From Anaerolineae bacterium CG2_30_57_67 (lineage in GTDB: Bacteria > Chloroflexota > Anaerolineae > Anaerolineales > Villigracilaceae), in assembly GCA_001872455.1 (NCBI GenBank), contig MNXJ01000064.1, positions 1 to 50,868 on the forward strand: a DNA stretch of 50,868 nt, written 5' to 3'. Shown here in pieces: positions 1 to 50,868 of the stretch. Each line of letters starts with the position of its first letter. Position 1 is the stretch's first letter. Both the position numbers and the translations under genes were made by a program. The notes under the pieces are model-generated. The model saw nothing but the letters and a program-made list of their open reading frames with translations, was not told where the DNA came from and searched no databases.

Positions 1-1
1 T

Positions 2-67
2 TGTTGCCATTTGGCGTGGTTGGCAAAGGCTACAGGATATGGCGGCTACTTGGGCGCTGATTGCTGA
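2..67 (+). CDS. C-terminal tail of an upstream gene (partial)
   Basis: The frame beginning at base 2 is open from the window edge to a TGA at 65-67. That stop overlaps the ATG at 67-69 of the next gene by one base, an arrangement typical of translational coupling. The 21-codon tail is too short to identify. The frame beginning at base 1 is also open, to a TGA at 58-60, so the choice rests only on the overlap. Confidence 0.3.
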   Translation, partial: CCHLAWLAKATGYGGYLGADC

Positions 68-357
68 TGACCATACCATACTTATGGGTAATAGATAGGA
101 CATCTCAGGCTTTGGATAATATTAAGGCGGTGTTATCGTCTTCTGCCTATGCGTCACATGACCCCGATCAAATTAAAATCGCAATCGCAGATGTTCTGAC
201 CAAATTTGACGAAAAACTTGCCAGTATTGATGCTAATCCCAAAATCGTTCAAGAAGCCAGCGCCGAACAAGAACATGATGATAGCATTGGAAGTCTTAAA
301 AAAACTTTGCTGAAACTACTGGACCGTAAACCACCTGAAAGAACAGGCGACAAATGA
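67..357 (+). CDS. Small hypothetical protein of the A/T-rich island
   Basis: A 96-residue protein that I do not recognise. I chose the ATG at 67 over the TTG at 61 because it overlaps the stop of the preceding frame (TGATG). The protein is predicted soluble: a short hydrophobic start, then helical stretches rich in D, K, E and A, with a basic C-terminus. No catalytic motif is visible. Its stop overlaps the next gene's start (ATGA at 354-357), so the two are almost certainly co-translated. It may be a small partner of the HerA/VirB4-like protein that follows; that is inferred only from coupling. Confidence 0.55.
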   Translation: MTIPYLWVIDRTSQALDNIKAVLSSSAYASHDPDQIKIAIADVLTKFDEKLASIDANPKIVQEASAEQEHDDSIGSLKKTLLKLLDRKPPERTGDK

Positions 358-1433
358 CCTGGATCTCTCCCGGTATTGAAGTAAGCAACGGGGCGGGAGG
401 TTGGCAGGCGATGATGGCTTGGCAGATCTGTTTGCGTCCTTATAAAGAATGGATTAATTCACGTTGGGGGTTTAATGCCAGCGTCTTGCTGGAAGAAGCT
501 CTTGACCGCCTAAAACTTTTTATTGAGTCACAATATGTTATTGATTTTGATTTTCAAGTAGAGTGCCGTAACCAGCGCTCAGTTGTTTTGCGCAGCATAA
601 ATTACCCCCAAAAAGGATTATCCTTGGGATTGCTTGGAAAAATTTATGCTGCGTCAGAACAGCAAATTTATACAGATGCCTTGGCTTTTGGCCGCGAAAT
701 GGAGTCGGTTTTTCCACATGACTTTTTTCTACATCGCGCATCAACCGAACAGGAATTTCGTCAAGTTAACGGTAGCAGCATCTTGGATGGTACGAATCTT
801 GACGTAAGCATCGTTGCAATTCGACGAGGAGATGTATTTGTAAAAGAATTTCAAACAATGCCAAGGTTTTCAGGTTTTTGGCAAGCCAGTACACGTTCCA
901 GCGAGCAAATTTGGCGCGCCCTGGCCGGCACAGATCGCCCATCTTTGTTTAGCGTTTCGCTCCGTCCAACGGTGATTTACGAACAGGAACGGCAGTTTCT
1001 GCTTGAGGCAAGACAGAATGTAGCCAACTTGGACAAGCAGCAGAATCAAACATCATCGCTGGCTTTATATCAATCTTGGGCAGAAAGTTATCTCAAAAGA
1101 CGGCTGACACCCTGGAAGAAATTCTTCAATCTACACGTGCATGTAGCCATGATTGGAGAGATGGATGAGAGCTTACCCAGAAATATTGGGGCGGCAATTA
1201 CACGGGATATTGGTGAACAGTCATTGCCAGGCTTTCGAATTGTCACACCGCAGTCAGGTAAAGAGAGCATTGCATGGCGCAGGGAGATTCTTCAGATGAA
1301 TGCTCTACCGTTGTTCACCCGACTCGATGAAATTGCCGATCTGGAAGAAGCATTTTCAGTTTTTCGTTTGCCTTATTTACCTGAAACCGGGTTGCCCAAT
1401 GTTAAGTTTGTTTGCCCTGATAAAGAACAATAG
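354..1433 (+). CDS. HerA/VirB4-like N-terminal domain protein lacking the ATPase domain
   Basis: A 359-residue soluble protein coupled to the preceding gene by an ATGA overlap. The last third resembles the region just before the motor domain in HerA/VirB4-type (DUF87) ATPases: an 'LRPT' segment near residue 204, a long helix, then 'FRLPYLPETGLPN' near the C-terminus. In such proteins a Walker A ATPase domain would follow, but here the frame stops after about ten more residues and no P-loop is present. The family assignment is by eye and could be wrong. The stop TAG lies in the ATAGAT hexamer bordering the MITE-like element at 1430. Removing the elements would leave the same TAG, so they did not cause the truncation. 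A separate ATPase could complete it in trans. Confidence 0.6.
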   Translation: MTWISPGIEVSNGAGGWQAMMAWQICLRPYKEWINSRWGFNASVLLEEALDRLKLFIESQYVIDFDFQVECRNQRSVVLRSINYPQKGLSLGLLGKIYAASEQQIYTDALAFGREMESVFPHDFFLHRASTEQEFRQVNGSSILDGTNLDVSIVAIRRGDVFVKEFQTMPRFSGFWQASTRSSEQIWRALAGTDRPSLFSVSLRPTVIYEQERQFLLEARQNVANLDKQQNQTSSLALYQSWAESYLKRRLTPWKKFFNLHVHVAMIGEMDESLPRNIGAAITRDIGEQSLPGFRIVTPQSGKESIAWRREILQMNALPLFTRLDEIADLEEAFSVFRLPYLPETGLPNVKFVCPDKEQ

Positions 1434-1624
1434 ATGACTTTACTGCAAAAACCCATTCACCGCACGCGTACCTGCGGTTGGTGCAAGCAGAGACGCGGAG
1501 TATACAGAGCGCAGAAAATGCTTTTTCGGCAGTAAAACGCTGATTTTTTTCCAGAAAAAGCAGAAACATCTGCGTTCTTTGCGTCTCTGCTGTAAGATTC
1601 TCATTTTGCAGTAGAGTCATAGAT
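1430..1624. mobile_element. MITE-like element 1
   Basis: No gene; a non-coding element with 17-bp terminal inverted repeats, ATGACTTTACTGCAAAA at 1434-1450 and its complement at 1604-1620 (one mismatch). Inside, a perfect 11-bp inverted repeat (AGCAGAGACGC at 1486-1496, complement at 1581-1591) and further imperfect pairing let most of it fold into one long hairpin. The hexamer ATAGAT occurs on both sides (1430-1435 and 1619-1624), as a target-site duplication would. The inner motif around 1571-1591 resembles the 'TCTGCG...TCTCTGC' interspersed sequence common in environmental bacterial genomes. Confidence 0.7.
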
Positions 1625-1750
1625 GACTCCACTGCAAAAAGGTTATTTTCTGCAGCGTTACCGCCATATGTACGGGCTTGATTGTTGCAAAAGCGCCATA
1701 TGTGGTGGATGCCTGCTGAATAGTTGATCTATTGCAGTGGAGTCATAGAT
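1619..1750. mobile_element. MITE-like element 2, tandem with element 1
   Basis: Bounded by ATGACTCCACTGCAAA at 1623-1638 and its near-perfect complement at 1731-1746 (15 of 16), the same ends as element 1. The interior is different and shorter and contains a direct repeat CGCCATATGT (around 1662 and 1695). It shares the ATAGAT hexamer at 1619-1624 with element 1 and has another at 1745-1750, so three hexamers delimit two elements. It ends about 45 bases before the start of the sensor-kinase operon and may affect its promoter. Confidence 0.65.
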
Positions 1751-1792
1751 GGTTCTTTGAGAATTTCTGTGGTAAGACCCCAATAGATTACG

Positions 1793-4012
1793 ATGAAAAA
1801 AACATCCAAAAAGACCGTACATGTTCGGGTTATCAAACAACTGGCCATTGGCTTATCTGTAGAGGCTGACGACGGTAGCCGTGGACTTGTTCGCGCGAGA
1901 GAAATTTCGTGGGATGAAAATCGGCGCGCAAATTGGAAAAAAAAATATCCGATTGGTTGGAAAGGACAAGCAACCATCATCACTTTAGATAATAGCCAAA
2001 CAATAGAGTTTAGCATCCGCTTGGCAGAAAAAGATCCTTGGGATGACTTGGCTAGTAGAATTCACAACGAAAAGATATTCGTTGGGATTGTGGGGGGGGT
2101 TGTTGGGTATGGGGCTTTCATCGAAATTGCGCCGGGAATCAGCGGGCTTTTACATCGGTCACAGTTACCTGTTTGGTTCAAGGGTGACCCACTAAACTTA
2201 TTTTGGCCCGGCGACAAGGTAAAAGTAACCGTCCGTGCAATAGATTATGGGCAGAGACGAATCAGTTTAAGCCTGCCTTTTTCCCAAGTTCCTGAAGAAG
2301 ATAAAAATTTGCGTAATGTGTCGTCTATGTCGTCAATGAAGGACAGTGGATGCCCACTGCCAAGCATCACATCCAACCTGACAGAGTTTATACGAAAAGG
2401 AACAGCAAAAAAGCATATTTTGGTGGTAGAAGATGAACCAGAACAACGGGTTGCATTATCTAATTGGCTGCGTAAAATTGGACAACGGGTAGAAGTGGCG
2501 GAAAACTCTGAAAAAGCATTAGCCTTATTACAAAAAACGCAGCCAGATATTGCCATTATTGATATTGGCCTCCCCAAAATAAATGGCGCACAACTAGCCG
2601 AAATGATTTTAGACCAATGGCCGAAAGTGCGCGTGATCAGCACCACTGATTGGGCGCGTGCTGACGAAATGATGGAAATGCTTGAAAAACTTCAGGCGCG
2701 CGGCGTGGAGTTGTTGATTAAGCCCCTTTTACCGGAAGATATCATCCACCTTCTAGAAAATCAAGGCAAAGGTTTTCTCAGCCCGTTACCAAATAACGTT
2801 GAAGAGAATAGAGCAGAACTTACACTATCAGAAGTTTCCGCGTCAAACGAAAGCCAGAAAATCAAAGCACTATTACAACAATTTCGCCTTCTGCTGGGGT
2901 TTGAACAGGTGATTTTATTCACTTTTGATTCAGCGCAACGATCAGTCTCTATTTTGGAACAATCGGGAGGAACACAATTTGGGAAAAAAGTAATTTCATC
3001 CCTGATTTTTAGTCCGGTCAGAGATGTGGCAGAAAGCCGGCAAGCAATCTTTGTCAACGAAATTTCGCCTTTGTACGAGGAGCGTTTTCGATATCTTTTG
3101 GAATTTATTCCAACGATGAAAAGTTGCATTGGGGTACCTGTTTTTGTACAAACAACAGCAAGCTATGCCCTTTTTGCCATTGATGCAAAACCGCACCAAA
3201 TTAGTAATGAACAACGCGCTTACGCTACTGCAATGGCATTAGCGATTAGTTCAGTCCTGGAACAGTACATTTTCCAAGAAAAAGCAATTCTTATGCAACG
3301 CGCGGCGCTCATTGGTCAGTTAACGCGCGCCTTAGTGCATGAAATCAACAACCTGATAGCGCCACTCGCTTCTCGTTTGGGAAATTTACAGGAAAAACTC
3401 TCGCTGCTCGAAAAAAGTCCGCATCCCCTAGATTTACAAGAACAACGCAACCATTTAGTCGAAAGCGAATTAATTGAATTTCAAACCTATATTCGCAAAA
3501 TAATTGGCACAACCCGCATGTTTGGGCATATTGCGGCAAAAGAGAAAAACGAGATTTTGCGTGTGGATAAAATTATCGAAGAAACTTTATTTCTCTTACG
3601 AGATACCAGCAATCGCTTGCATGTAACGTTTCTTTTTACTCCCCCAGATGAATTTGTTGTTATTCGAAACCAGGGCGCAGCCCTGGAGCAGGTTCTGCTG
3701 AATATTATGCTAAACGCTATCCAGCAAATCTCTGAATTACGTCCAGATATTGGTGGTTGGGTGCGAATATCTCTGCAATCGCGCCCATCAAATTCTACTT
3801 CTCTGCGTATTTTAGTGGAAGATAATGGCCCCGGTATTCATGTGAGCCTTTGGGAAAAAATATTTGATGTTGGGTTTACCACACGGCGAGATGGCAGTGG
3901 TATTGGGCTATATATCTCGCGCAGTCTCATGGAACAAATGGGCGGAAAAGTATACATTCAAGACAGCCAGGTTTTGGGTGGTACTACATTTGCAGTAGAA
4001 GTTCCTTGTTGA
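1793..4012 (+). CDS. Hybrid sensor histidine kinase with N-terminal S1 domains
   Basis: A 739-residue cytoplasmic protein with no membrane segment. Domains in order: a degenerate S1-like OB fold (about 9-75), a clear S1 domain (about 92-162, with 'GYGAFIEI', 'GISGLLH' and 'RRISLSL'), a receiver domain (about 208-325; acidic pair 213-214, phospho-acceptor D257 in 'IIDIGLP', K310), a GAF domain (about 355-495), then a kinase core with H516 in 'LVHEINN', an N-box 'NIMLNAI', and G-boxes 'DNGPGI' and 'GSGIGL'. The receiver lies before the kinase, unlike usual hybrid kinases. S1 domains normally bind RNA, so the input could be RNA or the ribosome; that is inference. No good Shine-Dalgarno precedes the ATG. 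The next gene starts 15 bases downstream. Confidence 0.88.
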   Translation: MKKTSKKTVHVRVIKQLAIGLSVEADDGSRGLVRAREISWDENRRANWKKKYPIGWKGQATIITLDNSQTIEFSIRLAEKDPWDDLASRIHNEKIFVGIVGGVVGYGAFIEIAPGISGLLHRSQLPVWFKGDPLNLFWPGDKVKVTVRAIDYGQRRISLSLPFSQVPEEDKNLRNVSSMSSMKDSGCPLPSITSNLTEFIRKGTAKKHILVVEDEPEQRVALSNWLRKIGQRVEVAENSEKALALLQKTQPDIAIIDIGLPKINGAQLAEMILDQWPKVRVISTTDWARADEMMEMLEKLQARGVELLIKPLLPEDIIHLLENQGKGFLSPLPNNVEENRAELTLSEVSASNESQKIKALLQQFRLLLGFEQVILFTFDSAQRSVSILEQSGGTQFGKKVISSLIFSPVRDVAESRQAIFVNEISPLYEERFRYLLEFIPTMKSCIGVPVFVQTTASYALFAIDAKPHQISNEQRAYATAMALAISSVLEQYIFQEKAILMQRAALIGQLTRALVHEINNLIAPLASRLGNLQEKLSLLEKSPHPLDLQEQRNHLVESELIEFQTYIRKIIGTTRMFGHIAAKEKNEILRVDKIIEETLFLLRDTSNRLHVTFLFTPPDEFVVIRNQGAALEQVLLNIMLNAIQQISELRPDIGGWVRISLQSRPSNSTSLRILVEDNGPGIHVSLWEKIFDVGFTTRRDGSGIGLYISRSLMEQMGGKVYIQDSQVLGGTTFAVEVPC

Positions 4013-4027
4013 ATCGAAAGGATTTTT

Positions 4028-7000
4028 ATGTGCCGCGTTCTAATTCTTGATGATAATGAGGATGCCGCCAGGCAGGTTCAGGATACTATTCAAATTCATA
4101 ATTTTGCCCCTGCCACTGTGTGCATTCGATTAGACGACGCTTTGGAACAAGCAAAAAATGCTTTCAGGCATGGAAAACCTTATGATATTTTCTTAATTGA
4201 CCTTGTTCTTGGGCCGGGAAAAGATGGCATTGAAGCGATGAAAGAGCTGCGTTACGTTAGCCCCGATTCTGACGCCATCATCTTTACCGGATTTGGGGAC
4301 GTGGAAAGCGGGCTAAGAGCCTACCGGGCTGGAGCCTTTCGCTATTTAGCCAAACCATTTGAAAACCAGGAACTACTTTTTTTACTGGAAGCGCTCAAAG
4401 AGCGGCGCAAAGCGCAGCAAGAGAATAATTGGCAGAAAATATTTTCCAAAATGTTGGAATCCGCTCTTCTGCAGACTAATTTTCACACTGTTGTTGGGGT
4501 TGTACTTGCTCATTCACTTGAATTAGGCTTTGAGAGGGCTCATTTATTTTGGATTCCGACTCGTAAAGATGTGGAAAAAGGTCTATTGCTTTGGAAAAAA
4601 TCTTCCGAAAACAAGTCTATTATCAATTTTCGCAACCGCACATTTTCAGACTGGTTTGGAATTTATCACATAACCCAGCCCTATGAATCCATTTTTTTGC
4701 AAAGTAGTGAAATTAAAATACCCGCTCCTGACGCTAAACTTACCGGCTATGACTTGCCCGTTGGAGAAACTGCCGTTCTTCCACTCATCAGCATCAGCCA
4801 GGAAAAATTACTGGGAGCGCTGGTATTAGATTTTCGCTGGACCGAAAAAAACCTTAATCAGCACGAGCGTTCAATGCTTAATTTATTTATGCATCAAGCC
4901 TCCATGGTTCTGGAACGTGTTACTGATTATGAACGTAAGCAACTTGCTCTGCACGAATCAGATGATATTCGCATCCTTGCTCGCGAGGTGACAAAAAAAG
5001 CGCCCAGTGGCGACTTACCCATGCTTTTTGATGAAATTCGCAGGCAGGTGAACAATCGGGTTAGTGATGTATCCAATTTTGGCGCGGCAATGTTGGATAA
5101 AGAAACAAACGAATTAGTTTTTTATTTGCTCTATGAGAATGGAACACGCAAACAAGAAACACGTTGTTCTACGACACGCGGCCTCGAAGGTGTTCTGATT
5201 TTGAACCAAAATGAAGTTTTCTTAAAAGATAAAAATGAAGTCAAAAAATTTATTTATGAAAATGATATCCACATGGAAGGCAAGATTCCTTCTGCCTGGA
5301 TGGGGGCGCTTATATTCGTAGAGGACGAACCAATCGGCTGTATTTTTATTCAACAATTTGGACAACAAGCCAATTTTTCCGAAAATGAGTGGGAATTTTT
5401 TCTCAAAGTAATTAAACAATTATCGCCAGCTATTAATGTTTGCAAAACAGCCAAAAATGAAAGGGAAGACAAAGAGAGAGTTCAGGTGCTTCAACGCGCC
5501 AGCTTCGAGATGATGCGAATTGCTCATCATAATGAAGAATATTTCTGGCTCACTGTATTAACTTTAGCTACATCAAATTTTGGATTAAGGTTTAACTGCG
5601 CCTTATTGTTTCTGGCCGATGATAATCACAGTTTCTTGCGTGGAAAAATGGGAATTGGCACAAAGAACAGGCGAGACGCTTTTCGGGATTGGGAAAGAGA
5701 CCAACAAAAGCACTATAATTTTGATACGTTTCTGAAAAATTTAGAAGCTAACAATATTCATCGCACCCCTTTTGAAAAGATTGTTAGCAAAGTAAGCGTT
5801 AAGCTGGATAACCGCGCGCTTGCTATTAGCGACGTTATGGTCAGCGGTACGAGGAAGCTGCTATCAGAAAGCGAGGTGAAAACGTGTTTACCGTCTGATA
5901 TTTCAAGGCGCTTTTCGCTTTCTGCATGTGCCCTTTTGCCTTTGCGAGCGGGTGCAAATATTTTGGGATTGGTGATTGTTGATAATAGACATACTCATCA
6001 GCAGTTTGATGCAACAGCGCTTGATCGCTTGCAAACATTGTTGGATAATGCTGGTTTGGTGTGGGAAACACTTCGTCAGAATCAGAAAAGCGAAATCTTA
6101 TTGGATGTCAATTATCAAATTTTGAACGCCGCCAGTGGTCAGACGCTTAAACATACCCTTGATAGCATCTGTGAGGCTGCCCGCAAAATTAGTGAGGCTG
6201 ATTGGGCCGTTATTTATCCCATCCGTCCCAAGACAAATGATTTGTACACCTTTGATACGGATAGCATTGGGCATGATGGCCGCCTAAAATCTCCAATCCG
6301 AAGTATACGAATTCAGCCAAGCCTGGGCGGTGTATCAGAACATGTACTGAGCGAGGGGATGTTGAAAATTTGTGACATGGATGGTAATGACCCATTGGTA
6401 GAAAACCTGGAGCTGAATAATCACCATTTTATCAAGGCTGAAGGGGTTAAAGCATTGATAGGTGTGCCTATTATTGACCCTCACACACCAGACTCACTGG
6501 GAATTCTTTATTTGGACTACCAACATCCGCGCGATTTTTCTGACCAGGAAATTCATCATGCTAAATCTTTTGCCAGCCTGGCTGCAGTTGCTATTGCTGA
6601 CTCGAAACGGTTGGATGAGCAGAGGCAGCGCGAAAGGCTCAAAGTGGCCCTTGAAACAGCCGAAACTATCAGCAAGGAACTTGAGGTGGATGAAATCTTA
6701 ACCAAAATTTTTCAAAAACTTATTACACTTTTCAAGCAAACCTCTATATGCGTCTTAGAATATGATGCGGACGAAAATGCTTTGAAGTTTGCGCCGATAA
6801 CGCCGAAGTTTTATCGCATTCAAAATCAGAAATATGAAAATCGTCAGGCTTTTTTGCTAACTATAACCGAGCAAGGTTCAATCGCGTGTGCGGTTGCCAG
6901 AAAATCTTTGAAGACGCACAAGCCTGAACATATCAATGAACCCGATGTCTCCAGCAATCATTACTATCTACCGCTTAACCATAAAACGCGGGCAGAATTG

Positions 7001-7840
7001 TGCGTCAGTTTGATGAGTAGCAATGGAGATTTGCTGGGAGTGCTTGCGTTGGAGCGCGGCTTAATCAATGCCTTCAATGACGATGATGTCTCACTTATAG
7101 AGACTGTTGCCCGCCAATTAAGCCTGGCAATGGAGCGCGCCGAACAGGGAGAACGGATAAAATTTCTTTCTACAGTCTCAACAATGACGGCCTGGGCATC
7201 AGACATTGCGCATGATATCAAAAGTGAGATTGGTAATTTGAAATCCTTGGCTTACCTCATACAAGAATCTGCCCCTGAAAATCTGAAAGTTTGCGAATAT
7301 GCCAAACAGATTGACGAGAGCGCGTGTAACCTATCAGAGGCAGGGTATTGGAACGAACAAATTCAAAGTCCCATTTTATTAGAGAATGCCCTCAAGCAGT
7401 GCATTGAGATTTATGCACATCAGCGCGCCATTACAATCCAATATCACTTTGACAATACACAAGATGTTTATATTCAAGCAAGTCTTACAGAGTTAAAGCG
7501 GGTATTTCATCATTTGATTAAGAACGCAGCCCGGGCAATGGAATATGAGCCGGAAAAAAAAATCACTATTTCCACGCACCTGCGATCAGATGGTCATGTA
7601 GAAATTTTACTTCAGGATTTTGGTCCGGGCGTAGTAGATGAAGAAGTGCGCGCTTATATTTTTCATCGTCAGGTAGAAAAGAAAAACAAAAATGGGGGTT
7701 ACGGATTGTTGCTTGTGCGTCAATTGATTGAGAACAACATGAAGGGCAAAATTAAATTATTGCCATTTGATAAAACCATGCGAGGCGCAGCTTTTTTGCT
7801 AAAGTTACCAATATTAAACACTTCGCCATCTGTCGAGTGA
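4028..7840 (+). CDS. Response receiver-multi-GAF sensor histidine kinase
   Basis: A very long cytoplasmic signalling protein (1270 residues). A receiver domain (1-125; acidic residues at 8-9, phospho-acceptor D58, K109) is followed by about five GAF-type modules (roughly 140-300, 320-470, 490-680, 700-860, 880-1040). It ends with a short dimerisation helix carrying 'DIAHDIKSEIG' (probable phospho-His near residue 1063) and an HATPase domain with 'NAARAM', 'DFGPGV' and 'GGYGLLLV'. The start follows AAAGGA at good spacing. The arrangement suggests the preceding kinase could phosphorylate this receiver, with the GAF array integrating several small-molecule inputs. GAF borders are approximate because the modules are divergent. 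It is the second gene of a four-gene operon. Confidence 0.88.
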   Translation: MCRVLILDDNEDAARQVQDTIQIHNFAPATVCIRLDDALEQAKNAFRHGKPYDIFLIDLVLGPGKDGIEAMKELRYVSPDSDAIIFTGFGDVESGLRAYRAGAFRYLAKPFENQELLFLLEALKERRKAQQENNWQKIFSKMLESALLQTNFHTVVGVVLAHSLELGFERAHLFWIPTRKDVEKGLLLWKKSSENKSIINFRNRTFSDWFGIYHITQPYESIFLQSSEIKIPAPDAKLTGYDLPVGETAVLPLISISQEKLLGALVLDFRWTEKNLNQHERSMLNLFMHQASMVLERVTDYERKQLALHESDDIRILAREVTKKAPSGDLPMLFDEIRRQVNNRVSDVSNFGAAMLDKETNELVFYLLYENGTRKQETRCSTTRGLEGVLILNQNEVFLKDKNEVKKFIYENDIHMEGKIPSAWMGALIFVEDEPIGCIFIQQFGQQANFSENEWEFFLKVIKQLSPAINVCKTAKNEREDKERVQVLQRASFEMMRIAHHNEEYFWLTVLTLATSNFGLRFNCALLFLADDNHSFLRGKMGIGTKNRRDAFRDWERDQQKHYNFDTFLKNLEANNIHRTPFEKIVSKVSVKLDNRALAISDVMVSGTRKLLSESEVKTCLPSDISRRFSLSACALLPLRAGANILGLVIVDNRHTHQQFDATALDRLQTLLDNAGLVWETLRQNQKSEILLDVNYQILNAASGQTLKHTLDSICEAARKISEADWAVIYPIRPKTNDLYTFDTDSIGHDGRLKSPIRSIRIQPSLGGVSEHVLSEGMLKICDMDGNDPLVENLELNNHHFIKAEGVKALIGVPIIDPHTPDSLGILYLDYQHPRDFSDQEIHHAKSFASLAAVAIADSKRLDEQRQRERLKVALETAETISKELEVDEILTKIFQKLITLFKQTSICVLEYDADENALKFAPITPKFYRIQNQKYENRQAFLLTITEQGSIACAVARKSLKTHKPEHINEPDVSSNHYYLPLNHKTRAELCVSLMSSNGDLLGVLALERGLINAFNDDDVSLIETVARQLSLAMERAEQGERIKFLSTVSTMTAWASDIAHDIKSEIGNLKSLAYLIQESAPENLKVCEYAKQIDESACNLSEAGYWNEQIQSPILLENALKQCIEIYAHQRAITIQYHFDNTQDVYIQASLTELKRVFHHLIKNAARAMEYEPEKKITISTHLRSDGHVEILLQDFGPGVVDEEVRAYIFHRQVEKKNKNGGYGLLLVRQLIENNMKGKIKLLPFDKTMRGAAFLLKLPILNTSPSVE

Positions 7841-7853
7841 AGGAGAATCAATA

Positions 7854-9530
7854 ATGCTTACCCAAATTGGCAATTTGAGCGGATCACCCCGTATTCTGAT
7901 TGTAGATAATGAAAAACGAACTGTTCATATTTTTCAGGATTTAATTTCTCACTGGGGGTATGTGCCGATTATTGCCTCAGGCGAAGGCCCTGCCCTACTG
8001 GAAGATGCAAAAAATAAGGCGCGTGAATATCGTTGCCAACTTGCCCTTGTAGATATGCGCTTAATAGATGATTCTGACAATGATGACATCAGTGGCCTGG
8101 AATTAGTAAATCAAATTAGACCGGCCATATCCATTGTCGTCAGTGGACACGGTAATTTAAAAATAGCGGTTGGCAGTATTCAGAAAAATGGGGCGGCAGG
8201 TTTTGTTGAAAAAAATGATCTCCCGCTGGGTTTGCAGGAGAAAATTAAGTGGGAAGCAGCAAAAAATTGCGCCCATGCGCGCGAACTAAAAATTTATCCA
8301 TCAGAAATAATGGTTTCCATCAAAAAAACGCTGTTTGATGCGAACGTTGCTCCTGAATATCACGACCAGGTAGAAGATATTTTAGCGCGGCTCTTTCCCA
8401 CAGCCAGTACATTGCGACTCGAAAAAATGAACACAGGAGATGATACATCTGGCATTGCCACTGCTCCACGTCCGCGTTCGGTTGTTTTGAAAGTATATGA
8501 GGATGAATTTCAACCGGTTATTATCAAGCTGGCGCGCAAAACAAAAATAAAAAAGGAAACCAACCGTTTTTCACAATATATCAAAGGCCGTTTGGTGGGA
8601 AATTTTGTTCCCAAGCTGGAAGATTCATGCTGTTTATGGGATATTGGTGGAATTAAATTTTCCTACGTCGGGAGCATTGATCAGACCTTTGGTCACTTTT
8701 TTCAATCTGCATCCGTACCAACTATTGAGAAAACATTAGAACGATTCTTTAAAATTACCTGGTCATATCATTTTAAGCGAGCAAAAGATAGATTTGATGT
8801 TTCTCTTTTTGAACTCTACTGCTCTGTATTAGACCATGATTGGTATGAACGCGCACTTAAATTTAAAATCCCCAATCCTGAAATTTTTATGGGCGCAGAT
8901 GTATGGCGACGGATTAATGCTAAAGATCCCATTGAGTGGCTTATCCAAAAAATAGGTAGCAACACGACCGGCGATGCCAGCCATGTTGCAAAAACCCGCA
9001 TCGCTGTTACGCATGGCGACTTGCACGCTGATAACATGCTGGTAGACGATAGTCAAAATGCTTGGGTCATTGATTTTGAACGCAGTGGAGAAGGTCATGC
9101 CTTGCAAGATTTTATTGAGTTAGAATCAGACATTATTAACCGCATGACACTTGGCAATCAAAATTTTTCCGATTATTATCATCTCTGCCTGGCCGTAGCA
9201 AGCTCGCAGACTACCGGGAAAATGAACATCGCCTGCCTCGCTGATGCAGGCTCTGACATGCAAAAGGTGATACAAATCATTGCCACTATACGTTCTTTGG
9301 CGCAAGAATGTACCGGCATAGTAGATGCGCGCCAATACATGCTTGGTTTATTTTTCAATACCATTTTTCGCGCTACAATTGACAAGGACTTTCGCATTAT
9401 GGATGATGACCAAATCCGGAGTCAACGTTCAGCACTGATGTTGGCAAGCATTTTGTGTTTTCGGCTGGAACATTGGGATGAACCCTGGCCGCCAAAACAA
9501 TGGGAAAATTTACAAGGAGAATCCAAGTGA
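7854..9530 (+). CDS. Receiver domain fused to an aminoglycoside-phosphotransferase-like kinase
   Basis: 558 residues. The N-terminus is a receiver domain (about 12-130; D67 in 'ALVDMRL', K120 in 'FVEKND'). After a linker, residues about 190-500 form a protein-kinase/APH fold: the catalytic loop 'THGDLHADNML' (near 386-396) and the metal-binding 'VIDFERSGEG' some 20 residues later match the Brenner motif and the DFG-equivalent Asp of APH and choline kinases. It starts after a strong AAGGAG, 13 bases past the preceding gene. Phosphorylation of the receiver probably gates the kinase, whose substrate is unknown. It may belong to the ternary-complex-associated (TCAD) families of bacterial conflict systems; I could not test this. 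Antibiotic resistance is unlikely given the receiver fusion and operon. Confidence 0.85.
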   Translation: MLTQIGNLSGSPRILIVDNEKRTVHIFQDLISHWGYVPIIASGEGPALLEDAKNKAREYRCQLALVDMRLIDDSDNDDISGLELVNQIRPAISIVVSGHGNLKIAVGSIQKNGAAGFVEKNDLPLGLQEKIKWEAAKNCAHARELKIYPSEIMVSIKKTLFDANVAPEYHDQVEDILARLFPTASTLRLEKMNTGDDTSGIATAPRPRSVVLKVYEDEFQPVIIKLARKTKIKKETNRFSQYIKGRLVGNFVPKLEDSCCLWDIGGIKFSYVGSIDQTFGHFFQSASVPTIEKTLERFFKITWSYHFKRAKDRFDVSLFELYCSVLDHDWYERALKFKIPNPEIFMGADVWRRINAKDPIEWLIQKIGSNTTGDASHVAKTRIAVTHGDLHADNMLVDDSQNAWVIDFERSGEGHALQDFIELESDIINRMTLGNQNFSDYYHLCLAVASSQTTGKMNIACLADAGSDMQKVIQIIATIRSLAQECTGIVDARQYMLGLFFNTIFRATIDKDFRIMDDDQIRSQRSALMLASILCFRLEHWDEPWPPKQWENLQGESK

Positions 9531-10663
9531 CAACCATTCCTTCTCAGACCCCCGTCTCTTTTCGGCAAGAAACACTCAAACCCTTTTTTGAGTATGTGCG
9601 TAGTGGCGAATCCTTTTACATTGTCGGCGCATCCAGTGTTGGGAAAACCCGTCTTGTAGATTTTTTATTGGGTGATGATCCTGAACTTTTACGCGCCAAT
9701 ATCGAGCCTGATCGTGAGCAAGTGAAAAACCATTATTTGGGGCAAGAACTGTCGGCCCGCACCTGGTTGGTTCGAGTGGACTTAAATCGCATGGGAGCCG
9801 AATATGATTGGGGTTTTCGCTTTTATGAATTATTGTTGAGCGCTTTATTGTTTGAAACTGGACGTTTATTCCAAACAGATGAAATAGACCAAATTAAAAA
9901 CATACTCTCCGGCCTTGATTCTGCCGTGATGGAAAGCAAAGACCCCTTACGGGCGCATCGTCTTTTGGAAATGGCGATTAATCAATTGTGCCAATCGAAC
10001 CGCATTAAACTTTGTTTTCTTTTTGACGAATTCGATGAAACCTATCAAAATATGCCGCGTGAGATTTTTGCTCAATTACGCGCCATTCGAGACGCCAATA
10101 AATACCGTCTTTGCTATGGATTATTTATGCGCAATTTGCCCGAAAAATTACGCTCTCCATTGGAAAACGAAAGTTTTTACGAACTAATTTCGCGCAACCT
10201 GATCGGCGTTGGCCCCTATTCGCGCGAAGATTCGATTTATATCCTTCAGCAGTGGGAGAATCGCCGCATCTATCCGCTTTCGCCTGACAAGCGTGAATGG
10301 ATTTATCTGAATAGCGGTGGACATCCAGGAATGATGCAGGCTCTTTTTGGAATTTTCAAGGAAAAACCTTTGGCGATGACCATGTTCTCTAATCTAGATT
10401 GGTATGTTGCCCAAGAAACAATCCAAGAAGAATTTCGCAAAATTTGGGGCGGCCTGCTTGATGATGAGAAATTAGGGTTGTTAAGTTTTGTAAATGGAAA
10501 TTTTTCTGCTACACTGCTCCCAATAAAAAAAATATTGTATGCCAAAGGTTTGCTTCAACCGTTTGAAACAAGCACAATTTGCTTTAGCCCCCTTTTTGAA
10601 CTCTACCTAAAAAGCCAGCTAGCTAATCCACAGGGGCTTTCTCATGATCCTCCAGGCACATAA
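9527..10663 (+). CDS. AAA/STAND-like P-loop ATPase
   Basis: A 378-residue ATPase. I chose the GTG at 9527 because AAGGAG at 9514-9519 precedes it and it overlaps the upstream stop (GTGA); an in-frame ATG at 9500 lies upstream of that site. Walker A 'GASSVGKT' is near residue 34 and Walker B 'LCFLFDEFDE' near 163. Further on, 'NSGGHPGMMQ' resembles the sensor-2/winged-helix entry seen in STAND and Orc1/Cdc6-like ATPases. No repeats or effector domain are fused to it, so it would act with partners, most likely the phosphotransferase it is coupled to. It is the last gene of the island operon. Confidence 0.85.
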   Translation: MTTIPSQTPVSFRQETLKPFFEYVRSGESFYIVGASSVGKTRLVDFLLGDDPELLRANIEPDREQVKNHYLGQELSARTWLVRVDLNRMGAEYDWGFRFYELLLSALLFETGRLFQTDEIDQIKNILSGLDSAVMESKDPLRAHRLLEMAINQLCQSNRIKLCFLFDEFDETYQNMPREIFAQLRAIRDANKYRLCYGLFMRNLPEKLRSPLENESFYELISRNLIGVGPYSREDSIYILQQWENRRIYPLSPDKREWIYLNSGGHPGMMQALFGIFKEKPLAMTMFSNLDWYVAQETIQEEFRKIWGGLLDDEKLGLLSFVNGNFSATLLPIKKILYAKGLLQPFETSTICFSPLFELYLKSQLANPQGLSHDPPGT

Positions 10664-10926
10664 AAACAGCAGCATTCTTAATTTGATTGACAAGCATTCT
10701 TGCCTCGGCTAAACTTACTTTCATCATCAGTAACTGCTCATACTCATGTTTTTTTGCCCGCTTCGTTGCGTGCCAAAGCATAAAGCGCTTCATCAGGACA
10801 AAAAAGTTGGCTTAAGCCGACTTCCGTAGATTAAGGCCGGGCTTGAGCGCAAACGCTTATGGGTAGCCCGCTTAATTCGGAATGAATGAACAACAGTTAC
10901 CATCATCACGCATTATGGAGGCGTTT
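10664..10926. other. Intergenic region at the island boundary
   Basis: About 260 bases with no convincing gene. Composition changes here from A/T-rich to G/C-rich. A minus-strand frame from an ATG at 10793 to a TAG at 10623-10625 encodes 56 lysine-rich, helical-looking residues and overlaps the end of the ATPase gene. It could be a fragment of a lost gene or chance. The right part carries a palindromic dispersed repeat. No clear terminator for the ATPase operon is visible. Confidence 0.4.
10805..10850. repeat. Dispersed palindromic repeat (copy 1)
   Basis: The core AGTTGGCTTAAGCCGACT at 10805-10822 is palindromic apart from one T, and is followed by a segment ending 'GGGCTTGAGCGC'. A related copy with the core AGTCGGCTTCAGCCGACT lies at 42384-42436 and is also followed by 'GGGCTTCCAGC'. 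Both are intergenic. Confidence 0.6.
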
Positions 10927-12132
10927 ATGAATTTTTCTGTGGATAATCCACTCAGCCGCCGCATGGCGGTTTTGGCGCAGCGCGTGAGCGAAATGCGCGA
11001 ACATGATTTTTACTTCTACAACCAACCGATTCAGGAAGTATTGGGCGGATCCAAGGTGATTGTCAATGGCCGCGAAATGGGCATGTACGCCTCGTACAGT
11101 TATCTGGGGCTGGTCGGGCATCCGCGCATCAACGCCGCCGCCAAACGCGCCATTGACCGCTACGGCACCGGTACGCACGGCGTGCGCACACTGGCCGGGT
11201 CGCTCGGCATCCACACCGAGTTGGAGGAAACCATCTCCGAGTTCAAACACGCCGAAGCGGCCATCACCTACACTTCCGGCTACGTCACCAACCTGACGGT
11301 AATTTCCACCCTGATGAGTCGCGGCGATTACGTTCTCTCTGACAAGCTCAATCACGCCTCGATTGTGGACGGTTGTATGATGTCGGGCGCAGAATTCCGC
11401 CGCTTTAAGCACAACGACATGCAAGACCTGGAAAACCGCTTGCAACAAATTCCATCCGACGTGACCAAACTGGTGATTGCCGACGCCGTCTTCAGCATGG
11501 ATGGCGATATCATTGACCTGCCCAACATGGTGGCACTCTGCCGCAAATACGGCGCGTATCTGATGATGGACGAGGCCCATTCGGTGGGCGTGCTGGGCAA
11601 AACCGGGCGCGGCATCGAAGAATATTATGACATGTGGGGCAGCGTGGATATTAAAATGGGCACGCTTTCCAAAACCATCCCATCGGTAGGCGGTTATGTT
11701 GCCGGGAAGAAAGAACTGATAGAGTATCTGCGGCATGGTTCACGCGCCTATATTTTTTCTGCCGCCCTTGCGCCGGGTCAGGCCGCCGCTGCCAACGAAG
11801 CCTTTAAAGTCATTTTGGATGAACCCTGGCGGCTCGAAAAATTGAATCAAAACACGGTACAGTTTATCAACGGGCTGAAAGGCATGGGCTTTGACACCAT
11901 GCTGACAGAAACCGCCATCGTTCCAGTCTTGTGCGGCGCCGACGAGCGCGCCTACGCCCTGACCCAGACCTGCCAGCGCAACGATGTTTTTGTCCTGCCG
12001 GTCGTTTCGCCCGCCGTACCCGAAGGCCAATCGCGCCTGCGCGCCACCGTGCTCGCTTCGCACGAAACCAGCGAAATCCAACGCGCCATGGATGTTATCG
12101 GCGCGGCTGGAAAAGAAATTGGCATCATCTGA
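10927..12132 (+). CDS. Alpha-oxoamine synthase family PLP enzyme (BioF/KBL/SPT-like)
   Basis: A 401-residue fold-type I PLP enzyme that would condense an amino acid with an acyl-CoA, as do 8-amino-7-oxononanoate synthase, 2-amino-3-ketobutyrate CoA ligase and serine palmitoyltransferase. Visible motifs: 'SYLGL', 'GTHGVRTLAG', 'DEAHSVGVLG' (cofactor-binding Asp and His) and 'GTLSKTIPSVGGYV' with the PLP-binding Lys. I chose the ATG at 10927 because GGAGG at 10917-10921 precedes it by five bases; ATGs at 10882 and 10915 lie upstream without such a site. No other biotin or sphingolipid genes are near, so the substrate stays open. Its stop overlaps the next start (TGATG at 12130-12134). Confidence 0.88.
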   Translation: MNFSVDNPLSRRMAVLAQRVSEMREHDFYFYNQPIQEVLGGSKVIVNGREMGMYASYSYLGLVGHPRINAAAKRAIDRYGTGTHGVRTLAGSLGIHTELEETISEFKHAEAAITYTSGYVTNLTVISTLMSRGDYVLSDKLNHASIVDGCMMSGAEFRRFKHNDMQDLENRLQQIPSDVTKLVIADAVFSMDGDIIDLPNMVALCRKYGAYLMMDEAHSVGVLGKTGRGIEEYYDMWGSVDIKMGTLSKTIPSVGGYVAGKKELIEYLRHGSRAYIFSAALAPGQAAAANEAFKVILDEPWRLEKLNQNTVQFINGLKGMGFDTMLTETAIVPVLCGADERAYALTQTCQRNDVFVLPVVSPAVPEGQSRLRATVLASHETSEIQRAMDVIGAAGKEIGII

Positions 12133-12842
12133 TGACCCAACATCCACCTGCCAGCGTTACCCCCGCCCAAACGCGTCTAACGCTTTTCCTGCATGATATT
12201 GTTCCTGTTTTGGTTGCCATCCTGCTATTTGGCGCAGGTATTGGCACCGGTTGGCTGATCTGGGGACAAACCGCCGCCCCGTCAGTGGCACAAAACGCCC
12301 CCACCACAGGTGTCCGTTACCCGATAGAACTCGACGACGACCCGGCGCTCGGCCCGGCGGATGCGCCCGTCACCATCGTCGAATTCAGCGATTTTCAATG
12401 CCCCTACTGCCAGCGCTGGCACGAACAGGTTTTCGCGCAGTTGATGAAAGCCTACGAAGGCAAAATCCGCTTTGTCTACCGCGATTTCCCACTTAAATCG
12501 ATTCACGCGCAGGCAGTCCCCGCCGCCGAAGCCGCCGATTGCGCTCTGGCGCAGGGCGCCTACTGGGAATTCCACAACGCGCTTTTTAGTGGCAAATATG
12601 GTCTGGACGCGGCAGGCTTCTCCAGTTACGCCGCCGATCTGGGGCTGAATGTCCCGGCCTTCAATCAGTGCGTTAATTCGCGTCAGTTTGCCGGCGAAGT
12701 TGAAGCAGATTTCAAATATGCTGTTGAATTGGGCGTGACGTCCACCCCCACTTTTTTCATCAACGGCCTGGCACTGGTCGGCGCTCAACCCTACGAAGTC
12801 TTCCAAAAAGCAATTGACGCAGAACTGGCCGGGGAAAAATAA
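12132..12842 (+). CDS. Membrane-anchored DsbA-family thioredoxin-like protein
   Basis: 236 residues. One hydrophobic segment at about 25-48 would anchor it with the thioredoxin domain outside. That domain holds 'FSDFQCPYCQRWH' (redox CPYC) and a cis-proline loop 'VTSTPTFFING', as in DsbA/BdbD/DSBA-like thioredoxins (Thioredoxin_4 family). It probably forms or isomerises disulfides in exported proteins. The ATG at 12132 overlaps the stop of the oxoamine synthase gene, so they are co-translated although no functional link is evident. No DsbB/VKOR partner is seen in the window. Confidence 0.88.
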   Translation: MTQHPPASVTPAQTRLTLFLHDIVPVLVAILLFGAGIGTGWLIWGQTAAPSVAQNAPTTGVRYPIELDDDPALGPADAPVTIVEFSDFQCPYCQRWHEQVFAQLMKAYEGKIRFVYRDFPLKSIHAQAVPAAEAADCALAQGAYWEFHNALFSGKYGLDAAGFSSYAADLGLNVPAFNQCVNSRQFAGEVEADFKYAVELGVTSTPTFFINGLALVGAQPYEVFQKAIDAELAGEK

Positions 12843-12852
12843 CCCCATCGCC

Positions 12853-13518
12853 ATGAAAAAATTTGTCGCCGTTGCCGGAAATATCGGCGTTGGAAAATCC
12901 ACGCTGGTGGATGGTCTCTGCAAACGCCTGGGCTGGGAACCATTCTATGAACCAGTGACCGAAAACCCCTATCTGGCTGATTTCTACCGCGATATGAGCG
13001 CCTTTTCCTTTCATTCGCAAATTTTCTTTCTCACCCATCGTCTGCGCGCGCATCACGCCATTGCCCGCCACCCCACTTCCGTCATTCAAGACCGCAGCGT
13101 TTACGAAGACGCTGAAATTTTTGCCCACAACCTGTTTTTACAGGGACATATTTTGCCGCGTGATTATGAAACCTATCGTGGTCTGTACGAAACCGTGATG
13201 GAATTTTTGCCTCCGCCCGACCTGGTGATTTACCTGCGCGCCTCCGTCGCCACGCTGAAAGGACGCATCGCCCGCCGCGGACGCGACTACGAGCGCACCA
13301 TCAGCGCTGATTACCTGACCAGCCTGAACACGCTCTACGAAACCTGGATTTCAGGCTTCACGCTTTGCCCGGTGCTGACCGTCCCCGCCGACGATTTGGA
13401 CTACGTCGCCCATGCCGGGCACCTCGAGCTGATTGCCCGCAAAGTGGCCGAAAAATTAACCGGCCAGGAAGTGGTCGCCTTCGCCGCCGAAGAAGTCGCC
13501 CGCGCGGCAGAAGATTAA
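12853..13518 (+). CDS. Deoxynucleoside kinase family protein
   Basis: 221 residues. 'GNIGVGKSTL' is the P-loop, 'YEPVTENPYL' the substrate-binding Glu region, 'QDRSVYEDAEIFA' the DRS motif, and 'RRGRDYER' the lid arginines. These are hallmarks of the deoxyadenosine/deoxycytidine/deoxyguanosine kinase family, which phosphorylates deoxynucleosides from salvage. I took the ATG at 12853, just before the P-loop strand, over an in-frame start at 12814 inside the previous gene. It is ten bases from the DsbA-like gene and is the last gene of the run. Base specificity cannot be read from the sequence. Confidence 0.9.
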   Translation: MKKFVAVAGNIGVGKSTLVDGLCKRLGWEPFYEPVTENPYLADFYRDMSAFSFHSQIFFLTHRLRAHHAIARHPTSVIQDRSVYEDAEIFAHNLFLQGHILPRDYETYRGLYETVMEFLPPPDLVIYLRASVATLKGRIARRGRDYERTISADYLTSLNTLYETWISGFTLCPVLTVPADDLDYVAHAGHLELIARKVAEKLTGQEVVAFAAEEVARAAED

Positions 13519-13520
13519 AA

Positions 13521-13556
13521 AAAATCCCTGAAAGGGTTGCCCCCTTCAGGGATTTT
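13521..13556. terminator. Bidirectional intrinsic terminator
   Basis: A 16-bp stem with one mismatch and a 4-base loop (arms 13521-13536 and 13541-13556; core AAAATCCCTGAA / TTCAGGGATTTT). A-runs on the left and T-runs on the right serve both strands. It sits between the convergent ends of the deoxynucleoside kinase gene and gdhA. Confidence 0.9.
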
Positions 13557-13573
13557 CATTTTAGCGGGGAAAC

Positions 13574-14860
13574 TTACACCCAGCCGCGCAACTGCATCGC
13601 GCGCGCTACGCGGTCAATCGCCACCATGTAGGCGGCGTCGCGCATGTAGACTTTTTGCTTGAGCGCCATATCCAACACAGCGTGGAAAGCCTGTATCATC
13701 TTGCCATCTAATTTTTGCAGAACTTCATCTTTTGTCCAGTAGAAGTTCATGTCGTTTTGTACCGACTCAAAGTACGAAGTCGTCACACCGCCAGAGTTGC
13801 ACAAAAAGTCGGGGATGTCGAAAATACCGTGAGCCTTGAAGTATTCATCAGCTTCGGGCGTGCAGGGACCATTGGCGCCCTCTGCAACCAGTTTGACGCG
13901 CTTGGAAATCTTCTTGACGCTATCCGCGTTGACCTGGCCCTCCAGTGCAGCGGGGATGAGAACATCCACGTCCTTGGCAATCCAGGCATCGCCTTCTTCT
14001 CTGACATAACCAGCGGCTTGGGCCTTTTTCTGATCAACCGTGCCGTATTGGTCAACAATTGTCAGCAGGAAGCGCGGGTCAACGCCGTCTTTGTGGCTGT
14101 AGGTGTAGGATTTTTTGTCGTTGCGGTCCCAGCACGAAACGCAGGCGACTTTGCCGCCCAAAATTTCGACAAAACCAATCGAAGCGTATTGCGCCACGTT
14201 GCCGAAACCTTGAACTGCCGCAACGGATTTTTTCGGGTCCATGCCCAGATGTTGCATTGCTTCACGCACATTATAGATGACGCCATAGCCGGTGGCTTCG
14301 GTGCGGCCTTCAGAGCCGCCGCCGCCGAGGGGTTTGCCGGTGAACACGCCGGGCGTGTACTGACCGACCAACTTGGAATATTCGTCCATCATCCAGCCCA
14401 TCATCTGCGGGGTTGTGCCAATATCGGGGGCGGGAACATCAATCCGTGGACCAATATTTTTCCACATATTTTGTACCCAGCCGCGGCACAGGCGTTCTTT
14501 TTCGCCGGTAGAAATCGTGGATGGGTCAACGATGATACCGCCTTTGCTGCCGCCCAGCGGAATATCCGCCACAGCACATTTCCAGGTCATCCAGGTACCC
14601 AAAGCGCGGACGGTGTCCAGCGTCTCGGACGGGTGGAAGCGAATGCCGCCTTTGTACGGGCCGCGCGCGTCGTTGTGCTGAACGCGGTAGCCCTGAAAAA
14701 TTCTCAGGGAGCCGTCGTCCATGCGTACCGGGATGCGGAAGGAATACTCGCGCATCGGCCAACGCAGAACGTTGGCAACCTGTGGATCCAGGTTGAGCAA
14801 CTCGGCCACATGGTCGAACTGCTTCTGCGCCATTTCAAACGCATTGATTTGACCAGACAT
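13574..14860 (-). CDS. gdhA: Glutamate dehydrogenase
   Basis: 428 residues, the usual length of the hexameric small GDH class. It interconverts glutamate with 2-oxoglutarate and ammonia using NAD(P). The substrate site is visible as 'GPYKGGIRFHP', 'WKCAVADIPLGGSKGGI' and 'PAPDIGTTPQMMGWM', followed by a Rossmann domain with 'AAVQGFGNVAQYA'. The start is preceded by AGGAG. Coenzyme preference cannot be decided by eye. A terminator-like hairpin lies between its likely promoter and the gene (14890-14926), so expression could be attenuated. Confidence 0.95.
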   Translation of the reverse strand: MSGQINAFEMAQKQFDHVAELLNLDPQVANVLRWPMREYSFRIPVRMDDGSLRIFQGYRVQHNDARGPYKGGIRFHPSETLDTVRALGTWMTWKCAVADIPLGGSKGGIIVDPSTISTGEKERLCRGWVQNMWKNIGPRIDVPAPDIGTTPQMMGWMMDEYSKLVGQYTPGVFTGKPLGGGGSEGRTEATGYGVIYNVREAMQHLGMDPKKSVAAVQGFGNVAQYASIGFVEILGGKVACVSCWDRNDKKSYTYSHKDGVDPRFLLTIVDQYGTVDQKKAQAAGYVREEGDAWIAKDVDVLIPAALEGQVNADSVKKISKRVKLVAEGANGPCTPEADEYFKAHGIFDIPDFLCNSGGVTTSYFESVQNDMNFYWTKDEVLQKLDGKMIQAFHAVLDMALKQKVYMRDAAYMVAIDRVARAMQLRGWV

Positions 14861-14889
14861 GGGTTTCTCCTAAAAGGATTGGGTGAGTA

Positions 14890-14926
14890 GAAAATAAAAA
14901 CGGGCAACCGGAACGTTGCCCGCTTT
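14890..14926 (-). terminator. Intrinsic terminator or attenuator between gatB and gdhA
   Basis: Read on the minus strand, CGGGCAAC and its complement GTTGCCCG (14901-14908 and 14915-14922) form an 8-bp G/C-rich stem with a 6-base loop, followed by TTTTTATTTT. It could end gatB transcription. However, only about 30 bases separate it from gdhA, and the best promoter-like sequence lies upstream of it, so it may act as an attenuator of gdhA. Confidence 0.75.
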
Positions 14927-14989
14927 TCACAAGGATATGTTTATTACGCAAGTCATTCGTCATTGATCCTGACTACATTCTACCCCTTA

Positions 14990-15018
14990 AAAATACCGTA
15001 TTTTCAAATTTGCGTCAA
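14990..15018 (-). promoter_or_regulatory. Possible sigma70-type promoter for gdhA
   Basis: On the minus strand, TTGACG (15013-15018) and TATTTT (14990-14995) are separated by exactly 17 bases, in the A/T-rich gap after gatB. A transcript from here would run through the hairpin at 14890-14926 before gdhA. Confidence 0.45.
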
Positions 15019-15063
15019 TATGAGACTTGTCACGTCTTCGGCTGTGATTTGTCAGACAAAAGA

Positions 15064-16623
15064 TCATTTCTGGCGCAAAGCCTGGCTGAGTAAGGCGCGC
15101 GCTGTTTGTGGGTTGGCCTTGCCACCCGCTTTTTTCATCACTTGACCAAACAAAAAATTAAACACCGTTTTTTTTCCGGCGTGAAAACTATCCACTTCTG
15201 CCGGGTTTTCAGCACAAGTCTCGGCCACCAGGCGCGCAATTGCCGTCTCGTCTGAAATCTGCGCCAGGCCGCGCGCCGCCACAATATTCGCTGCACTCTG
15301 CCCGCTGGTGAACATTTCGGCCAACACGGTTTTGGCGGTCGGCTGGTTGATGGTTCCGGCGGCAACCAAACCAATCAGCGCTGCCAATTCTTTGGGATGA
15401 ACCTTGCTAAAGTCGAATCCTGCCCCCGCGGCGTTCATCAGGCTGGTCAATTCGCCCGTTACCCAGGCAAAAGCCAGACGCGGGCTGACGCCTGCCTGCA
15501 CGACCTGCTCAAAATACTCGCCCAGATCTTTTTCTTCCACCAGCCGGGCCACTTCTGCCGCGCTCAGGCCGAAATCACGCTCCAGGCGCTGCGCCCGCTG
15601 CCAGGGCAGTTCCGGCAATTCGGCGCGCACCCGCTCCAGCCAGGCCGTGTCAATCACCAGCGGCGGCAAATCTGGTTCGGGGAAGTAGCGGTAATCGTGC
15701 GCGTCTTCCTTCGAGCGCTGGCTGTATGTCGCCTGTCGGCCTTCATCCCAGCCGACAGTTTCTTGCAGGACAATCCGGCCTGAGCCAAGCAGCGCGCTCT
15801 GGCGGGCGATTTCATAGGTTACGCCGCGTTCCAGCGCGCGGAAGGAATTCAGGTTTTTGATTTCGACTTTTGTCCCCAGTGTTTTACTGCCGCGCGGGCG
15901 CACCGAAATATTCGGCTCGATGCGCATCACGCCTTTTTCCAGGTCGCCGCTGTTGACGCTAAGGTAGCGCACCAGCGCCCGCAGCGTTTCGGCGTACAGG
16001 CGCACTTCCTCGGCAGAGCGAAAATCGGGTTCGGTGACAATTTCCAGTAGCGGCACGCCCGCGCGATTCAAATCCACCAGGCTGTAGGATTTTCCGGATT
16101 GGCCGGTTTTTTCGTTGGACGATTTGCCAGTTTGCCGGTTTGCCGGTTCTCCAGATTTCTGTTTCTCCGCTTCGTCCGCCGAATCCGTTATCCGCTTATC
16201 CGATTCCCAATCCGTTGCCACATGCGTCAGTTTGCCGGTATCTTCTTCGAGATGCGCGCGCCGAATGCGGATGGTTTTCTCGCCTTGCGAGGTGTGCAGG
16301 GTGATTTTTCCGTGTTCGGCCAGCGGCTGTTCATATTGCGTAATCTGGTAGCCTTTGGGAATGTCGGGGTAAAAATAATTTTTGCGCGCAAAGATGCTGA
16401 CCGGGTTGATTTGACAGCCGAGCGCCAGCGCCACGCGCAGGGCAAATTCCACCGCGCGCGCATTGACGACCGGCAGCGTGCCAGGGTGTCCGGCGCAGAT
16501 GGGGCAAACGGCTGTGTTGGGTGCGGCAGAGACAGAATCGACCACCGGGCAGGCGCAAAACATTTTGGAGCGCGTCTGCATTTCGATGTGAACTTCGAGG
16601 CCGATGACGGGTTCGTAGGGCAT
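15064..16623 (-). CDS. gatB: Asp-tRNA(Asn)/Glu-tRNA(Gln) amidotransferase subunit B
   Basis: 519 residues. GatB supplies the kinase and tRNA-binding part of GatCAB, which amidates Glu-tRNA(Gln) and Asp-tRNA(Asn). Visible are the start 'YEPVIGLEVHIEMQT', the zinc-site cysteines (C23, C25, C40, C43), 'NYFYPDIPKGYQITQYEQP', 'HLEEDTGKL', 'LVDLNRAGVPLLEIV', and the C-terminal GatB/YqeY helical domain. An insertion of about 40 residues (about 137-179), rich in G, K, S, N and E, sits between 'HLEEDTGKLTH' and 'SLVDLNRAG', where the family is normally almost gapless; it is built from the local repeat. gatA and gatC are not in the window. The gene starts 20 bases after the enoyl-CoA hydratase stop. 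Confidence 0.95.
   Translation of the reverse strand: MPYEPVIGLEVHIEMQTRSKMFCACPVVDSVSAAPNTAVCPICAGHPGTLPVVNARAVEFALRVALALGCQINPVSIFARKNYFYPDIPKGYQITQYEQPLAEHGKITLHTSQGEKTIRIRRAHLEEDTGKLTHVATDWESDKRITDSADEAEKQKSGEPANRQTGKSSNEKTGQSGKSYSLVDLNRAGVPLLEIVTEPDFRSAEEVRLYAETLRALVRYLSVNSGDLEKGVMRIEPNISVRPRGSKTLGTKVEIKNLNSFRALERGVTYEIARQSALLGSGRIVLQETVGWDEGRQATYSQRSKEDAHDYRYFPEPDLPPLVIDTAWLERVRAELPELPWQRAQRLERDFGLSAAEVARLVEEKDLGEYFEQVVQAGVSPRLAFAWVTGELTSLMNAAGAGFDFSKVHPKELAALIGLVAAGTINQPTAKTVLAEMFTSGQSAANIVAARGLAQISDETAIARLVAETCAENPAEVDSFHAGKKTVFNFLFGQVMKKAGGKANPQTARALLSQALRQK
16087..16215. repeat. Period-8 repeat insertion inside gatB
   Basis: The plus strand shows GTTTGCCG GTTTGCCG and related TCCGG/TCCGTTAT units, the same degenerate 8-mer family that fills intergenic gaps to the right. 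The block keeps the gatB frame and adds about 40 residues. Confidence 0.75.
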
Positions 16624-16643
16624 GAAGATTGAAAAAGCTGTTT

Positions 16644-17423
16644 TTAGTCAAATTTTGGGGCGCGTTTTTCGAGGAAGGCTGCTACGCCTTCTTTGTGTTC
16701 GGCGCGGCTTCCGGCAATTTCTTGAATGTGACTTTCGTATTCCAGCGTTTCGGCCAGGTTGGGCAAAACAGCGTGATTGTAGAGGCGCTTGCTCAGGCCA
16801 AAAACGCCGACGGGGCCATGAGAAAGTTCGATTGCCAGGTTCATGCTTTCGGCGGCAAGGTTTTCAGGCGCGGCGACGCGGTTGACCAGCCCCCAGGCGA
16901 GGGCTTTTTCAGCGCTGATGGGTTGATTGGTGAAGGTGAGCTCGCTCGCCCGCCCCAGACCAATCAGCGCCGGGAGCAACAGCGAGACGCCCGAATCGGG
17001 CGCGAGGCCGATGCCGTTGAATCCGACGACGAAGCGGGCGTTTTCGGCGGCGAGGCGCATGTCGCAGGCCAGGGCAATTCCGAGCGAGGCGCCGGCGCAC
17101 GGGCCGTTAATCGCCGCGAGGATGGGCTTTTCCATTTGCCGCATCTGTAAAATGAGCGGGTTGTAGGTTTCGAGCAAATGCTGGCGGTAGGGAATCCGCT
17201 CGCCGCCCGCGCGGAGTTCGGCCAAATCCTGACCGGCGCCGAAAACATGCCCGGCGCCAGTCAGAATCACCACGCGGGCTTGCGCATCGCCTTCCGCCAG
17301 GCGGCAGGCTTTTTGCAGTTCGCGGATCAGTTCGAGGTTGAAGGCGTTGGCCGGCGGGCGGTCAATCGTCAGCAGGAGCACGCCATTGGTCAGGGAGGAG
17401 TGAATGAGAGACATGGGCATCAT
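16644..17423 (-). CDS. Enoyl-CoA hydratase/isomerase family protein
   Basis: 259 residues, a typical crotonase-fold length. The oxyanion-hole strands are visible as 'GAGHVFGAGQDL' and 'AINGPCAGASLGIALACDMR'. The helix 'FNGIGLAPDSGVSLLLPALIG' has Asp at a position used by PaaG-type isomerases rather than the Glu of classical hydratases, so ring-1,2-epoxyphenylacetyl-CoA isomerase-like activity is possible. The ATG at 17423 overlaps the stop of the upstream acidic protein (ATGA). An in-frame ATG nine bases later could also be used. No other beta-oxidation genes are near. Confidence 0.88.
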   Translation of the reverse strand: MMPMSLIHSSLTNGVLLLTIDRPPANAFNLELIRELQKACRLAEGDAQARVVILTGAGHVFGAGQDLAELRAGGERIPYRQHLLETYNPLILQMRQMEKPILAAINGPCAGASLGIALACDMRLAAENARFVVGFNGIGLAPDSGVSLLLPALIGLGRASELTFTNQPISAEKALAWGLVNRVAAPENLAAESMNLAIELSHGPVGVFGLSKRLYNHAVLPNLAETLEYESHIQEIAGSRAEHKEGVAAFLEKRAPKFD

Positions 17424-17797
17424 CCAAGCGGGTCGAAATCGTCGTCAATATCTTCGCCGTCGTCATCGCTGGCGTCAATTTCGAGCTGCATATCGTCGCG
17501 CTGTACATGCAGCCACAAGAGCAGTACCTGGCCGTCGTCGGTTTCAACAGAGCGGGCGGCCAAAATCGGCGCGCTGGCCTCCATGCCGATTTCATCGCGG
17601 TAAAGCAGGTGAATGGGTTCTTTTTCGTTCCAGCGGCGGTAGCAGCGTTCAACCAGCGCCGGGCCGTTGAAGGTGCGCAGACGGGTAAGCACGGCGCTGG
17701 AGAAAACGCGCGACTCGTTCAGGCCGAGCGCCCAGCCGTCTTGTACCGGTTCAAAGAGCGGGGTCGGGCCTTCGATGATGGTAATTTTATCTTCCAT
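17420..17797 (-). CDS. Small conserved-looking acidic protein, function unknown
   Basis: 125 residues. I chose the ATG at 17797, preceded by GGAG at eight bases; a longer upstream frame runs through intergenic sequence. The N-terminus 'MEDKITIIEGPTP' leads into a compact alpha/beta-looking domain with a 'LLYRDEIGMEA' segment. The C-terminus ends in a run of aspartates and glutamates (about 103-122). Such acidic tails occur in Anaerolineae hypothetical proteins next to acyl-CoA genes, but I do not recognise a named family. It is coupled to the downstream enoyl-CoA hydratase by a 4-base overlap. Confidence 0.75.
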   Translation of the reverse strand: MEDKITIIEGPTPLFEPVQDGWALGLNESRVFSSAVLTRLRTFNGPALVERCYRRWNEKEPIHLLYRDEIGMEASAPILAARSVETDDGQVLLLWLHVQRDDMQLEIDASDDDGEDIDDDFDPLG

Positions 17798-17828
17798 GTG
17801 ATTTGCTCCAATTTTAGTCGTGCGTGCA

Positions 17829-17844
17829 GCGACATGAATGTCGC
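17829..17844. repeat. Palindromic dispersed motif (GCGACAT/ATGTCGC)
   Basis: A perfect 7-bp inverted repeat with a 2-base loop between two minus-strand genes. A slightly degenerate copy lies at 26299-26316. The following bases TGTCGCGCCACAG recur at about 42489-42501, so this belongs to a dispersed repeat family. Confidence 0.55.
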
Positions 17845-17871
17845 GCCACAGACGGCAGTTTATCACGGAAA

Positions 17872-18981
17872 TTATCCCACCACGCGAATTTCGCGCGGCA
17901 GGCTGCTCAAGCATTCAACGCCGTCGGCAGTGATGACGAGGTTGTCTTCAATGCGCACGCCGTTGCGTCCGGGCAGGTAAATGCCCGGCTCAACGGTGTA
18001 GGCCATGCCCGGCTCCAATTTTTGCTGGTTGTCGCCGCGCATGTAGGGGTCTTCGTGGGCTTCCATGCCGATGCCGTGACCGGTGCGATGGGTAAAATAT
18101 TCGCCATACCCAGCCTGTTCGATGACGGCGCGGGCGGCTTTGTCCACTGTGGCGCAGGCGGCGCCCGGTTTTCCGGCGGCGCGCCCGGCGGCGTTGGCGG
18201 CCTGCACGATAGCGTGGATTTTCTCGTATTCGGCATCAACGGCGCCGACAGTGAAGGTGCGTGTCAGGTCGGAGATGTAGCCGCCGCTGGCAGCGCCCCA
18301 GTCAATCACCAGCAAGTCGCCAGCAGAAAGTTTCCGGTCAGAGGGCGAGGCGTGCGGGTTGGCGCTATTCGGGCCAGAGGAAACAATCGGCGCAAAGGGT
18401 AGTTCCGGGTCGGAACCGGCGCGGAAGAGGTTGATGATTAATTCGGCGGCGGCTTCGCGTTCGGTCATGCCGATTTTGATGCGCGGCAGGGTGGCTTCCA
18501 GCGCAGATTCGGCGATTTTGACGGCATGCCGCATGGCTTCCACTTCGGCAACATCTTTGCTGATGCGCAATTGCGCCAGCGGAGCGGAGGCGTCACGCCA
18601 CTGAGCGGCGGGGGCGCTGGCCGTCAGGTAGTTGTATTCCAGCAGGCGCAGGGCGCGCGGCTCGAGGCCGATGGGTTTGCCGTTCAGCCCGAGCGTTTCC
18701 ATCGCCTGAGCGAAGACGCCCGGCCATTCGGCGGGATTTTCGCCGTAGGCAAAGGCCTGCGCCGGGAAGGAAAGCGCCTGCAGCTTGAGTTTTTCCAGTT
18801 CCGGCACAATCAGCGCCGGGTCCTGGCCGGGGGTGAAGAGTAAAATCACCGGGCGTTCCATCAGGTGAAAATTCAACCCGGTCAGATAGGTCAGGCTTGG
18901 CCCGGGGTTAAGAGCAACGGCCTCCAGGCCAGTGGCCTGCATGGAACGGGTAAGTTTGGCAAAGCGGGTGAGGAAAGGCAT
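17872..18981 (-). CDS. M24-family metallopeptidase (Xaa-Pro aminopeptidase-like)
   Basis: 369 residues from the ATG at 18981. A longer frame from 19008 would be encoded by a short repeat, so I reject it. The N-terminal creatinase-type domain contains 'LTYLTGLNFHLMERP'. The C-terminal pita-bread fold has the five dinuclear-metal ligands: Asp in 'VIDWGAASGGY', Asp in 'SDLTRTF', His in 'HRTGHGIGMEAHE', Glu in 'TVEPGIYLPG' and Glu in 'VRIEDNLVI'. It would cleave N-terminal residues before proline in cytoplasmic peptides. No clear Shine-Dalgarno is seen. It follows the SDR gene on the same strand. Confidence 0.92.
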   Translation of the reverse strand: MPFLTRFAKLTRSMQATGLEAVALNPGPSLTYLTGLNFHLMERPVILLFTPGQDPALIVPELEKLKLQALSFPAQAFAYGENPAEWPGVFAQAMETLGLNGKPIGLEPRALRLLEYNYLTASAPAAQWRDASAPLAQLRISKDVAEVEAMRHAVKIAESALEATLPRIKIGMTEREAAAELIINLFRAGSDPELPFAPIVSSGPNSANPHASPSDRKLSAGDLLVIDWGAASGGYISDLTRTFTVGAVDAEYEKIHAIVQAANAAGRAAGKPGAACATVDKAARAVIEQAGYGEYFTHRTGHGIGMEAHEDPYMRGDNQQKLEPGMAYTVEPGIYLPGRNGVRIEDNLVITADGVECLSSLPREIRVVG

Positions 18982-19026
18982 AGGAGTTAGGAGAACTGCA
19001 TTCTTCATTCTGCATTCATCATTTCC
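18982..19026. repeat. Period-7 repeat block between SDR and M24 genes
   Basis: TAGGAGT-type units followed by ATTCTTC ATTCTGC ATTCATC ATTTCCC. The stop codon of the SDR gene (19019-19021) lies inside the repeat. Confidence 0.7.
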
Positions 19027-19801
19027 CTGTAATCACGTCCACCAGGCCGGGGAAAACGCTCTCGAACCAGATGATGGGCGCAAACCACCAGGGCAAAATG
19101 GTGACACGGCGCGGATGTTTGGCGATGCGCACAACGGCCTTGGCAACGTATTCGGACGACATTTTTAGAAACGCGGGCGCTTTACTGTGCATGGCCGGGT
19201 CGAGGCGGGTATGCTGATTAAATTCTGTCAGCGCCGGGCCGGGGTAAATGCCGCTGACGTGGATTCCGCGCGAGCGCAGTTCACGGCGCAATGCGTCGGT
19301 GAAGCCGCGCACGCCAAATTTGGTGGCGGCGTAGACGCTGTACTGCGGCGCGGCCAGCCAGCCGGCGACGGAAGACATATTGATGATGTGTCCGCTGTGC
19401 TGCGCCAGCATGTGCGGCAAAACGGCGTGCGTGACCTCCATCAACCCGGTCAGATTGACGGCAATTTGGGTTTCGATGTCGCGCGCCGGGTCGAGGCGCT
19501 CGAAGCGGTCGAGACGGCCAAAGCCGGCGTTGTTGAAGAGGATGTCAATGCGCCCATAGTTTTCGATAACGCTGGCCACCATGTTGGCAATATCGGCGCG
19601 ATTGGCGATATCCACCGGAGTTGCCATTGCCTGGCCACCGGCGGCTTGAATGCGGGCAACCTCGGCCTGCATTCGGTCAATGCGCCGGGCGGCCAGGATG
19701 ACGATTGCGCCCTCACGGGCGAACAGCCGCGCGGCGTCTTCGCCAAATCCCGAAGAAGCGCCGGTGATGAGAACGATTTGATTTTTGAGAGAGGATGTCA
19801 T
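19019..19801 (-). CDS. Short-chain dehydrogenase/reductase
   Basis: 260 residues from the ATG at 19801 ('MTSSLKNQIVLITG'). The frame continues upstream only through a period-8 repeat, so I exclude that. Classical SDR motifs are present: 'TGASSGFGEDAA' (cofactor), 'NNAGFG', catalytic Ser in 'NMSSVAGW' and 'YAATKFGVRGF' (YxxxK). 'ILAARR' after the second strand suggests NADP. The hydrophobic C-terminus, about 25 residues, looks like membrane-associated DltE/SadH-type SDRs. The substrate is unknown. It lies between lon and the peptidase gene on the same strand. Confidence 0.9.
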   Translation of the reverse strand: MTSSLKNQIVLITGASSGFGEDAARLFAREGAIVILAARRIDRMQAEVARIQAAGGQAMATPVDIANRADIANMVASVIENYGRIDILFNNAGFGRLDRFERLDPARDIETQIAVNLTGLMEVTHAVLPHMLAQHSGHIINMSSVAGWLAAPQYSVYAATKFGVRGFTDALRRELRSRGIHVSGIYPGPALTEFNQHTRLDPAMHSKAPAFLKMSSEYVAKAVVRIAKHPRRVTILPWWFAPIIWFESVFPGLVDVITGK

Positions 19802-19847
19802 GCGAAGAGATGGAAGAAGAGAAGAAGAGGAGATGAGAAGATGAGAG

Positions 19848-19906
19848 CCGGAAAACCGGAGAACCGGAAAACTGGAAAACTGGAAAACCGAAGAACCGGA
19901 AAACCG
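19848..19906. repeat. Period-8 repeat block between lon and SDR
   Basis: Units such as CCGGAAAA CCGGAGAA CCGGAAAA CTGGAAAA repeat seven or more times, next to a GAAGA/GATGAGAA purine run at about 19801-19847. This is the reverse complement of the GGTTTTCC units found to the right. Confidence 0.8.
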
Positions 19907-19910
19907 TTTT

Positions 19911-22388
19911 CTACTCGCCGCTGTCTTCCGTCTCGCGCTTGCGCGGACGAACCGGTTCAACGCTCGGTTCGGGTTCGAGGGCGAGTTCGATGACCTGGTC
20001 CATGTGCGTAATCGGAATAATTTTCAGGTCGGTGCGCACGCGCTTGGGAATATCAATCAGGTCTTTCAGATTGCGTTCCGGCATCAGCACGGTTTTGATT
20101 CCGGCGCGGTGAGCGGCCAGGGTTTTTTCGCGCACGCCGCCAATCATCAGCACGCGCCCGCGCAGGGTGATTTCGCCGGTCATGGCGACTTCTTTGTAAA
20201 TGCGCCGCCCGGTGAAGGCTGAGATGAGCGCGGTACAAAGTGTGATGCCCGCGCTGGGGCCGTCTTTGGGAACCGCGCCTTCGGGCAGGTGCATGTGAAT
20301 ATCCAGACGCTCAAAAATTTCGGGGTCCAGGCCAAACACGGCAGCGCGGGTTTTGATGTAGGTCAGGGCTGCCTGGGCGCTTTCTTGCATCACTTCGCCC
20401 ACCTGGCCGGTGATTTGCATGGCGCCTTTGCCTTCCATCAGGGCAACTTCCACGGCCAGCACCTCGCCGCCGCTTTCCGTCCAGGCCAGGCCGGTGGCAA
20501 CGCCAACCTCGTTTTCACGTTCCGCTTCAGAGCGGAAAAATTGCGGCGGGCCGAGAAATTTCTCTACCGTGTTAGGCGTTACCAGGCTGGGATAGTCGCG
20601 TTTTTCCGCTTTCAGCCGGGCAACTTTTCGGACGACGCGGCCAAGCTCCCGCTCCAGGTTGCGGACGCCCGCTTCGTAGGTGTACTCGCGAATCACTTTT
20701 TGCACGGCAGAATCGGCGAAGCGCAAGCCGCTTTCGTCCATGCCGTTTTCTTCCAGCTGGCGCGGCAACAGGAAACGCTCGGCGATGGCGAGTTTTTCTT
20801 CTTCGATGTAGCCGGGGAATTCAATTACTTCCAGCCGGTCGAGCAGGGCTTCGGGGATGGTTGCCAGGGTGTTGGCGGTGGTGACGAAGAGTACCTTCGA
20901 CAGGTCGAAGTCAATTTCCATGTAGTGGTCGCTGAAGGCGTGGTTTTGCTCCGGGTCGAGCACTTCCAGCAATGCGGAAGACGGGTCGCCGCGGAAATCA
21001 CTGCCCAGTTTGTCAATTTCATCCAGCATAAAGAGCGGGTTGCTGCTTGCGGCGCGTTTCATCGTCTGAATGATGCGCCCTGGCAGTGCGCCGATGTAGG
21101 TGCGGCGGTGGCCGCGAATTTCGGCTTCGTCGCGCACGCCACCCAGCGAAAGGCGCACGAATTTGCGGCCCAGCGCGTCGGCGATGGAGCGCCCCAGCGA
21201 GGTTTTTCCCACGCCGGGTGGGCCGACAAAGCACAGAATGGGCTGACGTTCCTTTTTGGGCTTTAGCGAGCGCACGGCAATAAATTCCAGAATGCGGTCT
21301 TTGGCTTTTTGCAGGCCGTAATGGTCGTGATCAAGTACTTGTGCGGCGTTGCGCACATCCAGGTTATCTTCGGTGAATATGCCCCAGGGCAGGTCCAAAA
21401 TCCATTCGATGTAGGTGCGGATGATTGCCACTTCGGGCGACATCGGCGGCATCTGATTCAGGCGTTCGACTTCTTTCAGCGCCACTTCGCGCGCGGCTTC
21501 CGGCAAGTTGGAAGATTCCACCTTCTGGCGCAATTCATTTACATCGCGCGTCCACACGTCGCCTTCGCCTAATTCAGTTTGGATGGCTTTTAATTGTTCG
21601 CGCAGGTAAAACTCGCGCTGGCTTTTATCCACTTCACTTTGCACTTTGTTGTGGATATTTTCTTCCAGCTCAAGCACATCCACTTCGTTGGCGAGCAACT
21701 GATTGACGCGTTCGAGCCGCGTACGCGGGTCGGTCATCAGCAGTAATTCCTGGCGTTCTTCCAGGCTGAGCGAGAGGGAAGTGGCGACCATATCTGCCAG
21801 CCAGCCCGGCTCCGAAACGTTCATGGCAAACAGATGCGCTTCTTCGGGAATCGAGCGATTGAGTTGTACGACCTGGTCGAATAAGTTCAACACCGAGCGC
21901 ATCAGCGCCTGAATGGTTTTGTCGGTCTTGACGGGTTCGTCAATAATCCGCGCCCGCACTTTGATGACGGGGGTTACGCGAAGAAATTCCAAAATTTTCA
22001 CCCGCCGCCGCCCCTGCACCAGCGCCGAGCTGGCGCCATCGGGCATTGAGAGCAAGCGCCCAACCGCCATTTCGACACCCAGCGGCAAGAAATCAACCAG
22101 TTTGACGCTTTCCTGCTCCGGGTCTTTTTGTGTCAGACCAATTACGGTCTGATTGCGGTCGTGAGCGGTTTGCAACGTCGCAATCGCCGCGTCATTATCC
22201 ACAAATACTGGCGAAACCATGTGCGGAAAGACAATTACATCGCGCATTGGCAACGCCAGAGCTTCGATGATATTTTTATCGTTGGGGGTGTGATTGGGAA
22301 TGCGGTACAGCTCTTCTGTCCGCTGAGTTAGCGGTGAGTCAAAGGCTTCGTCTTCTTCATCCATCCAGTCGTCTTGGGTCATGCTCAT
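19911..22388 (-). CDS. lon: ATP-dependent protease Lon
   Basis: 825 residues, a standard LonA length. Order: N-terminal substrate-binding domain (about 40-240), coiled coil, AAA+ module with Walker A 'GPPGVGKTS' (near 391) and Walker B 'LFMLDEIDKLG', and the protease domain with catalytic Ser in 'KDGPSAGIT' (near 711) and Lys in 'GGVREKTLAAHRAG'. It degrades damaged and regulatory proteins in the cytoplasm. The C-terminal tail is charged and runs up to the repeat block. The start ATG overlaps the folC stop (ATGA), giving a TPR-folC-lon transcription unit. The N-terminus is acidic and unremarkable. Confidence 0.97.
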   Translation of the reverse strand: MSMTQDDWMDEEDEAFDSPLTQRTEELYRIPNHTPNDKNIIEALALPMRDVIVFPHMVSPVFVDNDAAIATLQTAHDRNQTVIGLTQKDPEQESVKLVDFLPLGVEMAVGRLLSMPDGASSALVQGRRRVKILEFLRVTPVIKVRARIIDEPVKTDKTIQALMRSVLNLFDQVVQLNRSIPEEAHLFAMNVSEPGWLADMVATSLSLSLEERQELLLMTDPRTRLERVNQLLANEVDVLELEENIHNKVQSEVDKSQREFYLREQLKAIQTELGEGDVWTRDVNELRQKVESSNLPEAAREVALKEVERLNQMPPMSPEVAIIRTYIEWILDLPWGIFTEDNLDVRNAAQVLDHDHYGLQKAKDRILEFIAVRSLKPKKERQPILCFVGPPGVGKTSLGRSIADALGRKFVRLSLGGVRDEAEIRGHRRTYIGALPGRIIQTMKRAASSNPLFMLDEIDKLGSDFRGDPSSALLEVLDPEQNHAFSDHYMEIDFDLSKVLFVTTANTLATIPEALLDRLEVIEFPGYIEEEKLAIAERFLLPRQLEENGMDESGLRFADSAVQKVIREYTYEAGVRNLERELGRVVRKVARLKAEKRDYPSLVTPNTVEKFLGPPQFFRSEAERENEVGVATGLAWTESGGEVLAVEVALMEGKGAMQITGQVGEVMQESAQAALTYIKTRAAVFGLDPEIFERLDIHMHLPEGAVPKDGPSAGITLCTALISAFTGRRIYKEVAMTGEITLRGRVLMIGGVREKTLAAHRAGIKTVLMPERNLKDLIDIPKRVRTDLKIIPITHMDQVIELALEPEPSVEPVRPRKRETEDSGE

Positions 22389-23719
22389 CCTTTTTGGGGC
22401 CGTGCGGCTTCATTCGATAAAATACTTTTAACAGCGGCGGTTACAAACATGCTGCCGGCAGAGAGAAGCAAATCTCCCCGTTCGCGGGCGAGTTTCTGCC
22501 CCCGGGCAACTGCCGCTTCGACGGGAACCATGACTTCGTACGGTACCCCGGCTTGTTGCGCCGTTTCGATAATTTTTTCCGGCTCCAGCGCGCGCGGGTG
22601 CAGGGAACGGGTAATAATCAGGCGGCTGATTATACCTTGCATGGCCGCCAGCATCGCCGCCAGGTGTTTATCTTCCGAAATTCCTATAATCAGCACCACT
22701 TGTTGGGCCGGGAAGTAGTCTTCCAGGGTTTGCGCCAACCGGCGGAAGGAATCTTCGTTGTGCGCTGAGTCCAAAATGATGGTTGGGTCTGCGCGCTGAA
22801 AAATCTCGAAGCGGCACGGCCATTGGGCGGCGGCAAACCCGGCGCGGATGTGCGCTTCCGTCACGTTTAGCCCGCTCTTTTTCAGCGCGGCGTAGGCGCT
22901 GACGGCGTTTTCCACTTGATGTGCGCCAAGAAGTTTCAGGTGGAAGGGCGCAGGGTGCAAATTGGCAGGGTGCAGGCTGAAGGTTTGACCGTCAAGCGAA
23001 TGATTCAGCGGGGAAAAAGTCAGGTCGCGCCCGACCAGAGTCAACTCACAGCCGCGTTCGGCGCTGATTTTTTCCAGCGTTGCCAGCGCTTCAGGTTGCT
23101 GCGGCGCGCTGACGACGGGGATGCCTGGTTTGATGATTCCGGCTTTTTCCGTGGCAATTTTTGTCAGCGTGCTGCCCAGCACGGCGGTATGGTCATACGA
23201 AAGCGCGGTGATGACCGAAACGCGCGGCGTAATCAGATTGGTGGCATCCAGCCGCCCGCCTAGACCAACTTCAATGACGGCGGCATCACATCCCTGGCGG
23301 GCAAAATATAAGAAGCCAATTGCAGTGTTTAACTCAAACGTTGTCAGCATGGCAATTTGCGCTGCCACCGGTTTGATTTCGTCCACCAAATCGGCCAATT
23401 CATCATGAGAAATGGGCTGGCCGTTGACCTGAATGCGTTCGCAAAAATCAAGCAGGTGTGGAGAAGTGTACAGCCCGGTTTTATAGCCTGCCGACTGCAA
23501 TGCGCTGGCGCATAGAGCCGACGTGGAGCCTTTGCCTTTGGTCCCAGCCACATGAATGCTGGGGTACTGGTTTTGCGGCTCGCCCAAAAGCGAGAGAAAT
23601 GTTTTCATGCGGCTTAAATCAAAATTAGCCGCGGCCAATTGGTCGGCCTTTTTGAGGCTGTAATCTACAAAGCTGTAGAGATAATCAAGCGCCTGGTTAT
23701 AGCGGGTTTCAGTGTCCAT
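22385..23719 (-). CDS. folC: Folylpolyglutamate synthase / dihydrofolate synthase
   Basis: 444 residues from the ATG at 23719; an 18-codon longer frame reaches back into the TPR gene and is less likely. The Mur-ligase-type ATP site 'HVAGTKGKGSTSAL', the 'GLYTSPHLLDFCERI' omega-loop region, 'VIEVGLGGRLDATN' and 'ILDSAHN' are visible. The enzyme adds glutamate to folates, and in many bacteria also to dihydropteroate. It overlaps lon by four bases and starts about ten bases after the TPR gene. Whether it is bifunctional cannot be read here. Confidence 0.93.
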   Translation of the reverse strand: MDTETRYNQALDYLYSFVDYSLKKADQLAAANFDLSRMKTFLSLLGEPQNQYPSIHVAGTKGKGSTSALCASALQSAGYKTGLYTSPHLLDFCERIQVNGQPISHDELADLVDEIKPVAAQIAMLTTFELNTAIGFLYFARQGCDAAVIEVGLGGRLDATNLITPRVSVITALSYDHTAVLGSTLTKIATEKAGIIKPGIPVVSAPQQPEALATLEKISAERGCELTLVGRDLTFSPLNHSLDGQTFSLHPANLHPAPFHLKLLGAHQVENAVSAYAALKKSGLNVTEAHIRAGFAAAQWPCRFEIFQRADPTIILDSAHNEDSFRRLAQTLEDYFPAQQVVLIIGISEDKHLAAMLAAMQGIISRLIITRSLHPRALEPEKIIETAQQAGVPYEVMVPVEAAVARGQKLARERGDLLLSAGSMFVTAAVKSILSNEAARPQKG

Positions 23720-23729
23720 CGTAGCGAGT

Positions 23730-26042
23730 TTAGCCGTTTTGCAGTTGCGCCAGCAGGGAGCGGTATTCGTCACTGTTGGGCGGGTTCATTTGTAAAATTT
23801 GATGGATGATTTCGATGACGCCATTTTTGTCGCCAGATTCCATCAATTTGTCACCGATGGCGTCAAGCATGGGGATGGCTTCAGCGGTGCGCCCGGCGCG
23901 GTGCAGTTGATTGGCTAAAGCGCGGCGCACAACGGGCTGGTCGTATTCTTCCAGCATTTTCTCCAGCAGGGGAACGGCTTCTCCGGCGCGCTGATTGTTT
24001 TCCAGATAGTTCATCAAACTTTCAATTTCGGCCTGCGCCTGCGTCACTTGCGCCAGCCGCAGATTGAGTTCAATCAGAGTGGCGTGTGAGGCGGCGTCAT
24101 CGGGGCGCAGGGTACGAATTTGTTCAAAGACGCGCACGGCTTGTTTCCAGTCGAGGCGCTGCATGTCAATATCCGCCATGCGCTGTAAAATTTGCACGTT
24201 CCAGCTGCGATTGGCGTTGGGCTGTTGCGCCAGGCGCAGGGCGGTGGTATAGGTTTTGCGCGCCATATCCAGCTCAGCCAGGCGATAGTAAATATCGGCC
24301 AAGTCGAGATATTCGCTGATGGCTTCGTCAGTTTGTCCGCGGGCGGTAAGTTGTTCAATCAGGCGGGCACGCGCAGATAAATCCATTGGCGCCAGATGCA
24401 TGATGCGGCGCAATAAGGCGGTGGCTTGCGCGGCTTCGCCGCGCAAGCCGTAGGCGCTGGCGACGACGGTGAATTTGGCAATCGCCTCCTGAATTTTCTC
24501 CTCCTGAATAAGCAACTCGCCAATCAGAATATGCAGAGGCAGATACGTTGGCGCGTAGGACAGCGCGTGGAAGGCTTCGTCCATGGCCGAGCGAAGTTGA
24601 CCGGCGCGCGCGAGTTGGTTGATGCGGTTGATGGATTCAATCACCTGGCTGGATTGCGCCTGGATGAGAATCTCGGCCAGCGGTAACGGCGCGCCGCCTT
24701 CAGCAGGTGCCGGCATTTGTTGGCGCAATTGCAAAAGATGCGCGCGCCAGTTAGGGCGTACCAGCATTTCTTGCACGCTTTGGGTCAGTTTGGCTTGCGA
24801 CTTGGCGTCGGTTTCGCGCTCCAGCGACTCAATCAACGGCTCGTACAGTTGTCGGATGGCGTCGGCTTGTTCTGGGACAACAACCTGCGCATCGGCAATC
24901 TTAAGCGCTTCAATACTTTCGTTGGCCGCCTCGCGGGCGCGCCCCAGTTTGGCGTAAATTTGGGCGCAGAGCAGGCGCGCAGCCAGGTCATAATCGTTGT
25001 GACGGTTGCACTGTTGCAGGTTGCGCAGAGCGCTTTCCAGTCTTTCGCCTTGTGAGCGCAACAGCCCCAAATTAAAGTAAACGGATGGGTGGGTGAAACC
25101 GCTTTCAATGGCGCGTTCCAACTCTTCGGCGGCTTGTGCATCCTGTTTTTTGGTTTGCGAGTCAATTGCCTGGCTCAGGTGCAGAAGCACTTTGGTTTGC
25201 AGCGCTTGTGCCGAAAGTTCACCGGTACCGCGCATGATGGCTTGCAGCCCGCGCCGCGCCTGACTTTCGCCGCTCTCGTCAGAAAGTTCAAAAAGCGAAT
25301 CGGCCAGCATATTAAGCGCCTTACTGCGCGCCTCGCTGATGGGGTCGGGGCTGTTATCGGGGACAGTAGCGTGCGGCACTTCCAACTGTTTGACTTGCGC
25401 CATGCGCAATGGGCCTGTGCCGCCCTTTGGGCGGGTGGGCTTCGGCAGAAGTTTTCCACCCTTGATGATGGTCAGCGCCTGACGTAATTCGGTATTATTG
25501 GGCTCCAATTGTAGAGCGTGAAGGAGAATCTCATCCGCTTTTTGCGGATTGCCGCTATTTTGTAGCAGGCTGGCGACTGCCAGGTATTCTGTTGCGGCCT
25601 GATGGGTCTGCCCGGTTTTCTCGTGAATCAGCGCCAAACGAGAGTGGGCATGCAAGTGGTCGGGCGCCAACTGCACCACACGCAACCAGTTTTCTACCGC
25701 TTTTTCCACTTCGCGGGCGCGGGCAAATAATTCTGCCGCCTGCAAAAAAGATTGAATTGCTTCGGGCAGATTGCCCTTTCGCTCTTGTAGAAGCGCTAAT
25801 TTTTCAAAGGGAACCGGGTCTGTGGGCGTCACCTGCGCAGCGCGGATGTAATTTTTTAGCGCCTCGTCGTAGTTTTGCAACTGAAAAAATGCCAGTCCCA
25901 GGCTGTTCAGCGCCGATGGGTCATTGGGCATTTCTTCCAATGCTTTCTGGTACGATACAGCGGCTTTATCCCACTGCTGGTCCCATGCTGCCGAGTGGCC
26001 TGCATTCATTGCGCGGTGGAAATTATCTTCTACTCCGGTCAT
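23730..26042 (-). CDS. Large tetratricopeptide-repeat protein
   Basis: 770 residues, almost entirely helical. N-terminal TPRs (about 10-190) include 'AAVSYQKALEEMPNDPSALNSLGLAF' style units that match the 34-residue consensus. A less regular middle (about 190-520) contains a proline-rich linker near 205-235. More TPRs follow at about 520-760. There is no signal peptide or membrane segment, so it is a cytoplasmic scaffold of unknown partners. It is the first gene of the unit leading to folC and lon, with a possible promoter at 26182-26209. Confidence 0.85.
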   Translation of the reverse strand: MTGVEDNFHRAMNAGHSAAWDQQWDKAAVSYQKALEEMPNDPSALNSLGLAFFQLQNYDEALKNYIRAAQVTPTDPVPFEKLALLQERKGNLPEAIQSFLQAAELFARAREVEKAVENWLRVVQLAPDHLHAHSRLALIHEKTGQTHQAATEYLAVASLLQNSGNPQKADEILLHALQLEPNNTELRQALTIIKGGKLLPKPTRPKGGTGPLRMAQVKQLEVPHATVPDNSPDPISEARSKALNMLADSLFELSDESGESQARRGLQAIMRGTGELSAQALQTKVLLHLSQAIDSQTKKQDAQAAEELERAIESGFTHPSVYFNLGLLRSQGERLESALRNLQQCNRHNDYDLAARLLCAQIYAKLGRAREAANESIEALKIADAQVVVPEQADAIRQLYEPLIESLERETDAKSQAKLTQSVQEMLVRPNWRAHLLQLRQQMPAPAEGGAPLPLAEILIQAQSSQVIESINRINQLARAGQLRSAMDEAFHALSYAPTYLPLHILIGELLIQEEKIQEAIAKFTVVASAYGLRGEAAQATALLRRIMHLAPMDLSARARLIEQLTARGQTDEAISEYLDLADIYYRLAELDMARKTYTTALRLAQQPNANRSWNVQILQRMADIDMQRLDWKQAVRVFEQIRTLRPDDAASHATLIELNLRLAQVTQAQAEIESLMNYLENNQRAGEAVPLLEKMLEEYDQPVVRRALANQLHRAGRTAEAIPMLDAIGDKLMESGDKNGVIEIIHQILQMNPPNSDEYRSLLAQLQNG

Positions 26043-26420
26043 AGTTCTCTTTTCCCGTAACTGAATCGTTACCGAATTGCCTGTAAAAGCTGCTTAAACC
26101 ACTTTGATTGCATTTTTTTATCTGATTACATCGCAAAAGCCAATCTGTGTGCTGTCTTTTCGAGAGCCGGCTACAATGTTAATTTTACCATGTTCGATTA
26201 ATACGTTAATTTGTATTTCAAATGTAACTGTTCAATTTTTCTCACTTGCTGGCATCACTTGAAGGCCTAAATCGCAAACAATTTCGCCTGTGGCGAATCG
26301 CGATATAAATGTCGCGCTACCTACGCTCACATCGTTCCTGCCCTTGCGCCATCCGCAAGGGCAAAGGGCGTTTTTCGGCCAAGGGAGAGTTAGGGTACTT
26401 TTTATGTTTTGGCAATAATG
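26043..26420. other. Intergenic region with two hairpins
   Basis: A 378-base gap without a gene. The left half is A/T-rich and holds the possible TPR promoter. The right half has the dispersed motif CGCGATATAAATGTCGCG at 26299-26316 and a perfect 10-bp stem (TGCCCTTGCG at 26339-26348, complement at 26354-26363, 5-base loop). The second hairpin is followed on the plus strand by a short T-run, but no plus-strand gene ends here. Confidence 0.55.
26182..26209 (-). promoter_or_regulatory. Possible promoter of the TPR-folC-lon unit
   Basis: On the minus strand, TTAACG (26204-26209) and TAAAAT (26182-26187) are separated by 16 bases in an A/T-rich patch, about 140 bases before the TPR start codon. 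This is a weak match, based on position and composition only. Confidence 0.35.
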
Positions 26421-28394
26421 TCATTCATCAACACAAACCAGGTCTTGAAAAATTTGCGCAGACATTTTCTCTCCCGGCAGGTCGCGGGCAATGCGCTTCC
26501 ACAGGGCGCACAGCGTGGGTCGCATGATTTCTTTGGAAAATTTGTAGGTTTCGCGCGTCAGCGCGCGGGCTTTGTCCATTTGGCCGGTGTGGGCATACGC
26601 CTCGATAAAAACGAAATTTTCCAGCGGGTCGTTGGCGTGGTCGTTGAGGGCCAGCGCCTGCTGATGGAGGTTGACCGCCTGCTGCCAGTCGCCCTGCTGA
26701 CGGGCGAGTTCGGCCTGCGAGAAGAAAAAGCACCAGCCGCGCGGGCTTTCCGGGGCGTAGAAATCTGGCAGGCGGGCAGTGGCTCCGCCGCCGATGAGCG
26801 TCGGGTTGCTGAAGGCGGCTGCATCCCGTACAACGGGGTCGAGCAGTTTGTTGAGCGGGTCAATCTGCGGGTCAAGCACGCGCAGACAGCCGGGCGGCGC
26901 AAAATTGACGACAATCATCTGCGAGGTGTTGCCGTGAAAGGTGGCCGCCAGATAATTCTGGTCAAAAGATTGGCCGGGCGCGAAATTTTGTCCCAGGGCG
27001 CGGCCCTCCTGCGTGCGCACGGAGGCGAAGTAGAGCATGTAATTCATGCCGGGCGCAGCGCCGTTGTAAATCCAATTCAGCGGGCCGGAGAGCGAGTTAT
27101 CGCTGAAGGCAGTCAGCGGCAGGTCGTTGGTCAGCACGGTTGTGCCGGGCTGCAGCGCGGGCGCGCGCCACGCAAGTTGCCAGAAAAAATTGCGTTCAGT
27201 TTCCCAGTCGCGGCGGTAGGCGGCGTTGGTCTGAAATTGTTTGCCAACCGAAAAACCAATCAGCAGGGCGAAGAGCGCAATTTGCAGGCGCGGACGTTTG
27301 GCAAACAGCCCCAGCGCGGCGGCCAGCATCAGGCTGGCGCCCAGCATCAGCGGCAGGGTAAAGCGGTCGGCGGAGAAATGCAACTGCGGCAGCGTGCGCT
27401 CGCCAATCAGCCAGAACGCGCCGCCGCCGAGAATCCAGGCCAGCAGGCCGAAGGCGAAGGGCGGCAAGACAGGAGAAGGCGGAAGAATTTTTCCGGTCTT
27501 CAATTTTTTAATTTCCACCACGCCCACGCCGACCGTCACCGCCAGCGCCATAGAAAACGCTCCGATGGCGGTGAACAGCCCCAGGCTGGCGAGGTTGACC
27601 GGTTCAAAGGGCAAGAGCCAGGCGTGCAGCGCCGATTCCCAGAAGGCGCGCGCGAAAACCGTCAGCAGAGTCCAACTCCCCAACCAAAAATTCGCCTTCA
27701 GGTTTTCCAGCGTCTGATAGGTGTAACTGGCGTTTTGGTTGGTGAAAAAGAATGCGCGCCAAAAGGTGACGGCAGCAAACACGGCAAAATAGGGCAAAAA
27801 CGTTCGCAGGGCGCGGCGGCTTTTGGGTTTTTCGATGACCCGCCAGAAGAGCGCCAGGCGCAAAAGTTCCAGAAAGTAGAAATACTCCATCGTCAGCAGG
27901 TTGACGGCGGCCAGCAGCAGGGCGGGCAGGTGCAGCCAGAGCTTTTTTTGCTCAACCGCCAGCAGGCTGAGCAAAAGTGAAAGCAGAAAGGCGTCGAAGA
28001 CGATGTAAAAATGGGTGTACATCAGCGCAATGAAGTTTTGCCCCAGCCCCGGGTACACCAAAAACAGCGCCGCCGTCCAGCGCGGCAGGCGGCTTTCCGG
28101 CGTCAGACGGCGCGCCACCTGCCAGACGAAAATCGCCGAGAGCCAGCGGAAGAAAATCATCAGCAATTGCCAGGCCCAGGGGCGCGCGCCAATCAGCGGC
28201 AGGCTGAACTGGTAAATCAGCCCCCAAAACGGGCGGCTGGTGGAAAAAATTTTGGTCAGCGCCGCTGGGCCGAGGCCGAAGTAAATCCATGTCCAGGGCG
28301 CTTCATCCCAATAAAAGCCGCGCTCCCAGAAAAACGGGGCATAGGTCAGCAGGGCGAGCAGGAGCAGCAGCAGGGGAAAGGAAAATCGGCGCAT
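26421..28394 (-). CDS. Polytopic membrane protein, GT-C glycosyltransferase-like
   Basis: 657 residues. A signal-anchor start, then about ten hydrophobic segments up to residue ~400, and a soluble C-terminal third. The first loop has 'ERGFYWDEAPW', an acidic pair placed like the catalytic Asp of GT-C (dolichyl-phosphate-mannose type) transferases, so it may transfer a sugar from a lipid carrier outside the membrane. The C-terminal part (about 500-650) includes two TPR-like helices ('QQGDWQQAVNLHQQALALN'). It belongs with the following GNAT, FemAB-like and deacetylase genes in a surface-glycan group. The exact reaction is not readable. Confidence 0.75.
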   Translation of the reverse strand: MRRFSFPLLLLLLALLTYAPFFWERGFYWDEAPWTWIYFGLGPAALTKIFSTSRPFWGLIYQFSLPLIGARPWAWQLLMIFFRWLSAIFVWQVARRLTPESRLPRWTAALFLVYPGLGQNFIALMYTHFYIVFDAFLLSLLLSLLAVEQKKLWLHLPALLLAAVNLLTMEYFYFLELLRLALFWRVIEKPKSRRALRTFLPYFAVFAAVTFWRAFFFTNQNASYTYQTLENLKANFWLGSWTLLTVFARAFWESALHAWLLPFEPVNLASLGLFTAIGAFSMALAVTVGVGVVEIKKLKTGKILPPSPVLPPFAFGLLAWILGGGAFWLIGERTLPQLHFSADRFTLPLMLGASLMLAAALGLFAKRPRLQIALFALLIGFSVGKQFQTNAAYRRDWETERNFFWQLAWRAPALQPGTTVLTNDLPLTAFSDNSLSGPLNWIYNGAAPGMNYMLYFASVRTQEGRALGQNFAPGQSFDQNYLAATFHGNTSQMIVVNFAPPGCLRVLDPQIDPLNKLLDPVVRDAAAFSNPTLIGGGATARLPDFYAPESPRGWCFFFSQAELARQQGDWQQAVNLHQQALALNDHANDPLENFVFIEAYAHTGQMDKARALTRETYKFSKEIMRPTLCALWKRIARDLPGEKMSAQIFQDLVCVDE

Positions 28395-28395
28395 G

Positions 28396-28491
28396 GAGGG
28401 AATGGTGAATGATGAGTTAGGAGTTAGGAATTAGGAATTAGGAATTGGTTTTCCATTCCGCATTCTTCATTTTTCATTCATTCCGCATTCT
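28396..28491. repeat. Period-7 repeat block
   Basis: GAGTTAG GAGTTAG GAATTAG GAATTAG units, then ATTCCGC ATTCTTC ATTTTTC units. The left part (GAATGATGA) and right part (TCATTCATTC) are roughly inverted, so it could form a hairpin. The block reaches into the last codons and stop of the GNAT gene. Confidence 0.75.
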
Positions 28492-29052
28492 ATGGCGGCG
28501 GTAAAAACCTTCGCGGTAGGTGCGGGTGATGACGAAGTCAAAGCGGCGGTAGAGCGCCAGCGCGGCGGCGTTGTCGGTTTCCACGCTCAGCTCCACTGGC
28601 GCGTTTTCGGCGGCGGCCAGAAATTCGCGCAAAAGCGCCGCGCCCATGCCTTGTCCGCGCGCGGCGGGCGCCACGCCCAGGTAAGTCAATTCAACGCCGC
28701 CGGGCGGTAAGCGGAATTGATGCAGCAGCGCAAAGAACACGCCAAAAAATAATTGTGGGAGAATTTGCGGACGGCGCAGCGCCTCGCGCAGGATGAATTG
28801 CCGAATGTGAGCGTTCAGCCGCGCGGGGTTGGGCGAACCCAGCGCCCAGCCGGACAGGCTGCCGTTTTCTGCCAGCGCCACCACGCTGATGACGCTTGCC
28901 TCGCGGCAGGCGGCCTGGTAGTAGCGGCGCACAAACGGCAGTCCGAAATCCGTCAGCAAACCGGGCATGACTGCCAGATGCAGGCGGGCGAGCGCCTCCA
29001 GCTGCGCCTCGGTCAATTCTGTCAGCCGCAGAAAGGTAACGTTCATAGCCAT
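28474..29052 (-). CDS. GNAT-family N-acetyltransferase
   Basis: 192 residues. The acetyl-CoA binding motif A is visible as 'LTYLGVAPAARGQGMGAALL' (V-x-P-x-x-R-G-x-G), followed by 'ELSVETDNAAALALYRRFDF'. The ATG at 29052 overlaps the stop of the FemAB-like gene (ATGA); another in-frame ATG lies two codons later. The last six codons, ending RMRNE, are encoded by the adjoining period-7 repeat, so the natural C-terminus may have been replaced. The substrate is unknown; the neighbours suggest a sugar or peptide in envelope biogenesis. Confidence 0.88.
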   Translation of the reverse strand: MAMNVTFLRLTELTEAQLEALARLHLAVMPGLLTDFGLPFVRRYYQAACREASVISVVALAENGSLSGWALGSPNPARLNAHIRQFILREALRRPQILPQLFFGVFFALLHQFRLPPGGVELTYLGVAPAARGQGMGAALLREFLAAAENAPVELSVETDNAAALALYRRFDFVITRTYREGFYRRHRMRNE

Positions 29053-30086
29053 CAGGCCAGGCCGCGAATCAACAGCGGGCCGAGCGGGCGGACGATGAAG
29101 GGCGGCAGGCGCTGCCAGAGCCAGATGGCGGCGGCGAATTTGGAGTTTTTCTGGTTGAGCGCGGGCAGGCTGGCACCGGGGGCGAGCGCGTACCAGTATT
29201 GGAGCAGCGGGTTGCGCGGTTTCCACTTCATTTTGAAAGTTTCATTGCCAGAGCCAATCAGGCTGCGTCCCAAATCAAAAACCGTACAGCCCTGCGCGGC
29301 ATAGCGTTCAATCGTCTGCCAGTACAAAAATTCCCCGGCGTAATCGGAGCGGAAGGCGCGCAAAATGTTGGCGTGCAGGTTGGTGACGGTCTTGCCTTGG
29401 CGAATGAAGACACCCGCTCCGGCCAGGTCGCCCGCCGCCGAATAAAGCACGGCGAATTCGAGCGAGTCGCCCAGCAGGTCGGCCATCGTTTTCAGGTAGG
29501 CTTTGGCGTGATAGGGCGAACCCAACTCGCGCATCGAGCGCGCCAGGGCTTCGTAGGCGTCGTCCAGCAAATCGAGCTGGCCGAATTTGAGCGTGAATCC
29601 TTTTTTGAGCACTTTGCGGATGTGATTGCGGTGGTCGGAACTGTACCCGCGCAACAGGGCTTCGGTGTCGGGCGACAAATCGAGCAGGAAGGTGCGGTAG
29701 AGCGGCTGCTGCTGCCAGCCCTCAGGCGGGGTCTGGTCTTCGGCGTGAAAGCGCAAATTGACATATTCCGCTCCGAGGGTTTGCGCCAGACGGCGGGCTT
29801 CGGCCAGCAGCAAATCGCGTGCAGCGGCAGAATCAAAGGCGAAGCCGCCGTAACTGCCAAAGGGCGCAGTCGTCAGGTAGTTGCCAAAAATCGGGTGGCG
29901 AATGTGCATCAGCGCCAAAAGGCCGGTCACGCCGTCTGCGGTTTCGGTTTGGAAGCGGTAAACGGGAAAGCCGTAGAGCTGGCGGACAAGGTCTGTCCAC
30001 GCATCGAGGGCGGTAAAAGTCGCCGCCAGGGTCAGCGCTTCGGGCCAGTTGGCGGGTTCATCGGGAGAGAGAGGGCGCAGGAGCAT
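29052..30086 (-). CDS. FemAB-like acyltransferase of exopolysaccharide loci
   Basis: 344 residues with a double GNAT fold. 'YSSDHRNHIRKVLKKGF' and 'AGAGVFIRQGKTVTNLHANI' followed by 'FDLGRSLIGSGNETFKMKW' fit the FemAB-related family known from PEP-CTERM/exopolysaccharide clusters (TIGR03019-like), which also tends to sit beside a polysaccharide deacetylase, as here. It could attach an amino-acyl group to a glycan or lipid-linked precursor; the real substrate is unknown. The start lies two bases after the deacetylase stop, and its own stop overlaps the GNAT start. Confidence 0.85.
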   Translation of the reverse strand: MLLRPLSPDEPANWPEALTLAATFTALDAWTDLVRQLYGFPVYRFQTETADGVTGLLALMHIRHPIFGNYLTTAPFGSYGGFAFDSAAARDLLLAEARRLAQTLGAEYVNLRFHAEDQTPPEGWQQQPLYRTFLLDLSPDTEALLRGYSSDHRNHIRKVLKKGFTLKFGQLDLLDDAYEALARSMRELGSPYHAKAYLKTMADLLGDSLEFAVLYSAAGDLAGAGVFIRQGKTVTNLHANILRAFRSDYAGEFLYWQTIERYAAQGCTVFDLGRSLIGSGNETFKMKWKPRNPLLQYWYALAPGASLPALNQKNSKFAAAIWLWQRLPPFIVRPLGPLLIRGLA

Positions 30087-30087
30087 G

Positions 30088-30118
30088 TCAGTTGGCGGTT
30101 GGCGGTTGGCGGTTGGTT
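30088..30118. repeat. Period-7 repeat forming the deacetylase C-terminus
   Basis: GGCGGTT repeated three to four times, between the FemAB start and the deacetylase body. It encodes the last residues (NRQPPTAN) and the stop of the deacetylase. Confidence 0.75.
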
Positions 30119-30930
30119 AAAAGGTAATCGCGCAACGTGGAGACGGGAAAATTCGTCAGCAGGGTTTTCAGGAAGCGGGATTTGCTGCGGGTGAAGGGAA
30201 TCAGCCCAGGGTGGGCAAACAGGTCACGGCGCAGGCGTCCCGGCCAATCTTGCGGGCGGACGAGTTCGTAGGGGTGCAGGAAAATGACCGGGCTGAGGCC
30301 GCGCTTCAATTCTTGTTCCAAAATTTTCAGCACGGTTTTTTCAAACAGGCCGATGGTAAAGCTGGAGCCGTAGGGAAATTCGCCGCCCAGGACGAGCGGC
30401 AGGGTCATCTTGCGCGGGGCGGTCAGATTTTGCGGGCGGCGCAGCAGTGGCAGGGTGGAGACGGGAAGTTCGCGGATGCCGTTTTTGTTCAGCAGGGTTC
30501 CGGCGGGGGCGTAGATGGAGGAACTATAGCGGAAGCCTTCGGTTTTCAAGAGCGGGTACACGTCTTCGATGGTGTTGACCATCGGCGCGCGGAAGCCGGT
30601 GACGCCGCTGCGGGCGCGCCAGCCGCGCGAGGCGGCCAGGTCGCGCTGAATGTCGCTCAGCCGGGTGAGCGGGCGGTGCACCTGACAGTGAAAACCAACT
30701 TCGTGACCGGCGGCGGCAATTTTTTCGGGCAGTTCGGGGAACCAATCCACCAGTTCGCCGACCAGGTAGAAGCTGGCGCGCGCCGGGGCGAGCTGTTCCA
30801 GCAGCGGGTCGAGCGCGGCGAGGGCGTAGCCGCCATCCAGGGCGCGGCGCTGGTCTGCGGGGATTTCGTCAAAGCGGCGGGTGAGCGCGAACCAGGATTC
30901 GTAGTCAATACTGAGCAGGACGGAAGGCAT
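30088..30930 (-). CDS. Polysaccharide deacetylase
   Basis: 280 residues from the ATG at 30930 ('MPSVLLSIDYESW'). Upstream codons come from a period-7 repeat and are excluded. A NodB-type barrel: the metal-site region 'LSIDYESW', the 'HEVGFHCQVHRPLTRL' His-x3-4-His motif and 'GFRAPMVN' are visible, as in XrtA/exopolysaccharide-associated deacetylases. It would remove acetyl groups from a GlcNAc-containing polymer. The C-terminal eight residues come from a repeat. It is the first gene of the deacetylase-FemAB-GNAT unit. Confidence 0.9.
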   Translation of the reverse strand: MPSVLLSIDYESWFALTRRFDEIPADQRRALDGGYALAALDPLLEQLAPARASFYLVGELVDWFPELPEKIAAAGHEVGFHCQVHRPLTRLSDIQRDLAASRGWRARSGVTGFRAPMVNTIEDVYPLLKTEGFRYSSSIYAPAGTLLNKNGIRELPVSTLPLLRRPQNLTAPRKMTLPLVLGGEFPYGSSFTIGLFEKTVLKILEQELKRGLSPVIFLHPYELVRPQDWPGRLRRDLFAHPGLIPFTRSKSRFLKTLLTNFPVSTLRDYLLTNRQPPTAN

Positions 30931-31096
30931 GGGAAAATGATGAATGCGGAATGATGAATGCAAAATGCAGAATGCGTGCGGCGAAAGTATAACGCAGAAA
31001 GAAGCGGGGTCTGCGCCAAAAATCGGGCAGCCTCCGCTTCTTTCTTTGACCGACAACCGGCCAACTGATTACTGATAACTGATTACTGACAACGGT
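30931..31096. repeat. Two period-7 repeat patches between arcC and deacetylase
   Basis: Patch one (about 30934-30984) has GAATGAT GAATGCG GAATGAT GAATGCA AAATGCA units. Patch two (31064-31095) has ACTGATT ACTGATA ACTGATT ACTGACA units directly after the arcC stop. Non-repetitive sequence between them shows no gene or terminator. Confidence 0.75.
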
Positions 31097-32065
31097 CTAC
31101 TGCCCGTCCTGCACAATCCAGGTGCCGGTTTCGCCTTTCAGGGCGCGGCCAATGTTTTCGGGGTTGGTAATCAGCGCTTTGCCGTTGGGGTTGGCTTCCA
31201 AAAACCAGATGACGGCCTGAATTTTGGGCGCCATGCTGCCTTTGGCAAAGTGCGTGCCTTCGGCCAGGTAGGCTTTGGCTTCGGAGAGCGTGATTTTGTC
31301 GAGCCATTTTTGTTCGGGTTTGCCAAAGTGGATGGCGACTTTTTCGACGGCGGTGGAGATGACGAATAGGTCGGCTTTGATTTCGCGCGCCAGCAGGGAG
31401 GAGGCAAAATCTTTGTCAATCACCGAGGCGATGCCCTGATAGTTGCCGTCGCCGGGGTCAATGACGGGGATGCCGCCGCCGCCCACGGTGACAGTGACGA
31501 TGCCGACGCCCAGCAGGGTTTGCACCGTTTCCAGTTCGACGATTTCCTGCGGCAGCGGGGAGGCGACGACGCGCCGCCAGCCGCGTCCGGCGTCCTCGAC
31601 CACGCTCCAGCCTTGTTCCTGCTGACGGCGTTTGGCTTCGGCCTCGTCCATGAATCCGCCAATTGGTTTGGTCGGTTTGGCGAAGGCCGGGTCGTTTTTA
31701 TCCACCAGCACCTGGGTGATGACGGTGACAACTTTCTTTTTGATGCCGCGCTGGTAGAGAATGTTTTGCAGGTTTTGCTGCAGGGCGTAGCCGATGGCGC
31801 CCTGGCTATCCGCGCCGCACACATCCAGTGGAACTTCGTGCATTCCGGCGGTTTTGGCGGCGATTTCGGAGCGGCGCAGGATGAATCCGACCTGCGGGCC
31901 GTTGCCGTGGCCGATGGCGACTTCCCAGCCTTGCTCGATCATGTCGGCGATGTGCTGACAGGTTTCTTTGGCGGCCTGATACTGGCTTTCCACGCTGACG
32001 TTTTTGCCATCTTTGATGAGTGAGTTGCCGCCGATGGCGATGACGGCGAGTTTTTGTTTGGTCAT
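31097..32065 (-). CDS. arcC: Carbamate kinase
   Basis: 322 residues from the ATG at 32065, preceded by AGGAG. An upstream extension would be encoded by the repeat block and is rejected. The amino-acid-kinase fold is visible in 'AVIAIGGNSLIKDG', 'EVAIGHGNGPQVGF' and 'VGGGGIPVIDPGDGNYQGIASVIDKDFASSLLA'. It makes ATP from carbamoyl phosphate in catabolism. Here it belongs with ygeW and ygeY, matching the arcC/yqeA-like kinase of the E. coli yge cluster, where carbamoyl phosphate comes from ureido intermediates. It is the last gene of the cluster. Confidence 0.95.
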   Translation of the reverse strand: MTKQKLAVIAIGGNSLIKDGKNVSVESQYQAAKETCQHIADMIEQGWEVAIGHGNGPQVGFILRRSEIAAKTAGMHEVPLDVCGADSQGAIGYALQQNLQNILYQRGIKKKVVTVITQVLVDKNDPAFAKPTKPIGGFMDEAEAKRRQQEQGWSVVEDAGRGWRRVVASPLPQEIVELETVQTLLGVGIVTVTVGGGGIPVIDPGDGNYQGIASVIDKDFASSLLAREIKADLFVISTAVEKVAIHFGKPEQKWLDKITLSEAKAYLAEGTHFAKGSMAPKIQAVIWFLEANPNGKALITNPENIGRALKGETGTWIVQDGQ

Positions 32066-32087
32066 GGGGGCTCCTGGGAGGGTGAAA

Positions 32088-32220
32088 GTAGACAAGGAGA
32101 CAAGAAAACAAGTAGACAAGAAAACCAGGAAACCAGTAGGCAAGGAAACAAGGAAACAAGGAAACAAGTACTTGTCTACTTGCTACTTGTCTACCTGTTT
32201 ACTTGTCTACCTGTCTACTG
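32088..32220. repeat. Period-8 inverted repeat block upstream of arcC
   Basis: The left half has GGAAACAA / AAGTAGACAAG units and the right half the complement (GTCTACTT, GTTTACTT). The centre CAAGTACTTG (about 32165-32174) is palindromic, so the whole 130 bases can form a long imperfect hairpin. The right end reaches the stop of the four-helix-bundle gene. Confidence 0.8.
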
Positions 32221-32700
32221 ATCTCCTTCATCATCGCTCTCAAAATACTCCGCGCTGTCGTCTCGCACGGCTTTGTCGCCAAATTCATGCGCGCCCGCTT
32301 TTTCGCGGCGGACATAGGACATATAGCCATTGAGAGTCTGCTCGGTTTCGCGGATCAAATGATAAAGCGACTCAAATGTGGGTTGGTCAATGTATCCTAA
32401 TATTTTTGCGTTGATGAGGTGAGAGAGCGTTTCGTTCAATTCTCCACGCGCAATAGAATATTTATGCAGGCTATCAAGATAGTGATAGCGTCCGTAGCCT
32501 TCAGCAAGGTTTGCCGTCACGCTCTTCGATGACCGGCGGACTTGGGCGACAAGGTCAAATTTCTCTTCGGGGGGAAATTCTTTGACCACTTGATGCACTC
32601 CAGCCATCACTTCCAGCGCCATTTTGTAGAATTGTAAATCTTCAAAACCGCGCTTGCCGGGCTGTCCCGGTGATTGGTAAAGAGTCTTTCGCTCGGTCAT
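32215..32700 (-). CDS. Four-helix-bundle protein (23S rRNA intervening-sequence type)
   Basis: 161 residues. 'GFEDLQFYKMALEVMAGVHQ' at the start, 'LVAQVRRSSKSVTANLAEGYGR' in the middle and 'HLINAKILGYID' later are diagnostic of the TIGR02436 four-helix family, found both inside 23S rRNA intervening sequences and as free genes; the diversity-generating-retroelement Avd protein is a distant relative. Molecular function is not known; members may bind nucleic acid. I chose the ATG at 32700 because the upstream extension runs into repeat. It interrupts a purine catabolic cluster and is flanked on both sides by inverted period-8 repeats, which suggests an inserted cassette. Confidence 0.9.
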   Translation of the reverse strand: MTERKTLYQSPGQPGKRGFEDLQFYKMALEVMAGVHQVVKEFPPEEKFDLVAQVRRSSKSVTANLAEGYGRYHYLDSLHKYSIARGELNETLSHLINAKILGYIDQPTFESLYHLIRETEQTLNGYMSYVRREKAGAHEFGDKAVRDDSAEYFESDDEGDQ

Positions 32701-32724
32701 CGGGTTTTTCTTTGGGGAAATAGA

Positions 32725-32808
32725 TGAGTAACAGGTAGACAAGTAGAAAGGTACACAAGTCCTTGTTTTCTTGTCTACTTGTGTACTTCTTTCCTTGTCT
32801 ACTTCTTC
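32725..32808. repeat. Period-8 inverted repeat between ygeW and the four-helix gene
   Basis: GTACACAAGT at 32751-32760 pairs perfectly with ACTTGTGTAC at 32777-32786, and flanking GTAGACAAG / CTTGTCTAC units extend the pairing. The units match those at 32088-32220 on the other side of the four-helix gene. Confidence 0.75.
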
Positions 32809-32809
32809 C

Positions 32810-33799
32810 CTACGCCATCGTCAGCGCCATCACCGCTTTCTGCGCGTGCAGGCGATTTTCGGCTTCATCGAACACAACGGATTGCGGGCCGTCCAGCACG
32901 CTGGAAGTGACTTCCACATTGCGGTCGGCGGGCAGCGGGTGCATGTAAATCGCGTCGGGTTTGGCGGCTTTCAGTTTGGCGTCATCCATCAGCCAGTTTT
33001 TGTAACTGTCCTGTAGTTTTTTGCCTGCGACCGGGTCGGTGGTGGTCAGCAGCGGGCCCCAACTTTTGGCGTAAATCACATCGGCGTCACGGCAGGCTTC
33101 GGTCATGCCGTCTTTGGAGTCGATGATTTCAAAACTTGTGCCAGCCTTTTTCGCTTCGTCTTGCGCTTGCGCGACAATATCGGGCATGAGTTTGAATTCG
33201 GGCGGATAGGCGAGAGTGACGTCCATGCCGAAGCGCGGCATTTGGAGAATGAGCGATTGCGGCACAGAAATCGGTTTGAGGTACGAAGCCGCGTACGCCC
33301 ACGAGACGACAATCTTTTTGCGCCGCAGGTCGCGCCCTTTCTTTTCCATGATGGTCATCAAATCTGCGAGGCATTGGAAGGGATGATAAATATCACACTG
33401 CATATTGAGCACCGACGCCCGGCTGGATTTGGCGACCGCGTTCAGGTAAGCGTTGCCTTCGCCGTAATCGCAGTGACGAATGGCGATGCCGTCAAAGTAG
33501 CGCCCGAAAATTTCGCCAATTTCCACGGGCGTGTCGCCGTGCGAGATTTGCGTGGTTTTGGAATCGATAAACGCGCCGTGCCCGCCCAGCTGCGCCATGC
33601 CTGCTTCAAACGAGCCGCGCGTGCGCGTGGAGGAAAAAAAGAACAGCATGGCGAGGACTTTGTCGCGCAGGTAGGGGTGCGGCTCACCGAGCGCACGCTT
33701 GCGTTTCAAGTCCCACGCCACGTCCAAAACAGTTTCGACTTCTTCTTTGCTGAAGTCAAGGTCGCCGATTAAATCACGACCGCGAAAATTGGTTTGCAT
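32810..33799 (-). CDS. ygeW: YgeW-type knotted carbamoyltransferase
   Basis: 329 residues. The carbamoyl-phosphate loop appears as 'FFSSTRTRGSFEAGM' and the second-substrate motif as 'MHPLPADRNVEV'. The sequence departs from ornithine carbamoyltransferase ('HCLP') and fits the YgeW transcarbamylase family. In E. coli and gut anaerobes ygeW lies with ygeX, ygeY, arcC-like and ssnA genes and is implicated in anaerobic purine/urate breakdown, where it would release carbamoyl phosphate from a ureido compound. The start follows AAGGAG. It is flanked by repeat blocks on both sides. Confidence 0.9.
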   Translation of the reverse strand: MQTNFRGRDLIGDLDFSKEEVETVLDVAWDLKRKRALGEPHPYLRDKVLAMLFFFSSTRTRGSFEAGMAQLGGHGAFIDSKTTQISHGDTPVEIGEIFGRYFDGIAIRHCDYGEGNAYLNAVAKSSRASVLNMQCDIYHPFQCLADLMTIMEKKGRDLRRKKIVVSWAYAASYLKPISVPQSLILQMPRFGMDVTLAYPPEFKLMPDIVAQAQDEAKKAGTSFEIIDSKDGMTEACRDADVIYAKSWGPLLTTTDPVAGKKLQDSYKNWLMDDAKLKAAKPDAIYMHPLPADRNVEVTSSVLDGPQSVVFDEAENRLHAQKAVMALTMA

Positions 33800-33816
33800 A
33801 GTTTTGCTCTCCTTGA

Positions 33817-34030
33817 AAAGTTTTTCGGTTGTTCGGTTATTCGGTGTTCTGGTTATTCGGTGTTCCGGTTATTCGGTGTTCCGGTTATTCGGTGTTCCGG
33901 TTGTTCGGTGTTCCGGTTGTTCGGTTAACTGGTCAACTGGATAACTGGATAACTGGATAACCGGTCAACTGGTTAACTGGATAACCGGTCAACTGGATAA
34001 CTGGTCAACTGGATAACCGGTCAACTGGTT
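33817..34030. repeat. Period-8 repeat block between ygeY and ygeW
   Basis: About 26 units with a strict 8-base register: TTATTCGG / TGTTCCGG alternate on the left, then ATAACTGG / TCAACTGG / ATAACCGG on the right. The shared pattern is T at position 2, C or T near position 5-6, and GG at the end. The block ends at the ygeY stop codon. Confidence 0.9.
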
Positions 34031-35225
34031 AAATCAGGCTCGGTAATAGCGCGTAGAACTCCGTCGCCTTCACCATATCGTCCAGATTAACAGAGTCGCG
34101 CACGGTGTGGGCGGTCTCTTCGTCGCCGGGGCCGAAGCCGATGGAGGGGATGTTCGCTTTGCCAGCCCAGTAAATGCCATTCGTCGAGAAATTCCACTTG
34201 CCAGAGGGGGCATCCTTCAGCCCGATGGCGATGCGGGCTTTTTGACCGGCCACGACCAGCGGGTGGGTTTCTTCATACGCCCAGGCGGGAAAATATTTAT
34301 CCACCGGAAAAACAAATCCGGTGTAGGAAGGTTCCTCGTAGAAGAGTTCCTCCACTTTGACGGAGTCTTTAAATTCGGCGGGAATTAAATCTTCGACCTG
34401 TTTCTTGACCTGTTCTTTGGTCTCGCCAAAGGTCATGCGGCGGTCAATGTAGATGACGGCTTCGTCAGGCACGGCGTTGATGGACGGCGTTTGCACTTTC
34501 ATATCGCTGACGGTGATTTTGCCGTGACCGAGAAAGTCGTGGTCGCCGAGGCTGGGTTCCAAATCGCGGATTCCGGCGATGACGGGCAGCAGTTTGTAAA
34601 TGGCGTTCTCGCCCAGATGGTTGCTGGCGGCGTGGGCGGATTTTCCCTTGGCGGTGACTTTCATCTCCAGGCGGCCTTTGTGACCGCGATAGACGTTCAT
34701 TTTGGTCGGTTCGCCGATGACGACGAAATCCGGGCGCACTTTCGGGTCAACTTCAACGAAGGTGTTGGGGGCGATGCCGTCGCACCATTCTTCCATATTG
34801 CCGAAGTAGTAGGCCGTCCAGCCCTCCAGCAGGCCGAGGTCGCGGGCGATGGCGAGACCGTAGACCATGCCAGGGGTTGAGCCTTTTTCGTCACACGCGC
34901 CGCGCGCAAACAGAACGCCGTCTTCAATTTTGCCGGTGAACGGATCCCATTTCCATTCGGACGGGTCGCCGACGCCGACGGTATCAATGTGCGAGTCGAA
35001 GACGATAACTTTCTTGCCGTTGCCGATGCGCCCGATGGTATTGCCTATCTTGTCAAAGCGGACTTCGTCGTAGCCGAGTTTGCGCATTTCGGCCTGGATG
35101 CGCTCGCCGACGGGGCCGATTTTGGAATCCATGCTGGGGATGGCGACAATCTCGCGCATGAAGCGGATGATGTCGTCGCGGTGTTGGGCGACGAGGGTGT
35201 GAAGTTGAGCAATGGTCGTGTTCAT
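34029..35225 (-). CDS. ygeY: YgeY-family M20 metallohydrolase
   Basis: 398 residues. 'VIVFDSHIDTVGVGD' (first metal His and catalytic Asp), 'GACDEKGSTPGMVYG' (bridging Asp), 'GNMEEWCDG' (catalytic Glu-Glu) and 'GEPTKMNVYRGHKGRLEMKVTAKGKSAHAA' are the M20 amidohydrolase set. It matches the YgeY family, linked to selenium-dependent purine metabolism clusters and to hydrolysis of ureido intermediates such as 2,3-diureidopropionate derivatives. The start follows AAAGGAG. The stop codon abuts the repeat block on its 3' side. Confidence 0.9.
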   Translation of the reverse strand: MNTTIAQLHTLVAQHRDDIIRFMREIVAIPSMDSKIGPVGERIQAEMRKLGYDEVRFDKIGNTIGRIGNGKKVIVFDSHIDTVGVGDPSEWKWDPFTGKIEDGVLFARGACDEKGSTPGMVYGLAIARDLGLLEGWTAYYFGNMEEWCDGIAPNTFVEVDPKVRPDFVVIGEPTKMNVYRGHKGRLEMKVTAKGKSAHAASNHLGENAIYKLLPVIAGIRDLEPSLGDHDFLGHGKITVSDMKVQTPSINAVPDEAVIYIDRRMTFGETKEQVKKQVEDLIPAEFKDSVKVEELFYEEPSYTGFVFPVDKYFPAWAYEETHPLVVAGQKARIAIGLKDAPSGKWNFSTNGIYWAGKANIPSIGFGPGDEETAHTVRDSVNLDDMVKATEFYALLPSLI

Positions 35226-35235
35226 GATCTCCTTT

Positions 35236-35405
35236 GGGTGTTTCGGTGTTTCGGTTGGGCGGTTTTTCGGTTTTTCGGTTTTCCGGTTCTCCAGTGTTCC
35301 GGTTTTCCGGTTAACTGGTCAACTGGATAACTGGTCAACTGGTCAACTAGTCAACTGGATAACTGGATAACTGGTCAGCTGGATAACTGACAACTGACAA
35401 CCGCC
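35236..35405. repeat. Period-8 repeat block between gntR and ygeY
   Basis: TGTTTCGG, TTTTTCGG, TTTTCCGG units pass into TTAACTGG / TCAACTGG / ATAACTGG units with an unbroken 8-base register, then CAACTGA. The same two subtypes occur in the same order as at 33817-34030. Confidence 0.88.
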
Positions 35406-36121
35406 TACTGTCCGCCCACTTTGCGCACGATGTGGAATTTGAAGTAGCCGGGGACAAAGTAACTGTGAGAGTAATCTACAATTCTGCCGCTGGCGCTGAG
35501 CAGTTTGGCGGCGAATTGGAGCAACACGTCGCCGCGCTGGATTTCGAGCATTTTCGCCACTTCGGGGCTGGCGTTGCTGGCGGTGATTTCGGTGCGGCTG
35601 ACGCTGAGCGGGTCGCCGCGCCCGAGCAGATAATCGAGCACGGAGCCGCTGAATTTGTTTTCCAATTCTTCGGGGCGCAGCACGTCTTCGGGCAGAATAT
35701 CCACCAGGTAGGCCACCGGGCGCAAGTCGGCGCGCATGGTGCGCGAGACACGAATCAGCCGCGCGGCGGGCGGAATGTCGAGGGCGCGGGCGGTTTCTTC
35801 ATCGGCCTGAATGCGCTCCACGCTGACGGGGCCGGGGCCAACCTTCAGCCCGGTGCGGCGCGCCAGAGTGAGCATACTTTCCAGCGATTCCAGCCCGGCC
35901 TCAATCACCGGCGGTTTGCCGACGACAAAGGTGCCGGAACCCTGGCGGCGGCGGATGAGGCCCTGGGTTTCAAAGGTGCGCATGGCTTCGCGCAGGGTGG
36001 CGCGGCTGACGCCCAAATCGGCGGCCAGGTCGGGCTCGGAGGGCAGGCGCGCGCCGGGCGGCGATTTTTCGATCAGTGCGGCCAGGTCGGCCTGCAGGCG
36101 TTGAAAGGGAAAGTGGGTCAT
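35405..36121 (-). CDS. GntR-family (HutC/UTRA) transcriptional regulator
   Basis: 238 residues. N-terminal winged helix: 'ARLPSEPDLAADLGVSRATLREAMRTFETQGLIRRRQGSGTFV' has the full GntR recognition helix. The C-terminal UTRA domain (about 85-235) contains 'ISRTMRADLRPVAYLVDILPEDVL'-like strand and ligand pocket positions. It lies in the middle of the purine cluster on the same strand, so it is a likely local regulator responding to a purine or ureide; that is inferred from position. The start follows GGAG. The stop abuts a repeat block. Confidence 0.9.
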   Translation of the reverse strand: MTHFPFQRLQADLAALIEKSPPGARLPSEPDLAADLGVSRATLREAMRTFETQGLIRRRQGSGTFVVGKPPVIEAGLESLESMLTLARRTGLKVGPGPVSVERIQADEETARALDIPPAARLIRVSRTMRADLRPVAYLVDILPEDVLRPEELENKFSGSVLDYLLGRGDPLSVSRTEITASNASPEVAKMLEIQRGDVLLQFAAKLLSASGRIVDYSHSYFVPGYFKFHIVRKVGGQ

Positions 36122-36256
36122 GGGGAACTCCAGTGGTCAGTTATCAGTCATCAGTGGTCAGTTGGTGGTTTTTGTCCACAACGAAATAAGGCAGGACTTT
36201 AGTCCGCCGATACCTCGCGGGTAGGCAATTGTCCGAAAGAGAATTCGTCGCATTTT
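36122..36256. repeat. Gap between ade and gntR with a period-7 repeat
   Basis: CAGTGGT CAGTTAT CAGTCAT CAGTGGT CAGTTGG units lie at about 36131-36168. The rest contains 'GGCAGGACTTTAGTCCGCC', which resembles part of the dispersed palindromic repeat at 42384. No gene is seen. Confidence 0.7.
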
Positions 36257-38050
36257 TCACTTTTCGCTTTCCACCAACTCAATAAACGTAAATTTTGTAA
36301 CATCCACCAGCCCCTTGTCTGAGATTCTCAGTTCGGGGATGACGACCAGCGCCAGCAGCGCCATTTGCATGTTGGGGCTGTTGAGGCCACAGCCGCAGGC
36401 GCGGAAACCCGCCAGCACCGATTCGGCTTGCCGGGCGACGACGGTGACGTGTTCATTGGACATTAACCCGGCGATGGGTAGCGTCACCTCGCCGATGATT
36501 TTTCCGTCTCTGACGACGACCTGCCCGCCGCCAGTTTCTGCCAGGCGGTTGGCGGCTTGCGCCATGCAGGCCTCATCTGTGCCGATGACGAGTAAATTGT
36601 GGCAGTCGTGCGAGACGGTGCTGGCGACGGCGCATTTTTCGCTGAAGCCAAATCCGCTCACCAGGGCGAGGGAAATTTTTCCCGAAGCGTGATGGCGGTC
36701 TATGACGGCGAGTTTGACATACTCAAATGCAGAATGATGAATGCTGAAGGATGAATGAATTTCGCCGTTTTCAACCGGGATTTCGAGTTTCAGGTGGCGG
36801 GTGGGCGCCTGATTTTCGATGATGCCGATGACATTGGCCGTGACCTTTGACTTTTGACCTGCAACTCCAATTTTGAAATCTTCCGCCGTCACCGCCCGCC
36901 CCAGCCGGACGCTGTTTTTGGCCCAGGCGGGGTAGGGGTAGACCGGTAATTCTTCTTTCCATGCGCCGCTTTCGGCAATCACCCGGCCTTTGGCGATGAC
37001 GGCCTCGGCGCGGAAGTCGTTCAGGTCGCGCACCAGCAAAACGTCAGCCCAGCGCCCCGGGGCAATCAGGCCAATTTCGCGGCTGAGACCGAAATGCTCG
37101 GCGGTGTTGAGTGTCGCCATCTGAATGACCGTCATCGGCGGCAGCCCCTCGCTGATGGCGTGACGCAGCACCCGGTCCATGTGGCCGTCGAAGGCCAGGG
37201 TTGCGGCGTGGCTGTCGTCGGTGCAGAGGATGAAGCGGCGCGGGTCGAGGCCGTCTTGGGTAAGCGCTGTCACCTGCGTCGCCACGTCGTGCCAGGCCGA
37301 GCCGTAGCGCAGCATGGGTTTCATCCCCTGCCGGGCGCGGGCGATGGCGTCTGCGGCGCGCGTGCCTTCGTGGTCATCTTCCGCGCCGCCCGCCGCGTAA
37401 CCGTGAAAATCCAGCCCCAAACTGGGGTTGGGATAATGCCCGCCGATGGTTTTTCCCGCCGCGCGGGTGGCCGTCAACTCAGCGTGCATTTTCTCGTCGG
37501 CGGCGATGACGCCGGGGAAGTTCATCATCTCGCCCAGGCCGATGATGCCCGGCCAGGTAAGCGCCTCGGCCACATCGGCGGGGGAAATGGCCGCGCCGGG
37601 CGTTTCAAAACCGGGGGCGCTCGGCACGCAGGACGGCACCTGCACCCAGACGTGAATCGGCTGGCGGGCGGCTTCGTCCACCATCAGTTTGACGCCCTCC
37701 AGCCCGAAGACGTTGGCGATTTCGTGCGGGTCAACGAACATGCCGGTTGTGCCGCGCGGCGCGACGGCGCGGACGAACTCCGTCACCGTCACCATGCCGC
37801 TTTCGACGTGCATGTGTCCATCCAGCAGGCCGGGGACGAGATAACGCCCTGCCGCGTCAATCACCTGCGTTTGCGCGCCAATCGCGTGGCTGGCGTTTTC
37901 GCCAACGTAGGCGATGCGCCCGGCGGCAACGGCGATGTCGGTGTTTGGGATCAATTCCCCGGTTTGAACGCAGACCCACACGCCGTTTTTGATGACCAAA
38001 TCGGCGGGGACGCGGCCTGTGGCAACGTGGACAAGGGTTTGAGAGAGCAT
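36257..38050 (-). CDS. ade: Adenine deaminase
   Basis: 597 residues, the usual size of the two-metal bacterial adenine deaminase that converts adenine to hypoxanthine. The amidohydrolase metal site is seen as 'YLVPGLLDGHMHVESGM', then 'VDPHEIANVFG', and the C-terminal Ade domain as 'AVIDRHHASGKISLALVSGFG', 'SHDCHNLLVIG' and 'GG.QVVV'. About 16 residues at 427-442 (ENGEIHSSFSIHHSAFE) are encoded by a period-7 repeat inserted in frame just before the 'VIDRHH' strand. It is upstream of gntR, ygeY and ygeW in the purine cluster. A start at 38050 gives the expected N-terminus. Confidence 0.95.
   Translation of the reverse strand: MLSQTLVHVATGRVPADLVIKNGVWVCVQTGELIPNTDIAVAAGRIAYVGENASHAIGAQTQVIDAAGRYLVPGLLDGHMHVESGMVTVTEFVRAVAPRGTTGMFVDPHEIANVFGLEGVKLMVDEAARQPIHVWVQVPSCVPSAPGFETPGAAISPADVAEALTWPGIIGLGEMMNFPGVIAADEKMHAELTATRAAGKTIGGHYPNPSLGLDFHGYAAGGAEDDHEGTRAADAIARARQGMKPMLRYGSAWHDVATQVTALTQDGLDPRRFILCTDDSHAATLAFDGHMDRVLRHAISEGLPPMTVIQMATLNTAEHFGLSREIGLIAPGRWADVLLVRDLNDFRAEAVIAKGRVIAESGAWKEELPVYPYPAWAKNSVRLGRAVTAEDFKIGVAGQKSKVTANVIGIIENQAPTRHLKLEIPVENGEIHSSFSIHHSAFEYVKLAVIDRHHASGKISLALVSGFGFSEKCAVASTVSHDCHNLLVIGTDEACMAQAANRLAETGGGQVVVRDGKIIGEVTLPIAGLMSNEHVTVVARQAESVLAGFRACGCGLNSPNMQMALLALVVIPELRISDKGLVDVTKFTFIELVESEK
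36723..36763. repeat. Period-7 repeat inside ade
   Basis: AATGCAG AATGATG AATGCTG AAGGATG AATGAAT units on the plus strand, in frame within the adenine deaminase gene. They match the GAATGAT/GAATGCG repeats at 28396-28491 and 30934-30984. Confidence 0.8.
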
Positions 38051-38059
38051 GGGACTCCG

Positions 38060-38095
38060 CTTTCCTGTTTACTTGTTTACCGGTTTATCCATTGA
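38060..38095. repeat. Short period-8 repeat between deaminase and ade
   Basis: TTTACTTG TTTACCGG TTTATCCA units in the 34-base gap, running into the stop end of the deaminase gene. Confidence 0.6.
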
Positions 38096-39470
38096 CCAGA
38101 CGCTTTGCCGCCCGGTTGTGACGCGCGGTTAATTCGGCTTCGTTTACGCTGATGAGTTGGCTTTGCTTGACGATAAATTTTCCGCCGACGACGGTGGTAT
38201 CCACCCGGCGCGGCTGACAAAAAACGACGGCGGCGAGCGGGTCGTGGACGGCGCCGCCCGCCAGGTCGAGCGTGTTCAGGTTAATGGCAAAAAAGTCGGC
38301 GCACTTGCCAGGCTCCAGGCTGCCGATGTCGCTGCGCCCCAGCACCGCCGCGCCGCCGCGCGTGCCAAGCCACAGGGCTTGCCGGGCAGTCATCAGTTTT
38401 CGCGCCGGGTCGTTGGAGAGCGAAAAACCGGTCATGCCCTCGCGCACGCGCGCCAGCAGCATGGCCTGACGCGCCTCCGCCAGCAGGTGACTGCCGTCGT
38501 TGCTGGCTGAGCCATCCACGCCCAGGCCGACGTTCACCCCGGCGGCGAGATATTCTTTAACCGGCGCGATGCCGGAGGCCAGGCGCATGTTGGAGGTGGG
38601 GCAGTGCGCCACGCCGCAGTGATGTTGGGCAAAAACGCCAATTTCTTCGGCGTTGGCGTAGACGGCGTGCGCAAACCAGACATCCGCGCCGACCCAATCG
38701 AGCGATTGCATGTATCCCACCGGGCGGTAGCCGAATTTTTGCAGGCAGAATTGTTCCTCGTCTTCGGTTTCGGCCAGATGCGTGTGCAGGTGAACGCCGT
38801 ACTGCCGCGCCAGCGCCGCCGATTCGCGCATCAGGTCGCCGGTGACGCTGAAAGGCGAGCAGGGCGCCAGCACGATTTGGGTCAGCGAACCCGGTTTGGG
38901 GTCATGGTAGCGCTGAATGACGCGCTGGCTGTCAGCCAGAATCCGCTCTTCGGAGTCGGTGACCGAATCTGGCGGCAGGCCGCCCTGCGATTCTCCCAGC
39001 GACATGGAGCCTCTCGCAGCGTGGAGTCGCACGCCAACGGAGAGTCCCGCTTCGATTTCATCATCCAACTTTGCGCCGTTGGGGAAAAGATAGAGGTGGT
39101 CGGCGGCAGTCGTGCAACCCGAAAGCGCCAGCTCGACCAGGGCGGTTTGCGCCGAGGTGAAAATGTCAGCGGGCGTCAGACGCGCCCAGATGGGGTAGAG
39201 CGTTTTCAGCCAGTTGAACAGGTTGGCGTTTTGCGCGGCAGGGATGTTGCGGGTGAGGGTCTGGTAGAAGTGGTGATGGGTGTTGACCAGCCCCGGCAGG
39301 ACGACGTAGCCGGAAAGGTCAAGCACTTCGTCGGCGCTGGCGGGCAGGCTAGCGCTTGGCCCGACTTGTTCGATGAAGCCGTCGCGGATGAAAAGCCCGC
39401 CATCGGGAATTTCCGTCTGGCGGTCATCGAAGGTGGCGATGTAGGCGTGGGTGATGAGGAGGGTGGTCAT
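38085..39470 (-). CDS. Amidohydrolase, 8-oxoguanine deaminase-like
   Basis: 461 residues. Metal ligands: 'GLVNTHHHFYQTLTRN' (HxH), 'HLHTHLAETEDE', 'FAHAVYANAEE' and 'LGVDGSASNDGSH'. This is the AtzB/TrzN/SsnA branch of the amidohydrolase superfamily. The 'HHHFYQTLTRNIPAAQNANLF' start is typical of enzymes shown to be 8-oxoguanine deaminases, and of proteins annotated as hydroxyatrazine ethylaminohydrolase. In this cluster a purine substrate is most likely. E. coli ssnA occupies an analogous place in the yge cluster. It is the first gene of the cluster, with a large repeat block upstream. Confidence 0.88.
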   Translation of the reverse strand: MTTLLITHAYIATFDDRQTEIPDGGLFIRDGFIEQVGPSASLPASADEVLDLSGYVVLPGLVNTHHHFYQTLTRNIPAAQNANLFNWLKTLYPIWARLTPADIFTSAQTALVELALSGCTTAADHLYLFPNGAKLDDEIEAGLSVGVRLHAARGSMSLGESQGGLPPDSVTDSEERILADSQRVIQRYHDPKPGSLTQIVLAPCSPFSVTGDLMRESAALARQYGVHLHTHLAETEDEEQFCLQKFGYRPVGYMQSLDWVGADVWFAHAVYANAEEIGVFAQHHCGVAHCPTSNMRLASGIAPVKEYLAAGVNVGLGVDGSASNDGSHLLAEARQAMLLARVREGMTGFSLSNDPARKLMTARQALWLGTRGGAAVLGRSDIGSLEPGKCADFFAINLNTLDLAGGAVHDPLAAVVFCQPRRVDTTVVGGKFIVKQSQLISVNEAELTARHNRAAKRLVNG

Positions 39471-39478
39471 GGGGACTC

Positions 39479-39850
39479 GGGCGTTCCGGTTGTGCGGTGT
39501 TCCAGTGTTCCGGTTGTGCGGTGTTCCAGTGTTCCGGTTGTGCGGTGTTCCAGTGTTCCGGTTGTGCGGTGTTCCAGTTGTACGGTGTTCCAGTGTTCCG
39601 GTTGTGCGGTGTTCCAGTTGTGCGGTGTTCCAGTGTTCCGGTTGTGCGGTGTTCCAGTTGTACGGTGTTCCAGTGTTCCGGTTGTGCGGTGTTCCAGTTG
39701 TACGGTGTTCCAGTGTTCCGGTTGTGCGGTTAATGGATGGACTGATTAACTAGATAGCTGGATAGATGAATAACTGGACAACTGGATAACTGGATAACTG
39801 ATTAACTGATTAACTGGACAACTGGATAACTGATTAACTGGATAACTGGG
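39479..39850. repeat. Large period-8 repeat block in the divergent gap
   Basis: About 45 units. From 39481 to 39735 three unit types (TGTTCCAG, TGTTCCGG, TTGTGCGG or TTGTACGG) recur in a strict 8-base register with higher-order 24- and 40-base periods. From about 39740 to 39850 it changes to ATTAACTG / GACAACTG / GATAACTG units. It lies between the divergent deaminase and MFS genes, where promoters for both should be. The final stretch to 39974 is A/T-richer and shows no gene. Confidence 0.9.
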
Positions 39851-39974
39851 ATGTTTGTCAGACAACTTCTAGTTTAGCAGAAAGGCATAGACAAGTCAAT
39901 TGATTTTAGAGCGTCACAAAAAGCGAGGATAAACTCCACTGGAGGCGCGGCCTGATACGGGGTAAAACTGGCGC

Positions 39975-41201
39975 GTGGTCACTATTCTTACTCTCTACTG
40001 GCAGCGGATACGCGCCTTCCATCCTAATGCGCGCCAATATCTCTTCAGCGCCATTTTGACGGCGGCGGCGCTGGGCGTTTATCGCCTGCTATTCAACTTT
40101 TACGTCCTCAGCCTGGGTTTCGACCAGGGCTTGCTGGGCAACCTCATCACCATTACCAGCATGAGCGCTCTGCTGACTGCCCTGCCAATGGGCTATTTGG
40201 CTGACTTGCTCGGACGCAAAAATTCACTGGTGATGGGCGGCATCACCATCAGCCTATCCATTTCGGCAATGTTGTTGTGGCCTTCAGCGGGGATTTTCTA
40301 TGCCATGAATGCGCTGATGGGCGTGGCGCAGAGCCTGACAACGGTCACCATGTCGCCATTTTTGCTGGAAAATTCTGGCGAGGAAGAACGCACCTATCTC
40401 TTCAGCCTGAGTTCTGGCCTGCAAATGGCTGCCGCTTCGCTGGGGAACGCCATCGGCGGCTATCTGCCGGGCTGGTTTGCCGCGCAAAGCGGATTTTCCT
40501 CCACCAGCCCGCAAGCCTACGCCGCGGCGCTGACGGTTATTACGCTGGCGTCTTTTCTCGGGATCCTGCCGCTCTTCTGGCTGAATACGCCGCGCACAAC
40601 CGGCAGTGCACGCAACCTGTTTGCGCCTTTGGCCTACGCTCAAAAGCACCCTGCCACGTTGACCAAACTGATTGCGCCGATGCTGATTACCTCAATCGGA
40701 GCGGGATTGTTCATGCCGTTTATGAATGTCTTCTTCCGCGCTGTCCATCACCAACCTGACCCAGTCATTGGAAACGTGCTGGCCTGGGGCACCCTGGCGA
40801 TGGGCATCGGGCTTTTCATCGCCCCGCCGCTGGCTGATCGAATCGGCAAAGCCCGCCTGGTTGTACTCACTCAGGGAATTTCCATTCCCTTTCTGGCGCT
40901 GCTCGGTTTTGCGCCCTGGTTCTGGCTTAGCGCCCTGGGACATTATGTGCGCCTGTCACTGATGAACATGAGCGGCCCAATCTATCAGACCTTTGTGATG
41001 GAGCATGTTGAGCCCGAATCGCGCGCCACCGTTGCCAGCCTGGTGAGCATGGCAGGCAGTTTCGGCTGGGCGTTCAGCCCATCAATCAGCGGCTGGATGC
41101 AAGTCAGCTATGGCTTCGGCCCAGTCTATGCCAGTGTGCTGGTACTCTATTCCATTTCGGTATTCTTGTATTGGAATTTTTTTTGGAAAGCAGGGGAGTA
41201 G
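39975..41201 (+). CDS. Major facilitator superfamily transporter
   Basis: 408 residues with about 12 hydrophobic segments. The loop between segments 2 and 3 has 'GYLADLLGRKNSLVMGG', the MFS motif A (G-x-L-a-D-r-x-G-r-k), repeated weakly after segment 8 as 'PPLADRIGKARLVV'. The likely start is the GTG at 39975, giving 'MVTILTLYWQRIRAF'; a later start cannot be excluded. It is divergent from the purine cluster across the large repeat block, so purine or ureide transport is possible, but the family also exports drugs and other solutes. Confidence 0.88.
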   Translation: MVTILTLYWQRIRAFHPNARQYLFSAILTAAALGVYRLLFNFYVLSLGFDQGLLGNLITITSMSALLTALPMGYLADLLGRKNSLVMGGITISLSISAMLLWPSAGIFYAMNALMGVAQSLTTVTMSPFLLENSGEEERTYLFSLSSGLQMAAASLGNAIGGYLPGWFAAQSGFSSTSPQAYAAALTVITLASFLGILPLFWLNTPRTTGSARNLFAPLAYAQKHPATLTKLIAPMLITSIGAGLFMPFMNVFFRAVHHQPDPVIGNVLAWGTLAMGIGLFIAPPLADRIGKARLVVLTQGISIPFLALLGFAPWFWLSALGHYVRLSLMNMSGPIYQTFVMEHVEPESRATVASLVSMAGSFGWAFSPSISGWMQVSYGFGPVYASVLVLYSISVFLYWNFFWKAGE

Positions 41202-41331
41202 AAAGTTGGCAGTGATCGGATGGCACCGTCATAGGTGGGCCACGATTTTGCCGGAGGGTGTGTATACCGACCTTGGCAGACCGCTAAAACGCTTAACTTG
41301 TGGGTCTCCCGGATTTTCCGCGAAAAGTGCT

Positions 41332-41378
41332 GTATTTTGGGGTATGCGCGCATGTACGCGTGTTCTACCCCAAAATAC
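41332..41378. repeat. Strong inverted repeat downstream of the MFS gene
   Basis: A perfect 13-bp inverted repeat, GTATTTTGGGGTA at 41332-41344 and TACCCCAAAATAC at 41366-41378, with a 21-base loop rich in CG and GT steps. There is no T-run, so it is not a standard terminator. The surrounding 41202-41517 has no convincing gene; short open frames across it look accidental. Confidence 0.8.
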
Positions 41379-41517
41379 GGGGTTCCTACCACGGAGATTT
41401 CCAGAGAGCCTAGCTTGTGACTGATGTGCTACGTCGGTAAAACTGGTAAACTAGTACAAATGAAATTTTGAAAAGATGCCAAGTGATAATTTTGACTAAT
41501 AATTTAAGGAGTCTCTC

Positions 41518-41715
41518 ATGCAAATCAAATGCTCATCCTGCGCCATGCCCTTTGCCCTCAGCAAAGATGAAATTACCCAAATGGTTGAAACTTTCAAAGC
41601 CAACCCGACCGCCGTGCATTATGACGCGCAGTGTCCCAAGTGCCGCAAAATGACCAAAATCAGCAAAAAACAGTTTACGCTCAACCCAGTTTACAAAAAA
41701 ATGTTAGAGGGATAG
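41518..41715 (+). CDS. Small zinc-ribbon protein
   Basis: 65 residues: 'IKCSSCAMPFALSKDE' and 'YDAQCPKCRKMTKISKKQF' each contribute a CxxC knuckle, making a four-cysteine zinc ribbon with a helical spacer. AAGGAG precedes the ATG. The basic C-terminus could contact nucleic acid, but similar small ribbons are common and uncharacterised in Chloroflexota. It lies nine bases before the HAD gene and is probably co-transcribed with it. Confidence 0.85.
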   Translation: MQIKCSSCAMPFALSKDEITQMVETFKANPTAVHYDAQCPKCRKMTKISKKQFTLNPVYKKMLEG

Positions 41716-41723
41716 GACAATTT

Positions 41724-42317
41724 TTGATAAACGCAATTTATTTTGATTTGGGCGGCGTCATCGTCCGCACGGAAGACAAAACGCCGCGCGCCGCGCTGGG
41801 CGCGGAATTTGGCATGACGTATGATGAGATGGACGCTTTTGTCTTTCGCTGTCAGACGGCGAAACTGGCCTCCATCGGCCAAATCAGCGAGCAGGAACAC
41901 TGGCGCGAGGTTGCCCGGCGGCTGAATCTGCCGGAGGCCGAGGGGCCGCGCCTGTCGCAGGCTTTTTTCGCCGGTGACCGGGTGGACCGTGAATTGCTGG
42001 CCTTCATTCAGTCACTGCGCCCGGCGTTGAAGACGGGCGTCATCAGCAACGCCTGGGACGGTTTGCGCGCCTATATGCTGCGCGAAGGCTTTCTGACCCC
42101 GTTCGATGCAGTGATTATTTCGGCGGAGGTCGGCATTATTAAGCCCGACCCGCGCATTTATCAGCGCGCGTTGGAAAAATTGAATATTGATGCCGAAGAA
42201 GCCATTTTTGTGGATGATTTCCCTGAAAATATCGCCGCCGCCAATGCGCTGGGAATGCGCGGCGTGCATTTTCAATCTGCCGCGCAGGCGCTGAAAGAAA
42301 TTCAGCAAATTTTGTAA
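41724..42317 (+). CDS. HAD-superfamily hydrolase
   Basis: 197 residues from a TTG at 41724, the only start that gives a full motif I with little extra; GGATAGGA lies just upstream and overlaps the preceding stop. Motif I is 'IYFDLGGVIV', motif II 'GVISNAWDG', motif III the Lys in 'GIIKPDPRIYQRAL' and motif IV 'FVDDFPENI'. The second Asp of motif I is replaced by Gly, as in the YihX/epoxide-hydrolase-N-like group. It would be a small-molecule phosphatase or dehalogenase-like enzyme; substrate unknown. Confidence 0.88.
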   Translation: MINAIYFDLGGVIVRTEDKTPRAALGAEFGMTYDEMDAFVFRCQTAKLASIGQISEQEHWREVARRLNLPEAEGPRLSQAFFAGDRVDRELLAFIQSLRPALKTGVISNAWDGLRAYMLREGFLTPFDAVIISAEVGIIKPDPRIYQRALEKLNIDAEEAIFVDDFPENIAAANALGMRGVHFQSAAQALKEIQQIL

Positions 42318-42383
42318 CTGCTCAAGGCATATATTCTTCCGCCACCTTGCGGCGGGCAAAAAAGCCTTTCGGGCTATAAGACC

Positions 42384-42436
42384 AGTCGGCTTCAGCCGAC
42401 TTCCATGAACTGAGGCAGGGCTTCCAGCCCGCCGGT
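42384..42436. repeat. Dispersed palindromic repeat (copy 2)
   Basis: The core AGTCGGCTTCAGCCGACT at 42384-42401 is followed by 'TGAGGCAGGGCTTCCAGCCCGCC'. It matches the copy at 10805-10850. A short hairpin AGCC-TTTCG-GGCT lies just upstream at about 42363. The gap 42318-42564 holds no gene. Confidence 0.65.
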
Positions 42437-42536
42437 GCATGGATGCAAGGCCAGTGTCTGAGCAGTTACCAAATTTTGTCGGCATAACTGTCGCGCCACA
42501 GGTTGGCAGACTTTCGCCTCCGTCTGGCCTGCGTGC

Positions 42537-42542
42537 TATACT
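42537..42542 (+). promoter_or_regulatory. Possible -10 element before the LLM gene
   Basis: TATACT lies 22 bases before the ATG at 42565, after a non-coding gap. No good -35 element is found at 16-18 bases, so this is only suggestive. Confidence 0.3.
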
Positions 42543-42564
42543 CGTTACCAAAGGAGAATTTGCC

Positions 42565-43572
42565 ATGAAACTGGATGCCGCTCTTCCGCCCGCTTCACTT
42601 TCCCAGGTTCCCGCCATTGCCCGCGCCGCCGAATCCGTCGGTTTTGACGCGTTGTGGACCACCGAAACGCAGCATGACGCTTTTTTGCCGCACACGCTGA
42701 TTGCCGAACACACCACCCGCCTGCGTTCCGGCACCGGCATCGCCGTCTCGTTTGCGCGCTCGCCAACCAGCATCGCCTATCAGGCGCGCGACCTGGCCGA
42801 ACAATCCGGCGGACGCTTCATCCTCGGCATGGGGACGCAAGTCAAGGCGCACATTGAGCGCCGCTTTGGCCTGGAATGGCCCGCCTCGGTCACTGGCAAA
42901 CTACGCGAGCAGATTCAAGTCATCCGCGCCCTGTGGGATACCTGGCAGACCGGCGCGCCGCTCAACTTTCGCGGCGACTACTACAAAATTACGCTCATGT
43001 CGCCCTTTTTTAACCCCGGCCCGCTGCTGCCAGAAATTGGCGCGCTGCCGATTTACATCGCCGGGGTGGGCAGCGGCTTGGCCAAACTGGCCGGTGAATT
43101 GTGCGACGGTTTTCTGGTGCATCCTTTCCACACCCCGCGCTATTTGTCCGAGATTCTCCTGCCAGCCATCGCTCAGGGCCGCGAAAAAACTGGTCGTGCC
43201 GACGAAGTGACCATCTCTGCCACTGTTTTTGCCGCTTCCAGCCGCAAGGAACGCGAATTCTGCCGCCAGCAGGTTTCCTTTTACGCCTCCACGCCCTCCT
43301 ATCACGCCGTGATGGATTTGCACGGCTGGAGCGAAACCGCCGCCCAACTTTCGGCGCTGGCCGCGCGCGGACAGTGGAATGAGATGCCCGCCCTGATTAG
43401 CGAAGACATGATGGCCGAATTCGTTACCGAGGCCGCCGCGCCCGCCGCGCTGGCCGATGCCCTGCAAAAACGTTATACCGGCCTGGCCGGACGGCTGGCG
43501 CTTTACATTCCCTTTGTTCCCAGCGAAAAAGACGATTTTTGGCGCGAGCTGGCGGGAGCCTTTAACGCATGA
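42565..43572 (+). CDS. LLM-class F420-dependent oxidoreductase
   Basis: 335 residues from the ATG at 42565, preceded by AAGGAGA; in-frame codons further upstream fall in repeat-like sequence. A bacterial-luciferase-type TIM barrel with 'FDALWTTETQHDAFL', 'GTGIAVSFARSPTSIAYQARDLAEQSGGRFILGMGTQ' and 'IYIAGVGSGLAKLAGELCDGFLVHPF'. This pattern matches F420-dependent members (TIGR03617-like) rather than FMN luciferases. The reduced or oxidised substrate is unknown. Its stop overlaps the next gene by four bases (ATGA). Confidence 0.9.
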   Translation: MKLDAALPPASLSQVPAIARAAESVGFDALWTTETQHDAFLPHTLIAEHTTRLRSGTGIAVSFARSPTSIAYQARDLAEQSGGRFILGMGTQVKAHIERRFGLEWPASVTGKLREQIQVIRALWDTWQTGAPLNFRGDYYKITLMSPFFNPGPLLPEIGALPIYIAGVGSGLAKLAGELCDGFLVHPFHTPRYLSEILLPAIAQGREKTGRADEVTISATVFAASSRKEREFCRQQVSFYASTPSYHAVMDLHGWSETAAQLSALAARGQWNEMPALISEDMMAEFVTEAAAPAALADALQKRYTGLAGRLALYIPFVPSEKDDFWRELAGAFNA

Positions 43573-44501
43573 ATTTTTTCATCAGCGGCGCGGCGGGCTT
43601 CCTCGGCGCTGGCCTGGCGAATCATCTGGCACGCGAAGGCCACGATGTGCGCGGGCTGGATGACCTGTCCACCGGCGACCCGCAGTCGCTTGCGCCCGAC
43701 GTGCATTTTACGCGCGGCGACGTCAACGACCGCCCCAAGCTGTGGACTCTGCTGCAAGAAGTGGACTGCGTTTACCATTTGGCGGCGCGCGTCTCCGTGC
43801 CCGAATCGCTGCTTTACCCGCGCGAGTACAACGCCGTCAACGTTGGCGGAACCGTCAGCCTGATGGAGGCCATGCGCGATGTCGGCGTGCGCCGCGTGGT
43901 GCTGGTCTCCTCCGGCGCCATCTACGGCGACCAGGGCGAACAGCCCCTGCGCGAGACGATGACGCCCAACCCGCGCTCGCCCTACGCCGTCTCCAAACTG
44001 GCCGCCGAATTTTACGTCAAAACCATCGGCGCTTTGTGGGGCATCGAAACCGTCAGCCTGCGCGTTTTCAACGCCTACGGGCCCGGTCAACATTTGCCGC
44101 CTTCGCATCCGCCGGTTGTGCCCTATTTTTTGCGGCAAGCCCTGCGCGGCGGCTCGCTGGTGGTGCATGGCGACGGCGCGCAAACCCGCGACTACGTTTA
44201 TGTGGACGATGTCATCTCCGCGCTGGTGGCCGCCGCCACCGCCCCCAACCTGAACGGCCTGGTCATCAACGTCGGCAGCGGGCGCGAAACATCGGTGCGC
44301 GAACTGGCCGAAGCGGCGCTCAGCGCCACCGGCAGCCGCGCCGAGGCGCTTTACAGCCCCAAAGTCAGCGGCGGAGTCAGCCGCATGCGCGCCGACATCA
44401 GCCTGGCGGCGCAAAAACTGGGCTACAAACCCTCCATTTCGCTCGAGGACGGCCTGCGTTTGACCCTGCAGCGTGACGCGCGCCTCAAAGGAATCTCATG
44501 A
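43569..44501 (+). CDS. NAD-dependent epimerase/dehydratase
   Basis: 310 residues, an extended SDR. Cofactor motif 'FISGAAGFLGAGLANHL', then 'GLDDLSTGD', 'VYHLAARVSVP', catalytic Ser in 'LVSSGAIYG' and 'SPYAVSKLAAEFYV' (YxxxK), plus 'VFNAYGPGQ' and 'YVDDVISAL'. This closely resembles UDP-glucose 4-epimerase-type sugar nucleotide enzymes. Both the start and stop overlap neighbours by four bases, so it is translated with the LLM and ketopantoate-reductase-like genes. Confidence 0.92.
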   Translation: MNFFISGAAGFLGAGLANHLAREGHDVRGLDDLSTGDPQSLAPDVHFTRGDVNDRPKLWTLLQEVDCVYHLAARVSVPESLLYPREYNAVNVGGTVSLMEAMRDVGVRRVVLVSSGAIYGDQGEQPLRETMTPNPRSPYAVSKLAAEFYVKTIGALWGIETVSLRVFNAYGPGQHLPPSHPPVVPYFLRQALRGGSLVVHGDGAQTRDYVYVDDVISALVAAATAPNLNGLVINVGSGRETSVRELAEAALSATGSRAEALYSPKVSGGVSRMRADISLAAQKLGYKPSISLEDGLRLTLQRDARLKGIS

Positions 44502-45562
44502 ACATTGTCTGCATTGGCGCGGGCGCAATTGGCACCTACATCGGCGGTTCGCTCGCCCTGGCCGGCAACGCCGTCACGTTTGTGGAACAAGCTGCGCTGG
44601 TGGATTTGCTCACCGCGCGCGGGCTGACTCTCGACCTGGGCAAAGTGCCCGCCGCGCGGCAGATGCGCGCCACGCTCAAACCGCCCGCCGTCACCTTCAG
44701 CGCCTCGCTGGCCGAGGCGCTGGCAACCCGCCCCGACGTGATTCTGTTTGCCCTGAAATCCTTCGACACGCAAAGCGCACTCGACGCGCTCGCCCCGCAC
44801 TACCACGCCCGCTTCACCTCGGCCGATGCGCCGCCCGTGCTCTGCCTGCAAAATGGCGTGGAAAATGAAGCCTTTCTGGCCGCCGCCCTTGGTGCCGAAA
44901 ATGTGATCGCCGCCACCGTCACCTCGGCGGTTGGCCGTCTTCCCGGCGGAGAAATCGTGCTGGAAAAACTACGCGGTGTCGGCGTGGCGGACGGGCATCC
45001 GCTGGCCGCGCAAATTGTCCGCGCCCTGAGCGATGCCCTGCTCAACGGGCGACTCTTTCCACGCGCCGCCGACATGAAATGGTCCAAACTGCTGACCAAT
45101 TTGCTCGCCAACCCGGCTTCCGCCATTCTCAACATGACCGCCGCCGAAATCTACGCCCACCCCGGCCTGTACCGCCTGGAAATTGCCCAACTGCGCGAAT
45201 GCCTGGCCGTGATGCGCGCCCAAAACATCGGCGTGGTGGATTTGCCCGGCACGCCCGTGCGCGCCCTGGCGCTGGCCGCCAAACTGCCGCCCTGGCTTTC
45301 CAAACCCCTGCTCGGCAAAGCTGCCGGAAGCGGGCGCGGCGCGAAAATGCCCTCCTTTCACATTGACCTGTACGCCGGGCGCAAGCAAAGCGAAGTGATT
45401 TACCTGCATGGCGCAGTGGCTCGCTTTGGAAAAAAGCTGGGCCTGTCCACTCCCGTCAATCAATTTCTCACCGACACCCTGCTGGCGCTGACCGAAGGCC
45501 GCCTGCCGCTGGAAACCTACGCCCATCAGCCGAAAAAATTCCTTGCCCATGCCAACGATTGA
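44498..45562 (+). CDS. Ketopantoate reductase family protein (PanE/ApbA)
   Basis: 354 residues. N-terminal Rossmann 'CIGAGAIGTYIGGSLALAG', the 'FALKSFDTQSAL' Lys segment, 'LCLQNGVENE' and the C-terminal helical domain with catalytic Lys in 'MKWSKLLTNLLANPASAILN' are all present. The family reduces 2-dehydropantoate for pantothenate synthesis, but paralogues act on other 2-oxoacids, and the protein is about 50 residues longer than typical PanE. No panB or panC is near, so I leave the symbol blank. ATGA overlap at the start and a 14-base overlap with the next gene. Confidence 0.88.
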   Translation: MNIVCIGAGAIGTYIGGSLALAGNAVTFVEQAALVDLLTARGLTLDLGKVPAARQMRATLKPPAVTFSASLAEALATRPDVILFALKSFDTQSALDALAPHYHARFTSADAPPVLCLQNGVENEAFLAAALGAENVIAATVTSAVGRLPGGEIVLEKLRGVGVADGHPLAAQIVRALSDALLNGRLFPRAADMKWSKLLTNLLANPASAILNMTAAEIYAHPGLYRLEIAQLRECLAVMRAQNIGVVDLPGTPVRALALAAKLPPWLSKPLLGKAAGSGRGAKMPSFHIDLYAGRKQSEVIYLHGAVARFGKKLGLSTPVNQFLTDTLLALTEGRLPLETYAHQPKKFLAHAND

Positions 45563-47240
45563 ATTTACCGTACCCACTGATTTTGTCCAGGTTCACCTGC
45601 CGGATGGCCGCACGCTGCAGGGGCCGCGCGGCGTCCGCGCTGAAGAATTTATCCGCCAGATTGAGTCGCCCGCGCCGATTGTCGGCGTCATCCTCAACGG
45701 TGAACTGCACGAACTGACCTACGCCATCGAAAACGAGGCGCGGCTGATACCGGTGACCATGGCCGACTCGGATGGCGCGCGCATTTACCGGCGCTCGCTC
45801 ACTTTTTTGCTGGAGGCGGCGTTTGGCGCACTTTTTCCCATTCATACGCTGACGATTGATCACTCGGTTGCTTCGGGCGGCTACTACTGTCAGGTGGGCG
45901 GCGCGCCGCTGGCGTCTGCCGACCTGGAAAAACTGGCCGCCGAGATGGCCCGTCTGGTGGCGCTCAACCTGCCGTTTGAGCGGCGCGAAATTCCCCTGGC
46001 CGAGGCCATCGCCTATTTCGAGCGCGCAGGCGTCAGCGACAAGGCGCGCCTGCTGCGCTATCGCCGAAAATCGTACGTGACCCTCTATCAGTTGAGCCAA
46101 CACCTCGACTATCACCACGGTTACATGGTGCCCGCCACCGGCTATCTGCGCTGGTTCGGCGTCACTCCCGCCAACGGTGGATTTATTTTGCGCTACCCGC
46201 GCCGCCACAGCCCGACCGAAATCAAGCCAATTGAAGATTTTCCCAAACTGCTTTCGGCGTTTCGCTTGTACGGCGGCTGGCTGGAAAAATTGGGCATTGC
46301 CTCGGTTGGCGCGCTGAATGACGCCGTCGCCGCCGGGCGCGCGCGTGAAATCATTCTCGTTTCCGAGGCGCTGCACGAGCAGCACATCGCCGCCATTGCC
46401 CGTCAGATTGCCGAGCGCGGCGAAACGCGGCTGGTGCTGATTTCCGGGCCGTCTTCCTCGGGCAAGACCACCTTTTCGCGGCGGCTGGCGGTGCAACTGC
46501 TGGCGCTTGGCATTTCGCCCTACGCGCTCGAACTGGATAATTATTTTCTGGACCGCGACGCCACCCCCAAAGATGAAAACGGTGAATTTGACTTTGAAAC
46601 GATTGATGCGCTCGACCTGCCCAAACTGGGCGCTGACCTGCAAAAGTTGGTGCGCGGCGAGGAAGTGCAGCTGCCGCGCTACAACTTCAAAGCCGGGAAG
46701 CAGGAAGCGGGCGACGTGACGCGACTGCGCCCGGGACAACTCATTCTGCTGGAGGGGATTCACGGCCTCAACCCGCGCCTGATTCCCGCGGCGCTGGCCG
46801 GTCAATCCTTCAAAATTTACGCCTCCGCGCTGACGCAGCTCAACCTCGACCGGCACAACCGCGTCTCGACCACCGACACCCGTCTGATTCGGCGCACGGT
46901 GCGCGACGCGCGTGAGCGCGGTTACAGCGCCACCCAAACCATCGCCCGCTGGGAATCGGTGCGGCGCGGCGAAAAACGTCATATTTTCCCCTATCAGGAA
47001 AATGCAGATGTCATGTTCAACTCGGCGCTGGTCTATGAATTGGGCGTGCTGCGCGTCCTGGCTGAACCGCTTTTGCGCCAGGTGACGCACAACACGCCCG
47101 AATTTATCGAAGCCAAGCGATTGCTGGCATTTTTGGAATGGTTTTCCCCGCTGGACGCCGATTTGATTCCCGACAATTCCATTTTGCGCGAATTTGTCGG
47201 CGGCTCTATTTTGAAGGAATTTAAAGTGTGGGGAGCGTAA
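45549..47240 (+). CDS. TGS-domain uridine kinase-like protein
   Basis: 563 residues from the ATG at 45549; a TTG two codons upstream is possible. An N-terminal TGS domain (about 1-65, 'VHLPDGRTLQGPRG') and a threonyl-tRNA-synthetase-like second additional domain (about 70-230) precede a P-loop kinase: 'LVLISGPSSSGKTTFSRRL' (near 296), 'ALELDNYFLDRD', 'LILLEGIHGLNP' and 'DTRLIRRTVRDARERG'. The kinase half is of the phosphoribulokinase/uridine kinase family. This ThrRS-like N-terminus joined to a nucleoside kinase is a known but poorly characterised architecture. Its 3' end overlaps the convergent miaB gene by 20 bases. Confidence 0.9.
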   Translation: MPTIEFTVPTDFVQVHLPDGRTLQGPRGVRAEEFIRQIESPAPIVGVILNGELHELTYAIENEARLIPVTMADSDGARIYRRSLTFLLEAAFGALFPIHTLTIDHSVASGGYYCQVGGAPLASADLEKLAAEMARLVALNLPFERREIPLAEAIAYFERAGVSDKARLLRYRRKSYVTLYQLSQHLDYHHGYMVPATGYLRWFGVTPANGGFILRYPRRHSPTEIKPIEDFPKLLSAFRLYGGWLEKLGIASVGALNDAVAAGRAREIILVSEALHEQHIAAIARQIAERGETRLVLISGPSSSGKTTFSRRLAVQLLALGISPYALELDNYFLDRDATPKDENGEFDFETIDALDLPKLGADLQKLVRGEEVQLPRYNFKAGKQEAGDVTRLRPGQLILLEGIHGLNPRLIPAALAGQSFKIYASALTQLNLDRHNRVSTTDTRLIRRTVRDARERGYSATQTIARWESVRRGEKRHIFPYQENADVMFNSALVYELGVLRVLAEPLLRQVTHNTPEFIEAKRLLAFLEWFSPLDADLIPDNSILREFVGGSILKEFKVWGA

Positions 47241-48558
47241 CGGCCTGCAATAAATTCGCCTGCATCGACCACGGCCCCGTCCAGGTGACGCTGACCGGCA
47301 GCATTTTTCCGCGCAGGTCGGACTCGCTTTCCACGAAAACCAGTTTATTGGTCGGCGTGCGCCCTTTCCAGCGGTTTTTGACTTTCTCCTCGAATAACAC
47401 TTCCACCGTCTCGCCGAGATAGCGGGCGTTGATTTCGGCGACAATCTGTTCCTGTAATTCTTCCAGCAGGCGGAAGCGGCGCATTTTCTCTTCGGCGGAA
47501 ACGTCATCCGGCATGCGCCGCGCCGAAACCGTGCCTTCGCGCGGCGAGTAGCGCGCCAGGTGCGCCACATCCAGCCGCAAATCGGCCAGGGTCTGGTAGG
47601 TTTGGTTGAATTGTTCTTCTGTTTCGCCGGGGAAGCCGACGATGATGTCGGTGGCAATCGAGCAGCCGGGGATTTTGGCGCGGATTTTTTCCACCAGCCG
47701 GTAGTAATCTTCGCGCGTGTAGCCGCGGCGCATATTTTCCAGCACGGTATCATCCCCGGCCTGAATCGGAACTTCGATGTGCGGCATCACTTTCGGCAGC
47801 GCGGCGACGGCTTCCATCAAATCTTCACCAAAATAATTGGGGTGCGAGGTCAGAAAGCGAATGCGTTCCAGCCCGTCCACGTCATTCAAAATTCGCAGCA
47901 GCCCGGCCAGGTTGGGGCCGTCGGGAATATCCGTGCCGTAGCGGTCTACAATTTGGCCGAGCAGGGTGATTTCTTTGACGCCCTGCGCCGCCAGTGAGCG
48001 CGCTTCGGCCACGATGTCGCCGACGGGGCGCGAGCGTTCGATGCCGCGCCGGTAGGGGATGATGCAGTAGGTGCAGGCGTGCGAACAGCCGTAAACGACC
48101 GGAATGTGCGCCATGACCAATTTGCCGCGCTCGGCCACAGGTAGAATCAACTCATCGTCCATCGCCAAAAAGCGGCGGGTGGTTTCGGCGTCTTCCAGCG
48201 AGCGCACTTCGCCCTGGGTCAGGTACGCAATCAACGGGCCGGGGTCGGAGGGCGGGGAGAAAACATCCACAAAGGGAAAGCGCTTTTTGAGTTTTTCCGC
48301 GCCGCGCACGCCGACCATGCAGCCCATCAGGTTGATGACCAGGTTGGGATTTTTCTTCTTCAGCGGCTGAAACGAGGTCAGCCGACCGGCGGCTTTATCT
48401 TCTGCCGATTGGCGCACCACGCAGGTATTCATCACAATTACATCGGCTTCTTCCGCCGCGTCCGTTTGCTGATAGCCCAAATGCTCCAGCGCCGACCCCA
48501 CGCGCTGCGAGTCGGCGACGTTCATTTGACAACCTTCCGTCCAAACGTGATATTTCAT
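47221..48558 (-). CDS. miaB: tRNA 2-methylthio-N6-isopentenyladenosine synthase MiaB
   Basis: 445 residues. The N-terminal cluster cysteines are in 'WTEGCQMNVADSQ', 'MNTCVVRQSA' and 'GCMVGVRG'. The radical-SAM motif is 'YGCSHACTYCIIPYRRG' (CxxxCxxC). A C-terminal TRAM domain contains 'LGETVEVLFEEKVKNRWKGRT' and 'LVFVE'. It methylthiolates i6A37 of tRNAs reading codons that start with U. The ATG follows AAGGAG, and TATAAT lies about 30 bases upstream. Convergent with the kinase gene, overlapping by 20 bases, with no terminator between. Confidence 0.95.
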   Translation of the reverse strand: MKYHVWTEGCQMNVADSQRVGSALEHLGYQQTDAAEEADVIVMNTCVVRQSAEDKAAGRLTSFQPLKKKNPNLVINLMGCMVGVRGAEKLKKRFPFVDVFSPPSDPGPLIAYLTQGEVRSLEDAETTRRFLAMDDELILPVAERGKLVMAHIPVVYGCSHACTYCIIPYRRGIERSRPVGDIVAEARSLAAQGVKEITLLGQIVDRYGTDIPDGPNLAGLLRILNDVDGLERIRFLTSHPNYFGEDLMEAVAALPKVMPHIEVPIQAGDDTVLENMRRGYTREDYYRLVEKIRAKIPGCSIATDIIVGFPGETEEQFNQTYQTLADLRLDVAHLARYSPREGTVSARRMPDDVSAEEKMRRFRLLEELQEQIVAEINARYLGETVEVLFEEKVKNRWKGRTPTNKLVFVESESDLRGKMLPVSVTWTGPWSMQANLLQAVTLPTL

Positions 48559-48587
48559 CTCGCTCCTTTACAATCAATCAGGTTCGC

Positions 48588-48593
48588 ATTATA
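48588..48593 (-). promoter_or_regulatory. -10 element of miaB
   Basis: On the minus strand a perfect TATAAT occurs 29 bases before the miaB start. No good -35 is seen at 17 bases. The leader would be about 20-25 bases and includes the AAGGAG site. Confidence 0.45.
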
Positions 48594-48622
48594 CCAACCC
48601 GGCGCGTGGGCGGAGTGCAAAA

Positions 48623-48658
48623 TCTCCCGATTCCGCTCGAAAGTCGGGAGACTTTCGA
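48623..48658. repeat. Two mutually exclusive hairpins in the miaB/hypothetical gap
   Basis: TCTCCCGA (48623-48630) pairs with TCGGGAGA (48644-48651). The overlapping TCGAAAGTC (48637-48645) pairs with GACTTTCGA (48650-48658). Both are perfect, and they share bases, so only one can form at a time. They lie upstream of the gene at 48730. Confidence 0.7.
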
Positions 48659-48729
48659 CTCCATTTCCGCCTGGTTCAATCACATTCTGTGACGCGCGGG
48701 TAAAATTCCATGCAAAAAAGGAAATAAAA

Positions 48730-49284
48730 ATGGGCAACAAACTTGTTCCAAAAATTATCCTCGAAGGCACACGCCTGACCTTCAAAACCGACATCGCCTT
48801 TGCGCTCAACGAGCATCCGCGCATGGTTGGCCCACGCAAGTACCGTTACCACTCGCCGCTGATTTCAGGCGAGTGGTGCGCCTTCACCAACTTTCCCTGG
48901 GGGCGCGGGCTGATTAACTTTGAGCCGCAGGAGGAAACCCAGGCGATGGAAACCTATCACACCTGGGCGCGGCTGTTTGAGCTACAGCGCTATTATTCCT
49001 GGATTGTGGACCGCTTCCATATTTCCACCCGCGCCTACCAGTGGATGACGTATCAGCGCGATTATGATTTTCGCTGGCTGGAACAGCGCCTCAAAGTCTC
49101 GGGCAACCCCTCCCAGTACGCTGATTTATCCCGTTTCGAAGTCGAGCAAACGTTGATGCGCCGCCTCGTCGCTGAATCGCTTTTGCCGCGCCTCGAGGTG
49201 GACATCTCCGACAACGACATCCCGCGCGCCGTCGAGCAAATCGCCGACTGGATGGAGAAAACCGGCGGGCTGTACCTCGATTAA
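48730..49284 (+). CDS. Hypothetical protein, tryptophan- and tyrosine-rich
   Basis: 184 residues; I do not recognise the family. The ATG at 48730 follows AAAGGAAA, and a TAAAAT lies 24 bases upstream. There is no signal peptide or membrane segment. The N-terminal half is beta-rich ('KIILEGTRLTFKTDIAFALNE'), followed by an aromatic middle ('YHTWARLFELQRYYSWIVD') and a helical C-terminus. It has good codon usage and its own leader, so it is very likely a real gene. The divergent gap to miaB holds two alternative hairpins. Confidence 0.8.
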   Translation: MGNKLVPKIILEGTRLTFKTDIAFALNEHPRMVGPRKYRYHSPLISGEWCAFTNFPWGRGLINFEPQEETQAMETYHTWARLFELQRYYSWIVDRFHISTRAYQWMTYQRDYDFRWLEQRLKVSGNPSQYADLSRFEVEQTLMRRLVAESLLPRLEVDISDNDIPRAVEQIADWMEKTGGLYLD

Positions 49285-49314
49285 TCGGTAAAATTACCAG
49301 TTCGGATTTCACGC

Positions 49315-49320
49315 TATAAT
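49315..49320 (+). promoter_or_regulatory. -10 element of the FAH-family gene
   Basis: A perfect TATAAT lies 20 bases before the ATG at 49341, with CGGAG between them. The region 17 bases upstream (about 49292-49297) is a poor -35. A small palindrome GGTAAAATTACC lies at 49287-49298. Confidence 0.45.
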
Positions 49321-49340
49321 CACCCACACGGAGAAACCCC

Positions 49341-50099
49341 ATGAAAATTATTCGCTACCAAACCCAAAATGAACCCCCGCATTCCGGCTGGATTTTGGAT
49401 GACCTGGTTGGAGAGATTGATGGCGACCTGTTTGGCGAATATCGCCGCTTGAAGGCCGAAACTCCATTCGACACGGTCAAGCTCTTCGCCCCGGTGCAAC
49501 CGACCAAAATTATCTGCGTGGGACGGAATTATGCCGAACACGCCAAAGAATTGGGCAACGATGTGCCCAAAGTACCACTAATTTTTTTCAAGCCGCCATC
49601 GGCAATCATCAACCCCGGCGATAGCATCGTCCTGCCGCCGCAATCACAGCAGGTGGAGCATGAAGCCGAGCTGGTGGTCGTCATCGGCAAACGCGGACGC
49701 AATATCACCACCGAACAGGCGCGCGACTACATTCTCGGTTACACCATCGGCAACGACGTGACCGCCCGCGACTTACAAAAAAGCGACGGCCAATGGACGC
49801 GCGCCAAAGGCTTTGATACTTTCTGCCCGTTTGGCCCCTGGATTGACACCGATTTCGACGTTTCTGACGCGCTCATCACTTGCCGCGTTAGCGGTCAGCC
49901 GCGCCAAATGGCCTCGACTCGTGACATGATTTTCAACGTTGGCACGCTCGTCGCCTACATTTCTTCGGTGATGACGCTGGAGCCGGGCGATATCATCTTC
50001 ACCGGCACGCCCGCCGGGGTTGGCGCGTTGGCGGCTGGCGATGAAGTTGTGGTCGAAATCGAAGGCCTGGGCCGGTTGAGTAACCCGGTGAGAAAATAA
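49341..50099 (+). CDS. Fumarylacetoacetate hydrolase family protein
   Basis: 252 residues, the usual length. '[18 protein letters not shown]' precedes the barrel; metal ligands are the Glu residues of '[18 protein letters not shown]' and the Asp of '[10 protein letters not shown]'. '[14 protein letters not shown]' and '[14 protein letters not shown]' follow. Members are acylpyruvases, 2-hydroxyhepta-2,4-diene-1,7-dioate isomerases or oxaloacetate decarboxylases; which one cannot be told. The start follows CGGAG and a TATAAT. No aromatic-degradation genes are near. Confidence 0.92.
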
Positions 50100-50101
50100 A
50101 A

Positions 50102-50269
50102 ACTTTAGCCCTGCCCCTTCTCGCCGAACAGCGGCGGATTGTGGCAGAAGTGGAGCGGCGGTTGCCGGTGGCGGCGCAGGTTTAGTCCGTGCTGGCGGCG
50201 TCCGTGGTGCGGGCAGCGAGGCTGCGGCAGGCCGTACTCAAGTCCGCGTTTAAAGGAAGACTCGTGTAA
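50102..50269 (+). pseudogene. Remnant of a type I restriction specificity subunit (hsdS)
   Basis: The frame reads 'LPLLAEQRRIVAEVERRL' then, after an in-frame TAG at 50183-50185, 'RAARLRQAVLKSAFKGRLV' and a TAA at 50267-50269. This is the characteristic C-terminus of HsdS ('PPLAEQRRIV...RLRQSILKAAFEGRLV'). Only the last ~55 codons remain, directly after the FAH gene, with no HsdM or HsdR in the window. Confidence 0.8.
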
Positions 50270-50297
50270 AGGCGCACGTCACACTGGTCACATACCG

Positions 50298-50411
50298 GGG
50301 GACGAAATCTTTGGCGATGTGGTCAATGCAGAAATAAAATTATCCGCGTTGGGGCAAATTGCGTGGGGTGAATGGATGCGTTCCACCCAAATCCGCAAGG
50401 AAATTCGGTTG
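50298..50411 (+). pseudogene. Fragment resembling a REP-associated tyrosine transposase
   Basis: About 38 codons: 'GDEIFGDVVNAEIKLSALGQ' followed by 'IAWGEWMRSTQIRKEIRL' resemble the segment of RAYT/Y1 transposases that normally reads 'V.NGE..LN..G.IV...W' and precedes the HxH motif. The sequence diverges before 'MPNHxH', so the catalytic part is missing. It lies between the hsdS remnant and a transposase remnant. Confidence 0.5.
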
Positions 50412-50559
50412 TACAAAGATAATACTGTTGGCGAACTTGTGACGAGGCGGTGGCAAGCCTACCAGAGTGACCTTTTTCATTCGTTTTTCGGGTTTGTAAC
50501 CCGATTTCAGGCGGGAAAAGCTTTAGTTGGCGGTTGTTCTTGGTTGATTGGGTGGTGGT

Positions 50560-50850
50560 TTACCTTGCTACTGCCCGTCCAAAGCCGGTATGCCGCTGCT
50601 GCGGGCGGATTCCGGCCATCCAACGTGCCACCCGGCGGATGTTGACGGCGACACCCACAAACGCCAAATCCACCGGTGACAAGGCCGGTTGCCCTTCGCC
50701 CAGGTACAAGTCAGCAAAATCCGCTTCCTGGTACCGCTCATACAATTGCTCCCCCACCAAACGGTATGGATTATCAGGAGCCAAGAGGGTAGCCCCCAAA
50801 TATTGCATCTCAACAGGCATGACACGCGGCATTTGCGGTTTCAAGCACAT
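50560..50850 (-). pseudogene. Internally deleted IS1182-type transposase
   Basis: 96 residues. The start resembles the N-terminus of IS1182-family transposases ('NPYRLVGEQLYERYQEADFA' then 'GQPALSPVDLAFV'). Directly after it come 'NIRRVARWMAG' and 'RHTGFGRAVAR', which look like the extreme C-terminus of such transposases. About 350 residues in between are missing, yet the frame is kept. It cannot be catalytically active. The copy reaches nearly to the window edge, so the terminal repeats were not checked. Confidence 0.7.
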
Positions 50851-50868
50851 GGCGACATCCTCAGTTTT

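Follow-up and report, generated by a model that had tools for sequence, protein, structure and literature searches.

An operon built around a histidine kinase with a ribosomal S1-type domain pair in Chloroflexota: a candidate RNA sensor

The window analysed here is the stretch of 50,868 nucleotides from position 1 of contig MNXJ01000064.1 of Anaerolineae bacterium CG2_30_57_67. Near its left edge lies a run of genes, all on the forward strand, that includes a histidine kinase beginning with two S1 domains, which we call S1HK. The genes and the features within S1HK are listed below with the evidence for each.

61..357, + strand, C-terminal remnant of an SPFH (Band_7)-like gene, the first of the operon, truncated at the contig edge (C-terminus likeness to full SPFH genes of relatives, by eye)
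354..1433, + strand, G1, a stand-alone VirB4/HerA N-terminal-domain-like protein of 359 aa without an ATPase domain (AlphaFold2, structure match)
1430..1760, + strand, repeat element with inverted repeats (ATGACTYYACTGCAAAA), between G1 and S1HK (genome copies)
1793..4012, + strand, S1-S1-REC-GAF-HisKA-HATPase histidine kinase (S1HK), 739 aa, ATG start (open reading frame, Pfam and NCBIfam)
1817..2023, + strand, S1 domain 1 (residues 9-77), bS1 D3 equivalent (AlphaFold2 model, fold match, conservation, rpsA comparison)
2030..2041, + strand, 'KDPW' inter-S1 linker (residues 80-83) (alignment of homologues, PDB profile search)
2063..2278, + strand, S1 domain 2 (residues 91-162), bS1 D4 equivalent (Pfam, AlphaFold2 model, fold match, conservation)
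2417..2755, + strand, S1HK receiver domain (residues 209-321) (Pfam; D257 and K310 present)
2867..3262, + strand, S1HK GAF-like domain (residues 359-490) (Pfam GAF_2, weak, below cutoff)
3338..3340, + strand, H516, phospho-acceptor His of the S1HK H-box (HEINN) (48/48 homologues)
3677..4006, + strand, S1HK HATPase_c (residues 629-738) with N/G1/G2 boxes (Pfam)
4028..7840, + strand, REC-multiGAF-HATPase second kinase, 1270 aa (Pfam; H1062 and D58 conserved)
7854..9530, + strand, REC-APH (TCAD9) protein, 558 aa (Pfam; REC D67 and K120 invariant)
9500..10663, + strand, AAA_16-like P-loop NTPase (Walker A GASSVGKT, Walker B FLFDEFD, SGGHPG motif)

S1HK is a soluble kinase, and its architecture is real. 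Pfam places S1 (PF00575) at the N-terminus in two stretches (E 1.7e-13; 51.2 bits against a cutoff of 22), Response_reg at residues 209-321 (E 2e-19) and HATPase_c at residues 629-738 (E 1.7e-19), while NCBIfam recognises residues 28-161 as tandem repeats of 30S ribosomal protein S1 (E 4.6e-23). Both marks by which a histidine kinase is known from its sequence, an H-box His and a HATPase_c domain with N and G boxes, are present, the conserved ATPase motifs being N641, DNGPGI and GSGIGL. Among 48 homologues the phosphotransfer residue H516 is found in all 48, E517 and N520 each in 44, and D257 and K310 each in 47, and from these residues the kinase is predicted to be active and its own receiver to be phosphorylatable. 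S1HK shares the H-box, the HATPase and a receiver with Asp and Lys with cytosolic REC-GAF hybrid-type histidine kinases, but differs from them in carrying an N-terminal S1 pair of the RNA-binding type and in having its REC ahead of the kinase core. Since the protein has no transmembrane segment, any sensing would be cytosolic. Nor is S1HK the ribosomal protein bS1 itself, which has four to six S1 repeats, as it has two S1 repeats only and no N-terminal repeats D1-D2, and a separate rpsA with four repeats is present in the same genome.

The first-pass annotation had placed two S1-type OB folds ahead of the receiver at 1793-2290, and this reading is borne out: the coordinates correspond to codons 1-166 of S1HK, and Pfam, NCBIfam, an AlphaFold2 model and the fold match to bS1 D3-D4 all point to the same pair. 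Over residues 9-162, where the OB folds had been expected, the model, built with an alignment of 46 homologues, predicts two five-stranded barrels (residues 8-74 and 95-160; mean pLDDT 89.2). Its top Foldseek match is the NMR structure of D3-D4 of Vibrio bS1; 7a05 is likewise matched, and alignment by VIA-align with residues 190-350 of bS1 (9gut_B, from the 30S mRNA delivery complex) gives a Z of 15.3 and an rmsd of 3.2 over 158 residues. When the 46 homologous N-termini are turned into a profile and searched against the PDB, bS1 chains come up at E 2.7e-78. The two domains are joined by a linker in which W83 is invariant (48/48), and a DPW linker also lies between D3 and D4 of bS1. Profile and modelled fold alike make the S1 pair a homologue of the mRNA-binding D3-D4 unit of bS1, with which it shares the tandem S1/OB arrangement, the linker, the fold and the best profile matches. 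It differs from bS1 in that the ribosome-docking D1-D2 are missing, in that the first domain has Arg in place of His, and in its fusion to a REC-GAF-histidine kinase.

The S1-S1-REC architecture recurs in tens of genomes, and a chance origin is therefore excluded. Of 396 genomes sampled from the class, 25 have it (two of the 25 partial); a draw of 400 genomes from the phylum added two that lie outside this class, and among genome contigs about 40 loci bear it, nearly all of them Chloroflexota, so that its distribution is patchy. The best relatives share 43-54% identity with S1HK along the full length, and a maximum-likelihood tree places the window protein inside a clade of 20 with support of 100/100. 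The closest relative (56-57%) is on contig L075, which is labelled Nitrospirae and bears the whole six-gene operon, with its S1HK nested inside Anaerolineales; this contig is either mis-binned or the result of a recent transfer. No S1HK relatives were found in viral contigs, and plasmids gave only generic histidine kinase matches and no full-length relative.

The first-pass annotation did not consider the operon context, which we regard as the more important half of the finding. In relatives the order of the six genes is SPFH, G1, S1-kinase, REC-multiGAF kinase, REC-APH and AAA, and where more than 9 kb of sequence follows the S1-kinase (25 loci), the multi-GAF kinase comes next in 23, REC-APH is present in 23 and AAA in 13. 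H1062 of the multi-GAF kinase is invariant among homologues. The REC-APH gene matches TCAD9 (PF19974) at 87.9 bits against a cutoff of 40, as do 29 of 34 homologues, and in the clade of the window its kinase motifs HGDLHxxN and DFE are intact. The NTPase at 9500-10663 has Walker A and B, its AAA_16 score of 21.9 bits lying below the cutoff of 32.6. No convincing transmembrane segments were found in the proteins of the operon. G1 belongs to no Pfam family, but its AlphaFold2 model (pLDDT 85.4) aligns over 282 residues with the VirB4/TrwK ATPase, in the N-terminal domain of the latter (Z 19.0), and its sequence shows homology with HerA/DUF87 ATPases in their N-terminal part; we therefore read it as a VirB4/HerA N-terminal domain without the motor. 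It shares the VirB4 N-terminal-domain fold with VirB4/TrwK and the HerA-DUF87 ATPases, but as it has no ATPase domain it is not a VirB4 ATPase. In the closest relatives G1 and the S1-kinase are adjacent. The repeat at 1430-1760, of which four further copies (130-190 bp, 84-90% identity) and short fragments occur in the same genome, may weaken co-transcription. The full SPFH genes in the operons of relatives contain Band_7. At 1-120 of the window, near the contig edge, the truncated SPFH frame is interrupted upstream of its conserved C-terminus, by a frameshift, an assembly error or divergence.

The module is conserved across families and in a second class. One deep-clade locus (L155) has the S1-kinase, the multi-GAF kinase, a REC-APH-wHTH protein, SPFH and G1 together, so that their association is old; a search for G1 in the genomes of five deep-clade loci found none, and as it was run without a positive control it says little. 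Several sister loci are flanked by metabolic or repair genes only, so that the module appears to be discrete. PADLOC, Pfam and a literature lying mostly outside subscription papers were searched, and none describes it. Thus the S1-kinase module, anchored by S1HK, is conserved and apparently undescribed. For the S1-histidine-kinase fusion itself, a literature search that lay mostly outside subscription papers, and is weak evidence in that respect, found no published description.

What the module does is best approached through the fusions of its REC-APH protein in relatives. There REC-APH is fused to TIR_2 (L114:16200-18326, E 2.3e-23), to a caspase C14 domain (L167:559-3087, E 8.9e-20) or to CHAT (L109:5447-7888, E 3.3e-6). 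By eye, the His/Cys pair is kept in both the caspase (YFSGHG, DACH) and the CHAT domain (HFSGHG, NACF). In a deep clade REC-APH is fused to an OmpR-type winged helix (Trans_reg_C) and its APH catalytic motif is degenerate; in another clade it is the AAA protein that bears the winged helix. TIR, caspase or CHAT occur in only three of the REC-APH members examined, more of which have a winged helix or nothing. In the window neither a toxin nor a DNA-binding domain is fused to the operon's proteins, and the operon adjoins housekeeping genes with no recognisable defence island. In a PADLOC scan the only matches were short, generic ones in the REC domain and a weak one to JetA on an SPFH relative. 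The effector fusions in relatives link the module to biological-conflict systems, that is, to immunity and cell death, and the S1HK family appears to be a previously undescribed branch of two-component signalling with such links.

Swapping of effectors on a constant sensor and relay core has been described for the NTP-dependent conflict systems (PMC7159879, PMC8195603). These systems, which include vWA-MoxR-VMAP, iSTAND and TERNS3, share with the S1-kinase module TCAD9/APH, receivers, TIR and caspase effectors and an AAA/STAND-like NTPase. In contrast to them, the module has no MoxR-vWA core, and a conserved pair of histidine kinases takes its place as the core. The vWA-MoxR ternary system was considered as a home for TCAD9 and was rejected, as Pfam scans of the operon's five complete genes found neither vWA nor MoxR. 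In the 2020 paper no histidine kinases are among the vWA-associated effectors (PMC7159879), and in the 2021 paper TERNS3 effectors include S1 domains fused to OST-HTH (PMC8195603).

It has been reported that D3-D5 of bS1 bind mRNA (PMC11759276) and that D3 reaches high RNA affinity in cooperation with D2 or D4 (PMC3858243). Domain 2 of S1HK carries the canonical RNA-face residues Y106, F109, H121, D151 and R155, whereas in domain 1 both aromatic positions are lost (I19, S22) and the canonical His is replaced by R34 within an S1HK-specific R34-x-R36. The same pattern holds in the window clade (n=20), where domain 2 has Y/F106, F109 and H121 in 20/20 and R155 in 19/20, and domain 1 has mostly lost its aromatics but has R34-x-R36 invariant; at the positions of the two Arg, the corresponding repeat of the Chloroflexota rpsA genes examined shows His and Ser (or Thr). 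In the other S1HK clade domain 1 often has F/Y19 with F22, and domain 2 often has Pro for H121. A protein that has the aromatic pair in one domain tends to lack it in the other (Fisher P 2e-5 overall and 0.02 in clade B, uncorrected for phylogeny), and at least one complete pair is kept in 44 of the 48 homologues. With this retention and the RNA binding reported for bS1, RNA binding by the S1 pair seems likely. Conservation of the RNA-face residues does not significantly exceed that of the rest of the S1 fold (P = 0.07 in clade A, no excess in clade B). The suggestion in the first-pass annotation that the kinase might sense RNA, nucleotides or ribosome state, for example phage or stress RNA, stands in part: homology to bS1 D3-D4, the cytosolic location and the TIR/caspase-family effectors of relatives speak for it, while the partial loss of the canonical face and the lack of significant excess conservation speak against it. 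Overall, RNA sensing by S1HK is plausible and is supported by context, and given the effectors in relatives it is reasonable to suppose that the signal is of the kind of stress or phage RNA.

We propose, with a probability of roughly 45%, that the S1-kinase module is a stress or conflict system triggered by RNA or by the state of translation. The sensory head of S1HK would be a captured tandem S1 pair of the bS1 D3-D4 type, most likely binding single-stranded RNA, whether free mRNA, foreign RNA or RNA exposed by failed translation. Such binding, combined with what the neighbouring REC and GAF contribute, would set autophosphorylation of H516, as the intact motifs suggest. From there phosphate may pass to the receivers of S1HK itself, the multi-GAF kinase and REC-APH, a route consistent with their co-occurrence and intact Asp and Lys. 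REC-APH together with the AAA NTPase would form the output switch, which in relatives has a TIR, caspase, CHAT or OmpR-type DNA-binding domain fused directly to it. In the lineage of the window the REC-APH protein, with its intact motifs, presumably acts with the SPFH and VirB4-NTD-like proteins as a possible scaffold, and our best guess for its output is an APH-type small-molecule or protein kinase activity. A narrower form of the proposal, in which the captured ribosomal mRNA-binding module lets the phosphorelay recognise foreign or aberrant RNA, or stalled translation, and fire TIR/caspase-type or transcriptional effectors, as a bacterial RNA-sensing immune kinase, we hold to be doubtful at present.

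Other functions of the S1 pair have to be weighed against this proposal. The pair might be a protein-protein or ribosome-docking adaptor that holds the kinase at the ribosome, at RNA polymerase or at another protein of the operon, with sensing left to REC and GAF. Such a role would fit the loss of canonical face residues in one or other domain, the invariant and family-specific R34 and R36 and a face conservation not above background; however, an aromatic pair is retained in most homologues, and in structure the pair most resembles the mRNA-binding D3-D4 and not the ribosome-docking D1-D2, and we think an adaptor unlikely. Alternatively, the S1 pair could be the output, its RNA binding being controlled by phosphorylation of the REC that follows directly with D257 and K310 intact, and the GAF and kinase half being the input, so that translation or mRNA would be regulated. 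The order of the domains is compatible with this, and the ANTAR response regulators (EutV, NasT/NasR) also join two-component signalling to an RNA-binding domain. In ANTAR, however, that domain is an output helical bundle for antitermination, whereas in S1HK an S1/OB pair heads a kinase, at the far N-terminus where inputs usually lie, and the operons already have separate REC-APH and wHTH outputs; we regard this reading as quite improbable.

An ordinary lineage-specific stress phosphorelay, in which S1 was gained by domain accretion and does little and the TIR and caspase fusions reflect the general domain promiscuity of Chloroflexota, would account for the small number of toxin-like fusions and for the metabolic genes that flank several loci. 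It is harder to reconcile with the conservation of the module beyond one family and class and with the S1 pair itself, which is kept in the deep-branching homologues found, with W83 and D141 invariant, and is thus under selection. We give this explanation, too, only a small chance. Under the preferred reading of an RNA- or translation-triggered system, the S1HK family is a conserved and testable candidate RNA sensor, having a bS1 D3-D4 template, intact phosphorelay motifs and TIR, caspase or DNA-binding outputs in relatives. To our knowledge, no histidine kinase is known to sense RNA or the state of translation directly. If the reading is true, two-component signalling would be linked with nucleic-acid-sensing immunity, and a core ribosomal mRNA-binding module would have been reused as a sensor.

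Several variants were seen in the course of this comparison. Deep-clade operons at L099, L100, L104 and L105 have an extra REC protein of about 290 aa, and the L035 copy of this protein has a hydrophobic segment that is possibly membrane-spanning. At L038:8377-9147 an S1-S1-REC frame of 256 aa ends within the receiver domain and is either a broken or a stand-alone version. Another S1-NTPase fusion of Chloroflexota, a 1276-aa protein at L175:2532-6362, combines three S1 domains with an ATPase_2 (STAND-like) NTPase.
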